From assembly GCA_020072815.1 (NCBI GenBank), contig JAIQGE010000005.1, forward strand, positions 186,001 through 250,000: a stretch of DNA of 64,000 bases. The letters run 5' to 3'. Every line of letters starts with the position of its first letter. Position 1 is the first letter of the stretch. The DNA comes from Terriglobia bacterium (GTDB lineage: Bacteria; Acidobacteriota; Terriglobia; Terriglobales; Acidobacteriaceae). Shown here piece by piece: positions 1-64,000 of the stretch. The translations under genes were made by a program, and so were the position numbers. Under the pieces are notes generated by a model, which saw only the letters and a list, made by a program, of their open reading frames with translations, did not search any database and was not told the DNA's origin.

Positions 1-263
1 TCGCCGATGGCCGCGATGTTGGGATAACACCGGATCCCCATCACGTTGCTGCGGTGCGGATTGATGGGGAAAATGGTGGCTCCCGGCGGGTGCTCCAGCA
101 GGTTGCGCAATATCGTGCGGCCCACGCTCGCCGGCTTTTCCGTGGCCCCGATCACCGCGATGGTTCGGGGATAGAAAATCGGCGCCAGCGGGCTGGGAGG
201 CCAGGCCGGATTGCCCTGGTCCCGCGCCTGCTTTTCTCTGACAACTTCCGGTTTGATGGTCAT
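1..263 (-). CDS. NDP-forming acyl-CoA synthetase-like protein, N-terminal CoA-binding part (partial)
   Basis: Only the first 87 codons are present; the gene runs off the left edge. The protein starts [12 protein letters not shown] and soon shows [19 protein letters not shown], the Rossmann-type CoA-binding start of NDP-forming acyl-CoA synthetases and of acetyltransferase fusions of the Pat type, followed by [22 protein letters not shown]. Such proteins make acyl-CoA from acid, CoA and ATP, or acetylate lysines when a GNAT domain is attached. Which variant this is cannot be told because the ligase or GNAT part lies outside the window. The start is the ATG at 263. A strong terminator separates it from the universal stress gene upstream. 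Confidence 0.75.
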
Positions 264-295
264 CGTGCCCTTAGGTTACTACTTTTGCCTGCGTA

Positions 296-328
296 GAAAA
301 AAAGGACGCGAGGAAATCTCGCGTCCTT
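296..328 (-). terminator. Rho-independent terminator of the universal stress gene
   Basis: An 11-bp perfect stem (AAGGACGCGAG, 302-312, paired with 318-328) has a 5-nt loop. Read on the minus strand it is followed by a run of T (complement of the A-run at 296-303). It lies between the stop of the USP gene and the start of the leftmost gene. Its stem is almost the same as that of the hairpin at 1464-1499. Confidence 0.85.
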
Positions 329-386
329 CTTCATGGGGCGCATTGGTGGCTCATCCGTGAGGTTGCGGCCCCTTGGCTGGCTCCGC

Positions 387-1268
387 TTAGTTATTTCCCA
401 GGTCGCGCACGGTCAGCACCGGGCATGGAGCCTGGCTGACCAGCCGGTAAGTTACCCCGGCGGCAAAGTGCGTGCTGAATTCTTTCTGGAACGGCAGCCC
501 CAGGACGATCAAGTCCGGGCGCTCTTTTTCAGCGTAGCCCAGCACTTCCAGGTCCGGGTTGCCCACTTCCACAATCAGTTCCGGCTGGCACCATTGCCGG
601 GCATCGGGCGGCACCAGTTTCTCCAGCTTTTTCCTGGAATCGGCGACCAGCTCGGCAGTGTTGCTCTGGAAAGCTTCGTCCTGTGTCACCACGTGCATCA
701 GCATCACCTTGCCATGTGTTTCGCGGGCGAAGGAGAACGCGTAGGTCGCGGCAAAGTCAGCATGCGATCCCAGGTCGGTGGGAAACATGATGTTGTCTGC
801 GGTGAATCCCTTGTAGGGCCTTCCGTTAACGTGCGGGCCCACGGTCAGCACCGGACAGGTGGTATTGCGGAAGATGAATTCCGCCGTTGATCCCAGCATG
901 AACCGGCCGATCCCGCGGCGGCCATGCGTGCCGATCACTACCAGGTCAATCCCGTTCTCCTTGATCCAGCGTGGCAGGGCGGATTCCACCGTGCCATGGA
1001 CGAAAAGCGGATGAGTGACCACATCTTTGTCTTTTACCAATGTATCCAGCTGCTTGCGGCTGCTCTCCACAACTTCATCCACTACGTTGAGCGCCGCAGT
1101 CTCGCTCAGGACCACTGGGTCACAGGCGTGCGCGGGGAAGAGCTGCGCTTTGAAATGCCGGGCCAGACCCAGAGCGTAAGACAAAGCGCCTTCCGAAGCT
1201 TCGCTGAAGTCGGTAAGGAATAAGATGTTCTTGAAGGAAATACTCGTAACGGTTTCCAGGGCTTGCAT
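387..1268 (-). CDS. Universal stress protein with two UspA domains
   Basis: The 293-residue protein holds two Usp folds in tandem (about 10-145 and 155-290). The first has the full ATP-binding signature G-x2-G-x9-G-S (residues 113-127, GTHGRRGIGRFMLGS). The second keeps the fold and ends PCPVLTV but has lost the glycine motif, so it probably does not bind nucleotide. Usp proteins are cytoplasmic and are induced by starvation, hypoxia or other stress. The start follows GAGGAGGT with good spacing. A GTGA-N6-TCAC palindrome at 1438-1453 lies upstream, with an AATACT-like -10 about 35 bp further downstream, so control by the Crp/Fnr-type protein at 2961 is likely (inference). Confidence 0.93.
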   Translation of the reverse strand: MQALETVTSISFKNILFLTDFSEASEGALSYALGLARHFKAQLFPAHACDPVVLSETAALNVVDEVVESSRKQLDTLVKDKDVVTHPLFVHGTVESALPRWIKENGIDLVVIGTHGRRGIGRFMLGSTAEFIFRNTTCPVLTVGPHVNGRPYKGFTADNIMFPTDLGSHADFAATYAFSFARETHGKVMLMHVVTQDEAFQSNTAELVADSRKKLEKLVPPDARQWCQPELIVEVGNPDLEVLGYAEKERPDLIVLGLPFQKEFSTHFAAGVTYRLVSQAPCPVLTVRDLGNN

Positions 1269-1437
1269 AAAGACCTCCTCAAATTGAACTCAGCCTCAAC
1301 GGTGGCCCCGAGTTCGCCTTCCATGGCTGCTTGGGTCACGGTGCAAGCGGTTGGCGCCGGCTGTAATCGCGCACCACTGTTCTTGAAGCCTAAATCCGGT
1401 CCCACCAAGTATTCTGCCTTCGCCGCAGACCGGCGGC

Positions 1438-1453
1438 AGTGACCTGCATCACG
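1438..1453. promoter_or_regulatory. Crp/Fnr-type operator-like palindrome upstream of the USP gene
   Basis: AGTGA-CCTGCA-TCACG has the core GTGA-N6-TCAC shared with five other sites to the right. It sits about 35 bp upstream (on the minus strand) of a possible -10 (AATACT, complement of 1408-1413), a spacing expected for a class II activator site. Binding is inferred from sequence only. Confidence 0.5.
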
Positions 1454-1463
1454 CAAGTAAAAG

Positions 1464-1499
1464 CAAAGAAGGACGCGAGGTGACTCGCATCCTTCTTTG
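1464..1499 (-). terminator. Terminator hairpin downstream of the BON/SRPBCC gene
   Basis: A 16-bp stem with one mismatch (arms 1464-1479 and 1484-1499, loop GTGA) lies 35 bp after the stop of the gene at 1534-2706. It shares the GAAGGACGCGAG stem sequence with the terminator at 296-328. No long T-run follows on the minus strand, so termination is likely but not certain. Confidence 0.65.
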
Positions 1500-1533
1500 A
1501 GGTAATAGCCAATCGTAGCTTTTTGAGTAGCAA

Positions 1534-2706
1534 CTAGGTCGTTGCAGTTTTGAGAAGTTGTTCGTCACCTCCTTCTTGAAGTTCTTTGACAAGATTCTCA
1601 TCCTGTTCAAAAAGCCGCTTGAGCTGCTTCAGGTCATGGTCCAGCACTTTTTCCGGATCAGCGCCGAACAGTTCGGCCAGGAAGCGCCCCAGGATTCCCG
1701 CCGGCGGGCGATAAAACATGCGGACGCGCAGCCGGGTGCTGGCGTCGTAGTTGGCATCAAAGCGCGCGATGCCAAAATTCCCAACCATGGAACCGGGCAG
1801 GCTCTTCCATTCCACCGTGGTGTTGGGGACGGTCTGGGTAATCATGCCCTCCCATTGAATGGGTATGTTCGCCGGACCAACGATGGTCCAGCGGTACAGG
1901 TTCTCACCCAGCCGCTCAATATTGGAGATATGAGAAAAGACCTTGGGATAATTCTCCGGGTTGGTCCAGAAGCCGTAAAGGTCGGAAAGGGGAGCATTGA
2001 TGGTGATGGTCCGGTCCAGCTCGTAACCGGGAGAGTCTTGCGAAAGCGCAAGCATGGAGTAGGGGTTTCTTTCGAGCAGGCTGGTCGCGGCCATTCCGGC
2101 GCCCAGTAGGGAAAGGATCAATCCGGGGTTGTCTTTCCGTTTCCAGCCGTACACCGCGGCAGCGGTCCCCAGCGCGCCGACCACCAGCCTCTTGGATGGG
2201 TTCCAGTTGAGCAGCGTTTGCTTGCGTATCGCATGATAGGAATCGGGTTCATTTTCAGCCGGAGGCACTGGATGAATCTCAAGGTGGTCCAGCACTTCGT
2301 TCACTCCGTCCATGGTCTCTACCGCGTGGACTAGTTCTTTGGCTTCCACGTCCGGCGCGGTTCCCCACAGGGTGACCGTGCCGGCGTCAGACGCTACGTG
2401 GATTCTGTGCGGGTCGGAAACGATTCTCCCCATGCGCGAGCGGATCCGTTCTTCCAGTACGCGGTCTTCCGGCGGCCGGTGATGAAAGCCCGGCCATACA
2501 TGACTGGCCAGCCCGGAGAGCCTGTGCTGGCTGTCGCGCAGGCTTTTGGAAGCGGCTTGGCCAACGTCTTTCGCCAGGCGCCCTGCTTTCTTTGTGAAAA
2601 GATCACGGCGCTCTGCACCGCGTTTGGGATCAAGAAAATAATAGGCGGCTGCTCCGGCGGCAATGCCGGTCAGCAGCGTCCAGCTGGCGGTTCTGTTGCC
2701 GGCCAT
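1534..2706 (-). CDS. BON domain plus SRPBCC (cyclase/dehydrase-like) membrane protein
   Basis: The start is the ATG at 2706, preceded by AAGGAGGT; a longer reading frame to 2727 lacks this. The 390-residue protein begins with a hydrophobic stretch ending YYFLDPKRG, typical of YtxH-like small membrane anchors. A BON domain follows (about 85-145, IRSRMGRIV...VTLWGTAPDVEAKELV), then two short hydrophobic segments (about 165-205) and a C-terminal SRPBCC ligand-binding fold (about 220-365, TITINAPLSDLYGFWTNPENYP). BON domains bind membranes or phospholipid; SRPBCC domains hold hydrophobic ligands. This architecture is common in acidobacteria and proteobacteria, with an envelope-stress role suspected but not proven. 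A GTGA-N6-TCAC palindrome lies upstream at 2759-2774. Confidence 0.85.
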   Translation of the reverse strand: MAGNRTASWTLLTGIAAGAAAYYFLDPKRGAERRDLFTKKAGRLAKDVGQAASKSLRDSQHRLSGLASHVWPGFHHRPPEDRVLEERIRSRMGRIVSDPHRIHVASDAGTVTLWGTAPDVEAKELVHAVETMDGVNEVLDHLEIHPVPPAENEPDSYHAIRKQTLLNWNPSKRLVVGALGTAAAVYGWKRKDNPGLILSLLGAGMAATSLLERNPYSMLALSQDSPGYELDRTITINAPLSDLYGFWTNPENYPKVFSHISNIERLGENLYRWTIVGPANIPIQWEGMITQTVPNTTVEWKSLPGSMVGNFGIARFDANYDASTRLRVRMFYRPPAGILGRFLAELFGADPEKVLDHDLKQLKRLFEQDENLVKELQEGGDEQLLKTATT

Positions 2707-2758
2707 TAGACACCTCCTTGCGCTCAAGCTCAGTGTCGCTCGGGGCAGCGGATTTCAC

Positions 2759-2774
2759 CGTGATGGTCATCACT
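2759..2774. promoter_or_regulatory. Crp/Fnr-type operator-like palindrome upstream of the BON/SRPBCC gene
   Basis: CGTGA-TGGTCA-TCACT keeps both GTGA/TCAC half-sites. It is 53 bp upstream of the ATG at 2706. A weak -10-like GACACT lies about 32 bp downstream on the minus strand, the same spacing as at the other sites of this set. Confidence 0.5.
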
Positions 2775-2873
2775 TGGTGCGCGCACGCACGAACCGTGAG
2801 CGTACGTCTCGCGACACGTCGCGGCCAGCCGCGCAATCGGCGGCTTCCCGCATATTTACTGGGGGAAAACAGG

Positions 2874-2889
2874 TGTGATGGCCATCACA
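2874..2889. promoter_or_regulatory. Exact TGTGA-N6-TCACA palindrome upstream of the Crp/Fnr regulator
   Basis: TGTGATGGCCATCACA is a perfect 16-bp palindrome, 72 bp before the start of the Crp/Fnr-family gene at 2961. It matches the recognition sequence expected from the RETVSR recognition helix of that protein, which suggests autoregulation. A TATAGG or TAGCCT element at about 2911-2921 could be the -10. Confidence 0.65.
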
Positions 2890-2960
2890 TCCCCTTTGTG
2901 ATTGGCGGCTTAGCCTATAGGGGTGATTTGAGTGCAGCATAAAGAAGAGAGGTACCATTC

Positions 2961-3689
2961 ATGACCGCGGCCTATAACCTTCATATCATTGAGAACTGCC
3001 TGAAGTGCGATTTTCGCGAAGACCATCTGTTTTGCAATCTGCCTCGGGAAGCGCTGATCAAGCTGCAAGCGATCAAAGCGACGTCCGTCTATCCCAAGGG
3101 AACTCTGCTTTGCCTGGAAGGCCAGTCGCCGCGTGGCATTTATATTCTGTGCACCGGCCGGGCCAAGCTCTCCACCACGTCAGCCGAAGGCAAAAGCATC
3201 ATCTTACGTATTGCCGAGCCGGGCGAAGTCCTGGGTTTGACCGCCGCCGTTTCCAACACGCCTTACGAAGCCACCATTGAGACCATGGAACCCAGCCAGG
3301 CGAATTTCATCTCGCAAGGAGACTTTGTCAAGTTCCTGCAAGAATTTCCTGACGTGGGCCTGAAGGTGGCCCAGCAGCTTACCCATAACTGCAAGTGCGC
3401 TTACAGCGAGATCCGTTCGCTCGGACTTTCCAACTCCGTGCCGGAAAAGATTGCCAAGCTCTTGTTGAGCTGGGCGCAGAATCCCGTCAACATTCCCCGG
3501 AGAATTGACCAGGGTATACCCATCCGGGTAACGCTCACGCAGGAAGAGATCGCGCAGTTCGTAGGCACCACCAGGGAGACCGTTTCCCGCGTGCTGGGTG
3601 ATTTTCGCAAGAAGGGCTGGCTGAAGATCAGAGGAGCGACGTGGTGCATTTTGGACAAGCCAGCTTTAGAGAAGATGGTGACCACGTAA
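2961..3689 (+). CDS. Crp/Fnr-family transcriptional regulator with N-terminal cysteine cluster
   Basis: The protein has 242 residues. Residues about 30-130 form a cyclic-nucleotide-binding-type beta-roll, about 135-165 the dimer helix, and about 180-225 a winged helix-turn-helix. The recognition helix reads T-RETVSR-VL (205-210); Arg, Glu and Arg at these places are the residues by which E. coli CRP reads TGTGA. The N terminus has Cys13, Cys16 and Cys25 with further Cys at 51, 64, 144 and 146, recalling FNR's iron-sulfur ligands although the spacing differs (x2, x8). It may therefore sense oxygen or nitric oxide (inference). GAGAGG stands at 2949-2954 upstream of the ATG. Its likely targets are the neighbouring stress genes and the cytochrome cluster. 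Confidence 0.9.
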   Translation: MTAAYNLHIIENCLKCDFREDHLFCNLPREALIKLQAIKATSVYPKGTLLCLEGQSPRGIYILCTGRAKLSTTSAEGKSIILRIAEPGEVLGLTAAVSNTPYEATIETMEPSQANFISQGDFVKFLQEFPDVGLKVAQQLTHNCKCAYSEIRSLGLSNSVPEKIAKLLLSWAQNPVNIPRRIDQGIPIRVTLTQEEIAQFVGTTRETVSRVLGDFRKKGWLKIRGATWCILDKPALEKMVTT

Positions 3690-3708
3690 AAGGGCCGTCA
3701 CACGTCTT

Positions 3709-3724
3709 GGTGACCGCCATCACT
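3709..3724. promoter_or_regulatory. Crp/Fnr-type palindrome and promoter of the CNB-only gene
   Basis: GGTGA-CCGCCA-TCACT is centred 33 bp upstream of the centre of a good -10 (TATAAG, 3747-3752). The predicted transcript would start near 3759, placing the operator at about -42.5, the class II activator position. The same spacing occurs before the decaheme cytochrome gene. Confidence 0.55.
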
Positions 3725-3759
3725 TACGCGCGGACTAGAGGCAGGCTATAAGTTCTCAA

Positions 3760-4245
3760 ATGGATTCCACAATTGTTGCAAAGGATGATGCTGTGAATGA
3801 CCTTTATGAAGGCCTGTCGGCGGAAGCGGTCGAAGAATTGAAAAAGCATGAACACTCCGCGATCGTCCCCAGCGGCGGCAAGCTGATTGAACATGGCGTC
3901 CTGCCGGAGAATTTGGTCATCGTCAACTCCGGCGCCGTGGACATTTCTGTTCCCGCTGCCGGAAGCCACGTCTCGCTGGGCTCTGCCGGTCCAGGCAAAG
4001 TCTTTGGTATGCGCGCGGTGATCGCCGGAGAGACCCCTGAGATCAACGTAACATGCCTGGACGAATGTTCGGTCACGCTGGTCCCCCGGAAAGAATTCAT
4101 GGCCATACTGCAAAAGTATCCCAACATCTACTTTGCCGTGGCCCGCGTGCTCAGCGCTGATCTGAAAATTGCCGACCGCCTTATTCGCGATTGCTCGCGC
4201 CGCCCGGTCCTGGTCAACCGTGCCAAGGTCGGACAACGGATGTGA
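3760..4245 (+). CDS. Stand-alone cyclic-nucleotide-binding-fold protein, no DNA-binding domain
   Basis: The 161-residue protein is a Crp-like beta-roll (GLSAEAVEELKKHEHSAIV, then GKLIEHGVLPENLVIVNSGAV) with a C-terminal helix ending IADRLIRDCSRRP. It stops where the helix-turn-helix of a Crp/Fnr protein would begin. It could bind a small ligand or modulate the full-length regulator encoded just upstream; this is inference. The start is uncertain: the ATG at 3760 has no ribosome-binding site and falls at the predicted transcription start (leaderless), whereas the in-frame GTG at 3793 follows AAAGGA by 7 nt and would give 150 residues. The stop codon overlaps the next operator palindrome. Confidence 0.8.
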   Translation: MDSTIVAKDDAVNDLYEGLSAEAVEELKKHEHSAIVPSGGKLIEHGVLPENLVIVNSGAVDISVPAAGSHVSLGSAGPGKVFGMRAVIAGETPEINVTCLDECSVTLVPRKEFMAILQKYPNIYFAVARVLSADLKIADRLIRDCSRRPVLVNRAKVGQRM

Positions 4246-4256
4246 CGATGGTCACA
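4241..4256. promoter_or_regulatory. Exact TGTGA-N6-TCACA palindrome overlapping the end of the CNB-only gene
   Basis: TGTGACGATGGTCACA contains the TGA stop of the preceding gene (4243-4245). No protein gene follows for about 470 bp, so the site most likely controls a non-coding transcript: a TGTAAA element (4288-4293) lies downstream, just before a run of three hairpins. Confidence 0.55.
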
Positions 4257-4299
4257 GCGGCAGTTTGCGCGGTTTGTTAACGTGTGTTGTAAATGGACT

Positions 4300-4416
4300 C
4301 TTCTTCCAGCGCCTTGGCATCGGGGGAAGCCCGGCGCTGGAAGAAGCTGTCCAGATCAAAAAAGCGCTCCTAATCGCTTTTCGTCAAAAAGAGAGTCGGC
4401 CATCGGCTCTCTTTTT
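4300..4416 (+). ncRNA. Candidate small RNA: three consecutive hairpins ending in a terminator
   Basis: Hairpin 1 is a perfect 14-bp stem (CTTCTTCCAGCGCC 4300-4313 with 4333-4346, 19-nt loop). Hairpin 2 pairs 4360-4366 with 4375-4381 and presents CTCCTAAT in its loop, a sequence able to pair with Shine-Dalgarno GGAG. Hairpin 3 (4386-4416) is a terminator. An operator palindrome (4241-4256) and a weak -10 (4288-4293) stand just upstream, so a start near 4300 is possible. No open frame in this stretch looks like a protein. It could instead be the 3' untranslated region of the upstream gene. Confidence 0.4.
4386..4416 (+). terminator. Rho-independent terminator
   Basis: The stem AAAAAGAGAG/CTCTCTTTTT is extended by three further pairs, with a 5-nt loop and a T-run on the plus strand. 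Because the left arm begins with A's it could also act on the opposite strand. It closes the CNB-only gene or the candidate small RNA and insulates the cytochrome cluster. Confidence 0.8.
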
Positions 4417-4647
4417 CTTGCTCCAGAGGCGGCCGGCAAATCCTTAATATGTCCTAAATTGAACAAGTCCTAATTTGTTCAGAGAGAGTACTAAGTATAT
4501 TTTTGATCGGCAAATCATTTGCCGCGCACATTGTGATGCGCGTAAGATTCTCAGGTTAGTTCTGCTGCATCAGCGTGTTCCTTGCGGAGGACGCGCTGTG
4601 GTACCTGAGCTATCGCCCACAAAAAGCCCGCAAGTTCGTTCGCGTGT

Positions 4648-4691
4648 TGTGATTTAAGTCACAGATTCCACTTTGTAAAGTTTTCTATACT
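4648..4691 (+). promoter_or_regulatory. Class II-type Crp/Fnr-regulated promoter of the cytochrome cluster
   Basis: The exact palindrome TGTGA-TTTAAG-TCACA spans 4648-4663. A -10 TATACT lies at 4686-4691, with no good -35 because the operator occupies that place. The predicted start is near 4698, so the operator is centred at about -42.5, the position of activator sites that contact RNA polymerase directly. This is the best operator-promoter pair in the window. Confidence 0.7.
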
Positions 4692-4719
4692 CCCTGCTTT
4701 GTAACTCCAAACAGGAGAA

Positions 4720-5733
4720 ATGCGAGGCCCGCTCATGCTGGGAAATACACACCTGAGGTATACCGGGGTTGCTGCTTTCGTACTGTTGCTGTTGGCATTG
4801 TGCTTTGCCGGAACCAGGCTACAGGCCAATGACAAGAGCGCCGGTGCGAAGGACCCAAGCAATCAAGGCGCTGATAAAGGCCATAATAAGAAAGCCCCCA
4901 AAGCGGAAACTGCGGTGGATCCTGCCCAATACGTAGGCGAGGAAACCTGCAAGACTTGCCATGAAGATCAGGCAAAAAGCTACGACCGAGGTCCCCACTG
5001 GAAAACAGCGCTGGACAAGAAACATGGCCCGGAGTGGCAGGGCTGCGAATCCTGCCATGGCCCAGGCAAGGCGCACGCCGAATCAGCCGACCCGGAGAAG
5101 ATCATCCACTTCGGCGGCCTGTCGCGGGAAGAGTCTTCCAAGCGATGCTTAAGCTGCCACGAGTTCGGCGAAGAGCACAGCAATTTTCTTCGTTCGCAGC
5201 ACCTCAAGAACAATGTGGGATGCGTGGATTGCCACTCCGTCCATTCGCCCAAGGTCAACCGGCAATTGCTGAAAGCCGCGCAGCCTGCTCTGTGCTACTC
5301 CTGCCACCAGGAAGTGAAGCCTGATTTCTCCAAGCCCTTCCACCATCGGGTGAATGAAGGCTTGGTCAATTGCACCAACTGCCACAACCAGCACGGCGGC
5401 TTCTTGTCTCGTCAATTGCGCTCCACCGCCGCCCAGGACCAGGTTTGCTTTAACTGCCACACTGACAAAGCAGGTCCCTTCGCCTGGGAGCACGCGCCCA
5501 TCAAGACTGAGGGCTGCGTCTCCTGCCATACGCCTCACGGCTCCAGCAATCCGCGTCTGCTCAAGCGCAGCAACGTAAATCTGCTTTGCCTGGAATGCCA
5601 CACGCTCACGGTGGATGCACCAGCTCCGGCGGCTCCCTCGTTCCATAACCAGGCCACGAAGTATCAAGCTTGCACTTTGTGCCACACAGCAATTCACGGT
5701 TCCAATTCAGACCGTGTGTTCTTCAAACCGTAA
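4720..5733 (+). CDS. DmsE/MtrA-type decaheme cytochrome c
   Basis: The 337-residue secreted protein has a hydrophobic signal segment (about 13-32) and then ten CxxCH heme motifs (CKTCH, CESCH, CLSCH, CVDCH, CYSCH, CTNCH, CFNCH, CVSCH, CLECH, CTLCH). Length, heme number and the porin gene 15 bp downstream match the MtrA/DmsE/PioA family, which sits inside an outer-membrane barrel and conducts electrons across the membrane. AGGAG lies only 2 nt before the ATG at 4720; the in-frame ATG at 4735 (GAGG 7 nt upstream) is an equally good start and leaves a cleaner signal peptide. It is the first gene of the operon, behind a predicted Crp/Fnr-activated promoter. Confidence 0.92.
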   Translation: MRGPLMLGNTHLRYTGVAAFVLLLLALCFAGTRLQANDKSAGAKDPSNQGADKGHNKKAPKAETAVDPAQYVGEETCKTCHEDQAKSYDRGPHWKTALDKKHGPEWQGCESCHGPGKAHAESADPEKIIHFGGLSREESSKRCLSCHEFGEEHSNFLRSQHLKNNVGCVDCHSVHSPKVNRQLLKAAQPALCYSCHQEVKPDFSKPFHHRVNEGLVNCTNCHNQHGGFLSRQLRSTAAQDQVCFNCHTDKAGPFAWEHAPIKTEGCVSCHTPHGSSNPRLLKRSNVNLLCLECHTLTVDAPAPAAPSFHNQATKYQACTLCHTAIHGSNSDRVFFKP

Positions 5734-5748
5734 AACGGAGGTGATGAG

Positions 5749-8295
5749 ATGAACAAAATTTTACACACGCTCGATATGTGGCCATCGCGCCTTCTGTTGA
5801 TCGGAATGGGACTGTTTGGCCTTACACTTTTCGCGCAGACGCCCGGTGACAGTGCGGCTGCCCCTGCTCCGCAGCACCAGACGGACAAGGACAAGGACAA
5901 AGACAAAGACAAGAAACCGGCCGCCAAGAAAGATGATTCCGGCCGCCAGCCTGATCTGGGCGTGGCCATTGATTCCGGCCGCAAGTCTGACGCGTTGGGC
6001 ACCTGGATCACTTCAGAGCACAACCAAGGCGAGACCGGCGGACCGTGGATCGTCAAGCAGTCCGTGGAATTCGGCGGACGTTTCTCTGACTTTACCGGCA
6101 ACACCGGCACCTGGGACACGTTCGTCAATCTAGGCACCGGCCCCCGCTTGATGGAGTACACGCTGGACCTGCATTCGCCCACCCACACCGGAAAGCTATT
6201 TGACGATCTTACCTTCAGCAACTTCGGCTACGGTGGCGATCCTAACAACGTCAGCCGCGTCCGCGCGCAGAAGGGCAAGCTTTACAGCTTCAGTGGCGGG
6301 TTCCGGCGCGACCAGAACATTTTCGATTACGATTTGCTTGCCAATCCGCTCAACCCGGCAACGTCTGTTCCGAACGTTCCGATCCTGCATTCGCCGCATG
6401 AGTTCCTGCTTACCCGCAGGATGAGCGACGCCAATCTCAATCTTTTTCCCGTCGGCAACGTCAGGTTCAAGCTGGGTTGGTCCCGGGTGGTGAACGAAGG
6501 CACCAGCTTCTCCACCGACCATCAGGGAACCGAGGGTTTGATTCAGCAACCGACCCTGAATACCACGGACAACTACAACTTCGGTGTCTCACTGCGCGTG
6601 ATTCCCCGCACCAACTTCAATTACGACCAGTTCTATACGTATTACAAAGGGGACACCACCGGGTTTCTGGCCTCTCCCGCCACCATGGGCCTTTTCGGCG
6701 TGCCGAGTTTCAGTCTGTCCAATGGCGTTCCTGTGAGTATTGGACTTCCATTTAATTCAGCTTCCAACCAGCCTTGCGCCGCGCCCATTTTTACAGGCGG
6801 CTTTGTCACTCCAACCTGCAACGCGTTCCTCAGCTACAACCGCGACGGCCGGAACCGCAACTCCTTCCCCACCGAGCAGTTCAGTTTTCAAAGCAATTAT
6901 TTCCGGCGCTTCGATTTCTCCGGAAGGCTGAACTATTCTGACGCGGAAGCCAGCACGCCTTCCACCAACGAATTGTTTAATGGACAGAAGAGCAATCGCT
7001 TCCGCGGGCTTGCGCTGACCGGCTCGGCTTTGACTCATCGCATTTCTGTGGCCGGCGATCTGGCCACCACCATCCGGGTGACCGACAAGCTCCGGATCGT
7101 GGATGCCTTCCGTTATGACGCGTTCCGCATCCCCGGGTTGTGGAACCTGGCCACCTTCAACGTTTTTGCGGTGAATATGCTGACCGCGCCCAATCTGTTC
7201 ACCCCGGCCACCTGCCCGCCGCCGTTTACGGCGGCCACCTGCCCGCAGCACGTGAGCGGCTCGGCGGCCGACGTTATTGTGGACCTCCGCAATGACTTCC
7301 TTGGCCAGAAGCGGACAGGCAACACGTTCCTTCTGGAATTCGACTTCACCAAGCGGATCTCGGCGCACGTCGGCTATCGCTTTGAGCGGCGGGAGATCAC
7401 CCAGCGGGTTGATGATGTCACGATCTCCACATTCTTCCCCGGCCCGACCGCGGCGCTCGCCAATCGCGGCGCCTGCTCTCCGGCGGCGTCACATCCGCTG
7501 AATCCTGACGGCACCTGCACGGCCATAGCCCAAGCTGCCGATGTCGGTGCAGACTTTACCCAGATCAACGGCCATACAGGACTGATCGGCTTCTCCGCGC
7601 GTCCCACGGACAAGCTCCGCATCAGTGCGGACGCCGAGTTGTTCTACGGAGACAATACCTTCTTCCGGGTAACGCCGCGTCATTCGCAGGACTACCGCTT
7701 CCGGGCCAGCTACAAGCCGAAGGATTGGATGAGCCTGGGTGCGGCCGTCCGCATTCTGGAAACCCGCAACACCACCGGTGACATCGGCGGCCTGGGTCAC
7801 AACCGCAGCTTTGGCTTCAGCGGCGCGTTCGCTCCTCCAGGTACCTGGTGGTCAGTGGACCTGTCTTACGACTACAACGACATCTACTCGCAGACCAACA
7901 TTTGCTTTGTGGCTGCGTCCAACTTCAACGTGCCCGGCCTGGTCGCCTGCGGAACGCCGTTCCTGTCCGGCATTTCAACCTATACTGACGTTTCACACTT
8001 CGCTTCCGCTTCCTTCCTTTTCAAGCCCGTCAGACGCTTCACCGCGGGTGTGGGATACGCCGTGACCAGTACCTCTGGCAATACCTTGATCTTGAACCCC
8101 ATTGCGCCCACCGGACCATTGGCGTCCAACTACCACCTGCCCACGGCTTCCGTGGCCTTTGAGGTGAACAAGGCCTTGACCTTGAAGTCCGGGTGGAACT
8201 ATTACGGCTACAATGAAAAGTCCGATCCTGGACCCACGTTACCGCGCGATTTCCGTGGCAATATGTTTACCGTGTCTTTGCGTTACACCATGTAA
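5749..8295 (+). CDS. MtrB/PioB-like outer-membrane beta-barrel (porin of a porin-cytochrome conduit)
   Basis: The 848-residue protein starts after GGAGGTGATGAG. It has a signal peptide ending near LTLFAQ (about 30), a charged Lys/Asp tract made of repeated KD pairs (about 45-55), then hundreds of residues of alternating polar and aromatic beta-strands, and ends in the strand-like FTVSLRYTM. Size and position directly after a decaheme cytochrome fit the MtrB/PioB family, the barrel that sheathes MtrA/PioA. The CxxC near the N terminus of Shewanella MtrB is not seen. No extracellular MtrC/OmcA-like cytochrome is present in the window. The assignment rests on context and fold pattern more than on residue identity. 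Confidence 0.8.
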   Translation: MNKILHTLDMWPSRLLLIGMGLFGLTLFAQTPGDSAAAPAPQHQTDKDKDKDKDKKPAAKKDDSGRQPDLGVAIDSGRKSDALGTWITSEHNQGETGGPWIVKQSVEFGGRFSDFTGNTGTWDTFVNLGTGPRLMEYTLDLHSPTHTGKLFDDLTFSNFGYGGDPNNVSRVRAQKGKLYSFSGGFRRDQNIFDYDLLANPLNPATSVPNVPILHSPHEFLLTRRMSDANLNLFPVGNVRFKLGWSRVVNEGTSFSTDHQGTEGLIQQPTLNTTDNYNFGVSLRVIPRTNFNYDQFYTYYKGDTTGFLASPATMGLFGVPSFSLSNGVPVSIGLPFNSASNQPCAAPIFTGGFVTPTCNAFLSYNRDGRNRNSFPTEQFSFQSNYFRRFDFSGRLNYSDAEASTPSTNELFNGQKSNRFRGLALTGSALTHRISVAGDLATTIRVTDKLRIVDAFRYDAFRIPGLWNLATFNVFAVNMLTAPNLFTPATCPPPFTAATCPQHVSGSAADVIVDLRNDFLGQKRTGNTFLLEFDFTKRISAHVGYRFERREITQRVDDVTISTFFPGPTAALANRGACSPAASHPLNPDGTCTAIAQAADVGADFTQINGHTGLIGFSARPTDKLRISADAELFYGDNTFFRVTPRHSQDYRFRASYKPKDWMSLGAAVRILETRNTTGDIGGLGHNRSFGFSGAFAPPGTWWSVDLSYDYNDIYSQTNICFVAASNFNVPGLVACGTPFLSGISTYTDVSHFASASFLFKPVRRFTAGVGYAVTSTSGNTLILNPIAPTGPLASNYHLPTASVAFEVNKALTLKSGWNYYGYNEKSDPGPTLPRDFRGNMFTVSLRYTM

Positions 8296-8325
8296 GTTAA
8301 ACTGAATCGCACTGGAGGAAGCGTA

Positions 8326-8634
8326 ATGAAAGCATTGATTGGCACGATGGCATTTGCGTTGGTGATGGCCCTGGCGGTCCCGGAGCAAGCCCAGGACGCC
8401 GCGGCGCTATACAAATCGAAATGCCAGATCTGCCATGGTCCTGACGGCGCGGGCAGCGCTGCCGGCAACAAACTGGGCGTGAAGAACCTGCAATCGCCCG
8501 AGGTCCAAAAACAGAGCGACGAGGAGCTTTTTGAAGTAGCCAAGAAGGGCAAGAACAAAATGCCGGCTTACGACAAGAAGCTCACTGATGATCAAATCAA
8601 GGGGCTGATCAAATTCATCCGTACCTTGAAGTAA
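8326..8634 (+). CDS. Small periplasmic monoheme cytochrome c
   Basis: A 102-residue class I-type cytochrome: signal peptide to about residue 23 (ending EQAQ), heme motif CQICH (about 33-37) with GPDGAGS after it, and the likely axial methionine in KNKMPAY (about 79). It is led by GGAGGAAG and lies 30 bp after the porin gene in the same unit. Proteins like this shuttle single electrons in the periplasm. Here it could link the bc-type complex encoded next with the decaheme conduit (inference). Confidence 0.9.
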   Translation: MKALIGTMAFALVMALAVPEQAQDAAALYKSKCQICHGPDGAGSAAGNKLGVKNLQSPEVQKQSDEELFEVAKKGKNKMPAYDKKLTDDQIKGLIKFIRTLK

Positions 8635-8679
8635 GGTTGGAAAAATCGGCAAGGCACTTTTTCTTTTGAGAGTAGACCG

Positions 8680-8715
8680 GCGGACCACGAACTGGATTTG
8701 TGGTCCGCGATTTTT
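8680..8715 (+). terminator. Rho-independent terminator after the conduit genes
   Basis: The stem GCGGACCAC (8680-8688) pairs with GTGGTCCGC (8700-8708), extended by two inner pairs, and is followed by ATTTTT. It separates the decaheme-porin-cytochrome unit from the Rieske/cytochrome b unit, so the second unit has its own promoter or depends on partial read-through. Confidence 0.8.
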
Positions 8716-8862
8716 GAGTAGCCAACGTGGGTCCCGGCCTTTAGTATGTCAGGGTTCGGCGCCACCGTGCTGCAACACCTGGAGCAGTTCCAGGGCTTCA
8801 AGCTTGCACAACCGCACAGCCGGGCCAGAAATCAATCTCATTCACGGGGGGCCGCAAGTGTT

Positions 8863-9339
8863 ATGAGCGATCAGGGCAACCAACCCGCTGTTCCGGGAGA
8901 CGCGCCAGTCCAGCGCAGACGCTTTGTGGAGGTGGTGCTGGGGAGCGGGTTCATGGCGACCGCCGCGGCTTTCATCTATCCTGTCCTGCGCTACCTGATT
9001 CCACCCCGCACCATTGACGTGGGCAGCGACTCGGTGGTGGCCGCGCGGGTGGGAGAGTTGAAGCCGAACAGCGGAAAGATCTTTCATTTCGGCAGCCGTC
9101 CTGGGCTGCTGGTCCTTACGGCGGATGGAGAATACCGCGCCATGTCCGCCACCTGTACCCATCTTTCCTGCATCGTGCAGTACCGGGCTGACCTGCGCGG
9201 ACCCTGGTGCGCCTGCCACAACGGAACTTATGACTTGAATGGCCGCAATGTCTCCGGTCCCCCGCCGCGTCCCCTGGAGTCGTTTGAAGTCCAGGTCCGC
9301 GGTGAGGAGGTCTTTGTGAGACGGCGGCGGGAAGCCTGA
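8863..9339 (+). CDS. Rieske [2Fe-2S] protein of a quinol-oxidising bc-type complex
   Basis: The 158-residue form starting [10 protein letters not shown] is preferred; the longer frame to 8746 adds residues that look non-coding and sit beside the terminator. A QRRRF twin-Arg-like motif (18-22) and one membrane helix (about 25-45) are followed by the Rieske fold. Cluster ligands are Cys98/His100 (CTHLSC) and Cys116/His119 (CACHNG), and Cys103 and Cys118 can form the usual disulfide. The protein transfers one electron from quinol to the c-type partner, here probably the nine-heme cytochrome two genes on. The next gene begins 1 nt after its stop. Confidence 0.93.
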
Positions 9340-9340
9340 G

Positions 9341-10420
9341 ATGAGCCCTGCAACTGTAGTGCGCAAATGGCTGGATGACCGCTTCAATTGGGACGACCTG
9401 CTGGCGCCGTTCCGCAAGAAAACGGTCCCGCTCCACCGGTTATCCTACTGGTATTTTCTGGGGGGCATCACGCTCTTTCTGTTTGTGGTCCAGGTGCTGA
9501 CCGGGATCCTGTTGTTGCTGTATTACCGCCCCGGACCCAATGAAGCTTTTGAGAGCGTCCAGTACATCATGACCCAGGTGAAATTCGGCTGGCTGATTCG
9601 CTCGATCCATTCATGGTCGGCCAACCTGATGGTCTTTACCGCGTTCGCCCACATGTTCAGCGTCTTCTTTCTCAAGGCGTACCGCAGACCCAGAGAGCTT
9701 ACCTGGCTCACCGGCATGGTCCTGCTGTTCCTGGTTCTGGGCTTCGGCTTCAGTGGTTACCTGCTGCCCTGGAACACGCTGGCTTTCTTCGCCACAAAAG
9801 TAGGAACGGAGATTACCGGCCAGGTGCCGCTCATCGGGAAGCCGCTGATGATTTTCCTGCGCGGCGGCGATGAAGTCACCGGCGCAACGCTGACCCGTTT
9901 CTTTGGATTTCACGTCGCCGTCCTGCCGGGCATTGCGACGCTTCTCGTCATGCTCCACCTGCTTCTGGTGCAGCGTCTGGGCATCAGCGTGCCGCCCAAG
10001 GTGGACGCGGAATGGATCGCCAATCCCAACGCGCGTCGCGAGATGAAGTTCTTTCCCAACTTTGCCCTGCGTGAAGCCATCGCCTGGTACATCGCGCTGG
10101 GCGTGCTGGGGGCACTGGCGGCGGTCTTCCCCTGGAACCTGGGGGTGAAGGCGGACCCGTTCATCTCAGCGCCCGCGGGCATCAAGCCGGAATGGTATTT
10201 CCTCTTCATGTTCCAGACCCTGAAGATGATTCCGTCGAAAGTGTGGTTCATTGACGGAGAGGTGCTGGGTGTTCTGGCGTTCGGGGCAGCTGGCGCGATT
10301 TGGATCCTGCTTCCGTTCTTGGAGAGGTCGGCGCGCTCCCGCAAATGGATCAGCGGCATCGGCATATTTGCTCTGGCTTACATCATAGGTATGACCATTT
10401 ATGGCTATATTGCAAAATAA
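9341..10420 (+). CDS. Cytochrome b (b6-type) of a bc complex
   Basis: The 359-residue integral membrane protein has about eight helices. Heme ligands are His90/His104 in the second helix and His191/His206 in the fourth; the 15-residue step of the second pair is that of cytochrome b6 rather than mitochondrial cytochrome b. The Qo-site signature PEWYF is at 283-287, so the b6-like and subunit-IV-like parts are joined in one chain. It oxidises menaquinol or another quinol together with the Rieske protein. It is translationally coupled on both sides: 1 nt after Rieske, and a 20-bp overlap with the multiheme gene. Confidence 0.95.
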
Positions 10421-11699
10421 GACGAGAGCTGTTCTCCGCTCTTCCTGGCTGCTGCTGGCGGGAGTCCTGCTAGTGTCCGTGGGCTTGGCCCGCGCGCAGG
10501 CCAACGCGCCGGCCAAAGACCAGTGTCTGGACTGCCACTCGATCTTGCCTGACAACCTGGGCGTGACGGAAGAGAAGTTCAGCCAGGACATCCACGCGCA
10601 AAAGGGCCTCACCTGCGCCTCATGCCACGGCGGCGACGCTACCAGCGACGATGCCGAGAAAGCCATGAGCCGCAAAGCCGGATTCAAGGGCCACATTAGC
10701 CGCAAGCAGATTCCGGAGCTGTGCGGAAGCTGCCATTCCAACCCGGACTTCATGCGCAAGTACAAACCCGGCCTGCGCACTGACCAACTGAGCCAATACC
10801 ATACCAGCGTGCACGGCAAACGCCTGGCCGCGGGCGATACCAACGTTGCCGTTTGCACGGATTGCCACAGCGTGCATGATCTGCGGCCGCCCAGCGACTC
10901 GCGGTCAACGGTGAATGCCGCAAACGTGGCCAAGACCTGCTCGCGCTGCCACTCGGACGCGGCGCGCATGAAGGACTACAAGATCCCCACCAGCCAGTTT
11001 GCCGATTACAGCAAGAGCGTCCACTATGAGGCATTGACGGTGCGCGGCGATCTGAGCGCGCCCAACTGCGCCACTTGTCACGGCAATCACGGTGCAACGC
11101 CGCCGGGCGCCTCTTCCGTGGTCAACGTCTGTTCCACCTGCCACGTGTTCCAGGCGCAGCTTTTTGATGAGAGCCCCCACAAGCAGCCCTTTACCTCAGC
11201 TGGCCTGCCCGGCTGCGTGACTTGCCACAGCAACCACAACATCCAGCATCCCACCGATGCGTTTATCGGGACCGGCGATGAGGCGGTGTGCACACAATGT
11301 CATGTGCAGGGCGACGCGGGGTTTGAAGCTGCGGGCAAAATCAAGAGCGATCTAACGCACCTGGCGCAATCGGTTGACCAGGCAGACCAGATTCTGAGTC
11401 AGGCCGAACAATCGGGAATGGAAGTCACTGACGCCAAGGGTGACCTGGTGCAAACCAAGGACGCGCTTACCAAGGCGCGCGTGTCCATCCATAGTTTCCG
11501 TGTGGAACGCGTGGAGGCAGACATCAAGCCGGGTTTGGCAGGTGCGGAAAAGGATTACCGCGCGGGCCAGGAAGCTCTCAAAGAGAGGAACTTCCGGCGG
11601 ATGGGACTGGGGCTCTCGCTGATCGCCATCGCCATTGTGGTGGCCGGCCTCTTGCTGTATCTCAGACAGATTGAGAGCGGAAAACCGACGACCGCCTAG
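10401..11699 (+). CDS. Membrane-anchored nine-heme cytochrome c of the bc complex
   Basis: The 432-residue protein has a signal peptide or anchor (about 12-33) and nine CxxCH motifs: CLDCH, CASCH, CGSCH, CTDCH, CSRCH, CATCH, CSTCH, CVTCH, CTQCH. A helical region without hemes follows (about 310-400), then a C-terminal membrane helix (about 403-422). It overlaps the cytochrome b gene and takes the place of cytochrome c1, as in the Cbc-type complexes of metal-reducing bacteria. Electrons would pass from the Rieske centre through its heme chain to periplasmic carriers (inference). Its end faces the convergent gene at 11739 without a clear terminator. Confidence 0.9.
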
Positions 11700-11738
11700 C
11701 TCGAGCTGATCAGCCGTACACGCAAGCTTGAAGCCCAT

Positions 11739-13319
11739 CTAGCTGGCGGGATTCTGGTCGGCCGCTTGCAGCGTCTGCGAAACGGTTTTCGCGTAATCCT
11801 GCAGCTTCTCCAGCGACGCCTGCAGTGATGCCGCCTTGTCTTGCAAGCCGCGGGCCCGGGCCACGGCCGTTAACTGGCCCGCTTCCATGTTCAAGCGCTG
11901 TAGCGTCGTCAGCAAATATCCCAGAGCATCAGCATGGGGCTTCCACAAGTAGGCTGATCCGGCTTTCTGGTTGTACTCGTCCACCTCTACGATCATCCGC
12001 GAAAGATAAGCCACAATCGTCATCATGAGGTTGGCGTAGTCAGAGCGGAAGCTCTTTTCGCCCGTGTGGTCCGCGCGGAAGGCTTCCACTTCCGCGGAGG
12101 AAAGCGTGATCTTGCTCTTCTTCACCGGAACAATGTGGGCCAGCTTGGCGTCCGACTGGCGAACGTGTTCTTTGATGGACTCGCGCGCGCTGTGGATTTT
12201 GCCTTCCTGCACGGCGTTTTGTACGGCCTGTGACGGCGGCACCGCCAGCACCTCAGCCTGCACGGTGTGCGGCGACCCCGAAGACATCCGTGATGGCGGA
12301 GTGACGCTGCTCGCCGGCGGCGGCGAGTGGGGAGCCACAGGAATTGCGGGCCGGGCCGAAGGCATCGGCGGGGGCTCGGCCGGTGCGCGGGGCTGCGGCG
12401 GAGGCGCCGTTCGGACCGGACGCTTGTTGTCCACCGCTTTTTTGAACCTGGATACTTTGCGGAAGTCGTCCTGCGCGTATTGGTAGTCTTCCGCCAGAAT
12501 GTCTCCGGCCTCCAGTTCGGTCAGCTGCTTGACCGTGATGTCGCCTTCCAGCCGAGAGAGGATGCTACCGCCTTCCTTTTGCACGTTCTCGGCAAACGTC
12601 TTGATCTGCTTGGCCGCATCGTGGAACAGTTCATCGAACTTGCGTCCGAACACGTCATTCCACACGGCCAGGTTGGCCATGGAGTCGGGATGATAAAACG
12701 ACTTACCCAGCGACTGTTTCAGTTCGCGCACCCGCTGCACGATCCCCGAGTCCATAATCTGGTCAAAATGCCGGAATTCTTCCAGTTCCTGGTACAGGTA
12801 TTCAAACTCCTGCAGCAACTGCACGTGTTCCTGGGGCATGGAACCGTATTCCACCTCAGCCAGGGCGCGATAGAGGTCGCCTTCAAAAGCCAGAGCTGCT
12901 TGCGAGATGAAAAAGTAGGAAGCGTCCACCTCCGGGCGCTGCCATGCCGACGGGCCGCCCGCGGCCGCCGGCGGCGGATTACGGAACAGAAACGTAATGA
13001 TGCAATCGGTCTTGTCGCGATCACCGGAACGGAGAGAGGTCTTGTTCACGAAATAGCGCAGCAGCGCATGCGCGACATCAAATCCAGGAAGCGCCTTCAG
13101 CGCGTCGCGCACCAAGGGAGGCGTGGTAGCCAGATCGAGAACGTCTAGCCAGTTCTTCACCTGCTCAATGGCCTGAGCGGGATTGTCCGCCTTTTGCGCT
13201 GCCTGTTGCACCAGGGCAGGGACGGGCACACCATGTCCCAGGCCTTTTTCCAAAAGCCCAACATAGAAGCCATGAACGGTGATAAGGTCCTGCAACTCCC
13301 TTTGGGAGTCCTGTGCCAC
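11739..13319 (-). CDS. Uncharacterised cytoplasmic protein with proline-rich linker
   Basis: I do not recognise the family. The start is the GTG at 13319, 6 nt after AGGAG (526 residues); a TTG two codons earlier is less likely. The N-terminal part (about 1-300) is helical and acidic, with stretches such as LLQEFEYLYQELEEFRHFDQ that look like coiled coil. Residues about 310-375 are rich in Pro, Ala and Ser and look disordered. The C-terminal part (about 395-526) is again helical. There is no signal peptide or membrane segment. It stands alone, convergent with the cytochrome cluster. Confidence 0.75.
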   Translation of the reverse strand: MAQDSQRELQDLITVHGFYVGLLEKGLGHGVPVPALVQQAAQKADNPAQAIEQVKNWLDVLDLATTPPLVRDALKALPGFDVAHALLRYFVNKTSLRSGDRDKTDCIITFLFRNPPPAAAGGPSAWQRPEVDASYFFISQAALAFEGDLYRALAEVEYGSMPQEHVQLLQEFEYLYQELEEFRHFDQIMDSGIVQRVRELKQSLGKSFYHPDSMANLAVWNDVFGRKFDELFHDAAKQIKTFAENVQKEGGSILSRLEGDITVKQLTELEAGDILAEDYQYAQDDFRKVSRFKKAVDNKRPVRTAPPPQPRAPAEPPPMPSARPAIPVAPHSPPPASSVTPPSRMSSGSPHTVQAEVLAVPPSQAVQNAVQEGKIHSARESIKEHVRQSDAKLAHIVPVKKSKITLSSAEVEAFRADHTGEKSFRSDYANLMMTIVAYLSRMIVEVDEYNQKAGSAYLWKPHADALGYLLTTLQRLNMEAGQLTAVARARGLQDKAASLQASLEKLQDYAKTVSQTLQAADQNPAS

Positions 13320-13477
13320 GATCAACTCCTGACTTTTGTCTCCTGGCGGTGAGAGTCGGGTTTGGCGGTTAGTTTAAACCAGGTGAATGAGGGGAAACAA
13401 TCCGCGGCTGTTAACAGATCGGTAACCCCATGTAACGCATTGATTCAAAAGCTACTTGGCTCACATCGTCGGATGGG

Positions 13478-14662
13478 CTACTTTCCTCCCAGCACCAACT
13501 TGGCAATAGTCTGCAACTGCATGTTGGAGGTGCCTTCGTAAATCTTGCCGATCTTGGAGTCGCGGAAGAACTTTTCGACCGGGTAGTCTTTGGTGAATCC
13601 GTAGCCGCCGTAGATCTCCACCGCCAGGGACGACACGCGCTCGGCCACCTGCGACGCAAACAGCTTGGTCATGGCGGCTTCTTTCACAAAGTTCATGCCT
13701 GCATCTTTCATGCGCGCGGCGTTGTACACCATCATGCGCACGGCCTCAATCTCGGTGGCCATCTGCGCCAGTTGGAACTGTATCCCCTGGAAATCAGAGA
13801 TGGACTTTCCAAATTGCTTGCGCTCTTGCGAATACTTCAGGGCGCTTTCCCAGGCGCCGCGGGCCAGTCCCAGCATCTGCGCGCCAATGCCGATGCGTCC
13901 TTCATTCAGCGTCTCAATCGCGATCTTGTAGCCTTTGCCGGCATCGCCCAGCACGTTGTTGCCCGGGACTTTGCAATCTTCCAGAATGAGCTCGCACGTG
14001 CTTGACGCCCGTATGCCCAGCTTGTCTTCTTTCTTGCCCACGCTGAAGCCGGGGAAGCTTTTTTCCACGATGAACGCGGTAATTCCTTTGTAGCCCGCCG
14101 CCGGATCCAGGGTCGCGAACAGGATGAAGGTGTCAGCCTCTTTGCCGTTGGTGATCCACAGCTTCTGGCCGTTGAGGAGGTAGTCGCTGCCTTTCTTCTC
14201 CGCGCGCGTCTGCATGGCGAAGGCGTCTGATCCCGAGCTGGCTTCGCTCAGCGCGTACGCGCCCACGGTGTTGCTGGCCTGGCGGGGCAGGTAGCGCTTC
14301 TTCTGGTCGTCCGTGGTCCAGTGCAGCAGCGCGTTGTTGACCAGCGTGTTCTGTACGTCCACAATCACGCCGGCGGAAGGGTCCACTTTGGAAACTTCTT
14401 CCACCGCCAGAATGGCTTCAAAGAAGCTGCCGCCGGCGCCGCCGTACTGTTCAGGGATTTCAATGCCCATCAAACCCAGCTGGAAAAACTGGTCAATCAG
14501 TCCCTGGTCGAAGACGCCCTTTTCGTCCATCTCGCGGACTTTGGGACGGATATTTTCGTCGGCAAATTGGCGCACGTTTTCGCGAAACAGGACTTCATCT
14601 TCCGTCAGGGCCACCAAAGGGGACGGAGCGGCAGACGCATTTTGCAGGGTCGCTTGAGACAT
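13478..14662 (-). CDS. Acyl-CoA dehydrogenase (short/branched-chain type)
   Basis: A 394-residue FAD enzyme of normal family length. The FAD/substrate signature GAYALSEASSGSDA is near 134-147, the second signature ends at the C terminus, and the catalytic base is Glu376 in IYEGTSNMQLQ, the usual place for short- and branched-chain acyl-CoA dehydrogenases. It oxidises acyl-CoA to enoyl-CoA and passes electrons to ETF. AAGGA lies before the ATG. The gene is divergent from the dehydrogenase at 14794 and may share a control region with it; a joint role in branched-chain amino-acid or fatty-acid breakdown is possible. Confidence 0.95.
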   Translation of the reverse strand: MSQATLQNASAAPSPLVALTEDEVLFRENVRQFADENIRPKVREMDEKGVFDQGLIDQFFQLGLMGIEIPEQYGGAGGSFFEAILAVEEVSKVDPSAGVIVDVQNTLVNNALLHWTTDDQKKRYLPRQASNTVGAYALSEASSGSDAFAMQTRAEKKGSDYLLNGQKLWITNGKEADTFILFATLDPAAGYKGITAFIVEKSFPGFSVGKKEDKLGIRASSTCELILEDCKVPGNNVLGDAGKGYKIAIETLNEGRIGIGAQMLGLARGAWESALKYSQERKQFGKSISDFQGIQFQLAQMATEIEAVRMMVYNAARMKDAGMNFVKEAAMTKLFASQVAERVSSLAVEIYGGYGFTKDYPVEKFFRDSKIGKIYEGTSNMQLQTIAKLVLGGK

Positions 14663-14793
14663 AACAAGGAATCCTTTTCAAAGACTTGAGCAAACCAAAA
14701 ATTGTAACACCGCGAATGGCTGATTGCTGAAGGCTGAGTGCTGGCTGCTTCCCACTTGACGCCACCCGTTTAACTGTTTTTAATGCCAAGGAT

Positions 14794-15672
14794 ATGCGAG
14801 TAGCCTTCTTAGGTCTGGGAATTATGGGGCGGCACATGGCCGCCAATCTGGTCAAAGCCGGACATGAAGTGACCGTCTGGAACCGCACGCCCAAGGAAAT
14901 CTCTGGGGCCGCCACCGCCGCCACACCGGCCGAAGCCGTCAGCGGCAAAGAAGCCGTCTGGATCTGCGTGTCAGACACCAAGGCGGTGCAAACCGTCCTG
15001 TTCGGGCCGGGCGGCGCCAGTTCCGGCCTTACCAGCGGGACCATTGTGGTTGACTCCAGCACCATCTCGCCCACAGCCAGCTTGAACATCATGGAAAGCC
15101 TGCAGGAACTGGGCTGCGACTTTCTGGACGCACCGGTGACCGGGTCCAAGATCGCCGCGGAGAGCGGGCAACTGATCTTCATGATCGGCGGTGCCCCCCA
15201 CAACATCGAACGGGTTGAGCCTCTGCTGCGCGCCATGGGCAAACAGGTCATCCACATGGGCGACAACGGCAAGGGCCTCTCCGCCAAACTGGCCCAGAAT
15301 ATGAACATCGTGTTTATTTATGAAGGCCTGTGTGAAAGCCTTACCCTGGCCAAAAAGCTGGGCGTGCCCCAGGAGAAGATGTTCCAGCTGATTGAGGCTT
15401 CCATGATCCGCTCCGGTGTGGCCGAATACAAAAAGCCGTTCATCCTCAATCAGGACTACTCGCCCAACTTCCCGCTCAAGCTCATGCACAAAGACATGCA
15501 CCTGATGATGGACGCCGCCAAGGAGCACGGCGTGGATCTGCCAGGCCTCACCAAGATTGACGAGATCTACGAAGAAGCGAGCAAGGATGGCCACGACGAC
15601 CTGGACTACGCCGCCACCATCATGTTGCTGGAAGAACGCGCGGGGCTAAGGATCAAAGGCAAGACGCCATAA
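14794..15672 (+). CDS. NAD(P)-dependent beta-hydroxyacid dehydrogenase (3-hydroxyisobutyrate dehydrogenase family)
   Basis: A 292-residue enzyme. Rossmann motif GLGIMG is at 7-12, followed by VWNRT (28-32), where an Arg after Asn favours NADPH and suggests the glyoxylate/succinic-semialdehyde reductase subgroup. The substrate loop DAPVTGSK is at 112-119 and the catalytic lysine is Lys165 with Asn169 (GKGLSAKLAQN). The protein reduces or oxidises small beta-hydroxyacids or semialdehydes. It starts close after AAGGA. A strong terminator follows at 15704-15735. Confidence 0.93.
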   Translation: MRVAFLGLGIMGRHMAANLVKAGHEVTVWNRTPKEISGAATAATPAEAVSGKEAVWICVSDTKAVQTVLFGPGGASSGLTSGTIVVDSSTISPTASLNIMESLQELGCDFLDAPVTGSKIAAESGQLIFMIGGAPHNIERVEPLLRAMGKQVIHMGDNGKGLSAKLAQNMNIVFIYEGLCESLTLAKKLGVPQEKMFQLIEASMIRSGVAEYKKPFILNQDYSPNFPLKLMHKDMHLMMDAAKEHGVDLPGLTKIDEIYEEASKDGHDDLDYAATIMLLEERAGLRIKGKTP

Positions 15673-15703
15673 ACATCGGCCGCATGTTCACCGGGATCGT
15701 ATG

Positions 15704-15735
15704 GCACGGGCACTCCGGCCCGTGCGTTTGTTTTT
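15704..15735 (+). terminator. Rho-independent terminator of the hydroxyacid dehydrogenase gene
   Basis: The stem GCACGGGC (15704-15711) pairs with GCCCGTGC (15718-15725) and is followed by GTTTGTTTTT. It lies 31 bp after the stop codon. Confidence 0.85.
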
Positions 15736-15736
15736 C

Positions 15737-15806
15737 ATCCCGAGCGTTCTTGCTTGAGGGCCGCAGGCCCGAAACCCTGAGCGAAGCCGAAGGGGAGGGA
15801 TACCTA
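15737..15806. repeat. Dispersed 70-bp intergenic repeat (ATCCCGAGCG type), copy 1
   Basis: This stretch is almost identical over 70 bp to 38482-38551; differences sit in a small hairpin loop and at two or three other positions. It contains an internal GGGCC/GGCCC hairpin. A short relative (ATCCCGAGCGGAGCGAGGGATCC) is at 35889-35915. Confidence 0.75.
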
Positions 15807-15877
15807 TCGCGACCAACGCTGCTCAGGTTCGTACCGATCCGCGCCCATCTGCGAAATCCGCTGCAAAACATCTTCCT

Positions 15878-16168
15878 TCACCCCGCAAACACCGCCATCC
15901 CCGCTCGTTTCTCATACGCTCCCATGATTCCATCATGGCATGCCGAGCACTCCAAGCCGCGCTCTTGGCCGTCGTGGGTGCCGCGATGAGCATGATCAAT
16001 CACGCACGGCGCGAGCGATAAATTCCTCCGAACCGCTTCCGTATCAATGAAGCAGTCGAAATACACCCACTCCCGGCAGTTGTTGGACCAGGCCTGTCCG
16101 CGCCAGGTTTCGCGCATCCCCGCGGCGACCATGGCTTCTTCCAGCGTTCTGAGATGCTCGCAAAGCAT
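15878..16168 (-). CDS. Small conserved-looking protein with possible zinc site
   Basis: A 96-residue protein beginning MLCEHLRTLEEAMVAAGMRE, with WSNNCREWVYFDC in the middle and ECSACHDGIMGAYE near the end. The CxxCH near the C terminus follows no signal peptide, so it is more likely a metal site (with Cys74-like and His residues in CVIDHAHRGTHDG) than a heme site. I recall similar small proteins in soil bacteria but no known function. AAGGAC is placed well before the ATG. The segment reads clearly as protein on this strand, unlike the overlapping plus-strand frame. Confidence 0.7.
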   Translation of the reverse strand: MLCEHLRTLEEAMVAAGMRETWRGQAWSNNCREWVYFDCFIDTEAVRRNLSLAPCVIDHAHRGTHDGQERGLECSACHDGIMGAYEKRAGMAVFAG

Positions 16169-16822
16169 TAAGAGTCCTTAGCCCTGATTACGATACACGC
16201 TTACGATCTTCGCCTGCCAGCCTGCTCATGGTCGAGGCGTCGCGTTGCAATCGGCCGCATATTCAACGGGGAAACACGCATTTGTCTTCGGCACAGAATC
16301 GCCAGGCGAAAGTCTGTGATTAGGGAAATTAATGAGACGCGCACTATCATCCGATACTTTGGTAACCACTAGATAAGCAGAAGCAAGATCTCACACAGGG
16401 TGTGTGAGCTGAAATCAAGCTCCTTCACTCTGAAGCAACAAATGGCCGGCGTACGCCCGATTCGTCCGCTTGCCAGGGGCCCAGGTCCGGGGCAGCGCGA
16501 TGACTGTTCGCGTTGGCAGCTAGCCCGGCGCTGTTTCACTGACGCAGACCGCGGACGTTTCTTCAGTCCGCACCTCCTCACCATGCCAGAACTTCCGGGG
16601 GGGCCTGTACCGGGACAGGAACCAGCAACCACAGCCGAAAAATAAAAAAGATTGTTGCAAGAACGGCGTGCTCCTACGACCGACTCAAGGAGCGGAGCGT
16701 GCGTGCGCCGTTGTGTCGAGACAAGGGCCGATCAGGCATTTGCCGTGGCTCGCCTGTTGGCTCGGACACTTGCAGACTCGCGCTCCAATTCGAATTTGAA
16801 GGCAAAGGACGGCTGACCCTTT
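16169..16822. other. 654-bp intergenic region with one short hairpin
   Basis: No convincing gene. A perfect 8-bp inverted repeat with a GGG loop (CTCACACA GGG TGTGTGAG) is at 16390-16408. The short open frames here show no protein-like pattern. The right part must hold the promoter of the large secreted protein gene, but no clear -35/-10 pair was found. Confidence 0.6.
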
Positions 16823-19800
16823 ATGATGACGGACAAAACGAAACTCGCTGGCAGCTTGCAAAGCGCCCACCGCGATCTTCAGAATTTCGCAACAACCAAC
16901 CTTCCCAAACGGGGAAGCGCAACGAAGCGGCTTTTGAGCATCGTGCTGCTCAGCTTGATCGCCATGGCCGCCACCGCCTGGGCCCAGTTGCCGATTCCAG
17001 CTTCTTCACAGTTTGATGTCACCGGCTTTATCCAGTCGGCCACGCTAGGCGGGCCCGGCACCGGCGCCGGCGCTGGCGCGCACCAGGGCGGCAACATCAC
17101 CGTCAACGGCCACCTGATCACCGTGCCGTCGGAGACCATTGTCATCCTGCCCGCAAACGCCCTGACCTGGCAGGAGCTTTTTGCTTTGGCGCCCGCGCCT
17201 TACGGCCCCACCCAGACAGGCATGGCCCTGTCTGATCTTCCCGCGCCGCTTACCACGTATGAGGCGCAGGTAGTGGGCAATCGCGTGCTTGGCGGCCCCG
17301 GAGGCCCGGATGTCTATATCGCCGGGCTGATTTTCATTTCCCAGCACAGCCTGAATTCCGGCAACGGGTTTATCAACTGCATTAACCACGCCACCGGCGA
17401 AATGCGTGTGGGCGGAGTCATCGGTAATTGCGCGACCGGCGCTCGCGTACAAATCAACGATCCAGTTGGCCGATTTGGCCGTGTAATGTCACCCGACGCG
17501 CGCTTCTCGGTGGACGACGCCAACCCGACCATCGCCGCCGCCACCGGCTTCCCCATGTGTCTCCCGCGCGTCCTGGCGGACCCGTCAATCCCTGGCAACC
17601 CCGACGACGGCTTGTGCCCGCTGGCACAGAGACCCATCGCGGTCGCGCCGGCGGTTGGCTTCGCTACAGTCATTCAAATGAATGATCCAGTCGCCCTTGC
17701 CGGAGTGCCTCCCGATGCAACCATCCAGGCGCCGATGCAAGTTGGCGACTGGGTTACCTTTGCTGGAACATTGGTCGCCGATCCCGGCGTTACCGCTGGC
17801 CCCACGGCTGGTCCGTGGCCGGGCATTGCTAACACTTACATCTCGGCCCACACCATCAGCAGCAACGTCGCCATCTATACATGGCCGAACTCGAACCCGT
17901 CGTACGTGGCCACTGAAGTCGCACTCATCGGCACCGGCGGGCTGACGGTTGTTGGCGCCGGCGAGGCCGTGATCCGCACGCGCTTTGAGGGCATGACCAC
18001 GGACGTGAACCCCAATCCTGCCTTGCAGCGTAAGATCCACCTTTACGGCATTGATTACGCTCCCATCACCGGCACGCCCAGCGACCGCGACTTTGGCACG
18101 ATCGGCGTGGATCCGGGGCCGCCACTCGGAGCTGTCAAAGGCCGCTGGCGCTTCCGTCCGCCATGCGATCCCTTCGGGAGCGTTCCAGCCAAACCCGACA
18201 AGACTTGCGTGATGAACGCTGCCGGCAGCTTCCTGCCGCCGCCGCGCGAAGTACGAGCGGTGATTGAAGGCGCCTGGGTGCCTGGACAAGTTACCACCTT
18301 CGCGAACGGGATCATCGCCGGGCAGTATCACGCTCCCATCCTGGAGTACATCTTCCCGGAGAACGTTCCTGGCGCCCCGATTCCGGAGAACAACTTCAAT
18401 ACCATCCCCTTCCTGGCGCAGGGCGGGTACAGCTCGTCCACGGGAACCATTGCGGGGCAGCTCGATCCCTGGCCCAGCAACATCACTCCGATTCCGGCCT
18501 GCGCGCCTCCAGCGGCGAACGCCGGCGGTCCCTACGCAGTTGCCTCGAGCGGAACCGTGGGGCTAATCGGCACGTCAGCGGGGACGGGTCCCTTTACTTG
18601 GGCCTGGACTGCATCGGCGGGCACTCTGTCCGATCCGACGCTGCAATCGCCCAACTTCACGGCGCCTGCGGTTGCCGTGGCAACTTCCGTCAACTTGACG
18701 CTCACCGTGACCAATAGCTGCGGAGCCAGCACGGCCACCAGCACCGTAGCGGTCAGCGCAGCGTTAGCGCCCACCGTCAACGCCATCGCACCTCAAGCTG
18801 TGGATTCCGGTTCGTCTGGCAGCTTCGCGGTTAGCGGCACGGATTCCAATAACCCAGCGTCTCTGCCCCTCACCTGGACGGTGTCGCAGAGTGGCGCACC
18901 CGCTCTCACCGGTCTTTCCATTTCCCCAACTGGTTCCAGCGCGGCAGCAGTGAATTACACCGCGCCATCCGGTGTGCTTACCGTTACCAACATCACAGTT
19001 ACGGTAACCGCGACCAACGCCGCAGGTGTCGCCTCGGCGCCGGTTTCCACCACTGTCACCATCAATCCGGTGGTTGCGGGTTGTGTGGCGCCAGTTGCTA
19101 ATGCCGGTGGTCCTTACTCCGTCAACTCCGGCGGCTCGGTCTCACTGGCCGGCAGCGCTTCCGGGACAACGCCGATCACGTTTAGCTGGGCGCCGCCTGC
19201 CTCGGGCAGCATTGCTCCGCTGAATAGCGCCGCGGCAACCTTCACCGCTCCTGTGGTGCTTGCGCAGACCCTGGTGAACGTGTCCCTGACCGCCTCCAAC
19301 AGCTGCGGCACCTCTACCGCCAGCTCAACGGTTACGGTGAACGCCGCTCTGGCTCCCACGGCCAACGCTGTGGCGCCGAAGACGGTGTTCTCGGGCGCGA
19401 TCAATCAGACCGTTCTGCTGAGCGGTTCTGATCCCAACGTTCCGGCGCTTACGCCGCTTACCTTCACCGTGACTCAGGCCCCGGCGGGAACGCTGCTCGG
19501 CCTCACGGTGACGCCAACCAGCGCCACCACGGCGACTGTCAGCTTTAACGCTCCAGTGCTGCCGATTGGCCAGGTTGCCCCCACGGTGGTCACACTGACC
19601 ATCACGGCGAGGAACACGGCTCCGCTAACTTCAGCGCCGGTAACCACCACGGTCACCATCAACCCGCTGCCCGACCTGATCACCGTGACGGCTGCGGAAT
19701 ACCGTACCGGCAAACAGCGGCTGATTCTGACAGCAACCTCGTCAGTCAACAGCGCGAATGTGGTGTTGAAACTGCAACCGTACCTCACCACTACGGGGAC

Positions 19801-20011
19801 CATTTATAATCCCGATCCCGCAGCAGGCGGAGTCGGCAACACGTTCACCCTGGCGGCAGGCGTCTACACCCTTGATGTGGTTGGAGCTCCGCGACCAGCC
19901 TGCGGCAACGCGGCGGGTTATCAAACGCCGTGTCCGACAGCGCCGCTGGATGTCAGGTCCAACCTGAACGGCGATAGCGGCCTGTTCGCCTTGACCAAGA
20001 TCCGGCAATAG
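16823..20011 (+). CDS. Large secreted protein with Ig/PKD-like repeats
   Basis: The 1062-residue protein has an unusually long N-region before a signal helix (about 35-54, ending ATAWAQ). The first half (about 60-560) is Gly/Pro/Thr-rich and unassigned. From about 565 there are repeated beta-sandwich units opening with CxxPxANAGGPY (positions about 562 and 756) and containing SCGxSTAxSTVTV, typical of PKD/Ig-like extracellular domains; a similar unit follows each. The C-terminal part (from about 950, ITVTAAEYRTGKQRLILTATSS) is another beta domain. It is likely exported to the envelope or surface; substrate unknown. The start could be either ATG of the pair at 16823/16826; no good ribosome-binding site is seen. 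Confidence 0.8.
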   Translation: MMTDKTKLAGSLQSAHRDLQNFATTNLPKRGSATKRLLSIVLLSLIAMAATAWAQLPIPASSQFDVTGFIQSATLGGPGTGAGAGAHQGGNITVNGHLITVPSETIVILPANALTWQELFALAPAPYGPTQTGMALSDLPAPLTTYEAQVVGNRVLGGPGGPDVYIAGLIFISQHSLNSGNGFINCINHATGEMRVGGVIGNCATGARVQINDPVGRFGRVMSPDARFSVDDANPTIAAATGFPMCLPRVLADPSIPGNPDDGLCPLAQRPIAVAPAVGFATVIQMNDPVALAGVPPDATIQAPMQVGDWVTFAGTLVADPGVTAGPTAGPWPGIANTYISAHTISSNVAIYTWPNSNPSYVATEVALIGTGGLTVVGAGEAVIRTRFEGMTTDVNPNPALQRKIHLYGIDYAPITGTPSDRDFGTIGVDPGPPLGAVKGRWRFRPPCDPFGSVPAKPDKTCVMNAAGSFLPPPREVRAVIEGAWVPGQVTTFANGIIAGQYHAPILEYIFPENVPGAPIPENNFNTIPFLAQGGYSSSTGTIAGQLDPWPSNITPIPACAPPAANAGGPYAVASSGTVGLIGTSAGTGPFTWAWTASAGTLSDPTLQSPNFTAPAVAVATSVNLTLTVTNSCGASTATSTVAVSAALAPTVNAIAPQAVDSGSSGSFAVSGTDSNNPASLPLTWTVSQSGAPALTGLSISPTGSSAAAVNYTAPSGVLTVTNITVTVTATNAAGVASAPVSTTVTINPVVAGCVAPVANAGGPYSVNSGGSVSLAGSASGTTPITFSWAPPASGSIAPLNSAAATFTAPVVLAQTLVNVSLTASNSCGTSTASSTVTVNAALAPTANAVAPKTVFSGAINQTVLLSGSDPNVPALTPLTFTVTQAPAGTLLGLTVTPTSATTATVSFNAPVLPIGQVAPTVVTLTITARNTAPLTSAPVTTTVTINPLPDLITVTAAEYRTGKQRLILTATSSVNSANVVLKLQPYLTTTGTIYNPDPAAGGVGNTFTLAAGVYTLDVVGAPRPACGNAAGYQTPCPTAPLDVRSNLNGDSGLFALTKIRQ

Positions 20012-20515
20012 GATACTGGTTCACCAAACAGGGCTGCCGAGTCTACCCGGCCCGGCAGCCCGCAACCCCTCACACCAGCAGTAAGCTTCTGCGACCTTAT
20101 AGATATTGATCTACACCTGACTTGCCCTCAGGTCATAAGCGCGATGGCGAAGCTATTCTCCACGCGCCTTCCTGGAGGTGGGCAGAGCAGTCGAGGGCTC
20201 TGTCCGCCTCTCTTTTCTTACCTCTTTCAAAATAGAGTTTTGATTCGCTCGCGCCTTCCGGAAGTGGGCCGAGTGCAACCGAAAAATGGCGACCCGGACT
20301 TCATCCGTCCGGGTTTTCATTTTTTCCGATCAGATTTCCGCGGCAAAGTGTGAACGGTCTGGCCGCTCGCGCGCTAGAGCAATATTTGGCTCGGCAGTCC
20401 GGCGCAGAGCTTGGTGTATCTCAACAATACTTAACCCGCAAGAGTGTTGCAGGGGAAACGTTCAGGCACTAGAAGCCGTCTTATAGATGCTGTCTTGTCA
20501 AAGAGGATGGAAATT
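20012..20515. other. 504-bp intergenic region rich in hairpins
   Basis: Hairpins are seen at 20031-20061 (9-bp GGGCTGCCG stem), near 20116-20133 (ACCTGA/TCAGGT), at about 20170-20212 (GGCAGAGC with GCTCTGTCC) and at 20292-20325 (a terminator). Two stretches share CGCGCCTTCC...GGAGGTGGGC / CGCGCCTTCCGGAAGTGGGC. A TTATAGATATT promoter-like element is at about 20097. No protein gene is supported. Confidence 0.55.
20292..20325 (+). terminator. Rho-independent terminator
   Basis: The perfect stem ACCCGGAC/GTCCGGGT (20292-20299, 20307-20314) is followed by TTTTCATTTTTT. It is 280 bp from the end of the large secreted protein gene, so it may end a separate short transcript that starts inside the intergenic region. 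Confidence 0.8.
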
Positions 20516-21247
20516 GTGAAAGCCAATCGGTTCGCACTATTATTCGCTATTTTTCTCGCAACTCTGTTTGCCGCTCTTCCCATCGCCACATGCCAGACCG
20601 GCGGGGATGCGCCGCGTATGGACTTCTCCGTGATGGGCGGAGCGGCCAAAGCTCCCGAGAACGCCGGCGCCCAAGCTCCCTTAAGCAACGGGCTCAACGT
20701 CAAAGAAGTGGCAACTTCGCCTTTCGCTTCCGTATGGCAGGCGAATTTCGGATGGCGACTGGCCCATGCCGGCCCGGTCGCCGTGTACTTTGAACTTCCG
20801 TTCACACACGTGCCTTCGCAAACGGTAGACTCCTTTGCCCAATTTGATGTCGGCAACACCATATTTCCGCAGTCAACCACAGATTCAGCATATTTTTTCA
20901 CTCCCGGATTCCGTTTCCGTTTTTTCAACAAAGCAATCTCGCCCTACGCCGTTGCCGGCGCGGGCGTGGAACGCGCAACTTTGATACAAGACGGGTTCAC
21001 CAATCTCAGTACAGCGCTGGCTGTGAACAGCGGGCTGTCCACCAGGAATTTCAAGGGCGTATACGATTTTGGCGGCGGCGTGGATGTGAAGATGACGCGG
21101 CTCTTTGCCTTGCGTACGGAGTTCCGCGACTTTGTCCGTACCGGCGAGACCAGCCGCATCGTCCCCTTGCCCTTCGGCGTGGTTCAGCAAGTGAGCCAGG
21201 CGCGGCAGACGTTTACGGTTATGGGCGGACTCGTGGTGCGGTTCTAG
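20516..21247 (+). CDS. Outer-membrane beta-barrel protein (OmpA/OmpW-like size)
   Basis: The start is judged to be the GTG at 20516, 9 nt after AGAGG; the ATG at 20507 abuts that motif. The 243-residue protein has a signal peptide (VKANRFALLFAIFLATLF...ATCQ) and then an eight-strand-like barrel pattern with many aromatic strand ends (YFFTPGFRFRFF, YAVAGAGVERATL, ALRTEFRDFVRTGE) and ends VMGGLVVRF with C-terminal Phe, the usual signature for barrel insertion. Function unknown. A TATAGA -10-like element is at about 20482. It converges with the response-regulator gene and overlaps it by 4 bp. Confidence 0.8.
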   Translation: MKANRFALLFAIFLATLFAALPIATCQTGGDAPRMDFSVMGGAAKAPENAGAQAPLSNGLNVKEVATSPFASVWQANFGWRLAHAGPVAVYFELPFTHVPSQTVDSFAQFDVGNTIFPQSTTDSAYFFTPGFRFRFFNKAISPYAVAGAGVERATLIQDGFTNLSTALAVNSGLSTRNFKGVYDFGGGVDVKMTRLFALRTEFRDFVRTGETSRIVPLPFGVVQQVSQARQTFTVMGGLVVRF

Positions 21248-21975
21248 CGTCCCGGTTCGGGCACGAACTGGTAGCCCAGGCCGCGCACGGTAAGCAGATG
21301 TTTGGGCTTGGCGGGGACCTCTTCAATGTAGCGCCGCAGCCGGACAATGAAATTGTCAATGGCCCGCGTGTCAGTGTCTTCCTTCAGGCCCCAGACTTCC
21401 TCCAGAATCTCTTTGCGCGATACCGGGCGTCCGCTGTTGCGGATGAGATAGCGCAGCAGGTCGCTCTCCATCAGCGTGAGTTGGAATATCTGGTCACCTT
21501 TGCGCAGTTGCAGCTTTTGGAAATCCACGGTCTGCCCGTCGAAGGCGAAGGTTGCCGGCTGATCGGTGGCTGAGGCCGGCGGCTGCGCGGTCTGCAGCCA
21601 TTCCTTGCGGCGCAGCAGGCCCTTGATGCGGGCAATGAGAATGCCCAGGTTGAAGGGCTTGGCCAGATAGTCGTCAGCGCCGCTCTCGAAGCCTTTCAGC
21701 ACGTCTTCCGGGCGTCCACGCGCCGTAAGCATGAGCACCGGGACGTAGTTGTTGGCCTGGCGCAGTTCGTGGGCCACGGTGAAGCCGTCTTTGCCGGGAA
21801 GCATCACGTCCAGAACCACCAGATCAAAATGCTTGCCTTCCTGCTGGAGAAGCTTGATGGCGTCTTCGCCATTCTTCGAGACTTCGGCAGAATAGCCTTC
21901 GGCTTCCAGGTTGAAGCGCAGTCCTTGCGCAATGTGCGCTTCGTCTTCCACCACCAGGATGTGCGCCGCGCTCAT
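21244..21975 (-). CDS. OmpR-family response regulator
   Basis: A 243-residue regulator: receiver domain with acidic pair Glu10/Asp11, phosphoacceptor Asp56 (VVLDVMLPG), Thr84 and Lys106, then a winged-helix DNA-binding domain (about 140-240) with LMESDLLRYLIRNSGRPVSR and DTRAIDNFIVRLRRYIEE. It is the second gene of a two-gene unit; its ATG overlaps the kinase stop by 4 bp (ATGA). Targets cannot be told from the window. Confidence 0.96.
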   Translation of the reverse strand: MSAAHILVVEDEAHIAQGLRFNLEAEGYSAEVSKNGEDAIKLLQQEGKHFDLVVLDVMLPGKDGFTVAHELRQANNYVPVLMLTARGRPEDVLKGFESGADDYLAKPFNLGILIARIKGLLRRKEWLQTAQPPASATDQPATFAFDGQTVDFQKLQLRKGDQIFQLTLMESDLLRYLIRNSGRPVSRKEILEEVWGLKEDTDTRAIDNFIVRLRRYIEEVPAKPKHLLTVRGLGYQFVPEPGR

Positions 21976-22877
21976 ATCCGGTACACCCTGGGCAGGCGGA
22001 CGGTAAAGGTGCTGCCGTGGCCCTCGCCTTCGCTTTCGGCGACCGCGTCACCGCCGTGCTTGCGCGCGATGGCGCGCACCATGAACAGCCCCAGTCCGGT
22101 GCCTTTGACATGGTCGGTGGCCTGCGTCTGCACGCGGTAAAAGCGCTTGAAGATCCGCTTGAGTTCGGGACGGGGAATGCCCGCGCCGTTGTCGCGCACG
22201 CGGAAGAGGACGGTGTCCACGTTGGGCGTCAGCAGGTCAACCACAATTTCCCGCTGCGGCCCGGTGTATTTCACGGCATTTTCCAGCAGGTTGGCCACCG
22301 CTGTGCGCAGCTCTTCCGGATTGCCCATCAGCGTGATGTGGCCCGGTGGCTCGGTGGAAAAGTGCAGGGCTTCGGGAGTGAGTCCGTGGCGCAGCCGCGC
22401 CAGCTCCACGCTTTCCCGCACGATGGCGGAAAAATTCACTTCCTGCCAGTTCTTGCGTTTCTTGCTTTGCCGGACTTCGCTGGCGCGCAACACCTGCTCC
22501 ACCGTGCCCATCAAGCGGTCGGTGTCTTCGAGCATCAGGCGGTAGAAGTCGTGGCGCTGCTGGTCATCAATGGGGCGGCGTTCCAGTGTCTGCAGGTACA
22601 AGCGGATGGATGTGATGGGCGTCTTCAGCTCGTGGGTCACGGCGTTAAGAAAGCTGTCCTGTTGTTCATTGCGGCGGATTTCCCGCACCAGGAAAATGGT
22701 GTTCAGCACCATGCCGGCAATGATCACGCCAAAAAAAATAATTCCCAGCACCAGCGGCACCACTTCCCGCCAGTTGAGCACGATCCAGCTGACGTTGAGG
22801 TAAATCGTCAGCCCCACCAGGCAACAGCCCAGAGTAATGAAGAATGCTATCGCCTTGGTACGGCTGGTAATCCGCAT
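21972..22877 (-). CDS. Membrane sensor histidine kinase
   Basis: The start MRITSRTKAIAFF (22877, 301 residues) is preferred to longer frames; no ribosome-binding site is clear. Two membrane helices (about 10-30 and 40-62) enclose a very short external loop, so the sensor probably detects a membrane-internal or cytoplasmic signal. The H-box is NAVTHELKTPITSIR, followed by N (NLLENAVKYTG), G1 (DNGAGIP) and G2 (GTGLGLFMVRAI) boxes. The kinase is co-transcribed with the OmpR-type regulator. Confidence 0.94.
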   Translation of the reverse strand: MRITSRTKAIAFFITLGCCLVGLTIYLNVSWIVLNWREVVPLVLGIIFFGVIIAGMVLNTIFLVREIRRNEQQDSFLNAVTHELKTPITSIRLYLQTLERRPIDDQQRHDFYRLMLEDTDRLMGTVEQVLRASEVRQSKKRKNWQEVNFSAIVRESVELARLRHGLTPEALHFSTEPPGHITLMGNPEELRTAVANLLENAVKYTGPQREIVVDLLTPNVDTVLFRVRDNGAGIPRPELKRIFKRFYRVQTQATDHVKGTGLGLFMVRAIARKHGGDAVAESEGEGHGSTFTVRLPRVYRI

Positions 22878-23030
22878 GGATAGCAAGATTGTAGTGGAGA
22901 CAGACGGGGAATAAGAAGTGCGCAAGTGGGGCGCTAAAATGGAAATGGTACCTGGCGGACCGGAAACCGGGAACAATATCGGGAGTCCAGCGTGCCAAGT
23001 ACCAATTGCTAAGTACTAAATACCGATTTG

Positions 23031-23936
23031 TTAATCGTCGCCGCCGGCGTAGGCTCCCACGGTGGCCGCGGGAATGGCCGGGCGTTTTTCGGCTTCTTTC
23101 TTTTCCAGCTCCGCCAGGGACATGGCTTTCACGTCCCAGGCCAGGCCCAGCATTTTCAGGGTGCTGATGCCGTACCAGTTGAAGTCAATCTCATACCAGG
23201 CCAGGCCGTGGCGGGCCGACTGCGGGTGCGCGTGATGATTGTTGTGCCAGCCTTCGCCGTGGGTCAGCAGGGCCACCCAGAAGCTGTTCTTGGAAGTATC
23301 ATCGGTGATGAAGCGCTGCTTGCCCCACATGTGGGTTGCGGAATTCACCAGCCAGGTGAAATGCAGGCCGACGACGGTGCGGAAGAAAACACCCCACATC
23401 AGGAACGGCCAGCCGCCAATCGCGAACAGGATGATGCCGGAAACCGTGATCGGTACCCAATGCCATTTGCTGATCCAGGTGTGAAATTTGGATTTGCGAA
23501 GATCGGGGACGTAAGGCAGCAGTGCGTCTGACTGGTTGGCCAGCACGCGCCCGGTAATGATCCAGCCCATGTGCGACCAGAAGCCGCCATCGCGCGGAGA
23601 ATGCGGGTCGCCTTCCACGTCAGTGTTCTGGTGGTGTACGCGATGTACCGCCACCCAGAAGAACGGTCCGCCTTCCAGCGCCAGCGTGGCGCAAACAGTC
23701 AGGAAGTATTCCACCCACTTAGGAGTTTTGTAGCCGCGATGCGTGAGCAGCCGGTGGTAACCCATGCCGATCCCCGGGCCGCCGGCCACGAACAGCAGCG
23801 CCATGCCCACAAAAAACGCAGGCCAGGTAAACATGAAGAGCGCGGCAATGGCTCCGATATGGAACGCCACCATGAAAAAGGCCGTCAGCCAATTGATGGG
23901 TTCATGAAATGTTCTGTCGTGCTTCAAGGTTTCCAT
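23031..23936 (-). CDS. Acyl-CoA/fatty-acid desaturase (delta-9 type)
   Basis: The 301-residue form from METLKHDRTF follows AGGAG by 11 nt; the longer frame adds a non-protein-like stretch. Three histidine boxes for the di-iron centre are present: HRLLTH (61-66), HRVHH (98-102) and HNNHH (231-235). Four membrane helices lie between them (about 15-60 and 160-200). The enzyme inserts a cis double bond into saturated acyl chains and so adjusts membrane fluidity. It is a single gene. Confidence 0.95.
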   Translation of the reverse strand: METLKHDRTFHEPINWLTAFFMVAFHIGAIAALFMFTWPAFFVGMALLFVAGGPGIGMGYHRLLTHRGYKTPKWVEYFLTVCATLALEGGPFFWVAVHRVHHQNTDVEGDPHSPRDGGFWSHMGWIITGRVLANQSDALLPYVPDLRKSKFHTWISKWHWVPITVSGIILFAIGGWPFLMWGVFFRTVVGLHFTWLVNSATHMWGKQRFITDDTSKNSFWVALLTHGEGWHNNHHAHPQSARHGLAWYEIDFNWYGISTLKMLGLAWDVKAMSLAELEKKEAEKRPAIPAATVGAYAGGDD

Positions 23937-24209
23937 TTGTCCGTTTGCTCCTGATTCAAGCCTTGGGGGGAATCTGCGCCTGTATTTCAACCCTAACAGG
24001 AAGGCGGCAATCCGTTTGTAATACTTGTGTAATCTAGAAGTTACGGGCGATATGGGACTCGCACAACCGCATAAAAACAAAGCCCAAAATGGAACGGCTT
24101 GCCTTTTAAAGTTGCACTGCAGGTGCTGCTTGACGAAAGCCCTTTGCTAGAATTCGCCGAAGCACCGGAGTCGCTGTCCTTCTGCGCCTGGGGGTGCCCG
24201 AGGAAAGTC

Positions 24210-24791
24210 ATGAAATGGAACATTGCGGTGAGTGCCGCTTGCGTCCTGCTGCTGGCGATGAATGTTGCCCTGATCCGCCAGAACCGGCAGCTCAAGGCCC
24301 AGCTTTCCGCGCCACCACCCGCCATGGAGGCCCAGCCGGGCAGCCATGTGCCCGACCTGCAGGGCTATGACGTGACGGGTAAACCGCTGCAGGTGGCTTA
24401 CGGAGAAGACTCGCGCAAAGTGCTGCTGTTGGTCTTTTCGCCTACCTGTCCGTTCTGTGGAGAGAATTGGCCGAAGTGGTGGCAACTCATGCCGGCGCTG
24501 GATCGCGATACGGTCCGGACGGTGGGCGTGGACCTCACCGCCACATCAACCGCGGCTTTTCTCTCTCAGCACCAGCTTGCCGATGTTCCCGTCTTGCTGC
24601 GAATCGATCCCCAGGCGACCCTGAACTACCATTTTTCGATGACTCCGCAAACCATCCTTGTTGATCGCACCGGAAAGGTGGAGAAAGTCTGGTCAGGAGT
24701 CCTCAGTGACTCGTCGCTGGCGGAGATCAAGCGGCTCGCCCGCGGAGACAAATCTGCATTCGCACAGCAGCCCGTTCTGGAAGTGAAATGA
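24210..24791 (+). CDS. Membrane-anchored thioredoxin-like protein
   Basis: The start MKWNIAVSAA follows GAGGAAA; upstream codons of the longer frame look non-coding. The 193-residue protein has one N-terminal membrane helix (about 5-22), a short coiled linker, and a TlpA/AhpC-type thioredoxin fold with the redox motif Cys80-Pro-Phe-Cys83 (FSPTCPFC) and a cis-Pro loop near SMTPQTILVD. The domain faces the periplasm. The next gene, 15 bp on, encodes a secreted six-cysteine peptide; the pair suggests that this protein makes, breaks or corrects its disulfides (inference). Confidence 0.85.
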   Translation: MKWNIAVSAACVLLLAMNVALIRQNRQLKAQLSAPPPAMEAQPGSHVPDLQGYDVTGKPLQVAYGEDSRKVLLLVFSPTCPFCGENWPKWWQLMPALDRDTVRTVGVDLTATSTAAFLSQHQLADVPVLLRIDPQATLNYHFSMTPQTILVDRTGKVEKVWSGVLSDSSLAEIKRLARGDKSAFAQQPVLEVK

Positions 24792-24806
24792 AAGGAGCCC
24801 GACTCG

Positions 24807-25043
24807 ATGATGAGAAAGATTACCAACCAATTGCTTTTCGCAACCCTAGCGGCCACCGTTTTGTTCGCGGGGGCGGCCTCCGCAAGGCAACTGACAACTT
24901 CCCCCAAAGCCTTTGGGGTTTGCAGGGGGACATGCAGCGCGACGGTGCATTGCTCTGGGACCTGCTTCTGCTGGATACCCAGCGGGACCACCGGTTTCTG
25001 CGTCCAGGACCCGCCGGGACTGAAAAAAACGGCCAAGAAGTAG
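24807..25043 (+). CDS. Small secreted six-cysteine peptide, cystine-knot-like spacing
   Basis: The 78-residue precursor has a clear signal peptide (to about ASA, 26) and a mature part of about 50 residues. Its six cysteines are spaced C-x3-C-x5-C-x3-C-x1-C-x9-C. The x5, x3, x1 middle spacing is that of trypsin-inhibitor knottins and resembles plant cyclotides. AAGGAG precedes the ATG pair. The two-gene unit with the membrane thioredoxin-like protein ends at a strong terminator (25089-25118). The tail is basic (GLKKTAKK). I know no named bacterial family for it; toxin, inhibitor, signal or structural roles are all open. Confidence 0.8.
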   Translation: MMRKITNQLLFATLAATVLFAGAASARQLTTSPKAFGVCRGTCSATVHCSGTCFCWIPSGTTGFCVQDPPGLKKTAKK

Positions 25044-25088
25044 TGTTCCGCTGGAGTGAAAGAAAGGCGTTTTCCCCTTGATACTTCA

Positions 25089-25118
25089 CCGGCGTGCCAA
25101 TCGCGCGCCGGATTTTTT
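25089..25118 (+). terminator. Rho-independent terminator of the thioredoxin-peptide unit
   Basis: The 9-bp stem CCGGCGTGC/GCGCGCCGG (one G-T pair) has a CAATC loop and is followed by ATTTTTTCTTTCT. It is 46 bp after the peptide stop codon. Confidence 0.85.
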
Positions 25119-25154
25119 CTTTCTCCAGCTGATAGGACCGCGCCTTCTCACCGC

Positions 25155-25943
25155 CTATAGCCCGCGATAGAGCCCGCCATCGGCCAACAGAGTCTGCCCG
25201 GTGATGTAAGAAGCCCGCTCCGAAGCCAGCCAGACGATGGCTTCAGCGATCTCCTTGGGTTCGCCCAGGCGTTTCACCGGTGCGTCCGCGGCCCACTGTT
25301 CGTAGATCTGTTGCGGGGCGACTCCGGCTGCCAGCGCGCGGACGCCGGCCAGTTCCTGCAGGCGTTCCGTGGCCGTGTAGCCCGGCGCCACGTTGTTCAC
25401 CAGGATGCCGTCTTTGCCAAACTCGTTGGACAGGCTCTTCACCAGTCCCACCACGGCGGCGCGGACGGCGTTGGACATGATCAACTCAGCGACGGGCTGT
25501 TTCACGGTGACCGACGTGATGGTGATGATCCGTCCCCAGCGATGGCGCTGCATGTAAGGAATCACCGCTTTGGCCATATGGACCACGCTCATAAAGTTCA
25601 TGTCCACGGCATGGCGCCACTCGTCGCTGGAGATAGACAGAAAATTTTTGGCCGGAGGGCCGCCCGCATTGGTCACGCATACATCAATGCGTCCAAAGCG
25701 CTTTGCTGCCTGCTCGACAAAACGCTGGACCTGGTCGGCGTCGGTCACATCCAGCGGTTCGGCGTAAATTTCCGCGCTGGTATCTTTGCGAATCTGGCTG
25801 GCGGCTTCCTGGAGAGTTTTTTCCGTGCGCGCGCACATGGCAACTTGCGCGCCTTCGCGGGCAAAGGCTTCTGCTGTGGCCCGGCCAATCCCCTGGCTGG
25901 AGGCGGCCACAATCACGCCCCGGCCTTTCAGTCCAAGTTCCAT
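25155..25943 (-). CDS. Short-chain dehydrogenase/reductase (SDR)
   Basis: The start MELGLKGRG follows GGAGGAG; 262 residues, normal for classical SDRs. It has the cofactor motif ASSQGIGRA (about 14-22, with S-x-Q in place of the usual G-x-x), NAGG (about 90), and the catalytic pattern with S in ITITSV near 142, then a V-K where Y-x-x-x-K is expected (SVTVKQPVAELIMSNAVRAA). The catalytic Tyr therefore seems absent or shifted, which is odd. Similar Tyr-less SDRs are annotated as 3-oxoacyl-ACP reductases but may have other activity. C-terminal GQTLLADGGLYRGL is typical. Confidence 0.88.
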   Translation of the reverse strand: MELGLKGRGVIVAASSQGIGRATAEAFAREGAQVAMCARTEKTLQEAASQIRKDTSAEIYAEPLDVTDADQVQRFVEQAAKRFGRIDVCVTNAGGPPAKNFLSISSDEWRHAVDMNFMSVVHMAKAVIPYMQRHRWGRIITITSVTVKQPVAELIMSNAVRAAVVGLVKSLSNEFGKDGILVNNVAPGYTATERLQELAGVRALAAGVAPQQIYEQWAADAPVKRLGEPKEIAEAIVWLASERASYITGQTLLADGGLYRGL

Positions 25944-25998
25944 GGCTCCTCCATTGCTCGTTTCGGATAGCAAAGGTCGTTCAGCTGACAGTATGTGA

Positions 25999-26409
25999 CT
26001 ACCGCCCTCGCCCTGAAAAAAGGATCAGATTACCGTCGGGATCGCAAACGATGAATGTGCGAGCGCCCCACGGTTCTGTCTTGAGTCCCTGATGAAATAC
26101 CACGCCTGCCGCCTGAAACTCAAGGAAGAGCGGCTTTGCATCATCGAGTGTGATGGATGCTGAGAGCAGATGTTCTCTGTCCCGAAGCTCCGGATTGATT
26201 GCGGGTTCGGGTAGAGATCGGAGATTCAATCTGGCTCCATCCCGGAAAACTTGTCCATAAAATGGCGGCTCACCATAAATGAAGGCCACCGCAAACCCCA
26301 GCTTTTTTGTATAAAACTCACACGAGGTTCCAACGTCGGCGACAAAGAGCTGGGGTTCGGCGGCAAGAAGTGTCGGTTTGGACAGAGTTTCAGCGTGTAT
26401 ATCATTCAT
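25999..26409 (-). CDS. Glyoxalase/bleomycin-resistance (VOC) fold protein
   Basis: A 136-residue single VOC module: PQLFVADVGTSCEFYTKKLGFAV at the N terminus, LSASITLDDAKPLFLEF in the middle and WGARTFIVCDPDGNLILF at the end, each a hallmark of this fold. Members bind metal and act as lyases, dioxygenases or drug-binding proteins; the specificity here is unknown. AAGGAG lies 9 nt before the ATG. It is next to, but not obviously co-transcribed with, the SDR gene. Confidence 0.88.
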   Translation of the reverse strand: MNDIHAETLSKPTLLAAEPQLFVADVGTSCEFYTKKLGFAVAFIYGEPPFYGQVFRDGARLNLRSLPEPAINPELRDREHLLSASITLDDAKPLFLEFQAAGVVFHQGLKTEPWGARTFIVCDPDGNLILFSGRGR

Positions 26410-26526
26410 AGTACGGACTCCTTTAAGGAGCGTGCGATGACGTTTTGCCGCTCTGTCCGTCGGATTATAGCCGAGACAAAATGTTTATAATCGGTTCTAG
26501 AATCACATGCTTCAGCGAGGTTCGAC

Positions 26527-26913
26527 GTGCCAAGAAAAACCGCACTCCTATTCGCGTTCTGCCTGTTCCTGGTCGTCGCAGCCTACCGCACGGTTCCTGC
26601 GGCTGCTCCGCAGTTTCGAGAGCGTGAACGCTCTCAGGCGGAGCAGGAGATGATTGACAAAAACGCCCGCGAAGCCAACAAGAAGCGCCAACAAGAGATC
26701 AAGAGTGACACCGACAAGCTCTTCCACCTGGCCACCGAGCTGAAGGAAGCCGTGGACAAAAGCAATGAGAACACGCTGTCACTCGACGTGGTGCGCAAAG
26801 CCGATGAGGTGGAGAAACTGGCCAAGCGCGTCAAAGAAAAAATGAAGGAAGCCGTTGGCCCTCCGGTGCGCGTGGAGCCAGTCCCCAGGACGTTTCCTAC
26901 GCCGCCGCGCTAG
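26527..26913 (+). CDS. Secreted coiled-coil protein
   Basis: The start is a GTG with GAGG 7 nt before it; 128 residues. A signal peptide (about 1-26, ending PAAA) is followed by a highly charged helical region (about 30-108) rich in Glu, Lys, Gln and Arg (AREANKKRQQEIKSDTDKLF, RKADEVEKLAKRVKEKMKEA) that should form a coiled coil, and a Pro-rich tail. No enzyme motif is seen. A periplasmic structural or adaptor role is possible. Similar short proteins occur in acidobacteria, function unknown. Confidence 0.75.
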   Translation: MPRKTALLFAFCLFLVVAAYRTVPAAAPQFRERERSQAEQEMIDKNAREANKKRQQEIKSDTDKLFHLATELKEAVDKSNENTLSLDVVRKADEVEKLAKRVKEKMKEAVGPPVRVEPVPRTFPTPPR

Positions 26914-27092
26914 GCGCGAATTTCGGGCGTCATTCGAAAAAAACTTTGAAACACAGAGGATCGGAGGACGCGGAGGAGAAATTCAATCGTAGGCCGTTCG
27001 TCCAATCGAAACTTTCCTTTAATTGAACCCCGACTTTACTACCTCCGTTTCCTCCTTTCCTCCTTGTTTCAGAGGTGTTCTTTCACTCGACG

Positions 27093-27122
27093 AAAAGACA
27101 GGCGGGCCGCAAAGCCCGCCTG
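27093..27122 (-). terminator. Rho-independent terminator of the pyrophosphatase gene
   Basis: The 9-bp stem CAGGCGGGC/GCCCGCCTG (27099-27107 with 27114-27122) is followed, on the minus strand, by TTTTCG (complement of 27091-27096). It lies 25 bp after the stop of the pump gene. Confidence 0.8.
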
Positions 27123-27146
27123 GCAAGAGTCTCTGATGCGTGCCGG

Positions 27147-29714
<2,568 letters not shown>

Positions 29715-30165
29715 ATGATTCCTCCAAAATAGAGTCAGAAGTTGGGGTTTTGAATTTACTAAAACGCCTAATCTGGCATTTCCGGAAACGCGCTTCCACA
29801 TCAAGAACCGTGGTTTGAGGTTTGGCCGCGTCGGAGTCCACCGGCGCGCCGCAAGGCAGACAGACCTCCAGCCGCGTCCAGTGGAACCAGCTTTTATATC
29901 ATTTGCGGAAACGCAGGTCAATTGCGCCATGAGCCCAGCTAAGAGTCCACCTAGGCTCCGCATCGCGTGCAATATCGACGCCTGCGTGCGCCGTTGTTCA
30001 CGTGCAGCATGGGCCCGCCATGCTTATTTGAAAAGCTAATTTCGCCCCAATCGTTCTTTAATTTCCCGGAGCAATCTTTAAGTCAGACAGTACCAGGAGT
30101 AAGACAGTACCCGCGGCCGAGCCCAATTCCGGGTAGGAAACGCGCCTCCGCCGCAAGGAGTGAGT
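29715..30165. other. 451-bp divergent promoter region
   Basis: It contains the leader of the pump gene and of the lipoprotein gene. A 10-bp direct repeat (AGACAGTACC at 30085-30094 and 30102-30111, 17 bp apart) lies about 60 bp before the lipoprotein start and could be an operator. No gene is supported. Confidence 0.5.
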
Positions 30166-30405
30166 ATGAAAGCGTCGCGAATCAGTTTCCTTGCCACGCT
30201 CCGCAGAACCGGCCTCCACATGGCCTTCGCCATGGGCCTTTTGATATTGACCGGGTGCGCCGCGCAAAAGCCGCTGCGCTTTGCCCCCAAGAGCGTCAGC
30301 AAAGTTTCCTACGACCCCAGAAACTGCACCGAACTGCCAGACGGCAAATTCAGGTGCAAAGATGTGGTTTTCACCGTCAGCGCAGTTCAGGTCCCACGCC
30401 CCTAG
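30166..30405 (+). CDS. Small lipoprotein
   Basis: The ATG at 30166 follows AAGGAG by 5 nt (79 residues); a GTG two codons upstream is less likely. The signal sequence ends in the lipobox LTGC (about 27-30), so the protein should be lipidated. The mature part of about 50 residues holds two further cysteines (RNCTELPDGKFRCKDVVF) that could form one disulfide. No homologous function is known to me. Confidence 0.75.
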   Translation: MKASRISFLATLRRTGLHMAFAMGLLILTGCAAQKPLRFAPKSVSKVSYDPRNCTELPDGKFRCKDVVFTVSAVQVPRP

Positions 30406-30517
30406 GCTGGGCACAGTTTTAAACATTGCACGCCGGCGTCCCGCAGGATTCACGAGAGAACCTGCTCGTGAGCGGACCGCGGCGTGCATGTTGTCTTGGG
30501 CCACTCGTTTTGTGCGC

Positions 30518-30547
30518 AAAAATGCGGCAGGCCCCGTGACCTGCCGC
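30518..30547 (-). terminator. Rho-independent terminator of the membrane protein gene
   Basis: The stem GCGGCAGG/CCTGCCGC (30524-30531 with 30540-30547) is followed on the minus strand by ATTTTTGCG. It stands 22 bp after the stop codon at 30569. Confidence 0.8.
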
Positions 30548-30568
30548 TGGAGAGAATGCCTGATCGCG

Positions 30569-31546
30569 CTATCGGCCGAGCGCACCCAAAGTCACAAACG
30601 GCTGGGCCAGGGCCGCCTGCAGGAACGTCCCGCCGACCGCCAGAAAAACCAGCGCGGCGATCACATAGACGGCAATGCGGCGTTGATCCACGGCCGGCCG
30701 CGGCGCCATCTTCCACAAGATCCAGGCGAACAAGGGAACAATCTGAATGGCGTGGATGGCGATGAAGTGGGCGATGCGCAAATCGCCGCCGATCGTGCTC
30801 CAGTTCACAAAGGGAAGTCCCGGGCCGCCGTCGGCCGCGCCTACGGTATGCGAGCCGCGCGCAAGCATGTATCCGCCCACTGCGTTGCCCACCAAAAAGA
30901 TGGCGATGCTCAGCCGGATGGCGATGATCTGCGCGTGGTCCACCAGCTTGATGCGCTCACGCTTGCTGCAGAACAGCCACAACAGCCACATGGTAATCAA
31001 GGTGTTGATGCTCACCATGGCGGTGGTGCCCTGGCTGATCAGGGTGTCAGTGAAGTCGCCGGCGCCGGGCGCTGTGTTGCGCCAGGCCTGCGCGGCCAAG
31101 CAGAGCATTTCCGCGACCACGCTGGCGGCCATCACCTGACGGGCCAGCCGCCGCTGCCATGCAGGAATCCGCAAGGCCATCAGAAACAGGCTGGCCGTCC
31201 AGACAAAAGTCGCAAAGGAGATGGAAAACTTGATGGGCTTGATCCACGGGCTCACGCTCAACGAGTTCACGCTGAACGCCGCCTGCGTGCCCAGCAATCC
31301 GGCTGCGGCGAAAACCGGTACGGCCAGGACAAGCGCCCAGCCCAGGCGCGACAAAAGACGGTCTTTCAGGGCCAGGTTAGCAAAGAAGGCGCGCACTGCC
31401 GAAGGAGAAAGAATGTGTGCGGCCGTGCTCAAGAAGGCCGCGATCCAGGCAACGCCCAGTGGTCCCGCCCATGCCTTTTGGCGCTCCGGGGCCAGACTCG
31501 CCGTGAGGTCGCGCTCGGTAAGAGTTGTTTCTGAGGGCAAATTCAC
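30569..31546 (-). CDS. Uncharacterised integral membrane protein
   Basis: The 325-residue protein has about eight membrane helices. Conserved-looking patches are WIKPIKFSISFATFVWTASL, GDLRIAHFIAIHAIQIVP with three histidines, and NAVGGYMLARGSHTVG. The histidine-containing helix might bind heme or metal, but this is only a possibility. I recall similar proteins annotated as hypothetical in several phyla. It is a single gene with its own terminator. Confidence 0.75.
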   Translation of the reverse strand: MNLPSETTLTERDLTASLAPERQKAWAGPLGVAWIAAFLSTAAHILSPSAVRAFFANLALKDRLLSRLGWALVLAVPVFAAAGLLGTQAAFSVNSLSVSPWIKPIKFSISFATFVWTASLFLMALRIPAWQRRLARQVMAASVVAEMLCLAAQAWRNTAPGAGDFTDTLISQGTTAMVSINTLITMWLLWLFCSKRERIKLVDHAQIIAIRLSIAIFLVGNAVGGYMLARGSHTVGAADGGPGLPFVNWSTIGGDLRIAHFIAIHAIQIVPLFAWILWKMAPRPAVDQRRIAVYVIAALVFLAVGGTFLQAALAQPFVTLGALGR

Positions 31547-32085
31547 TGTTCACCCATCCTTTCCCTTGTGCAAAACGTCCAGCATTACAGCGGCGCACAA
31601 GGCACACTTCTCCTGCGCTCCGCAAAGCCTGCGGTGCGGGAAGGCACACCAACGCGCCAGCGCCAGAAGCGCTTGAGAGCACGGGGTATGTTGTGTTGTG
31701 AAAAGCGGCGACGGAGCTGAGGTGGCCCGAAAACGCTTGCGATGTCAGTCGTGCGTTCTTACAGGTCTTTCAACTGCCATGCACTTCTTTTCAATCAGCA
31801 CACGTTGCCTGATTGCCGGAAGCAGAAGTTCTCGTTCTGGCGTCACGAGTCCCGGAAGGACCTCGCTGTGCCAGGGGGCCCGAAAGCCTCTACCAATACG
31901 AGAAAAAGAATGCACTACGGTAATTAGAGAGTGATTGGGAGAAGATTAGACTTTCAAAGAAATGTTTTTTCTATATCACCCATAGGCTCCGCTTATCAGT
32001 AACTATGGATTGTCTTATGGCAGCCATAGCCAGCAAGTCTTAAGCCATTATGCCCCAAGCAGGTCGTAGAGCGATACAAACCGAG
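31547..32085. other. 539-bp intergenic region, no gene seen
   Basis: Short frames on both strands have no signal peptide, domain or ribosome-binding site. The part around 31940-32040 is AT-rich compared with its surroundings. Nothing further is supported. Confidence 0.5.
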
Positions 32086-33084
32086 CTAGTTAAGCTCAAT
32101 GTCGCCGGAGCCGGTATGCAGGTCCAGCAAGACGCCGCCATTTCCTACTTTGCCCTGAATGTGTTTGCGCGAGAGCTGGCCTTGCATGGTGACCGGCCGC
32201 TTGATGTCCAGCGTGCCCGAAGTCGTCCTGGCGTCCAGGTTAAAGTTGGCCTGGGAAGGAACGTGCAATTTGATATTGCCCGAACCCGCGCCCAGCCGCC
32301 AGTCATGGGTGGGTTCGCCTTCGGCATGGATGTCACCGCTGCCGGTGTCGGCGCGCAGGCCGCCTTTCAAGCCGTACAGCTTGATGTTGCCTGAGCCCGC
32401 TGCCGCCCGCACGTCGCCCGCCGAGACCTGGTGCATTTCAATGTTGCCGCTACCGGAGTTGGCCACAATTTCCCCGGCCACGCCTTCCGCGCGAATGTTG
32501 CCGCTGCCGGTCTGGGCGGAAAGAGCTCCCTTGATGGAGTTGATCTTCAAGTCTCCGGAACCGGACTCAATGCGCGCGCTGCTGCCGACGTTGTCCACCG
32601 TGATGTTTCCGGAGCCGGTTTTTGCCGTGAGCGAAAGCTGCACACCGCTGATCCACTGATCGCCTGATCCGGTGCGCGAAGTCAGCTTGGTCTGGGCCGG
32701 CACGGTGAGTTCGTAATCAATGGAGACGTTGCGCGTCAGTTCGTGGTCCTCGATCCGCCCAATGTGGATGATGCTCCCCTGCTGCTCCACCGGAGGGTTC
32801 TGTTCAATCTTGCGGATCTTGTCTTCAATATTGCCGCCGCCGAAGAGCCAGGAACTGGAGTTGCTGCCGTGGAGTTTGGCCCTGACCTCCACCGTGCTGC
32901 CGTTGCCGGTTCGCACGGTGATGTTGCCCGATCCGGTGGTGACCTCCAGGGTCACTTCGCCGGAAACCTGCAGCGTGCGCTCAAAGTGGCCGGTCGCGGC
33001 CGCGTGGGCGGGAATGGCGCTCATCGCCAGACCCAGAAGCGCCAGGACCAAGTAAGGGGCAAAGCTGATTTTCGTCGTCTTCAT
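32086..33084 (-). CDS. DUF4097-type secreted beta-repeat protein
   Basis: The start MKTTKISFAP follows GGAGGG (332 residues). After a signal peptide (to about AHA, 28) the protein is built from some ten repeats of about 18-22 residues, each with GSGNI or GSGDI followed by a beta-strand. This forms a right-handed beta-solenoid as in DUF4097/DUF2807 proteins. Location is periplasmic or at the surface; the biochemical role is unknown. It lies 30 bp after the stop of an efflux-type adaptor gene and is probably co-transcribed with it. Confidence 0.85.
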   Translation of the reverse strand: MKTTKISFAPYLVLALLGLAMSAIPAHAAATGHFERTLQVSGEVTLEVTTGSGNITVRTGNGSTVEVRAKLHGSNSSSWLFGGGNIEDKIRKIEQNPPVEQQGSIIHIGRIEDHELTRNVSIDYELTVPAQTKLTSRTGSGDQWISGVQLSLTAKTGSGNITVDNVGSSARIESGSGDLKINSIKGALSAQTGSGNIRAEGVAGEIVANSGSGNIEMHQVSAGDVRAAAGSGNIKLYGLKGGLRADTGSGDIHAEGEPTHDWRLGAGSGNIKLHVPSQANFNLDARTTSGTLDIKRPVTMQGQLSRKHIQGKVGNGGVLLDLHTGSGDIELN

Positions 33085-33114
33085 ATTCCCTCCGTGCAAG
33101 CCTGTTTTGAGATC

Positions 33115-34323
33115 TTACTGCAGGATCACCTGCGCTCCTTCTTTCAACCCGGAGAGCAGTTCTGTCTTGGAGCCGTTGGAGATGCCCACCGCGACGTCCA
33201 CTTTTTTCCTGCCATCTTTCTTGGCTGGGTCCGGCACTTCCACGGACGCTTTGCGGTCTTTGTCATAGATGAGCGCGGCCTCCGGGACCATCAGCACGCC
33301 TTTGTGCTCTTCCAGAATGATCTCCGCGTTGGCCGTCATCTGCGATTTCAGTTCGCCCTTGGAGTTGTCAATGGAGACGCGCACTTCAAACGTGGTTACG
33401 TTGTCTTTTTCCACGCCCATGGGTGAGATCTTGGTGACTTTGCCGGAGAACGTGCGGTCTTTGTAGGACTCCACTTTGATCCGCGCCGGCTGGTTGAGAA
33501 ATACCTTGCCGATGTCGCTCTCATCCACTTTGCCCTTCACGTAAACTTCGCGCGTGTCGCCCAGAGTCATCACCAGCGTGGCGGAAGAGCCCAGGACCAG
33601 AATCGAACTGACCGCGCTACCCACTTCCACGTCACGCGAGAGGACCACGCCGTCAATGGGCGAGACGATGGTGGAGTTTCGATACTCTTCTTCCTTCTCC
33701 GCCAACTGCGCCCGGGATTGCGCCACCTGCGCCTGCATCTGCCGCACCTTGGCCGCGGCGGAAATCACGTTGGCTTTGCCTAGATGCTGCTTGTTCACCG
33801 CCAGTTCGTAGTTCCTCTGAGCGTCATCCAGGGCGGAAGGGGAAACTACGCCGTCTTTAGCCATGGTCTGTGCGCGTTCGTAGGCACGCTTGAGCGTGGG
33901 AACGTCAGGGCCTTCCGCGTCCACCTTGGCGCGGTCCAGGTCGGCTTCAGCAGCGTGCGCGGCGGCTTCCGCGGCTTCCAGCGAGGCTTTGATTTGGTTT
34001 ACCTGCGCCAGAATCTGCTGCTTATCAAGCTCCGCCAGCACCTGGCCTTTTTTGACCGGCTCGCCATACTCCACCAGGAGCTTTTCTACAATCCCGCTGG
34101 CCTTGGATTTGAGCTCAACCTTGGTGATGGGCTCAATCTTGCCGGTGGCCACTACGTTCTTGGCCAGGTCGCCCTTTTCCACTTTCGCCAGCTTGGATGC
34201 GTCAATCTTGGTGCCGCCGCGGCTGGCGGCGACGAAGATGAATGTGCCCAGAACAATGATGCCGATGCCACCGCAGATATAAAGACGACGCCTGCTCTTT
34301 TTCTTGCCATTGCCGTTTGCCAC
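33115..34323 (-). CDS. HlyD/MacA-like membrane fusion (periplasmic adaptor) protein
   Basis: A 402-residue protein with a GTG start behind GGGGG. It has a basic N-terminus and one membrane helix (about 13-33), a lipoyl-like half (VELKSKASGIVEKLLVEYGE), a long helical hairpin (about 100-210, rich in Ala/Glu/Gln), the second lipoyl half (TIVSPIDGVVLSRDVEVGSAV) and beta-barrel domains (about 255-400). Adaptors of this kind join an inner-membrane ABC or RND pump to an outer-membrane channel. Neither partner is encoded nearby, which is unusual; it may serve pumps encoded elsewhere. Confidence 0.9.
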   Translation of the reverse strand: MANGNGKKKSRRRLYICGGIGIIVLGTFIFVAASRGGTKIDASKLAKVEKGDLAKNVVATGKIEPITKVELKSKASGIVEKLLVEYGEPVKKGQVLAELDKQQILAQVNQIKASLEAAEAAAHAAEADLDRAKVDAEGPDVPTLKRAYERAQTMAKDGVVSPSALDDAQRNYELAVNKQHLGKANVISAAAKVRQMQAQVAQSRAQLAEKEEEYRNSTIVSPIDGVVLSRDVEVGSAVSSILVLGSSATLVMTLGDTREVYVKGKVDESDIGKVFLNQPARIKVESYKDRTFSGKVTKISPMGVEKDNVTTFEVRVSIDNSKGELKSQMTANAEIILEEHKGVLMVPEAALIYDKDRKASVEVPDPAKKDGRKKVDVAVGISNGSKTELLSGLKEGAQVILQ

Positions 34324-34521
34324 AGAAAAACCCCCTGATCGGTTGGCTCTCAGATAGTGAATACGCCGGGTAAAGGAGACTGGTTCCAGGAAAGGCCGAC
34401 AAAATTGGCCTTAGAACACCCGTTAGACGTCCGGACAACCAAAAGGACAGCAGATGCTGAAGAAAACACTGGACTTCCGGGCGTCCAGGAGCACGGCCCG
34501 GCAGTGTATGATTTTACTTCT

Positions 34522-35874
34522 ATGGTCACCCTGGTGCTGCTGAGGATCATACTGGTGGTCCTGCTGGTGGCAGCCAACGCCTTCTTTGTCGCGGCTGAGT
34601 TCGCCATGCTCAGCGTCCGCGATACCCGCATCCATCAACTGATTGAGATGCGCCGCCTGGGCGCCCGCGCTGTGCAGAAAATCCAGCAACATCTGGACGA
34701 GTTCCTCCCCGCCGTGCAGTTTGGCGTTACGCTGTGCAGTCTTGGACTGGGCTGGGCCGGCGAGGGCACCTTGGCCGCCATCATCCAACCCTGGCTGGGC
34801 GCCGTGCCTTACGCCAAGTATTACGCTCATGGCATCGCCGCGGCCCTGGCCTTTGCCGTCATCACCTACTTTCTGGTCATTCTGGGCGAACTGGTGCCCA
34901 AATCGCTGGCCCTGGAACGCGCCGAGCGTATGGCGCTGGCCGTAGCCGGTCCCATGGAAGTCTTCATCACCGCGGCGCGCCCCTTCCTGGTGCTGATGAA
35001 CAAGTCCGCCAATCTGGTGCTGCGCGGATTTGGATCGCGGCTGCGTCGCGATGGCGGCGCCCACTCGGCCGACGAGCTCAAGCTGATCGTCACCGCCAGC
35101 CGGCGTTTGGGACTGCTGCCGGAAAGCGAAGAAGAGATGATCCACCACGCGCTGGATCTGGGCAGCCTGGCGGTGCGCGAAGTCATGGTGCCTCGCCACA
35201 ATATTTTTTCCCTTCCCGCGGACATGCCCCTGGAAGAGGCCATGACCAAAGTGGTGGAAGAACAGCATTCCCGCGTGCCCGTGTTTGATCCGGAGAAAGG
35301 CACGGAAAACATTATTGGGCTGCTGTACTCCAAAGACCTTTCCCGCTTCATGCTTATGCGCCTGGCCGCCGGCTTGACCTTCAGCCAGAAGCCGTCAGGA
35401 TTGAAAGTCCGCAACATCATGCGCGAAGTCCTGTTTGTTCCCGAAGCCAAGACGGTGGCCGACCTGCTGGAAGAATTTCAATCGCGCAAACGCCATCTGG
35501 CAATTGTGGTGGACGAGTTCGGCTCCACGACCGGCCTGGTCAGCGTGGAAGACGTGCTGGAACAACTGGTGGGCGAGCTGGAAGACGAATTCGACGTGGC
35601 CCAGCGTCCCGCGGTGTCTTTGGCGTCCGGGGCGGTGGTGCTGGAGGGCTCGTCGAAAATCCGCGACCTGGAAGTGCAATACGACATCGTTTTGCCGCGC
35701 GACCAGGGCTTTGAGACCCTGGCCGGCTTTGTCATGGCCCAGCTGGGCCGCATCCCCAAAGGCGGCGAGACCCTGGAGTTCGCCGGACGCCGTTTTACCA
35801 TCTTGCAGATGGAAGGCCGCCGCATCGGACACGTGAAGATTGAGAGCGCGCACCAGTTGGAATCGGCAAGCTGA
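34522..35874 (+). CDS. CNNM/CorC-type membrane protein with CBS domains (hemolysin C family)
   Basis: The preferred start is MVTLVLLRII (450 residues, the usual family length). A TATGAT -10-like element lies 9 nt before the ATG, so the message may be leaderless; a longer frame from 34357 has no membrane logic. It has an N-terminal CNNM domain with three to four helices (about 1-190), then two CBS domains (about 210-330, VREVMVPRHNIFSLP and VRNIMREVLFVPE) and a C-terminal CorC/HlyC domain (about 345-440) with DEFGSTTGLVSVEDVLEQLVG. Relatives move Mg2+ or Co2+ across the membrane. Confidence 0.92.
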   Translation: MVTLVLLRIILVVLLVAANAFFVAAEFAMLSVRDTRIHQLIEMRRLGARAVQKIQQHLDEFLPAVQFGVTLCSLGLGWAGEGTLAAIIQPWLGAVPYAKYYAHGIAAALAFAVITYFLVILGELVPKSLALERAERMALAVAGPMEVFITAARPFLVLMNKSANLVLRGFGSRLRRDGGAHSADELKLIVTASRRLGLLPESEEEMIHHALDLGSLAVREVMVPRHNIFSLPADMPLEEAMTKVVEEQHSRVPVFDPEKGTENIIGLLYSKDLSRFMLMRLAAGLTFSQKPSGLKVRNIMREVLFVPEAKTVADLLEEFQSRKRHLAIVVDEFGSTTGLVSVEDVLEQLVGELEDEFDVAQRPAVSLASGAVVLEGSSKIRDLEVQYDIVLPRDQGFETLAGFVMAQLGRIPKGGETLEFAGRRFTILQMEGRRIGHVKIESAHQLESAS

Positions 35875-35888
35875 TGCTCTTATTTTAC

Positions 35889-35915
35889 ATCCCGAGCGGA
35901 GCGAGGGATCCCTAT
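35889..35915. repeat. Short ATCCCGAGCGGAGCGAGGGATCC repeat
   Basis: A compact version of the 70-bp repeats at 15737 and 38482 (same ends, without the inner part). Such imperfect palindromes are scattered through intergenic DNA of this genome. Confidence 0.55.
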
Positions 35916-36057
35916 GTTCTCGTGAACGCGGGGCAAGTATTTAAGTCGCAGCAACACATCCACCAACGGTGGAGGTACGAAAAGAGTTAGCCCAAGCGTT
36001 CCGCTACGTTTCCGATGTCGCGCGATGTCGGCGATCACGCGCGATCACGGCGATCTC

Positions 36058-37017
36058 TCACCCGGTTCTCCTGATTTCCTTAATGCCAACTTGAAGCCGC
36101 CGGCGCAGCAGCGCTCGCAGAGTTGCGCCGTCTGCGTATCCCACGCGAGCGGCAACTTCGTCCACGGTCGCGCTGCCCGTCTTCAAGAGATGCACCGCAT
36201 GCTCCACCCGCAAGCTCTGGAAATAAGAGAGCGGCGACTTTCCCAGCACGCTCTGCATGTGGCGCGCGAGTGTTCGCTTGCTGGATCCAGTGGCTTTGGC
36301 CGCGTCATCCAGCGAAAACCCCTTGCTCAATCTGGCGCGGGCCCAAGCTTCGAAGCGTTGGACCAAGGGATCTGCGTGGACCAGGTGATCGGTCAGTGAA
36401 TAAGCGGACTGCGACGGGCGGGAATCGACGATGAGATATTTCGCGGTGAGAGAAGCCAGCTGCGGACTCACTCCCCGAATCAGCCATAGAGCAAGATCCA
36501 TATGGCTCAGCGCCGCCCCGGCAGTCACAAAGCGGTCTGATTTTACGATCATGTTCGATTCCTCCAGCAACACGTTCGGGTATCGCTTGCGAAACAGCGG
36601 CGCCAGCCACCAGGTTGTGGTCGCGCGCTGATGATCGAGCAGACCGGACTCCGCCATGACAAAGGTCCCGATGCATGCGGCCGTCATGGTTGCGCCGCGG
36701 CGGGACCACCGTTGCAGCGCAGCGCCGGCAGCCCGGATGTCCGGCCGGGCAAGCGCATTTTCCAAGGGACCGGGCATCTTGAATCCAATCGCGGGGACCA
36801 CGACGCAGTCAGGCGTCCGCGCGTCAATGGCGCTAACGGGAACGCTGAGGCCTTGCGATGTTTTAATGGCCTTGCGCACCCCCACAATTTTCAGATCAAA
36901 TCGTGGCACAGCAAGACCGGCGACCTCAATCAATTCGTTTGCGGTCTGGAATGCGTCGAGTACCGCCGAGAGGCCCAAATCAAAGACGCCATCGAGTACA
37001 AGCACGTTGATTCGCAT
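36058..37017 (-). CDS. GlxA-family AraC-type transcriptional regulator
   Basis: The preferred start is MRINVLVLDGVFDLG (319 residues). The N-terminal domain (about 1-170) is a DJ-1/PfpI class I glutamine-amidotransferase-like fold with the nucleophile-elbow region TMTAACIGTFVMAESGLL. The C-terminal domain (about 215-315) is an AraC-type pair of helix-turn-helices (LDDAAKATGSSKRTLARHMQ and VDEVAARVGYADGATLRALL). Regulators of this group usually control the neighbouring divergent gene, here the monooxygenase at 37119, 101 bp away. Confidence 0.93.
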   Translation of the reverse strand: MRINVLVLDGVFDLGLSAVLDAFQTANELIEVAGLAVPRFDLKIVGVRKAIKTSQGLSVPVSAIDARTPDCVVVPAIGFKMPGPLENALARPDIRAAGAALQRWSRRGATMTAACIGTFVMAESGLLDHQRATTTWWLAPLFRKRYPNVLLEESNMIVKSDRFVTAGAALSHMDLALWLIRGVSPQLASLTAKYLIVDSRPSQSAYSLTDHLVHADPLVQRFEAWARARLSKGFSLDDAAKATGSSKRTLARHMQSVLGKSPLSYFQSLRVEHAVHLLKTGSATVDEVAARVGYADGATLRALLRRRLQVGIKEIRRTG

Positions 37018-37118
37018 GGCAATAATGATATCAAAGATGGCATTCTTGCCTCTAGCATAAAAACGCCCCGGTACGTAGTCTCGCACCAGGCCGACATTTC
37101 GGCTAAGGAGAATTGAAA

Positions 37119-37436
37119 ATGATTAAGATTGGATTGTTTGTACGCCTTGAAGCGAAACCCGGAAAGGAAAAAGAGGTTGCCGCCTTCCTGAACCAAGGTC
37201 TTCAAATGGCAAATCAGGAAGCGACCACTCCGCTGTGGTTCGCGCTGCGCCTGGGCCCATCCACCTTCGGCGTATTCGATGCGTTTGCCGATGAATCAGG
37301 AAGGCAAGCCCACCTCAACGGGCCCATTGCCAAGGCACTCTTTGCCATCGCCCCGGAGCTGTTGGCCGTGCCGCCTTCCATCGAGAAGCATGAGATTCTG
37401 GGAGCCAAGCTTCCGCAGGAGGTGGCCGTCGGCTAA
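37119..37436 (+). CDS. Antibiotic-biosynthesis-monooxygenase (ABM) domain protein
   Basis: The ATG at 37119 is 8 nt after AAGGAG (105 residues). The protein is a single ferredoxin-like ABM domain: IGLFVRLEAKPGKEKEVAAF, then FALRLGPSTFGVFDAFADES and a C-terminal helix. Members are small dimeric oxygenases or stress proteins without cofactor. It is divergent from the GlxA-type regulator, which probably controls it. A GC-rich hairpin (37454-37472) without a T-run follows. Confidence 0.88.
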   Translation: MIKIGLFVRLEAKPGKEKEVAAFLNQGLQMANQEATTPLWFALRLGPSTFGVFDAFADESGRQAHLNGPIAKALFAIAPELLAVPPSIEKHEILGAKLPQEVAVG

Positions 37437-37553
37437 AAGTGTTGTTGCTGCCAGGGCGGCTCCAGGCCGCCCCGACAACACACAATCGGCCGCTGTACGA
37501 CTGCACCGGTTCGTTGACGGGAGACTCATGCGATAACATGTTTCCCGGCCACC

Positions 37554-38471
37554 ATGCTCCGCTACATCGCAACCCGGCTGCTGTACACCATCCCCGTGCT
37601 GTGGCTGGTGGTCTCCGTCGTGTTCCTGCTGATCCACTTGGTGCCCGGCGATCCCATCCAGCAGATGCTGGGCGAGGGCGCGTCCGCCGCGGACATGCAG
37701 GCCGCTCGCCATGCCTACGGGCTGGACGTCCCCGTGGGACAGCAATACCTCAATTACTGGAAGGGCGTGCTGCACGGCGACCTGGGACGCTCCCTGCGCT
37801 TTGACCAGCCGGTGGCGCGCATGGTGGCGCAACGCTATCCGCAGACGCTGCAGTTGACCGTGGCCGCGATGCTGGTTGCTCTGCTGATTTCCATTCCTGC
37901 CGGCGTGCGTTCGGCGCGGCGCCGCAACCGCTGGGACGACCGCGCGCTCAGCTTCGTCAGCCTGCTGGGCCTGTCCTTCCCCAATTTCGCGCTGGGGCCA
38001 ATTTTGATTTTATTTTTCTCGATTCAACTGGGCTGGCTGCCGGTCTCCGGCTCCGGCACGCTGGCGCATCTCGTTCTTCCGGCGGTGACCATGGGCGCGT
38101 CGCTGGCGGCGATCCTCACGCGCATGGTCCGCACCGCGATGCTTGAAGAGCTGAGCCAGGATTACATCCGCACTGCACGCGCCAAGGGCCTTTCCGAGCG
38201 CGCCGTGGTCTACAAACACGCGCTGCGCAACGCGCTGGTGCCGGTGCTGACGGTGGTGGGCTTGCAGTTTGGGGCATTACTCGCAGGAGCAATCGTTACC
38301 GAAACCATCTTCTCCTGGCCCGGCATCGGACGGCTGACCATCACGGCCATCGGCAACCGCGATTACTACCTGGTGCAAGGCTGCATCCTGATGATCGGCC
38401 TGACTTACCTGGCGGTGAACTTCATGACCGATTTCTTTTATTCGTTGGCGAACCCGAGGATCAGGCAGTAG
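37554..38471 (+). CDS. DppB-type ABC transporter permease (peptide/nickel family)
   Basis: A 305-residue inner-membrane protein with six helices. The N-terminus MLRYIATRLLYTIPVLWLVV and VPGDPIQQMLG are typical of DppB/OppB. The EAA-like loop ELSQDYIRTARAKGLSERAVVYKHALRNAL (read in parts at about 205-225) couples to the ATPases. It should import oligopeptides, nickel or similar solutes together with a DppC partner, ATPases and a binding protein. The likely DppC lies 0.9 kb away in the opposite direction; ATPases and binding protein are not in the window. Confidence 0.92.
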   Translation: MLRYIATRLLYTIPVLWLVVSVVFLLIHLVPGDPIQQMLGEGASAADMQAARHAYGLDVPVGQQYLNYWKGVLHGDLGRSLRFDQPVARMVAQRYPQTLQLTVAAMLVALLISIPAGVRSARRRNRWDDRALSFVSLLGLSFPNFALGPILILFFSIQLGWLPVSGSGTLAHLVLPAVTMGASLAAILTRMVRTAMLEELSQDYIRTARAKGLSERAVVYKHALRNALVPVLTVVGLQFGALLAGAIVTETIFSWPGIGRLTITAIGNRDYYLVQGCILMIGLTYLAVNFMTDFFYSLANPRIRQ

Positions 38472-38481
38472 CTTTTTCTTT

Positions 38482-38551
38482 ATCCCGAGCGTTCTTGCTT
38501 GAGGGCCACTGGCCCGAAACCCTGAGCGTAGCCGAAGGGGAGGGATCCCTA
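38482..38551. repeat. Dispersed 70-bp intergenic repeat, copy 2
   Basis: Nearly identical to 15737-15806. It begins 10 bp after the DppB stop codon and contains a GGGCC-ACT-GGCCC hairpin; only the loop and a few other bases differ between copies. Confidence 0.75.
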
Positions 38552-38566
38552 TATGCATAAATGATG

Positions 38567-38696
38567 CGTCATCCCGAGTAGCGACGAGGGACCTTGCGAT
38601 TGAGGCTCCAAATTGACCTGACTTCAACACAAGGTCCCTCACCCCTATTCGGGCGCTGACGACGGCGCGCCCTCATCCACGGGGTTCGGGATGACG
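38567..38696. repeat. 130-bp element with terminal and internal inverted repeats (MITE/REP-like)
   Basis: The ends are 11-bp inverted repeats (CGTCATCCCGA at 38567-38577, TCGGGATGACG at 38686-38696). Inside is a second perfect 11-bp inverted repeat (GAGGGACCTTG 38586-38596 with CAAGGTCCCTC 38630-38640). It carries no gene. Its end sequence is related to the ATCCCGAG repeats. Confidence 0.6.
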
Positions 38697-38704
38697 GCGT
38701 GGTC

Positions 38705-39160
38705 TTAAGCAATCAGGATAACTTCGGCGGTAAGCGAGCCACTCACAATCTCCATCCTCCCCACACTCACCTCCAGCTTGAACCTTCGCGGCCCCGCGCT
38801 GCCCGGATTGAAATACAGCACGCTGTCTTTGACTTCCTGCTTGGGCTGGTGGGAGTGGCCGCTGATCACCGCAGCGAAGCCGGCGGCTTTCGGATTCAGG
38901 TCGAGCGAGTTGACGTCATGCAGGATGTAGATCACCACTCCGCCCAGTTCGACGACTTCCGTCTCGGCAAAGCGCCGCGCCCAGGGTTGCGTATCCACGT
39001 TGCCGCGGATGGCCGTGACCGGCGCAATTTTCTCTAGCGCAGGAACAATTGCCGGATCGCCGATGTCGCCTGCGTGAATGATGTGCTCCGATCCGCGCAG
39101 AAGCTCCACGGCTTCCGGCCGCAGGAGCCCGTGCGTGTCAGAGATAACGCCGATGAGCAT
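38705..39160 (-). CDS. YfcE-family metallophosphoesterase
   Basis: A 151-residue calcineurin-like phosphodiesterase. Metal-binding motifs are in order: SDTHG (about 7-11), HAGDIGD (about 29-35), GNVD (about 54-57), LHD (about 79-81) and GHSH (about 100-103), then NPGSAG (about 119-124). Small enzymes of this group cleave phosphodiesters or nucleotides in vitro; the natural substrate is unknown. The gene lies between the two permease genes and is on the same strand as the DppC gene. Confidence 0.93.
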   Translation of the reverse strand: MLIGVISDTHGLLRPEAVELLRGSEHIIHAGDIGDPAIVPALEKIAPVTAIRGNVDTQPWARRFAETEVVELGGVVIYILHDVNSLDLNPKAAGFAAVISGHSHQPKQEVKDSVLYFNPGSAGPRRFKLEVSVGRMEIVSGSLTAEVILIA

Positions 39161-39395
39161 GAGGAGAACTTGTGAGTTTCAAGTGTGCCGCCTAAAGGGG
39201 CTCTGCTTTCGTTGAGAACGCTTACCCAGGCCTGACGGCCTGGGCTACCATTATGTCGCGCCTGAAGGCGCTCGCAGCGCCGCAAAAGATGCACTTTGCT
39301 CGCTACAGACAACCCACCAGATAGGTTTCCTCCGTGTCTCCGTGCCTCCGTGGTGAGATTTAGGCCAATTGCCAATGACTAATTGCCAATTGCTG

Positions 39396-40259
39396 CTACA
39401 GCCCCGCTTCAATCCTCGATCTTGGGTCCATGTAGTCGCGCAGGGCGTCGCCGATGAAGTTAAACGACAGCACAGCCAGCATCACGGCGGCGGCAGGGAA
39501 GAGCACCAGGTGCGGCGCGTCGAACAGGTGCGCGCGGCCGTCATTCAACATGGAGCCCCAACTTGCCGTGGGTGGGGGAACGCCCAGGCCGAGAAAACTC
39601 ATCGTCGCTTCCGCCAGCACCGCGCCGGCCATGCCGATGGCCGCCTGCACAATCACCGGCTGGATCACGTTGGGCAGGATATGGCGGGTGACGATGCGCC
39701 AGTCGCTGGCGCCCAGCGCCCGCGCGGCTTCCACGAACTCGCGTTCTTTCATCGCCAGCACTTGGCCGCGGACCAGGCGCGCGTAGCCCACCCATCCGCC
39801 GATACACAAAGCCAGAATCAGGTTGAAGATGCCCGGCCCCAGGAACGCTACAAAGGCGATGGCCAAAAGAATTCCTGGAAAAGAGAGAAAGGCATTCATC
39901 AGCACGACGTTGAAAAACTTGTCGGCAAATCCGCCGTAGTATCCGGCGATGGAACCGATGATCAGCCCCAGCAGGAGCGATCCTGCCACCACGCTGCTGC
40001 CGACGAGCATGGAGATGCGCGCGCCGTAGATTACGCGGGAGAAGATGTCGCGGCCCAGTTCGTCGGTGCCGAACCAGTGCGCCGCGTTCGGTGGTTGCAG
40101 ACGCGACGGCAGATCAATGTTGCTGGGGTCCTGCGGGGCGATCCACGGACCAAAGATCGCCAGCACCACAAACAGCGCCACCAGCACCATGCCGGCTCCG
40201 GCCAGCTTGTTGTGCCGTCCGAGCGAGGTTGCGGTGGTCCAGGTGGATGTGGCGGCCAT
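39396..40259 (-). CDS. DppC-type ABC transporter permease (peptide/nickel family)
   Basis: The start MAATSTWTTATSLGR is chosen because the nine codons upstream lie in an intergenic repeat arm; 287 residues. It has the N-terminal OppC_N segment and six helices, the family phrase HWFGTDELGRDIFSRVIYGAR (in parts) near 60-80, and an EAA-like loop (FVEAARALGASDWRIV). It pairs in function with DppB at 37554, but the two genes converge, unlike the usual dppBC order. It sits downstream of hisC. Confidence 0.92.
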   Translation of the reverse strand: MAATSTWTTATSLGRHNKLAGAGMVLVALFVVLAIFGPWIAPQDPSNIDLPSRLQPPNAAHWFGTDELGRDIFSRVIYGARISMLVGSSVVAGSLLLGLIIGSIAGYYGGFADKFFNVVLMNAFLSFPGILLAIAFVAFLGPGIFNLILALCIGGWVGYARLVRGQVLAMKEREFVEAARALGASDWRIVTRHILPNVIQPVIVQAAIGMAGAVLAEATMSFLGLGVPPPTASWGSMLNDGRAHLFDAPHLVLFPAAAVMLAVLSFNFIGDALRDYMDPRSRIEAGL

Positions 40260-40271
40260 GGAAAACCAGTT

Positions 40272-40348
40272 AACCACAAAGGACACAAAGGTTCACAAAG
40301 AAATAGGCGAACCAGAGACCTTCGTGCTCCTTCGTGTCCTTTGTGGTT
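40272..40348. repeat. Inverted repeat AACCACAAAGGACAC, REP-like
   Basis: Perfect 15-bp arms (40272-40286 and 40334-40348) continue inward as an imperfect stem, in the gap between hisC and the DppC gene. On RNA this would form a long hairpin that may end or stabilise the hisC message. No T-run follows. Confidence 0.6.
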
Positions 40349-40355
40349 TGAGTTC

Positions 40356-41489
40356 TTATTTCGCGACGGCTTGTCGCACGACTCTCTTCAGCGTCTTCAC
40401 GAACACTTCATTCTGTTCCGGCGTACCTACGGTGACGCGGATGCCGTTGCGGATGCCCCATGGCACCAGTGAACGCACGATCACGCCTTCGGCCTGCATG
40501 CGTTTGGCGAAGGCGTTGGCGTCCTCATCAATTTCAAAATAGATGAAGTTGGCGCTGGTGGGGACGGCGCGCAGCCCCAGTTCGGCAAAGTACGGCATGA
40601 GCCATGCGGCGCCCTCGGCGTTGTTTTCCACCGTCTTGCGGATGTGGGCTTCATCGCGAATGGCGGCCAGCCCGGCGGCCTCGGCCACCACGGAAACAGA
40701 AAACGAACTGCGCACGCGTGCGAAGTATTGCAGCAGTTCCGGATTGCCGCAACCGTATCCCAAGCGAAGCCCGGCCAGTCCGTGGGCTTTGGAGAACGTT
40801 CGCAAAACTAGAACGTTGGCGCGCCCGGCGCGGACGTAATCCAGCGATCGCGTGTAGGTGATGCCGCGCTGTGCGGCGAAGTAGCTGGCAAAGTCGTAAT
40901 ACGCTTCGTCCATGACGACCAGCACGTGGTCGGGCATGCGGCGCAGGAAGTTTTCCGTGGCGTCCGCGTCAAACATCGTCCCTGTGGGATTGTTGGGGTT
41001 GGCCAGGATGACCACGCGCGTCTGGTCGTTGATGGCCGCGGCGATGGCATCCAGATCGTAAGCGTCATGGCGCAAGGGAGTGGTGATCAGCTCAGCGCCG
41101 GCGGCGCGGGTCACAATCGGGTAGCTGATGAATGACCGCTCGCTGGTAATGCAGTTCAGCCCCGGCGCCAGCAGCGTGCGCGCCAGAATGTCCAGCAGGC
41201 CGAGCGAGCCATCAGCCAGGAATATCTGCTCCTGCGCCAGTTGATGGCGGCGCGCCAGCTCCATGCGCAAGTCCGTTGCGTCATTATCAGGATAGAGGTT
41301 GACCAGCGGCGCGGCTTCGCGGATGGCGGCAATCGCCAGCGGCGAAGGTCCAAAAGGATTTTCATTGGAGGCCAGCTTGATCATGGCCACGCCCGACTCG
41401 CGCTGCGCCTGGCGAAGCGCTTTGCCCGGCACGTAACCGGTGAGGGAACGTATGTGAGGCGAGACGAGATCGAGAACTGTCTTCTTCAT
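40356..41489 (-). CDS. hisC: Histidinol-phosphate aminotransferase
   Basis: A 377-residue fold-type I PLP enzyme. Motifs: LASNENPFGPSP (39-50), ADGSLGLLD at the phosphate-binding site (about 92-100), NPNNPTG (164-170), DEAYYDF (194-200), and the Schiff-base Lys234 in TFSKAHGLAGLRLGY. It converts imidazole-acetol phosphate and glutamate to histidinol phosphate in histidine synthesis. No other his gene is nearby, so a related broad-specificity aminotransferase (for example for aromatic amino acids) cannot be excluded. Confidence 0.92.
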   Translation of the reverse strand: MKKTVLDLVSPHIRSLTGYVPGKALRQAQRESGVAMIKLASNENPFGPSPLAIAAIREAAPLVNLYPDNDATDLRMELARRHQLAQEQIFLADGSLGLLDILARTLLAPGLNCITSERSFISYPIVTRAAGAELITTPLRHDAYDLDAIAAAINDQTRVVILANPNNPTGTMFDADATENFLRRMPDHVLVVMDEAYYDFASYFAAQRGITYTRSLDYVRAGRANVLVLRTFSKAHGLAGLRLGYGCGNPELLQYFARVRSSFSVSVVAEAAGLAAIRDEAHIRKTVENNAEGAAWLMPYFAELGLRAVPTSANFIYFEIDEDANAFAKRMQAEGVIVRSLVPWGIRNGIRVTVGTPEQNEVFVKTLKRVVRQAVAK

Positions 41490-41554
41490 TCCATGAGAAG
41501 TGTTACAGAGTTTTGTATCACGAATGCTACGGGCTTAGCTATCCCAGGTGGAAG

Positions 41555-42916
41555 TTAGCGCGACTTTCGCGGATGTTTGCCTGCGTGGCCAGGCCCGGAA
41601 CTGGGGCCCGGGCCGGCGCCGGGACGACGCCCGGCATTCTGGCGAGGCCCAGCATTCTGTCGAGGGCCCGCACCCTGGCGCGGTCCGGCGCCCTGCCGCG
41701 GACCGGTGCCTTGCCGCGGACCGCTGCTTTGCCGAGGTCCCGTACCCTGTCGCGGCCCACTGCCTGGCCGCGGCCCACTGCCTTGGCGAGAGCCTGGGCG
41801 TTGATGAGGTCCTTGACGAGTTCCAAAGGCCGGACGAGATCCCGCGTTTTGCCGAGGTCCGATGTTTGGGCGAAGTCCCGTGCTTTGCTGAGGTCCTTTG
41901 CTTGGGCGAAGTCCAGCGCCTTGCCGAACGTCCGCGCTTTGCCGAGGCCCAGTGCTCGGACCAGGGCCGATGCCTTGACGAGGCCCGGTGCTCGGACGAA
42001 CGCCCGTGCCTTGATGCGTTCCAATGCTCGGACGCGCGCCAGTGTCTTGGCGACGTCCAGCGCTCTGACGTGGCCCAGTGCTTTGCCGACGGCCAGTGCT
42101 CTTGCGCTGCCCGCTGCCCGGAGGCAGCCAGCGCTGCTTCCGTTCCAGGCGCTGCGGTTCTTTGGGTAACTGCTTTTCGCCGGGCCGGCGCAGCGTGGCG
42201 ATCTCGCGCAGCGTGAGTTCGCGATACGCGCCGGGCTCCACGTCCAAGGTGAGCGCGCCGTAGCGTATGCGTTTGATCTTTTCCACGTGGTGGCCAATTT
42301 CTTCAAACATCCGGCGAATCTGGCGGTTTTTGCCTTCAATCAGCGTGACTTCATACCACGGGTTGTTGCCTTCCCGGGTCAGTTGCACATGGGCCGGCGC
42401 GGTGCGCTCCGCGTGCATGGAGCGGTAGCCGGGCTTAGGGCTCAGCTTGAGGCCGCGCCGCAGTTTTTCAACGTCGTCCGCTTTGGGCTGGCCGGAGACC
42501 TTGACCAGATAGGTTTTCGCCACGTGCGACGCGGCGCTCATGAGATGGTTCGCCAGCGCTCCGTCATTGGTCATCAGCAGCAGGCCTTCGCTCAGGTAGT
42601 CCAGCCGGCCGACGGGATATATGCGCGCTCCCGCTTGCTTCACCAGGTCCATCACCGTGGGGCGGCCCTCAGGATCAGAGACGGTGGTCACGTAGCCCTT
42701 GGGTTTGTTCAGCAGAAGATAGACATGGCGTTCCGCGCCGTGGAGCAATTTGCCGTCAACTTTGATGTGGTCGGTTGCCAGGTCAGCCTTGCTGCCGAGC
42801 GCAGTGACCACCTGCCCGTTCACGGTGACGCGTCCCTGGGTGATCAACTCTTCGGCGTGGCGGCGCGAGGCGATCCCCGCCGCGGCAATGATTTTCTGCA
42901 ATCGCTCAGCGGGCAC
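41555..42916 (-). CDS. RluB/RsuA-family pseudouridine synthase with long basic repeat tail
   Basis: GTG start directly abutting the stop of scpB. The core (about 1-255) has an S4 RNA-binding domain (LQKIIAAAGIASRRHAEELI) and the catalytic domain with Asp106 in GRLDYLSEG, RTYLVKV-like and GKNRQIRRMFEEIG motifs. It isomerises uridine in 23S or 16S rRNA. After residue about 262 comes a tail of some 190 residues made of short GPRQxxG/TGxRQ repeats, rich in Gly, Arg, Gln, Ser and Pro, strongly basic and disordered. Tails of this kind bind RNA in other proteins. The core is ordinary; the tail is unusually long. Confidence 0.92.
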   Translation of the reverse strand: MPAERLQKIIAAAGIASRRHAEELITQGRVTVNGQVVTALGSKADLATDHIKVDGKLLHGAERHVYLLLNKPKGYVTTVSDPEGRPTVMDLVKQAGARIYPVGRLDYLSEGLLLMTNDGALANHLMSAASHVAKTYLVKVSGQPKADDVEKLRRGLKLSPKPGYRSMHAERTAPAHVQLTREGNNPWYEVTLIEGKNRQIRRMFEEIGHHVEKIKRIRYGALTLDVEPGAYRELTLREIATLRRPGEKQLPKEPQRLERKQRWLPPGSGQRKSTGRRQSTGPRQSAGRRQDTGARPSIGTHQGTGVRPSTGPRQGIGPGPSTGPRQSADVRQGAGLRPSKGPQQSTGLRPNIGPRQNAGSRPAFGTRQGPHQRPGSRQGSGPRPGSGPRQGTGPRQSSGPRQGTGPRQGAGPRQGAGPRQNAGPRQNAGRRPGAGPGPSSGPGHAGKHPRKSR

Positions 42917-43855
<939 letters not shown>

Positions 43856-43862
43856 GGGAAAT

Positions 43863-43981
43863 CAGCACTTAGTAATTAGCAATTGGCAATTAGCTTGTGC
43901 GCCTTTGGCCACCACTATCCTCTGTTCTCTTTGAAATGGCCTGGCTAATTGCCAGTTGCTAATTGCTATTTGCTATTTGCC
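43863..43981. repeat. AATTGGCAATT-type inverted repeat between scpA and scpB
   Basis: TAGCAATTGGCAATTAGC near 43877 is matched, with one change, by the reverse complement of GGCTAATTGCCAGTTGCTA near 43943. Further AATTGCTATTTGCTATTTGCC follows. Similar words occur at 39364-39395 and, as GGTAATT runs, at 44792-44915. Confidence 0.55.
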
Positions 43982-44791
43982 CTACCTCCAATCATCTCTC
44001 ACCGCGACGCCTTCTCCCATGATGGTGTCAAACAGGGGATGCTTTTTCAGCAGGATGTCGCCGAACGTCCGCTCCTGCCGCAGCAGCACCGCCTGTAGCC
44101 GCACCAGTTCCAGCAGCGCCAGAAACGATGAGATGAGCGCATTTCGCGACGAGATGTGCTGCAGCAGTCGCTTCAAGCGGATGGGCCGATCTTCCATCAG
44201 CAGGCGGCGGCGAAAGTATTCGATCATCTGGCCAACGGTGACGGTATCTTCGTCCACGCTCAGGACCGGGCGGTTGCGGGCGCGTTCCAGAATCTCCTGG
44301 AACGTGCGCACCAAGTCCACCACGTCGGCCGCGAGTTCCGGTTCGGTGCCTTCCGCGTCGCGGAATTCCTTGAGCGACGGGTTGCTCACCACGGCGTCTT
44401 CAATTTGCTGCTTCTGCATCAGCATCTGCGCGGCATTCTTGAACTTCTCATGCTCCAGCAGCCGGGACACCAGTTCGTCGCGCGGGTCTTCCAGTTGGCC
44501 TTCCGCCAGTTCGGGGTCGCGCGGCAGCAGCATCTTGCTCTTGATGTGAATCAGCAGCGACGCCATGTAGATGAACTCAGCGGCCACGTCCACGTCCAGG
44601 TGCTTCAGGTTCTCCACGTATCCCAGGTACTGGGCCGTGATCTTGGCGATGGGGATATCGTAGATATCAATGTCCTGCTTGCGGATCAGGTCCAGCAACA
44701 GGTCCAGCGGCCCATCGTAAATCTGGCCCACGGTGACGGCGAAAGGGAACTCGCTGGTCTGGGGACGGGCGGATTGGGTAGATTCTGCCAT
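43982..44791 (-). CDS. scpA: Segregation and condensation protein A
   Basis: The start MAESTQSARPQ is used (269 residues); upstream codons are GGTAATT-repeat sequence. Kleisin features: VGQIYDGPLDLLLDLIRKQDIDIYDIP at the N terminus (SMC-binding part), DVDVAAEFIYMASLLIHIKSKMLLP, and a C-terminal winged helix (about 190-265, IVLFRRRLLMEDRPIRLKRLL-like region). It links SMC head domains and recruits ScpB. It is upstream of scpB, 126 bp apart. Confidence 0.93.
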   Translation of the reverse strand: MAESTQSARPQTSEFPFAVTVGQIYDGPLDLLLDLIRKQDIDIYDIPIAKITAQYLGYVENLKHLDVDVAAEFIYMASLLIHIKSKMLLPRDPELAEGQLEDPRDELVSRLLEHEKFKNAAQMLMQKQQIEDAVVSNPSLKEFRDAEGTEPELAADVVDLVRTFQEILERARNRPVLSVDEDTVTVGQMIEYFRRRLLMEDRPIRLKRLLQHISSRNALISSFLALLELVRLQAVLLRQERTFGDILLKKHPLFDTIMGEGVAVRDDWR

Positions 44792-44915
44792 TTGGTAATT
44801 GGGTAATTTCGTAATTTGGTAATTGCCGGAACACGACAATCGCGTAGGTTCCTCGGGATTTCGGCGAAACAAATTACCCGATTACCAAATTACTCAATTA
44901 CAAAATCTGGTTACT
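44792..44915. repeat. GGTAATT-rich imperfect inverted repeat
   Basis: Runs of GTAATT words (about 44792-44826) are mirrored by AATTAC words (about 44871-44902), giving an AT-rich foldback around a GC-rich centre. It lies between trpS and scpA. Confidence 0.55.
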
Positions 44916-44994
44916 CAATTCTAAATGCTTTCCGCGCCCAGACGAACGTCCGGCCTGTGGATTACGTGGCTTTTTTCTGCTTGCACTGCGGCGG

Positions 44995-46548
44995 CTATTG
45001 CAGCGAACTCAAGTCCCCTTCGTACTGTTGAATGGCGACGTCGCCCTGGCTGGTGGATAGCAGCACGCCGCCGGCGGACTTCGTCAGCTCGATGACCACT
45101 TTGCCGTCGTCGCGGGGGAATTGCTTCCAATGTTCCTGCACAAGTTTGGGAGGCAGGATATAGTCGTGCAGATAGCGGTCAGCGTCCTGGGCCAGCAAGG
45201 CCAGCACGTTCAGCGAGCGGTCTTCCACCTCGAACGTCCACCTGCCGTCGCTTTCACCTGCGGTGTGTACGCCGACTTTGCGGCCTTTGGTGGTGATGAA
45301 GGTTTTGGGTTTGTCTTTTCTCAAAGGGTGGAGTTTTGAGACTCTTGCCAGCCATTCGGCTGTACGAAGTTCCCAGCGTTCGTCATGGGTCTGTGCCGCG
45401 TGGATGGATTCCGGCACGCGAATCCGCTCCTTGGACTCTGCTTTAGGAATGTGTTGCTCCAGCGACCCCAGGCTGAACAGCCCAACCGCGTCACGCACTG
45501 CGCGCATGGTTTCTTCGGCTGCGTTGTAGGCTTGCTGGTCGCCTTCCGCGACAATCTTGCGCAACAGATCAGGCTGCGCCGCAAACTGCTTGCGCCGCTC
45601 GCGAATGGGCTTCAAGTGCGCCTCCGTGCTTTCCACCGCCAGGGCTTTGCATTCCACGCACTTGATGGTTGCCTGGGTGCAGCCGCGGGTGATGAAGGCC
45701 AAGCGGTCGGCGTCGCTGAAGATCTGGTGCAGATTGCCCACGGGGCAGCGGTCAGGGCTGCCTTTGTCGGTGAGCTTGGGCCGGTCGGTGACGCTGTTTT
45801 TGATCTTTTCGGCCAGCTGCTCGGGTTCTTCGCTCAGCAAGATGGAATTGCCGTAAGACTTGGACATCTTGCGGCCGTCCATGCCCAGCAGCTTCGGTGT
45901 TTTGGTGAGCAGGACTTGCGGTTCTTTGATCAAAGGCGCGGTATTGGCCGCGCGGATCAAAGGCGCGGCATGCGCTGCGCGGGCGACAGAAGAGGCATCT
46001 TCTGCGTGGCCGCGAGAAAAAACATGGTTGAAGCGCCGGGCCACCTCGCGCGTGAGTTCCACATGCGCAACCTGGTCTTCGCCCACGGGGACAAAGTCCG
46101 CCTGATAGATCAAGATGTCGGCGGCCTGGAGCAGCGGGTATCCGAGAAAGCCGTAGGTGCTCAGGTCTTTGTTGGGCAGGTTCTGTTGCTGGTCCTTGAA
46201 GCTGGGGACGCGCTCTAGCCAGCCCAGCGGCGTGACCATGGAGAAGAGCACGTGCAACTCCGCATGCTGCTTGATGTGCGACTGGACAAACATGGTGCAC
46301 TGTTGGGGGTCGAGTCCCGCGCCCAGCCAGTCCAGTATCACTTCCAGCGTGTGGTCGGCGACGCGCGAGGTGTCGTCATAGTCGGTGGTCAGCGCGTGCC
46401 AGTCAGCGACAAAGAAGAAACACTTGTGCGTGTGTTGCAGCTTCACCCAATTCTGCAGCGCGCCCACGTAGTTGCCCAGATGGAGCTTGCCGGTGGGGCG
46501 CATGCCGCTCAGCACGCGGGGACGGGGGTCGGTGGGTTCGGTGGACAT
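44995..46548 (-). CDS. trpS: Tryptophanyl-tRNA synthetase with extra C-terminal domain
   Basis: The start MSTEPTDPRPRV is used (517 residues); the codons before it come from a GCCAAAA tandem repeat. Class I motifs: GKLHLGNY (20-27, HIGH equivalent) and KMSKS (227-231). Ordinary bacterial TrpS has about 330-350 residues; here about 130 more follow (from about 385, RWELRTAEWLARVSKLHP to the end), a separate domain I do not recognise. A 27-bp tandem duplication at 45928-45981 also adds APLIR/APLIK to the catalytic domain. The enzyme charges tRNA-Trp. Confidence 0.93.
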   Translation of the reverse strand: MSTEPTDPRPRVLSGMRPTGKLHLGNYVGALQNWVKLQHTHKCFFFVADWHALTTDYDDTSRVADHTLEVILDWLGAGLDPQQCTMFVQSHIKQHAELHVLFSMVTPLGWLERVPSFKDQQQNLPNKDLSTYGFLGYPLLQAADILIYQADFVPVGEDQVAHVELTREVARRFNHVFSRGHAEDASSVARAAHAAPLIRAANTAPLIKEPQVLLTKTPKLLGMDGRKMSKSYGNSILLSEEPEQLAEKIKNSVTDRPKLTDKGSPDRCPVGNLHQIFSDADRLAFITRGCTQATIKCVECKALAVESTEAHLKPIRERRKQFAAQPDLLRKIVAEGDQQAYNAAEETMRAVRDAVGLFSLGSLEQHIPKAESKERIRVPESIHAAQTHDERWELRTAEWLARVSKLHPLRKDKPKTFITTKGRKVGVHTAGESDGRWTFEVEDRSLNVLALLAQDADRYLHDYILPPKLVQEHWKQFPRDDGKVVIELTKSAGGVLLSTSQGDVAIQQYEGDLSSLQ

Positions 46549-46597
46549 GGAAATTGAAGTCTGAGGATAGCAGCTGGCACCTGGCATCTGGCAACTA

Positions 46598-46646
46598 GCC
46601 AAAAGCCAAAAGCCAAAAGCCAAAAGCCAAAAGCCAAAAGCCAAAA
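46598..46646. repeat. Seven perfect copies of GCCAAAA
   Basis: The 7-bp unit is repeated seven times without error between ACTA and GCTA flanks. It lies 50 bp upstream of trpS, between trpS and the acyltransferase gene. Units of 7 bp are prone to slippage, so the number may vary. Confidence 0.9.
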
Positions 46647-46696
46647 GCTAGCTGCTAGGTGCCACTTGCTTGAGTTTTGATGTTACCACGCGTCGC

Positions 46697-47509
46697 TCAC
46701 TTGGATTCCTTGCCCGCCCCCGCCGGCTGCGGAGCAATCGACTTCACCTTGACCGGCTTGGCGGGGATGCCCACCGCGATGGTAAACGGCTCAATGTCCT
46801 TGGTGGCCACGCCCATGGAGCCCAGCAGGCCGTGCTCATGCACGTGGACGCCGCTCATCACCGTGGCGTGGTAGGTGATGCGCGCCTTGGGGCCGATCTC
46901 CGTCTTGCGGTTGGTCACGATCATGCCGTCATTCAAATCATGGTCATGGGAATAGACGTTGGCGTAGTCGGAGATGGAGGAACCCTGGCGAATCACGATT
47001 TCGCCGCGGTCGTCCAGTAGCGTGTATTTGTGGATCACGCAATTATCTTCCACCGTGAGGTTGTAGCCGTAAGAAAACTCCACGCGATGGAATATCTTCA
47101 CGTTGTTGCCGATGTGCTTGAAGATGTGCTTGGCCAGCATGGCACGCACGCGGAACCCCAGCCAGTGGTTCAGGCCCAGGGGCGACTGGTCAAACATCAT
47201 CCAGAACCAGATCAGCGGCTTGCGCTCAGCGTACTTGGCGGCGTCCACGTCACCGTAGTATTCCGGTTCCAGCGTGGCGTTGCGGGGATCAAAGTTATGC
47301 ACCAGCGCCTGCTCGGCCAGCGGCGCGTCAGGGCCGGGCGCGGCGTACGGCCGCCCCAGATAGATTTCATGCAGGGTGTTGCGCACGACGGTACAGCGAT
47401 GCTCGATGTCACGGTTGGTGAACTGCTCATCGAGCTTCTGGATCCAGTCCAGAAACGCCTTCTCCGCTGCGGGCAGCGGTTGCAGGTTGCGGTACTCGAA
47501 ACGCGGCAT
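46697..47509 (-). CDS. Left-handed beta-helix (hexapeptide) acyltransferase
   Basis: The start MPRFEYRNLQPLP is used (270 residues). The N-terminal third is helical; the C-terminal half shows imperfect hexapeptide repeats (IGNNVKIFHRVEFSYGYNLTVEDNC, VIRQGSSISDYANVYSHDHDL) with likely catalytic His in SHDHD and VHVHEHG, and ends IAVGIPAKPVKVK. This is the pattern of acetyl/acyltransferases such as NodL or CysE relatives. Its acceptor is unknown; cell-envelope sugars are common substrates. Confidence 0.88.
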   Translation of the reverse strand: MPRFEYRNLQPLPAAEKAFLDWIQKLDEQFTNRDIEHRCTVVRNTLHEIYLGRPYAAPGPDAPLAEQALVHNFDPRNATLEPEYYGDVDAAKYAERKPLIWFWMMFDQSPLGLNHWLGFRVRAMLAKHIFKHIGNNVKIFHRVEFSYGYNLTVEDNCVIHKYTLLDDRGEIVIRQGSSISDYANVYSHDHDLNDGMIVTNRKTEIGPKARITYHATVMSGVHVHEHGLLGSMGVATKDIEPFTIAVGIPAKPVKVKSIAPQPAGAGKESK

Positions 47510-47683
47510 GGTGGAGCCCCTTGCTGTTGGGTTAAGCACTGAAAGTAATGATATAACGGCGCGCGGAACGGCGGTATTTTCGCCCCGATCCGCTGCGTGA
47601 GAATTGGATTCCGGCTGGCCGCGAAGGGAGGCAATTTTTGTGTAGAAACCGGCTGGCGTGAACGCCTATGTCAGAATAGCGCC

Positions 47684-48520
47684 ATGCCAACCACGCTACC
47701 TCGGCCGGTTCCAGATTTTCTTTATGGCACCGCCTGGAAAGAAGACCGCACCGCCGGACTGGTCGAGATGGCGCTGCGCGCGGGGTTTCGCGGTATAGAC
47801 ACCGCCAACCAGCGCCGGCATTACTTTGAACAAGGAGTCGGCGAAGGCTTGGCTGCTGCCTACCGCGCCGGCGTAGTCACGCGCGCGGATATTTTTTTGC
47901 AGACCAAGTTCACTTACCAGCCTGGGCAGGACCACCGGTTGCCCTACGATCCTGCGGCGCCGTTCGCCGTACAGGTGGCGCAGTCCATGGCCAGTTCGCT
48001 TGGACATTTGGGGACCGACTACGTGGACAGCTTGGTGCTTCACGGCCCTCTGTCCGGCCAGGGATGGACGGAGGCCGATGTGGAAGTCTGGGAGGCCATG
48101 AAGGAAGAGCGCGACGCCGGGCGCGCGCGCCTGCTGGGCGTAAGCAACGTGTCCCTGCGGCATCTGCAGCAGATGGCGGACGCGCACCACGAAGCGCCGG
48201 CCTTTGTGCAGAACCGCTGTTACGCGCGTTTCGGCTGGGAACGCAAAGTCCGCGAATTCTGCCGCCATCGCAACATCACTTACCAGGGCTTTTCCTTGCT
48301 TACGGCCAATGCCGAAGTGCTGGGCCATCCTCTGGTTACGAGCCTGGCGGCGCGAGCCAACGCAACCCCGGCGCAAATTGTCTTTGCCTTCGCGCGTGCC
48401 GTGGGGATGCTGCCGCTTACTGGGACCACCAACGCGGAGCACATGAAGCAAGACCTGGCCAGCAAGGCCGTGCCGCTTTCGCCGGACGATGTGAAGCAGA
48501 TTGAATCTCTTGCCGGATGA
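47684..48520 (+). CDS. Aldo/keto reductase
   Basis: The start MPTTLPRPVPDFLYG is used (278 residues); no strong ribosome-binding site. TIM-barrel AKR motifs: GIDTANQ with catalytic Asp, a Tyr in RRHYFEQGVGEGL (two residues out of the usual register), Lys in FLQTKFT, and His in SLVLHGP, so the tetrad is present if the loop is longer. LLGVSNVS and GTTNAEHM are also typical. It should reduce small aldehydes or ketones with NADPH. A convergent terminator-like hairpin follows at 48531-48551. Confidence 0.9.
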   Translation: MPTTLPRPVPDFLYGTAWKEDRTAGLVEMALRAGFRGIDTANQRRHYFEQGVGEGLAAAYRAGVVTRADIFLQTKFTYQPGQDHRLPYDPAAPFAVQVAQSMASSLGHLGTDYVDSLVLHGPLSGQGWTEADVEVWEAMKEERDAGRARLLGVSNVSLRHLQQMADAHHEAPAFVQNRCYARFGWERKVREFCRHRNITYQGFSLLTANAEVLGHPLVTSLAARANATPAQIVFAFARAVGMLPLTGTTNAEHMKQDLASKAVPLSPDDVKQIESLAG

Positions 48521-48530
48521 TGGTGTTTAA

Positions 48531-48551
48531 GGGAGGCCATGAAGGCCTCCC
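48531..48551. terminator. Hairpin between convergent genes, probable bidirectional terminator
   Basis: The stem GGGAGGCC/GGCCTCCC (48531-48538, 48544-48551) with an ATGAA loop stands 11 bp after the reductase stop and before the end of the convergent gene at 48614. No clear T-run. Confidence 0.5.
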
Positions 48552-48613
48552 CTTGAGTTAAGTAGCCGCAGCTGAACAAGGCAACAGGCTGCCGCTCAGC
48601 AACGGGCCGGATA

Positions 48614-49357
48614 TTAACCGTTGGCCACGGCGTTGAGGTCGGTTTGCAATTGAGCCAGGTTGTAGCCGGGAGCAAACTTCGGGTCTTTGGCTTCCGGCGG
48701 AAGAATGGCATAGGCTTCGTCAACGCATTCATCCCACCAATCCCAGGTGGCCAGCTGGGTGTTGCCCCAGGTCAGGACGGTAAGGTTGTTTTGATCGTAG
48801 CCCACGGCGAAGACCGCGTGGCCGTCATTGGTCAACGGGCCGGGCGTCCACGGTTGGTGGGCGTTGAATTCCTCAACGCAGTTCTCCTGGACCTGGAACC
48901 CGACGTAGACACCGCCGAAGAGCTTGATGGCCTGCTGAACGCTGGTGTGGTCCTTAGTTTTGATGCTGGCGTAGGCCAGGATCTCATCGCCTGAGACCTT
49001 GTTCTGCCGCCAATAGTTCAGCACGTCAAGCTCGTTCAGGCCGGTATCCGGGCCGCCCGTCAGGTGCTGGTAGAGTTTGACCACAGCCGCCCTGGACATG
49101 ATGGAGTGCTTGCCGAGCAGGCCGTGGTAAATGGTCATGGCGTGGGCCAGGGCCGCGATGGTGCAGTCTCCCAGCGTGTCATTGGCATCCATGGGGAACA
49201 GCTTGGCGGGGTCAGTGGTCTTCAGGTTCTGGTAGATGCCGGTTAGCACGTTATACGAAGCCGGTGGGGGCGGAAGTGCAGGCGTTAGATAGGTCTTGAA
49301 GCGCAACGTACGATAGTCGCTCTTCGGTGGGTGCTTGCCAAACCGAAAGCTGGGCAT
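48614..49357 (-). CDS. Papain-like cysteine-protease-fold protein
   Basis: The 247-residue protein has a probable catalytic set Cys65 (LGDCTIAAL), His180 (NDGHAVFAVGYD) and Asn199 (TWGNTQ), the order and surroundings of papain/C39-type enzymes. No signal peptide is seen, and the N-terminal 60 residues lack a clear propeptide. GAGGAA precedes the ATG. I recall such stand-alone proteins in soil bacteria without assigned role; it could cleave peptides or be a transglutaminase-like enzyme. Confidence 0.75.
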   Translation of the reverse strand: MPSFRFGKHPPKSDYRTLRFKTYLTPALPPPPASYNVLTGIYQNLKTTDPAKLFPMDANDTLGDCTIAALAHAMTIYHGLLGKHSIMSRAAVVKLYQHLTGGPDTGLNELDVLNYWRQNKVSGDEILAYASIKTKDHTSVQQAIKLFGGVYVGFQVQENCVEEFNAHQPWTPGPLTNDGHAVFAVGYDQNNLTVLTWGNTQLATWDWWDECVDEAYAILPPEAKDPKFAPGYNLAQLQTDLNAVANG

Positions 49358-49735
49358 TTGCAGGTATTCCTCACTTTCTACAAGTAATAAACGAAAGAAC
49401 CCGCCAAAATCCTAATGCCTTCGGAGTTCGTTGAAGAATATTTTCTTTCAGAGGCGACGGCCGGATTGATCGCGCCGACGGGGTTTGGCGACCGTTAGCC
49501 TGCGGACCGCGGGCCAATTCCTGTAAACGGCAGCAGCCTTGCAGGCCACCAGGACTAAGGTTGCCTTAGGGCAGGGCAAGCGAAATTGCCGGTAATCCCC
49601 TAATTCATCTGTGGGTTACCTCAGTACTCTTGAGGCAATGGCCCTTTGCCGATATAACTCCACCAATGCTCCGGGAATAAGGAAAAAGGTCAGTTTTTAG
49701 TGCCTAGAAAGTTTTAGTGCCTAGAAAGAAAGTGT
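49358..49735. other. 378-bp divergent region with a 17-bp tandem repeat
   Basis: TTTTAGTGCCTAGAAAG is repeated twice in perfect tandem (49695-49711 and 49712-49728), ending 7 bp before the porin ATG. A TATAAC element (about 49655) may be a -10. The rest shows no gene. Confidence 0.6.
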
Positions 49736-50851
49736 ATGACTAGCTTTGCATGCAAGAGGGCAAAGTTTGCCTTCCTTCCCGGTCTCTTCCTGTTGCTCGC
49801 CATTGGGATGTTCGGCCAGGACGAAGGGTCAAACCCTGCCCTAAACCCAAATCCAAGCCAAGATCAGGCGCTTGAACAGCCGCACGGCTTCAAGGCCGTG
49901 CCCGTGCTGACCGGCTCCGGCGCATACTTCACGCGCGTCACCGCCGGACAGGTACAGGACGCACCCAGCTTGAGTCCACTGCTGCTGATACCCATCGGCG
50001 AGAATTTTCTCATTGAAGCTAAGGGCGCCCTGTCCGATACCTACGCGAAGAACGCGCTGGGCGATTTCAATGGCACAGTTACCTACGGCGTGGCCTACGC
50101 GCAGATGCACTACATCACCAAGTACGTCACCATGACGGCGGGACGCTTCACCACGCCCTTTGGAATTTACGGTGAGCGGCTCGCGCCCAACTGGATCAGG
50201 GCCCTGCAGGGAACGCCGGTGATTTCCCCGGTGACCAGCGGCGCCAGTCTGGGCGGCATGTTGCGCGGCGGCATCCCTGTCGGCACGGACAAGGTCAATT
50301 TCAACTACGCTTTTTATTTTTCCAGTAACAACACCAACCACATCCTGGCAACGGACCGGTCGTCGGGCGGGCGCATCGGGTTTTTCCTGCCGAACCAAAG
50401 GTTGGAATTTGGAGCATCGTTCCAGCAGGTCCTGCAGGCTGACCGGCCGCACTCGGCGGGCGTGCATTTTATCTGGCAGCCGAGCCGGGTCCCTCTGAGC
50501 CTGCGCTCGGAGTACGTGCGGCAGTCAGGGACCAAGGGCAGCGGCTACTGGATTGAATCGGTGTACCGCCTCAGCCAGATTCCCAACATGAAGCGGGTCG
50601 AGTTGGTGGCCCGGGGACAGCAATTCTTCGCCGCCGCAAACCTTCCCGCGGCGACTATCAAGAAGCTGGGCGCGCTCGGCCTGGACACCAAGGTCGCCGA
50701 CTTTGGCATGAACTACTACTTCAGTTCTGACGTGCGAGCTTCCGCCAGTTATGGCCGGCAGTTCATCCTGGGCAAAAATGCCAATCTCTGGACCATCGGC
50801 ATGACGTATCGCTTTGTCACGCCGATGTGGCCCGGCGGAGGTGCCATGTGA
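49736..50851 (+). CDS. Outer-membrane porin-like beta-barrel protein
   Basis: A 371-residue protein with a signal peptide (to about MFGQ, 28) and a barrel pattern: AYFTRVTAGQVQ, VAYAQMHYITKYVTMTAGRFTTPFGIYGE, FNYAFYFSSNN, LRSEYVRQSG, FGMNYYFSSDVRASASYGR. The GRFTTPFG loop recalls phosphate-selective porins O/P and other 16-strand porins. It is translationally coupled to the monoheme cytochrome gene (4-bp overlap), followed by a cupredoxin, so the barrel may work with periplasmic redox proteins (inference). Confidence 0.82.
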   Translation: MTSFACKRAKFAFLPGLFLLLAIGMFGQDEGSNPALNPNPSQDQALEQPHGFKAVPVLTGSGAYFTRVTAGQVQDAPSLSPLLLIPIGENFLIEAKGALSDTYAKNALGDFNGTVTYGVAYAQMHYITKYVTMTAGRFTTPFGIYGERLAPNWIRALQGTPVISPVTSGASLGGMLRGGIPVGTDKVNFNYAFYFSSNNTNHILATDRSSGGRIGFFLPNQRLEFGASFQQVLQADRPHSAGVHFIWQPSRVPLSLRSEYVRQSGTKGSGYWIESVYRLSQIPNMKRVELVARGQQFFAAANLPAATIKKLGALGLDTKVADFGMNYYFSSDVRASASYGRQFILGKNANLWTIGMTYRFVTPMWPGGGAM

Positions 50852-51162
50852 AGTGGACATCAGCGGTTTCAGCAGCATTCATGACCATGGCGCTGTTTCT
50901 GGCTCTGTCGGGCGCGGCCCGGACGGAAGACAGCAAGAGCAAAGATACGACGGCGCCGGTAGCCTCGGCGCCGGCGGCGCACAACAATGATGCCATGCGG
51001 CTGGAAGGCGAAAAGCGCTATCGCGCCAACTGCGCGCGCTGCCACGCCGCGCCGCCCAAGTTTCCGCCACGCATGATGGCCACCATCGTCCGCCACATGC
51101 GCGTGCGCGCCAACATTACAGATCAAGACCGGCGACTGATCCTCGCCTACATGACGAAATAG
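50848..51162 (+). CDS. Small monoheme cytochrome c
   Basis: The GTG at 50848 follows GGAGG by 6 nt and overlaps the porin stop; 104 residues. A signal segment (about 6-24) precedes a linker and the heme motif CARCH (62-66) in RYRANCARCHAAPPKFPP. The C-terminal half is short; a methionine in PRMMATIVRHM is the possible second heme ligand. Shorter than usual class I cytochromes and similar to small heme proteins of denitrifiers. Confidence 0.85.
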   Translation: MKWTSAVSAAFMTMALFLALSGAARTEDSKSKDTTAPVASAPAAHNNDAMRLEGEKRYRANCARCHAAPPKFPPRMMATIVRHMRVRANITDQDRRLILAYMTK

Positions 51163-51164
51163 CC

Positions 51165-51671
51165 ATGAAAGACATGAAGAAAAACAGAACTCGGTTCTCC
51201 TCGCTCGCCCTGGCCGGCGTAGTAACACTTGGATCTCTAACGATTCCGTTTGCGGCCCTGGCCCAGCCCCGCGTGATTGACGTACTGGCGGACAAAGACA
51301 GCCACTTCAAAGTGGGCGGCCAGAGCAAAGCGCAGCTCACCGTCAAGGCGGGCGAACAGATCGTCCTGCGCATTGACGCCCGCAAGGGACGCACCTGGAA
51401 CCGTGACGGAGTGGTGCACGGCTTTACCATGCTGCGCATGAAAGACCGCGCCCGCGTTCCCGGCTGGGACTTTGAACTGACGGCCGGCATGCACGAGTAT
51501 TCCCTGACCGCGCCGGCAGAAGCGGGCGAGTACGAAGTTTTGTGCACGGTGATCTGCAGCGGCGACCACGAAGGCATGCGCATGAAAGTGCTGGTGGTTC
51601 CTCAAGAGGTTTCCGCGGTGAACGACGCGCTGCCGCCCTCGGCCCGCGGAGCATGTTGCCGGCGACGCTAA
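51165..51671 (+). CDS. CuA-type periplasmic cupredoxin
   Basis: A 168-residue protein with a signal peptide (about 1-34, ending ALAQ). The cupredoxin fold carries His85 (VVHGF) and the loop Cys127-x3-Cys131-x3-His135-x2-Met138 (CTVICSGDHEGM). This is the binuclear CuA ligand set of cytochrome oxidase subunit II and nitrous-oxide reductase, with Val where oxidases have Glu. No transmembrane helix or oxidase gene is nearby, so it is probably a soluble electron carrier or copper-handling protein. It is 2 bp after the cytochrome gene. Confidence 0.85.
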   Translation: MKDMKKNRTRFSSLALAGVVTLGSLTIPFAALAQPRVIDVLADKDSHFKVGGQSKAQLTVKAGEQIVLRIDARKGRTWNRDGVVHGFTMLRMKDRARVPGWDFELTAGMHEYSLTAPAEAGEYEVLCTVICSGDHEGMRMKVLVVPQEVSAVNDALPPSARGACCRRR

Positions 51672-52004
51672 CAAGAGAGAGCGGTTGCGGCGGGCGGCGA
51701 CTCCATCACCGTGAGCGGCGCCATCTCTGACAGCCAGTGTGCTTTTAACGTCCATTCTGACAGCCGCTCCCATGACTGGATGATCAAAAAAGGCGTGTAA
51801 GGCGCCGGCGATGACAAGAGCTGCACTCTCCGCTGCGTGAAGGAAATGGGCGGGAAATACGTGCTGGTGGCCAAGAAGGATGTCTACCGGCTTGACGACC
51901 AGACCCTGCCCGAAAAATTTGCCGGCGCCAAAGCAAAAGTCACTGGCATCCTGGATGCCAAGACCCACACCATCCATATCCAGAAAATCGAAGAAGACAA
52001 GTAG
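51672..52004 (+). pseudogene. Degenerate small secreted-protein gene with in-frame TAA
   Basis: Reading on in the cupredoxin frame after its stop gives ERAVAAGGDSITVSGAISDS and CAFNVHSDSRSHDWMIKKGV, then a TAA (51798-51800), then GAGDDKSCTLRCVKEMGGKY, VLVAKKDVYRLDDQ and a beta-rich end up to TAG (52002-52004). The whole resembles small acidobacterial secreted proteins with this CTLxCVK...KYVLV pattern (perhaps DUF5818). No start codon or signal peptide remains before it. The gene therefore looks broken by loss of its 5' end and by a nonsense mutation, unless the sequence has errors. Confidence 0.65.
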
Positions 52005-52046
52005 AGGCACACGCGCGAAGTCCAAGCCAGCTCTTAAGTTCTGAAC

Positions 52047-52700
52047 TTATCTCTGCGTGACCGTCAATTTGTGGTAGCCCACCGTCGCGGCGTCAATCCT
52101 GTCCGGCAATTGAAATTGCGAGTCCAGTCCCAGATCGGGATGCTTGGACGTGATGTACCTGTCGGCAAAAAATTGCAGGGCCATGCGCGGGACTTCCACG
52201 CCGTCCAGGGTGACGGTGCGGACGTGGGTTTTGCCCTGGCCGCCGCTGCCTGCAGCGTCTGACTCCACCACAACATTGTGCGTGCCGCTGAACATCGCCA
52301 GCAGCGGGTTCGATGACCGCTGGCCTTCACGGACCTTGTCAAAATCAACTTTCAGGAAAGCCGTGACCAGGCCGGAGCGTCCCTGGAAGGTGACCTTCTC
52401 AATGCCTTTGGGCAATTCCACGTAGTCGGACGCCAGATAGTCGTTGATTTCTTCTTCGGTCATGATGGTGGGGGTTTGCAGTGGGTGGGGCTTGGCGCCG
52501 TTTTCCTGTATGCGGTCGAGCTTGCTCTGCAGGCTCTCCGCCAGGCGATGCGCAGAGCCGGTTGCCGTGGAGACGCGCCGGGTTCCTTCCGGTTGAGGGT
52601 TGGCGGCCGATGGTACCGCAAAGAATGCCTCACGACGGCTGATCAGAAATGCAATGCTGATCAGCAACAGAACGTTGAGCATGCGGCGGATGGTTTTCAT
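52047..52700 (-). CDS. Uncharacterised membrane-anchored or secreted protein
   Basis: A 217-residue protein with an N-terminal hydrophobic segment (about 6-20) that may be a signal or anchor. The rest is soluble: HRLAESLQSKLDRIQENG, TEEEINDYLASDYVELPKGI, then a beta-rich part (VTFQGRSGLVTAFLKVDFDKVR) and GYHKLTVTQR at the end. Not a family I can name. It follows the AsmA-like gene by 27 bp in the same direction, so the two may act together in the envelope. Confidence 0.75.
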   Translation of the reverse strand: MKTIRRMLNVLLLISIAFLISRREAFFAVPSAANPQPEGTRRVSTATGSAHRLAESLQSKLDRIQENGAKPHPLQTPTIMTEEEINDYLASDYVELPKGIEKVTFQGRSGLVTAFLKVDFDKVREGQRSSNPLLAMFSGTHNVVVESDAAGSGGQGKTHVRTVTLDGVEVPRMALQFFADRYITSKHPDLGLDSQFQLPDRIDAATVGYHKLTVTQR

Positions 52701-52727
52701 TTTTCTTGTCGTGGTAGCGCTGATCTT

Positions 52728-55334
52728 CTATCGCGAGCGGGCTGCACGGGCCGGCGTGGGCTGTCCCGCGATGTTCGGCTGATCCAGCGCGCCGGTGATG
52801 TCCCAGCGCGCCGTGTTGCTGGTGACTCTCAGTTTGGCCTGCTGGTCCGCTAGGGAAACGGTCCCGCTCACTTCATAGATGCGGTTTTCCGCCCGGAATT
52901 TGCTTGGTAGGACCTTCAAAGTCTGTTTTTCCAGTTCCACAGCTCCCTGCAAGCTTTGAAACTTCAGAGGTTTCGCGGATTCCAGCAGCAGGGCTTTCGA
53001 AGTTCCGTTGGTGATTGAATATTCCAGCCGTCCAGCGGCGCTGGAGAGCAAATCTTTGGACGCTGTGCCTTCAAAATGAAAGGAGTACTTAACGTCAGCC
53101 CGGCCGGTGACCCAGGAAGTGGCCAGGGCCACGTTGGAGGCGTCGCCGTTGGGTGAGTGGTCAGCGTTTGCGCGGTCGCCTGTTGCGTGATCGCTAGTTG
53201 TGCGGTCATTGTTCAAGCGATCGAGAGCCACGCCGCTCATCGTCCCTGTGGCGGTGTAGCGGGGCAGGTTGCTGCTCCAGTCCAGCCGCCAGTCGCCCTC
53301 CACGCTGCCGCCGGCCAGCCCGGCGGAGATATGGTTGATCACCAGGGCTTTCTCGCTGACATCCACTTTGGCGGTGAATTTCTCCAGCGGAAGCTCAGCC
53401 ACGGTGAACTGGGCGAAGGACAATGTGCCGTTGGCGCGGAAAGCCGGGAGCTTGCCGGTGGGGTCAGAAGAGAAGAACGGCAAGTTCCAGCCTTTTTCGC
53501 CGGCGTCCAGGAGCTGGCCGGCGTCGGCGAGCGAAAGCGTCTCCGCATGCAGATCAAACTGCAGGGGGCAGGGCGGCGCGCCCTGGCATCCCCAGGGACT
53601 GCTGATGGTCCCGGTAAAAGCTACGGGCGAGTGCTCAAACTTAGCGTTGATGTTCTTCAGCGCGAGTTCGGTGTCTGTGATCTGGGCGTCCGCTTCAGAG
53701 ATGAGCAGGCGGTCTTTGACGCCGGTGATCCATGACGCCACGTTCTGCAGATGGGCGGTGCCGCGCAGCTTGGGCGGAGCAAAGTTGGCCCAGGGGCCGC
53801 TGATGTTCAAGTCAACAATCGCCGACGCGGTGGTGTTGGTGACGTCCGAGGGGAAGCCGCCCACCTTGCCCAGCAGCAACAGCCGTTCCAGTGGGACCAT
53901 TCCTTTGGCGCCGATCCAATAGCCGTTGGAGTCCATATTGCCCTGAACTTCCAGCGTGGTGGACGGGCCCAGTTGGACGGAGAAAGAGTCAATGGTGAAG
54001 GAATCGGGCTGCGGCAGGGAACTTTGCGCGGCCACGGCGCCCTGCTTTACTTTTCTGGTCAGCAGCACTGATGGCGACTCCGCAATGCCGGCGTGGAAGC
54101 GAATGGGACTGACCGGGAACGGCTTTTCCGCCAGCGACGACTGCAGCAGGAAGCCTGAAGTCATGCCGGTGCCGTGCCAATCACGCACACCGTCACGGGA
54201 ATGGAAGCCGAAGGCCGCGTTGAGATCGCCCGTGGCGGTGAGATCGTTGGGCAGCGTGCCGCGGGCGTGCCGCGCAACCGTGGCGACAAACGACATGGGC
54301 ACGCGCGTAGCGGTCATGGACATGTCGTAGTTGCGCGGCGTGGCCGTGGACCACTTGAAGTTGAACACCAGCCCGCCGGGTTCCAGCGGCGTGTCACACT
54401 TCATGTCCAGAATGCCGTGGAGCATGTCTCCCAGGCAGCGGGTGCGCAACTGCGGCATCTGGTTGCGGTTGATGTCATAGCGGTGGAATCCGCTCAAATC
54501 AGCGGACGCGGTTACATGCAGGTTGGAGGGCGTGCCTTTGAGCTGCGCGGTTCCGTTGAGACCGCCGCGCCAGCCCATGTCGTGGCCGGAAACCAGGCTG
54601 GTGAACTGGCCGAGCTGGGCCTTTTCCCACGAGAGTTCCATGTTGACCGGCATGTCGCCTACGTCACGGGAGCGTCGCAGATCGCCTTCCAGCTTGACCG
54701 TGCCGGTATCGTTCAGGTTCATGTCCGCGCGCACGGGATGGCCGTCCAGGCGCGCGTGCCATACGTCTTCAGAAGCCAGCCAGAAAGCGAAGTCGGTGTT
54801 GGTCAGGGCGTAAGGCTTTTTCTCCGGGCCAATCTTCAAATTGATGCGGCCGCCGCTGGCTTCAATGTAAGGGAAGCGGGCGCGCTGTTCGGCGCGGCGG
54901 TATGAGGTAGGCGCGCTGGGCACCTGGCCGACGCGCAGCAGCAGCGACTCCAGGTTCCAGTGGCCGTTGGCATAGACCAGGTTGAGGCTGGGGGGCGCGC
55001 TATCGTCAGTCAGCTTGAGGTTGGCGATTTCCAGCCGGCCCTGCCACAGCGACGTCAAACGCAAGTCGGCGGTAACTTTTCCGCACAGCAGCAGGGGTTC
55101 CGCGCTGAAGGCGGGGTCGTCCATCACCTGGAAGTTGTAGAGATCGAAACCGGGACGAGGCAGCGCGCGAAACTTGACCTGGCCGATTTTGACTTCGCGG
55201 CCCATGGCCCCGGTCAAGGTCTGGGCCAGGCTGTCTTTGAAGCGGACTCCGTTGATGTTCGGTGGCAGAAAGATCCCCAGCGCCAGCACGACCACTGCGG
55301 CGATGACGATCTTGGTGCGCGTGGACCTCTCCAT
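52728..55334 (-). CDS. AsmA-like envelope protein
   Basis: An 868-residue protein with one N-terminal membrane helix (about 8-24) and a large periplasmic beta-rich body. The opening GREVKIGQVKFRALPRPGFDLYNFQVMDDPAFS (in parts) is typical of AsmA N-terminal domains; the C-terminal part (about 600-860) resembles AsmA_2 with beta-strand repeats. A low-complexity Asn/Asp/Thr stretch is near 700-730. AsmA-type proteins form bridge-like conduits that move phospholipid to the outer membrane. Its ATG overlaps the stop of the preceding signal peptidase gene (TAATG). Confidence 0.85.
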   Translation of the reverse strand: MERSTRTKIVIAAVVVLALGIFLPPNINGVRFKDSLAQTLTGAMGREVKIGQVKFRALPRPGFDLYNFQVMDDPAFSAEPLLLCGKVTADLRLTSLWQGRLEIANLKLTDDSAPPSLNLVYANGHWNLESLLLRVGQVPSAPTSYRRAEQRARFPYIEASGGRINLKIGPEKKPYALTNTDFAFWLASEDVWHARLDGHPVRADMNLNDTGTVKLEGDLRRSRDVGDMPVNMELSWEKAQLGQFTSLVSGHDMGWRGGLNGTAQLKGTPSNLHVTASADLSGFHRYDINRNQMPQLRTRCLGDMLHGILDMKCDTPLEPGGLVFNFKWSTATPRNYDMSMTATRVPMSFVATVARHARGTLPNDLTATGDLNAAFGFHSRDGVRDWHGTGMTSGFLLQSSLAEKPFPVSPIRFHAGIAESPSVLLTRKVKQGAVAAQSSLPQPDSFTIDSFSVQLGPSTTLEVQGNMDSNGYWIGAKGMVPLERLLLLGKVGGFPSDVTNTTASAIVDLNISGPWANFAPPKLRGTAHLQNVASWITGVKDRLLISEADAQITDTELALKNINAKFEHSPVAFTGTISSPWGCQGAPPCPLQFDLHAETLSLADAGQLLDAGEKGWNLPFFSSDPTGKLPAFRANGTLSFAQFTVAELPLEKFTAKVDVSEKALVINHISAGLAGGSVEGDWRLDWSSNLPRYTATGTMSGVALDRLNNDRTTSDHATGDRANADHSPNGDASNVALATSWVTGRADVKYSFHFEGTASKDLLSSAAGRLEYSITNGTSKALLLESAKPLKFQSLQGAVELEKQTLKVLPSKFRAENRIYEVSGTVSLADQQAKLRVTSNTARWDITGALDQPNIAGQPTPARAARSR

Positions 55335-56119
55335 TAAGGCACCAACCGTAGGACGCGGTTCCAGCGCGTTTTGCCAAAGAAGTGAAAAGCGGTGTTCAGG
55401 AACGCGGCAACGCGCTCGCCCATGGGCTTGGCTTCAAAGTCCGATTCCGTCTGGTCGAGCGACCAGGCAATGAACAATGGTCGGCCGACAACGTTTTCGG
55501 CCGGAACCAGGCCCCAATAGCGGCTGTCATTGCTGTTGTCGCGGTTGTCGCCCATGGCAAAGTAATAATTGCGCGGGACCACCACGTCATCCGCGGCAAT
55601 ATTGGGCCCCAGAGTGCGTCTGCCGGTATCGGTTACCCCAACGTAGCTGAGAGGACTCACCGACGGGAAATTGTCGCGGTAGAAGTCCTGTGAACCGTCG
55701 CGAATCACGTAAGGCTCCGCCTGCAGCGCTCCGTTCAGATACACTTTGCCGTCGCGCAGATGGATGCGGTCTCCGGGAACGCCGATGATGCGTTTGACTA
55801 GGTAGACCCCCGGTTCGGCGGGATGAACAAAAACCGCAATCTCCTTGCGCCGCAATGGGCGATAGGGCAGCAGCGGGGCGGGCAAGCCGTGGTTCCCGGT
55901 GGGCGTAAGCCGGTCCACAAAAACGTGGTCACCGATCAACAGGGTGTTCTTCATGGAGCCGGAAGGAATTTCAAAATGCTGGATGACAAAGGTGATGATG
56001 AACAGCCCGACCACAAACACTGAGGCAAAGCCGGCAACGGCCTCAGGCACGGTCTCCCGGTGCTCTTCCTGCTTCCCGGTCTCTTCGGTTTTCGCTTCCT
56101 GCTCGGTTTCTGTCAACAA
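55334..56119 (-). CDS. lepB: Signal peptidase I, copy 1 of three
   Basis: A 261-residue peptidase with one clear membrane helix (about 30-47). The catalytic Ser is in EIPSGSM (about 51-57), the Lys in YLVKRIIGVPGD (about 107-118), and GDNRDNSNDSRYWG (boxes D/E) follows at about 195. It cleaves signal peptides of exported proteins. It is the third signal peptidase in a row in this unit and overlaps the AsmA-like gene by 1 nt. Confidence 0.94.
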   Translation of the reverse strand: MLTETEQEAKTEETGKQEEHRETVPEAVAGFASVFVVGLFIITFVIQHFEIPSGSMKNTLLIGDHVFVDRLTPTGNHGLPAPLLPYRPLRRKEIAVFVHPAEPGVYLVKRIIGVPGDRIHLRDGKVYLNGALQAEPYVIRDGSQDFYRDNFPSVSPLSYVGVTDTGRRTLGPNIAADDVVVPRNYYFAMGDNRDNSNDSRYWGLVPAENVVGRPLFIAWSLDQTESDFEAKPMGERVAAFLNTAFHFFGKTRWNRVLRLVP

Positions 56120-56165
56120 GAATGGTTCCTGGCCGCTTTCCTTGGAAAAATCTTGGGTCCGGTTC

Positions 56166-56960
56166 TTAGCCTACCCGATGAAACATGCGGCTCCAGCGCG
56201 TCTCGTCAAAAAAATGAATGACGATGTGCAGCATGAACGCCACGCGGTCCTTCAATTCCGTCTTGTTCACCTGGTCCGGAGGCGTCTTGAAGGACCAGTA
56301 AATGAACAACGGTCTGCCGATAATATTTTCTCTTGGAATGAAGCCCCAGAACCGGCTATCTCGGCTGTTATCGCGATGGTCCCCCATTCCAAAGTAGTGG
56401 TCCTTTGGGACTACCAGTTCACCCTTCTGGATTTGGGTGGGCAGCTCCAGCCGCCAGTCCAGGGTCACGCCCCCGATCTCGTCGGGAGAGACCGCGGGGA
56501 AGTTATCCACGTAGGGCACGAAACCGGCCTTGGGGTTCAGATACGGCTCGTTTTGCGGCACGCCGTTGATAAACAGCTTCCCGGCCTCCAGGTGGATGCG
56601 GTCACCGGGCAGGCCCATGATGCGTTTCACCAAATACGTCCCCGGTTCCTCATGACTGGGATGGAGGAAGACGATGATGTCGCCGCGGTGGATTTCGCGG
56701 TAGGCCATCAAGGGGCCGGTGTAAGCGGCTTTGGCCGTGGGACCCAGCCGGTCCACGAAAACGTGGTCGCCAATCAGCAGGGTGTCTTCCATGGAGCCGG
56801 AAGGAATCTCAAACGCCTGGAACACAAAAGTGATGATGAACAGGCCGGACACCAGCACGGAAGCAATGCTGGCGATGGACTCCGGCAGGGTCTCCTTGCG
56901 CGGCTCCGGCGGGGGCGCGCTGGCGTTCTTCTCTTTGCCTGTCTTTTTTGAGTCAGCCAT
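56166..56960 (-). CDS. lepB: Signal peptidase I, copy 2 of three
   Basis: 264 residues. One membrane helix (about 28-45), catalytic Ser in EIPSGSMEDTLLIGD, Lys in TYLVKRIMGLPGDRI, and GDHRDNSRDSRFWG with His in place of the usual Asn. It is most similar to copy 1 (shared VFVDRL, PSGSM). The N-terminal tail is Lys/Glu/Pro-rich. Weak ribosome-binding site. Confidence 0.94.
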   Translation of the reverse strand: MADSKKTGKEKNASAPPPEPRKETLPESIASIASVLVSGLFIITFVFQAFEIPSGSMEDTLLIGDHVFVDRLGPTAKAAYTGPLMAYREIHRGDIIVFLHPSHEEPGTYLVKRIMGLPGDRIHLEAGKLFINGVPQNEPYLNPKAGFVPYVDNFPAVSPDEIGGVTLDWRLELPTQIQKGELVVPKDHYFGMGDHRDNSRDSRFWGFIPRENIIGRPLFIYWSFKTPPDQVNKTELKDRVAFMLHIVIHFFDETRWSRMFHRVG

Positions 56961-57040
56961 TTTTTGTCAGTCGTTTTCGTGTCAACCGTCTATTTAGTCA
57001 GTCGTCTATGCCTGAATCAGCGGTGTCTGCCGAACGCGGG

Positions 57041-57955
57041 TCAGCGCACCAGACGGAACATGCGGTCCCAGCGGGCCAGTTCCAGAAAGTGGGCCAGCAT
57101 TTGCCCTGAGTGCAGAAGTCTATCATTGGCCGAGGCGCCTTCGGGCTCCGGAGGGCCATCCACGGAAAGGTAGATCAGCAGGGGGCGGCCCATGATGGCG
57201 GCGCGGGGGACAAAGCCCCAGTAGCGGCTGTCCAGGCTGCGGTCGCGATTGTCACCCATCACAAAATACTGGTCCGGCGGGACGACCAACTCACCGCTGT
57301 TGACGTAGCGATCCAAATTCATCCGCCAGCGGCGGTCCACCTCACTGGTAAAGCGCCGGGGCGCGGGGAAACTGTCACGATAGACGTCGTAACCGGGCAA
57401 GCTGTGAATCGCGTAGCTTTCGTGCAGGAGCTGGCCGTTGACGTAGACCGCTTTGTTCTGCATGCGGACGTGGTCGCCGGGCAGCCCGACCACGCGTTTG
57501 ACGAAATACTGCGTGGGGTCCACGGGATAGCGGAACACCACAATATCGCCGCGATGGACCGGGCGATATGGAAGCAATCGGCCCCACCAGCCGCCGTCGC
57601 TGGCAAAGTGCACTTTGTCGGCCAGCAGGAAGTCGCCCACCAAAAGCGTGTTTTCCATGGACTCCGACGGCACGCGGAAGGCCTGCACCACAAAGGTGAT
57701 CATGAACACCACAATCACCAGGACGGAAGTGGCAAACTTGAGACCCGCGGCGCCATCGGCTGGCGAGGGACGAGCGGCGGGGGCACTCGGCGCAACCACC
57801 GGCAGCGAAGCAGCCTCAGTCTCCGTAGGCGGCTGTGTGGCAGGCACACTCCCGGCGGGCTGGACATGGTCAACGTCAGCATCATGGTGAGGCTGCGTGG
57901 CGTCCGGGGCGGCCAGGGCCACGGGTTCCTTCGGCGCTTCTGGTAGCTGGGTCAT
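57041..57955 (-). CDS. lepB: Signal peptidase I, copy 3 of three
   Basis: 304 residues, with a long Pro/Ala/Thr-rich cytoplasmic tail (about 1-70) before the membrane helix (about 75-92). Catalytic Ser is in RVPSESMENTLLVGD, Lys in YFVKRVVGLPGDHV, and GDNRDRSLDSRYWG follows. The catalytic loop PSESM differs from PSGSM of the other two copies. The gene overlaps rnc by 4 bp (ATGA), so translation is coupled. Confidence 0.94.
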   Translation of the reverse strand: MTQLPEAPKEPVALAAPDATQPHHDADVDHVQPAGSVPATQPPTETEAASLPVVAPSAPAARPSPADGAAGLKFATSVLVIVVFMITFVVQAFRVPSESMENTLLVGDFLLADKVHFASDGGWWGRLLPYRPVHRGDIVVFRYPVDPTQYFVKRVVGLPGDHVRMQNKAVYVNGQLLHESYAIHSLPGYDVYRDSFPAPRRFTSEVDRRWRMNLDRYVNSGELVVPPDQYFVMGDNRDRSLDSRYWGFVPRAAIMGRPLLIYLSVDGPPEPEGASANDRLLHSGQMLAHFLELARWDRMFRLVR

Positions 57956-58713
57956 ATGCTCTGGGTCTGCCCTTTTAGATGTTCCAGGGCCTGTTTGGCG
58001 GCCAGTTGTTCCGCTTTTTTCTTGGTCGCTCCCATGGCGCGAAAGACAAATTCCGGCTTGCTGTGGCCCAGATGGAAGATGCGCGCTTCCACGGTGAACA
58101 TCTTGCGGTGGTCCGGACCCTCTTCCTTCACCGTGGCGTAAACCGGCTGCAGGCGCCCGCTGGATTGCAACAGCTCCTGCAGGGCGGACTTGTGGTCGGC
58201 CAGGATGAACTCGCTCTCGCTTTCCGTGCTGATGAGTTCCAGTTCCGGTCCCAGAATCTGTCCGATGATGAACTCCCGGGTTTTGTCCATGCCGGCGTCC
58301 AGGTACATGGCGGCGATGACCGCTTCCAGCGCGTCCGAAAGCAAGGTGGACTTGCTGCGTCCCCCGCTGCGCTCTTCGCCCTTGCCCAGCCGCAGATACC
58401 GTCCCAGGTCCAGGCGTGTGGCCACGCTCACCAGGTGCCCGGCGCTGACCAGATGGGCCTTGAGCTTGGAGAGCTGGCCTTCATGGAAAGAAGGAAAGCG
58501 CTCAAACAGGAGCTGGCTGGCCACCAGACCCAGCACGGCGTCGCCGAGAAATTCAAATTGCTCGTTGTCCTGGGTCTCGGTTTCGGCGCCGGCGGCCTTG
58601 GACTCTTCGTGCGCGTGCGAGCTGTGGGTAAGGGCGCGCTCCAGCAGTTCAGGACGGCGGAAGTGATGTCCCAGCACGGTTTCCAAGTCTTGCAAATCCG
58701 AATTCATTTCCAT
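57952..58713 (-). CDS. rnc: Ribonuclease III
   Basis: A 253-residue enzyme: RNase III domain (about 5-150) with the signature NEQFEFLGDAVLGL and the second acidic site DALEAVIAAMYLDAG; then a double-stranded-RNA-binding domain (about 180-248, DHKSALQELLQSSGRLQPVY and KKKAEQLAAKQALEHL). It cuts double-stranded RNA in rRNA maturation and mRNA decay. An insert of some 15 residues (HEESKAAGAETETQ) precedes the signature. rnc followed by lepB genes recalls the lepB-rnc pairing of many bacteria, in reversed order. Confidence 0.95.
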   Translation of the reverse strand: MEMNSDLQDLETVLGHHFRRPELLERALTHSSHAHEESKAAGAETETQDNEQFEFLGDAVLGLVASQLLFERFPSFHEGQLSKLKAHLVSAGHLVSVATRLDLGRYLRLGKGEERSGGRSKSTLLSDALEAVIAAMYLDAGMDKTREFIIGQILGPELELISTESESEFILADHKSALQELLQSSGRLQPVYATVKEEGPDHRKMFTVEARIFHLGHSKPEFVFRAMGATKKKAEQLAAKQALEHLKGQTQSI

Positions 58714-58722
58714 GCGGTGTGA

Positions 58723-59544
58723 CTACTGCGGCGAAGTTCCGGCGCTAGCGGGTGCGCGGCCCGGTTTGCTGGTCAAGCCCAGGAGCTTTTCATGCTCCGC
58801 TTCCGCCAGACGCTGCAACTCGGGGTTGGTGCTGGCCAGTTGCAGTGCCTGCTCCACGGAGTGCAGGGCGGCCGAGTACTGTTTGCGATGGTCCTGGGCC
58901 AGCGCCAGATGGTACCAGATATAAGGGTCGGGCTGGACGCGATTGAGTTCAGCCGCGGCCTTCAAGTCTTTCTCCGCGCCGGCGTCGTCGCCGGTCTTCA
59001 GTTTCATGATTCCCAAAGCGGAATAAGCCATGGAACGCAACGCCGCTTTATAGGCGGCGATCTGGTCCCGGTTGGCTGCCGCCGGAGGCACGTACGCGCT
59101 GTCCATGGTCTGCAGGGCGCGGTTGGCGTTCTTCTTGATCTCGTCCACTTTGCGCGAACGATCATGGTCGGCCGGGTTGAAATTGTCGGCGACCACATAA
59201 GCGGTGATCACCAGGGCCGCGGTGTTGTCGGGATCCAGCGCCAGGGCTTTTTGGCCCATCAGCAGCACCCGCGCGGGATTTTCTTCCGCCTGGTAAGCGC
59301 GCATGGCGGCGGTATAAAGCGAAGGCAGCAGCTCACTGCCGGGATAGACGCCGGCAAAGTCGTCAGCGGCCTTTTCCATGGCGGCTCCGCCCCGGGCGGC
59401 GAAGGCGGCGTTGTAGTCATCGGCTTCTTGCTGGCTGCGGGCGTGGACCTGACGCGCCGGGTTTGCAGGACCGGTCCCCTGACCCCAGGCTGCGCCCGCG
59501 GTGACAGCCAACAAAACAGCGACGATGGACGTTATGGTCTTCAT
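58723..59544 (-). CDS. Secreted TPR-type protein, paralogue A
   Basis: A 273-residue protein with a signal peptide (to about GAAWGQ, 22). The rest is helical with TPR-like pairs: EDDYNAAFAARGGAAMEKAADDF, ALALDPDNTAALVITAYV, SALGIMKLKTGDDAGAEKDLKAA, YHLALAQDHRKQYSAALHSVEQA. It is clearly paralogous to the next gene (same order of phrases, similar length). TPR proteins act as scaffolds; the partner is unknown. It is 9 bp upstream of rnc. Confidence 0.82.
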   Translation of the reverse strand: MKTITSIVAVLLAVTAGAAWGQGTGPANPARQVHARSQQEADDYNAAFAARGGAAMEKAADDFAGVYPGSELLPSLYTAAMRAYQAEENPARVLLMGQKALALDPDNTAALVITAYVVADNFNPADHDRSRKVDEIKKNANRALQTMDSAYVPPAAANRDQIAAYKAALRSMAYSALGIMKLKTGDDAGAEKDLKAAAELNRVQPDPYIWYHLALAQDHRKQYSAALHSVEQALQLASTNPELQRLAEAEHEKLLGLTSKPGRAPASAGTSPQ

Positions 59545-59612
59545 TGGCGAACGAATCTCTTGCTAGGGCTTACTTACCTCAAGCTTACTGGACTAAAGAT
59601 GTGGTCCGGCAG

Positions 59613-59650
59613 GTATGTCTGCAGATGATGCATGCACATCTGCTACATAC
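59613..59650. repeat. Inverted repeat upstream of TPR paralogue A
   Basis: GTATGTCTGCAGATG (59613-59627) is the near-reverse-complement of CATCTGCTACATAC (59637-59650), 13 of 14 bp pairing with one bulge. It lies between the two TPR genes. On RNA it forms a hairpin without a T-run; on DNA it could be an operator. Confidence 0.55.
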
Positions 59651-59681
59651 AAAATACTGCATTTACCTGGGAGACTGCGAG

Positions 59682-60503
59682 TTATTTGACACGGTCGTCG
59701 ATGACCGGCTTCAGCAGCAGTTCCAGCCGCTCGCGCTCGCCCTGGGCCAGCTTGCCCAGCTCCTCTTCCGGCTTGGCATAGCGCTGAGCTTCTTTGACCG
59801 ATGCCAGCGCGTCCGCGAATTTCTTCTGGTGGTCCTGGGACAGCGCCAGGTGATACCAGAGATACGGGTCAGGCTGGTTCTTGTTCAGCTCGGTGGCCGC
59901 TTTGAGTTCCTTTTCCGCTCCCGCATCGTCGCCGGTCTTCAAGGCGGTAATGCCCAGCGCCGCATGCGCCATGGACCGCAAGGTGTTCTTGTACGCCGCG
60001 ATCTGCTCGGGACTCGAATTGGCGGGCGTAGCCAACCCGGTGTCAATGGTCTCCAAGGCATGGGCGGCGTTTTTCCTGATTTCGGCGATTTTCTTCGGGC
60101 GGTCAGGATCGGCGTCACTCAAGTTGTCCGACAACACGGTGGCGGTCAGCGCCAGCGCTACGGGATCGTTGGGATCCAGGGCCAGAACTTGTTCTCCCAT
60201 GGCCACCGTCTTCGCCGCGTTGTTCTCCGTCTGGTATTCGTGCATGGCCTTGGAGTAGAGATAAGGGCGGAGTTCGCTGGCAGGATACTTGGCGGCAAAG
60301 TCCGCGGCGGTTTTTTCCATGGCCGCCCCGCCCGTGACGGCGTAGGCGGCGTTGTAGTCCTTGAATTCGGCCTGGGTCTTGGCCTCCGGCGGCTTCCGGC
60401 CCGCGGGTTGCGTCTGGCTGCTGAAGGACGTGGACGGCGGCTGCGCCGGCGCGAACGCCGCGAGGGCAACTCCAAGAAGAATAATGAATGGCAATCGAAT
60501 CAT
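59682..60503 (-). CDS. Secreted TPR-type protein, paralogue B
   Basis: About 273 residues. The ATG at 60503 is used; a TTG one codon earlier is better spaced from AAAGGA. Signal peptide MIRLPFIILLGVALAAFAPAQ is followed by DYNAAYAVTGGAAMEKTAADF, ALDPNDPVALALTATVL, AHAALGITALKTGDDAGAEKELKAA and YHLALSQDHQKKFADALASVKEA, so it parallels paralogue A throughout. Gene duplication is evident. Function unknown. Confidence 0.82.
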   Translation of the reverse strand: MIRLPFIILLGVALAAFAPAQPPSTSFSSQTQPAGRKPPEAKTQAEFKDYNAAYAVTGGAAMEKTAADFAAKYPASELRPYLYSKAMHEYQTENNAAKTVAMGEQVLALDPNDPVALALTATVLSDNLSDADPDRPKKIAEIRKNAAHALETIDTGLATPANSSPEQIAAYKNTLRSMAHAALGITALKTGDDAGAEKELKAATELNKNQPDPYLWYHLALSQDHQKKFADALASVKEAQRYAKPEEELGKLAQGERERLELLLKPVIDDRVK

Positions 60504-60551
60504 CAATACGTAGTTCCTTTCGGCTTCTGGCTCGTGCCAACGTTGCTGCGC

Positions 60552-62066
60552 TCAGCGAGGTGGCTTGCGCTCCGGGGCGTAGGGCGCGTTGAGGCCCTTT
60601 TCGGCGGCGGACTTGGTATCGGCGGCGGGATCGCCCGCGTTCAGAGCAGCGCGATAGTGTTCCACAGCCACCGGCCGGTTGTCCTGGAAGTCATAGATCC
60701 GGCCCAGGTAGATATGGCTCCAGGCCAGGGTGCGGGGATCGTGCGCCGACTGCACCGTCTGTTCGAAGGCCAGGCGCGCTTCTTCCATGTTGCCGGCGCG
60801 GGTGGCCACGCGGGCCAGGATGAAGGTTGCGCGGGCCGGCTCCTCGCCGCCGCGATTGTTGCGCAGGACCTGCTCCGCCAGCTTCCTGGCGCCTTCCACA
60901 TCACCGGAGGCGAGTCTCTGCTCCGCGTCGTCCAGCAGCTTGGATTGGGAAATCACGCGGGTCGCGCTGATCACCTCAGGCGTGGCCCGCGACGCGAACA
61001 CCACATCACGCGCGCGCTTCCTCTCCTGCGGCACGTCCATTTGGCTGAGCATGCCGCCATAAGCGTCTTTCATGCCGGTGGAGCCTTTTTCAAAATCGGC
61101 GAGCGCATCATAAAAATAGCGGGTCAGCACAAAGCCCTCTTCCACCGACCGCTGCACCGTCTCATTGCGACCTCGCTCGTTGGACCGGGGAATCACCGTG
61201 CGCGTCTCAATCGCCCGGATCAGGCATTCGGTCACGAACAACGACACATCTTCTTTGAAGGAAACGCCCATGGGCGCGCCTTCCACCGCTTGCAGCAGCG
61301 GCTCAATGCGCTTCATCGCCAGCCCGTGCCGCAGGGCCATGGGCTCCAGCACAAAATGAAGATAGGTGTGGCGGATTTCCGCCAGCCGCACCGGGCTGTC
61401 TTTGGCCAGGGAGATCACCACGTAGTAATTGCTGCCGTAATTGCGCGAATCCACATGCGAGGGCGCCAGCATAGGCTCCAGGTAAACCACAAACCGCTGT
61501 CCGGGATAGTTGGCGAAAGGCAGCTTGAGGTAAGAATCAGCCTGCGTCAGCACGTCGGCGACGGGAGCATGCAACTGCTCCACCAGCGCTTTGTACTCGG
61601 CTTCGTGCTTGGTCCACAGGTCGTGAATGCCGGCCGCCGCATAAAACTTCTTGAGCAATGGAATTACGCCGAGAACATGTGCCGCGTCGGGGGAAAGGTC
61701 GGCTTCCGGGATGGTGGTGATGAACGTTGGCGGCCCGCTCAAGTTCAGCGCCAGCGAGATGTACTGCGTGACGTCACTTTGCGTGTTGCCGGCCTGATGC
61801 TCGCGCTGGAAGAAGCAGATGGCGTCGCGCGCGCGCGCGGCTTCCGGCGATTTCTCCAGCGCGGCTTGCACCTCCGCGCGCACCGTGCGGCGCAAGGGCA
61901 GGGAATTGTCCAGACCAGCGTCATAGGCGCAGGCATTGAGCGCCGTGGCCACGGTGAAGAAGGTCTCGCTCACTTCGAGTTGGGCTTTGGTCGTCTGCGC
62001 CGAACACGCCGCCGCAGTGGCCAGGACCATCAGACAAGCGATCAGCCGTGGACGATTTGCCTTCAG
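60552..62066 (-). CDS. Secreted helical-repeat protein, probable CTG start
   Basis: The annotated-looking ATG at 62030 has no ribosome-binding site and gives a truncated signal peptide. Twelve codons further up, CTG at 62066 follows GGAGG by 6 nt and yields KANRPRLIACLMVLATAAACSAQ, a complete signal peptide. The mature protein (about 480 residues) has an unrecognised N-terminal domain with LRHTYLHFVLEP-like histidines (AEIRHTYLHFVLEPMA) and C-terminal TPR-like repeats (about 390-480). The His-rich patch might be a metallopeptidase-like site, but a full HExxH is not seen. It is upstream of the TPR paralogues. Confidence 0.75.
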   Translation of the reverse strand: MKANRPRLIACLMVLATAAACSAQTTKAQLEVSETFFTVATALNACAYDAGLDNSLPLRRTVRAEVQAALEKSPEAARARDAICFFQREHQAGNTQSDVTQYISLALNLSGPPTFITTIPEADLSPDAAHVLGVIPLLKKFYAAAGIHDLWTKHEAEYKALVEQLHAPVADVLTQADSYLKLPFANYPGQRFVVYLEPMLAPSHVDSRNYGSNYYVVISLAKDSPVRLAEIRHTYLHFVLEPMALRHGLAMKRIEPLLQAVEGAPMGVSFKEDVSLFVTECLIRAIETRTVIPRSNERGRNETVQRSVEEGFVLTRYFYDALADFEKGSTGMKDAYGGMLSQMDVPQERKRARDVVFASRATPEVISATRVISQSKLLDDAEQRLASGDVEGARKLAEQVLRNNRGGEEPARATFILARVATRAGNMEEARLAFEQTVQSAHDPRTLAWSHIYLGRIYDFQDNRPVAVEHYRAALNAGDPAADTKSAAEKGLNAPYAPERKPPR

Positions 62067-62203
62067 GACTCCCCTCCAGATGTGCGGGAAAATTCAAGTT
62101 TAGGCCGGACAAGGCTTGGGGTCAATTCGGCGACTTCCAATCATGCGGCCCCGGTCGCTGCGGCAGAGCGTCGGCAATTTTTCGCGGCGAGGCGCGGGTA
62201 TCG

Positions 62204-62860
62204 CTATCCCTTCACGTTGATATGCGAGAAGGAGATGATGACCCTGCCGGCCACCGGACGTCCGAAGGACTGCGCGGGTGCGAAGACGGTGAACAACAGC
62301 GCCCGGTTCAACTGCTGGTGCATTTGCTCATCGTCGCGCCCGGAGAGGATGCGGAAGTTCTCCACCCGGCCGTAGGCGTCCACATAAGTTTCCACCACCA
62401 GCGGAGTATCCAGGACCAACTGGTTTTCCGCGTCTGACATCTCCAGTCGCGGCGGAGTGTACAGCAAGGTTGGGACGTCAGTTTCCGCAGCGACTTGCGA
62501 CGGCACCAATGCGCCAAACAGCATGGCAAAGAAGATGATGGCCGTAAAAATACCGGCGGTTGCGGGAAACATAAAGGCGCTGAACAGGTTTTCCACGTGG
62601 ACCCAGTATCCGCCCCATGGGCTGCTGTTGCGGCGCGAGCGTTCGCTGGCCGCAGCGATCTTGATCCTGCGCGCCAGGTCCGCCGGCGCCTGCTTGGGGC
62701 CGAGAGAGGAAACCAGAGACCGCGTCTGCTCCAGCTTGGCGAATTCCTGCGAACACCCGGCGCACTCGCGCATGTGTCCCGACAGCTCTTGCATCTCCGC
62801 GCCGCTCATGGCGCCATCCAGGTAGGGGGAGAACCGGGGGCGTGTTTCTGCGCATTTCAT
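62204..62860 (-). CDS. Zinc-finger anti-sigma factor with TonB-like C-terminal domain
   Basis: A 218-residue protein. The N-terminal ZAS domain has Cys3, His29, Cys33 and Cys36 (H-x3-C-x2-C), the zinc site of anti-sigma factors. One membrane helix (about 98-120) follows. The periplasmic part ends with VDAYGRVENFRILSG and FAPAQSFGRPVAGRVIISF, which resembles the TonB C-terminal fold. The gene starts 2 bp after the sigma-factor stop, so the two are co-translated. It should hold the sigma factor at the membrane until a periplasmic signal arrives. Confidence 0.88.
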   Translation of the reverse strand: MKCAETRPRFSPYLDGAMSGAEMQELSGHMRECAGCSQEFAKLEQTRSLVSSLGPKQAPADLARRIKIAAASERSRRNSSPWGGYWVHVENLFSAFMFPATAGIFTAIIFFAMLFGALVPSQVAAETDVPTLLYTPPRLEMSDAENQLVLDTPLVVETYVDAYGRVENFRILSGRDDEQMHQQLNRALLFTVFAPAQSFGRPVAGRVIISFSHINVKG

Positions 62861-62862
62861 AG

Positions 62863-63591
62863 TTACATCTCCACTTCCGGCTGGACTGTGAAACCGGCGG
62901 AGGATTGTTTCTCCCGCGCGCGGCCGCTGCCAGCGTGTTCTGCGCCCAGTTCGCGAACAAAAGGTTCCAAACGCTTCTTCAGCGCGTCGCGCCCGCGAAT
63001 CAGACGCGACTTTACGGTTCCCAGGGAAATCTGCAGTACTTCAGCAATCTCTTCGTAGGCCAGGCCTTCGATATCGCGCAGCACCAGCGTGGTGCGATAC
63101 GGCTCCGGCACCTGCTTCAATTCCTGCTCCACGCGCAACTGGATTTCACGATGGGCCAGGTGTTCCAACGGAGATTCGCCGGGATCGGCCAGCACGTCGC
63201 CCAGGCCGAAGGAGTTGCCTTCGTCGTCCACGCGCGATTCCATGGAGGTTTCCTTGCTCTTGTGACGGAACCACCAGCGCCGCTTGTTGGACGCCTCATG
63301 AATGGCGATGCGGTACAGCCAGGTCTTCAGGCTGCAGGCACCGTTGAAATGACGGATGCCGCGAAAAACTTTCAGGAAAACTTCTTGCGTGGTGTCCGCG
63401 GCGTCCGCCGGGTCAGTGAGGATGCGATACACCAGGCTGTAGATGGGCTGGTGATAGTGGTTGACCAGCCAGTTGTATGCCTCCTCGGAACCCGCTTTGA
63501 GTTCCGCGACAATAGAAGCTTCTGCCGTTCGCACGGCAATCGCACTGGCCAGATCACCCACTGATGTTGCTGCTCCCGCCATTTTCCTCAT
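62863..63591 (-). CDS. ECF-type RNA polymerase sigma factor
   Basis: A 242-residue sigma-70 family protein. Region 2 (about 45-115) has DPADAADTTQEVFLKVFR and LKTWLYRIAIHEASNKRR; region 4 (about 155-215) has VPEPYRTTLVLRDIEGLAYEEIAEVL and SLGTVKSRLIRGRDAL. A charged linker and a tail (GRAREKQSSAGF) surround them. No region 1 or 3, so it is of the ECF group. GGGGTGA precedes the ATG. It heads the leftward operon with its anti-sigma factor. Confidence 0.94.
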   Translation of the reverse strand: MRKMAGAATSVGDLASAIAVRTAEASIVAELKAGSEEAYNWLVNHYHQPIYSLVYRILTDPADAADTTQEVFLKVFRGIRHFNGACSLKTWLYRIAIHEASNKRRWWFRHKSKETSMESRVDDEGNSFGLGDVLADPGESPLEHLAHREIQLRVEQELKQVPEPYRTTLVLRDIEGLAYEEIAEVLQISLGTVKSRLIRGRDALKKRLEPFVRELGAEHAGSGRAREKQSSAGFTVQPEVEM

Positions 63592-63762
63592 GGCGTCACC
63601 CCAACGTTAACAGGATTAGGGTACCGCTACAACACTTTCGCAAAGTAACCGCCGTAACCCCAGTAACTTAACCTTCTGGAGATAGGGCAATCCTGTAAGA
63701 GATAGACCCCAATTTGAGGCAAAGGTTCCCGGAAAGCGGCATTGTTCGGATACCTGGGTACG

Positions 63763-64000
63763 CTATTTGGGCGCCGGCGTGGGAACCGCCGCCGAAGCCG
63801 TAGCCGCCGTTGTTTTGGTTGAAGCCGGCTTGACTGAAGCTGTCTTGGTTGATGCCGGTTTGGCTGATGCCGTTTTGGCCCCCGCCGCAGGCGGGCTTGC
63901 CTTAAGTGAAGCTGACGCCGGACTCGGCTTGCCTGACGCCGAAGCCGCGCTGGGCTTGCCCGTAGCCGAAGGCGGGTTTGCCTTGCCCGAAGCTGCCCCA
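63763..64000 (-). CDS. C-terminal tail of a Lys/Ala/Ser/Pro-rich protein (partial)
   Basis: Only the last 79 codons are inside the window; the gene begins beyond the right edge. The reading frame (stop TAG at 63763-63765) is made of short repeats such as KTASAKPAST, KPSPASASLK and SGKPS, basic and disordered, ending VPTPAPK. Such tails occur in histone H1-like DNA-binding proteins and in envelope proteins; the domain before it cannot be seen. Confidence 0.55.
   Translation of the reverse strand, partial: GAASGKANPPSATGKPSAASASGKPSPASASLKASPPAAGAKTASAKPASTKTASVKPASTKTTAATASAAVPTPAPK

Follow-up and report, generated by a model that had tools for sequence, protein, structure and literature searches.

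A decaheme cytochrome and a predicted MtrB-fold barrel encoded beside a Rieske/cytochrome b/nine-heme triad in an Acidobacteriaceae genome: a candidate outer-membrane electron conduit

Introduction

Little is known of the anaerobic physiology of Acidobacteriota, which are common in soil. The window analysed here, 64,000 nt of a Terriglobia bacterium of the Acidobacteriaceae (assembly GCA_020072815.1, contig JAIQGE010000005.1, positions 186,001-250,000, forward strand), carries genes for a decaheme cytochrome (DEC), a barrel (BAR) and a monoheme cytochrome (MONO), followed by a triad encoding a Rieske protein, a cytochrome b (CYB) and a nine-heme cytochrome (NONA). Do these genes belong to one route from quinol across the outer membrane, or are they separate modules? 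The six-gene locus, noticed before in a sequence-only reading, is confirmed: the ORFs lie on one strand with exact ends and contain 10, 0, 1, 0, 0 and 9 CxxCH motifs, respectively (Table 1), while the interpretation given to it is partly supported. We propose, with a probability of roughly 55%, that DEC and BAR form an Mtr/Pio-type conduit with MONO as shuttle, next to a quinol:cytochrome oxidoreductase of Rieske protein, CYB and NONA. The locus offers a testable instance in which extracellular electron transfer may be served by a Rieske/cytochrome b complex.

Results

Table 1. Features of the locus, numbered from the first nucleotide of the window
Feature	Position	Strand	Basis or remark
Crp-type palindrome TGTGA-N6-TCACA	2874..2889		upstream of CRP gene
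CRP, Crp/Fnr-family regulator, 242 aa	2961..3689	+	Pfam cNMP_binding and HTH_Crp_2
cNMP-binding-domain protein, 161 aa, without HTH match	3760..4245	+	Pfam cNMP_binding the sole match over cut-off
Crp-type palindrome	4241..4256		overlaps end of cNMP ORF
Crp-type palindrome	4648..4663		centre ~64 nt before DEC start codon
DEC, DmsE/MtrA-family decaheme cytochrome, 337 aa	4720..5733	+	10 CxxCH; TIGR03508
BAR, outer-membrane barrel, MtrB fold (predicted), 848 aa	5749..8295	+	profile and structure comparison
MONO, small monoheme cytochrome c, 102 aa	8326..8634	+	1 CxxCH; PF13442 (cytochrome_CBB3) E 4e-16
Intrinsic-terminator-like hairpin	8680..8708	+	between MONO and Rieske gene; 12-bp stem, then T-rich
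Rieske [2Fe-2S] protein, 197 aa ORF (likely start 8863)	8746..9339	+	PF00355 E 2.9e-10
CYB, b6-type cytochrome b, partial subunit-IV part, 359 aa	9341..10420	+	PF00033 E 4.3e-54; PF00032 E 4e-12
NONA, nine-heme cytochrome, 432 aa	10401..11699	+	9 CxxCH; multiheme c3/c7 family

DEC, which has an N-terminal hydrophobic (signal) segment, scores 257.5 bits against TIGR03508 (DmsE/MtrA; curated cut-off 192.2), and its profile matches PDB 6r2q_A over residues 72-330 (E 1.4e-37). We take this chain to be MtrA; the molecule name in the record differs. The profile search thus bears out the earlier assignment of DEC as MtrA/DmsE-like. The companion claim of an MtrB/PioB-like barrel stands for BAR as a distant homologue with the MtrB fold by prediction, not as membership in the Pfam family. 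BAR does not match PF11854 (MtrB/PioB) even at E 10, nor does any other protein of the genome, TIGR03509 gives no match at E 1, and the sole NCBIfam match is weak (E 0.004). Of 61 aligned BAR homologues, 10 reach E <= 0.1 against PF11854 (best 3.7e-4) and 37 against NF041027, the model of the Geobacter barrel GSU2204 (best 2.3e-9); four match TIGR03509 (best 0.0073). In hhalign the BAR profile reaches 99.8% against MtrB/PioB over 598 columns, compared to 70% for TonB and 10-15% for reversed controls. A PDB sequence search with the BAR alignment profile gave no match at E <= 1. The predicted structure comprises ∼26 strands over residues 100-847, as in the 26-stranded MtrB fold, with residues 1-91 at low confidence. 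MtrB comes clearly first in Foldseek, where many TonB receptors are also listed from E 8.2e-11 on, and Pfam finds neither a TonB plug nor a TonB barrel in BAR. MtrB leads both the profile and the fold comparison, and BAR as a TonB receptor was rejected on the profile-comparison controls. Of the two outcomes named beforehand as refuting, a barrel with matches to TonB-receptor or unrelated barrel families alone and six genes that are never together in relatives, neither occurred. A second barrel-like protein of the genome (L241:6254-8137) is unrelated, without match to BAR, MtrB or TonB profiles.

BAR relatives occur in 64 of 396 sampled Acidobacteriota genomes and canonical MtrB/PioB matches in 90. 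DEC lies immediately upstream of BAR in 58 of 60 fetched BAR loci, which represent 55 of the 64 genomes (8 of the 64 were left out of fetching); of the two loci without DEC upstream in the fetched stretch (L044, L083), a contig end truncates one, and the other has DEC on the opposite side of BAR. For canonical MtrB, 18 of 20 fetched loci were aligned (A5), leaving out L285 (wrong-strand ORF) and L287 (like L286). In the decaheme tree, partners of BAR (69 rows) and of canonical MtrB (8 rows) are parted by one branch with support 100, the pattern of matched pairs; this tree, like the others, is a quick search, and carries a warning of nine long decaheme branches. A fused in-frame DEC-BAR model (alignment A7, 17 rows) is of low confidence (pLDDT 59.5) and uninformative on a complex, and an alignment that combined the fusion with unfused DEC and BAR sequences (A6) was misaligned and left unused.

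For the Rieske gene, a start at 8863 rather than 8746 is probable, because the ORFs of 12 aligned relatives span 145-203 aa and an invariant RRxF lies just past that codon. One hydrophobic segment follows this motif, and the cluster motifs CTHLxC and CACHxG are invariant in 13 aligned rows. CYB has invariant His pairs 90/104 and 191/206 (14 rows) and PEWY at 283; the 13/14 His spacing is presumably of the b6 type, and the best PDB profile match is cytochrome b6. The third subunit is neither a cytochrome c1 nor f; its place is taken by NONA of the c3/c7 type, whose nine CxxCH are invariant in 13 rows and which has a single C-terminal hydrophobic segment (398-416, hydropathy). The cytochrome b tree was restricted to ORFs of 300-430 aa and omits four duplicate contigs.

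Within the halves, the gaps are 15 nt (DEC-BAR), 30 nt (BAR-MONO) and 1 nt (Rieske-CYB), CYB and NONA overlap by 20 nt, and 111 nt separate MONO from the first Rieske start. In this gap, the hairpin at 8680-8708 folds with -20.9 kcal/mol (z -3.67); a comparable gap hairpin was found in one of 16 other scanned joined loci and in four of 200 control windows. Since this terminator-like hairpin lies between MONO and the Rieske gene, conduit and bc halves are probably two transcription units in the window, and the simple one-operon reading was rejected for this genome. Several joined relatives have only a short distance from barrel to Rieske gene and no such hairpin there, for example L173 (68 nt), L070 (88), L049 (159) and L124, where the genes overlap by 3 nt. 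MONO has a hydrophobic segment at its N-terminus; among its 72 homologues, BAR alone is the neighbour in 20, Rieske alone in 20, both in five and neither in 27. These 72, and the 138 triad loci considered below, include apparent duplicates (L183/L049, L196/L058, L230/L072, L208/L095).

Perfect TGTGA-N6-TCACA sites, including that upstream of the CRP gene, occur at 34 places genome-wide, a control pattern at one. Near DEC, 13 of 59 loci have a perfect site, 22 a site with at most one mismatch and 30 with at most two (control 0, 1 and 9), and a CRP homologue precedes DEC in the same orientation in L049, L070, L076, L081, L082, L084, L087 and L089, among others. No Crp-type site precedes the triad in the window, and a perfect site is present at the Rieske gene in only five of 133 loci. 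A further Crp-type site lies before the gene for a pentaheme cytochrome on C7, elsewhere in this genome. Going by the DNA sites so far, a Crp-type link of the locus to hydrogenase and acetate genes is possible.

BAR and NONA are both encoded in 25 of the 396 sampled genomes and are neighbours, 0.5-2.8 kb apart, in eight, where ∼0.1 would be expected (nominal binomial 7e-14 at 0.4%, ignoring the kinship of some genomes). Genes of conduit and triad are neighbours in other Acidobacteriota far more often than by chance. All six gene kinds are also together in L167 and L173, by which the joined order as an accident of assembly was rejected. The order DEC-BAR-MONO-triad is shared with L067 and, with two MONO genes, L052; other orders are DEC-BAR-triad-MONO (L173), triad-DEC-BAR-MONO (L167) and divergent (L169, L171). 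The sequence-only reading took the gene order itself as a sketch of the electron route, which does not hold, as order gives no direction of flow and varies among relatives. Canonical MtrB conduits adjoin a similar triad in L124, L135, L136 and L149, and the linkage thus recurs in several families, in several orders and with both barrel types. At least 25 of 138 triad loci, or 26 when L124, missed by the pairing rule, is counted, have a conduit in the fetched stretch, some stretches being short; the triad is thus mostly found without a conduit close by. Partners are exchanged as well: as next module, 18 conduit loci of the bacterium's own family have a second Rieske/cytochrome b (three loci), a NapC/NrfH-like pentaheme (eight) or neither (seven). 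In L044, one of the eight, an 11-heme protein precedes the pentaheme, which the contig end cuts. The own-family relatives G073, G121, G257 and G382 have NONA elsewhere, in G121 ∼13 kb from the conduit.

The window has no other ORF of >=70 aa with two or more CxxCH, as expected from the earlier statement that it lacks an MtrC-like cytochrome, and in the whole genome nothing exceeds the cut-off for OmcA/MtrC (TIGR03507), the best score (27.8 bits) being that of NONA itself. Of ten 10-heme proteins seen beside the conduits of relatives, all four tested belong to the OmcA/MtrC family. The expectation that the last step differs here or is encoded elsewhere fits both observations. The C7 pentaheme is 42-46% identical to the pentahemes following MONO in own-family conduit loci. 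The genome further encodes two haem-copper oxidases over cut-off, with a weak third match, and an alternative-complex-III-like cluster adjoining such an oxidase (L243; profile search on COX1 and the molybdopterin-type subunit, remaining subunits read by eye). With this cluster and an oxidase present, the triad does not have to work in oxygen respiration. By eye, no HiPIP or rusticyanin-like gene was noticed beside the conduit.

Discussion

In the reading that we prefer, DEC would sit inside or against the BAR barrel as a physical complex, while the triad would oxidise quinol coupled to proton movement. Electrons would pass from NONA via MONO to DEC and outward across the outer membrane, potentially to Fe(III) or humic-type oxidants, which are plausible acceptors for the phylum.

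The strongest rival, which we nevertheless regard as unlikely, reverses the flow: an extracellular donor, Fe(II) or another solid, would be oxidised via DEC-BAR, MONO would deliver electrons to an oxidase, and the triad would run backwards to reduce quinone. Such oxidation of an extracellular donor by inward flow is the proposed role of PioAB/MtoAB, whose loci likewise lack MtrC. The genome, with its haem-copper oxidases and no OmcA/MtrC over cut-off, is consistent with this, as are excerpts of PMC10654088 on PioA/PioB/PioC homologues widespread in Proteobacteria and Acidobacteria and, in a table, on a bc1 complex in the Acidithiobacillus iron pathway. Against it, own-family loci hold a NapC/NrfH-like pentaheme, of a type known to oxidise quinol, in the same slot and other relatives have OmcA/MtrC beside the conduit, both typical of outward flow, and no HiPIP or rusticyanin-like neighbour was noticed.

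Next, and also improbable, the halves may be neighbours by genome history, a Crp-controlled DEC-BAR-MONO conduit receiving its electrons from a different quinol dehydrogenase, for example the C7 pentaheme, and the triad acting separately as a general menaquinol:cytochrome c reductase. The terminator-like hairpin, the Crp-type sites before both DEC and the C7 pentaheme, the resemblance of the latter to pentahemes that follow MONO and the many triad loci without nearby conduit agree with such independence, but the linkage in several families, orders and both barrel types, the short hairpin-free gaps of several joined relatives and the association of MONO homologues with either module argue for a connection. 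A reading with no conduit at all, in which BAR would be just a large porin or a TonB-type receptor and DEC a cytochrome free in the periplasm, is very improbable: the missing Pfam and PDB matches, the weak NCBIfam match and the TonB receptors in Foldseek would suit it, but MtrB comes clearly first in controlled profile and fold comparisons, no TonB domain is found, and a DmsE-type decaheme is paired with BAR in 58 of 60 loci.

Returning to the outward conduit fed by the triad, we tentatively suggest that in Acidobacteriota DEC-BAR-MONO is a standard socket for varied quinol-oxidising machines (nine-heme Rieske/cytochrome b, other cytochrome b, pentaheme). In the first of these, if this is true, extracellular respiration would drive a Q-cycle and in this way conserve energy at the quinol-oxidising step, as routes of the CymA/ImcH type are not known to do.

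As in MtrAB (Shewanella, PDB 6r2q) and PioAB/MtoAB, a DmsE/MtrA-family decaheme adjoins an MtrB-fold barrel, but BAR of this genome is out of reach of the Pfam and NCBIfam MtrB models, and a monoheme carrier and the triad follow instead of MtrC, HiPIP or CymA. Compared to the three-part Mtr porin-cytochrome complex, the extracellular OmcA/MtrC is missing over cut-off in the genome (TIGR03507). A decaheme is also joined to an MtrB/PioB-type barrel in GSU2203/GSU2204 of Geobacter sulfurreducens, named OmcK for GSU2203 in a table of PMC4070692 and given as an MtrB/PioB-family barrel for GSU2204 in part of a 2026 review (PMC13188914); however, DEC (230.3 of 325 bits, NF041028) and BAR (16 of 350, NF041027) remain below those curated cut-offs, and BAR has no CxxCH.

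Conduit and quinol-oxidising bc complex were said before to be usually encoded apart, which stands for a conduit with this particular triad, but is too broad otherwise. Excerpts of PMC6295460 place quinol dehydrogenase genes (CymA, MtoC/MtrH) beside mtrAB-type genes in some bacteria and count ImcH homologues in Acidobacteria; these are not Rieske/cytochrome b complexes, and the words 'Rieske' and 'bc1' are absent from its text. The extHIJKLMNOPQS cluster of Geobacteraceae unites a porin-like protein with Rieske, cytochrome b and multihemes (excerpts of PMC5877670; the latter three also in part of PMC2825233). However, the porin-like protein there, ExtI, has 45 kDa and weak similarity to phosphate-selective porins, the cytochrome b, ExtP, has 23 kDa (same part of PMC5877670), and 10-heme ExtN has its own family model, where DEC scores 17 bits (cut-off 200). 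Excerpts of PMC4245776, PMC9386147, PMC8100337 and PMC6896113 contain nothing on conduit and triad combined. A triad of this kind, mostly with 9 or 11 hemes, is present in most of 80 named loci of Rieske/cytochrome b-multiheme complexes (Acidobacteriota, Ignavibacteria, Bacteroidetes, KSB1, Calditrichaeota and others), but a conduit pair is in the fetched stretch at only 11 of these 80; their cytochrome b is 55-81% identical to CYB of the window.

Anatomy of the locus

The gene anatomy of 4720-11699, in a genome of 5.29 Mb, supports a conduit of the Mtr/Pio type tied to an exchangeable quinol-oxidising module, and outward electron flow is our preferred reading, with a probability of roughly 0.55. 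Inward flow through the same conduit is the first alternative, which we regard as unlikely. All six genes lie on one strand, and the run with decaheme and nine-heme ends proposed by the sequence-only reading was borne out, as was the identity of the decaheme protein. The Rieske sequence contains both cluster motifs, the cytochrome b carries the His pairs 90/104 and 191/206 together with PEWY (His invariant in 14 aligned rows), and the nine-heme cytochrome NONA, with a hydrophobic segment at its C-terminal end, has all its CxxCH motifs invariant (13 rows). Among the matches listed, the closest cytochromes b (up to 81%) belong to MAGs labelled Acidobacteriaceae and Candidatus Acidiferrum, which places the genome in the Acidobacteriota; the window spans 186001-250000 of its contig C5.

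Features of the locus and its surroundings, with Pfam/NCBIfam assignments
Feature	Position	CxxCH	Assignment
DEC	4720-5733	10	DmsE-family decaheme (257.5 bits, cut-off 192.2)
BAR	5749-8295	0	848 aa, predicted MtrB-fold barrel; unmatched by Pfam and NCBIfam models
MONO	8326-8634	1	CBB3/c6-like cytochrome
Rieske	8746-9339	0	Rieske protein
Cytochrome b	9341-10420	0	b6 and subunit-IV parts
NONA	10401-11699	9	multiheme c3/c7-type cytochrome
Secreted protein	16823-20011		large; paralogues elsewhere in the genome

Earlier papers note MtrA/DmsE decahemes of Acidobacteria (2013; PMC3669403), a likely porin-cytochrome complex in Holophaga (2020; PMC7399161) and PioA/B/C homologues in Acidobacteriota (2023; PMC10654088), and the ext cluster encodes a porin-like protein together with Rieske and cytochrome b (PMC5877670; PMC2825233). 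Searches of the open-licence literature yielded no report of the present combination.

Linkage of conduit and triad

The triad of Rieske, cytochrome b and NONA is common. Of 396 genomes, 79 have NONA matches at E <= 1e-30, some partial, and cytochrome b relatives come from named loci (best 80 of at least 583) in Acidobacteriota, Ignavibacteria, Bacteroidetes, KSB1, Calditrichaeota, Zixibacteria, Marinimicrobia and others. Mostly it has no conduit nearby; a decaheme-barrel pair lies within the fetched stretch in 25 of 138 triad loci (26 counting L124), a lower bound given that some stretches are short. Since this set was partly picked for BAR, the count per genome is fairer: BAR and NONA are neighbours in 8 of the 25 genomes that hold both, with about 0.1 expected (the binomial value being nominal, as some of the genomes are related), so conduit and triad do recur side by side in other Acidobacteriota, well beyond chance. 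The window order is repeated in L067, and in L052 with two MONO genes, while L173 has DEC-BAR-triad-MONO, L167 triad-DEC-BAR-MONO, and L169 and L171 a divergent conduit and triad. Canonical-MtrB conduits adjoin a similar triad in L124, L135, L136 and L149 (third ORF with 7 to 11 CxxCH). The joined state requires 15 changes on a quick cytochrome b tree (22 of 126 rows joined; at least 9 on starred branches) and 13 on the decaheme tree (23 of 77; at least 10 on starred branches), so the linkage must have arisen or been lost on many occasions. In some lineages (L145 8259-11225, L140, L141, L144, L147) cytochrome b and the multiheme part form one ORF of ~950-1380 aa.

The window triad has no TGTGA-N6-TCACA site and follows a strong predicted terminator, which makes it likely that the conduit is transcribed separately from the triad in this genome. 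Several joined relatives have a short barrel-Rieske gap, and a terminator-like hairpin occurs in 1 of 16 barrel-Rieske gaps scanned. That the two are unrelated neighbours would fit separate units and the many triads standing alone; with the recurrent adjacency in view, we consider it rather improbable.

The triad is not the sole candidate quinol oxidiser, because the genome also has an alternative-complex-III-like cluster adjoining a haem-copper oxidase (L243; COX1 and the molybdopterin-type subunit named by profile search, the rest by sequence inspection), a second oxidase at another place (L244) and two more cytochrome b genes. A second multiheme cluster (L241:3394-20000, contig C12) has a 628-aa barrel-like protein without family match, surrounded by cytochromes with 7, 4 and 11 hemes. 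Next come an FAD oxidoreductase, a Rieske protein, b6 and subunit IV as separate parts, and a six-CxxCH protein cut by the stretch end; the whole resembles an ext-type conduit-plus-bc cluster. On contig C3 (L242), Rieske and cytochrome b genes close to an iron-sulfur subunit like that of type II DMSO reductases (match below cut-off) point to a further bc-type complex, perhaps tied to a molybdoenzyme.

The conduit pair and the exchangeable slot

Of the 60 BAR loci fetched, 58 have DEC immediately upstream of BAR, and one branch (support 100) of the quick decaheme tree (n=77) splits 69 BAR-partner from 8 MtrB-partner rows, as expected for matched partners. An in-frame DEC-BAR fusion, folded to probe the complex, gave a poor model (pLDDT 59.5). 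That there is no conduit at all, as BAR's lack of a family match might allow, is scarcely credible beside this pairing.

After BAR/MONO, 18 conduit loci from the organism's own family carry a second Rieske with a 487-491-aa cytochrome b (one CxxCH) in three, a NapC/NrfH-like pentaheme in eight (the one in L044 follows an 11-heme protein and is itself truncated where the contig ends) and neither in seven. The genome's own pentaheme sits apart on contig C7 (PF03264 above cut-off, NrfH model below), 42-46% identical to those of the conduit loci. Of the 72 MONO homologues, 20 adjoin only BAR, 20 only Rieske and 5 both, and 27 are next to neither; judged by this neighbourhood, MONO would be a natural carrier between conduit and quinol-oxidising module. 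In 10 of 60 loci (L053, L055, L057, L058, L063, L075, L085, L086, L088, L090) 10-heme proteins of 667-822 aa lie near the conduit, and all four tested belong to the OmcA/MtrC family.

Crp-type sites

Three perfect TGTGA-N6-TCACA palindromes (2874, 4241, 4648) lie within 1.8 kb upstream of DEC; the genome has 34 such places vs 1 for the reversed pattern. Between 400 nt upstream and 60 nt inside DEC, a perfect site occurs in 13 of 59 loci, one with <=1 mismatch in 22 and one with <=2 in 30 (control 0, 1 and 9). For Rieske genes in other loci the counts are 5/133 perfect and 9/133 with <=1 mismatch (control 0 and 0). Further sites precede genes for acetyl-CoA synthetase, a [NiFe]-hydrogenase small subunit, the pentaheme on C7 and a pair of MONO paralogues. 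The remainder, as judged by eye, mostly precede genes of non-electron-transfer or unknown role, and a few lie within ORFs. The hydrogenase small subunit (TIGR00391) occurs with hyp genes and Crp-type sites in L272 (contig C29), and in three relatives from the organism's own family (L043, L045, L038) putative hyp or hydrogenase genes (by eye) adjoin the conduit. Paralogues of the large secreted protein, including those in L250 and L265, share the start LPIPASSQFDxTGF, and two have Crp-type sites upstream.
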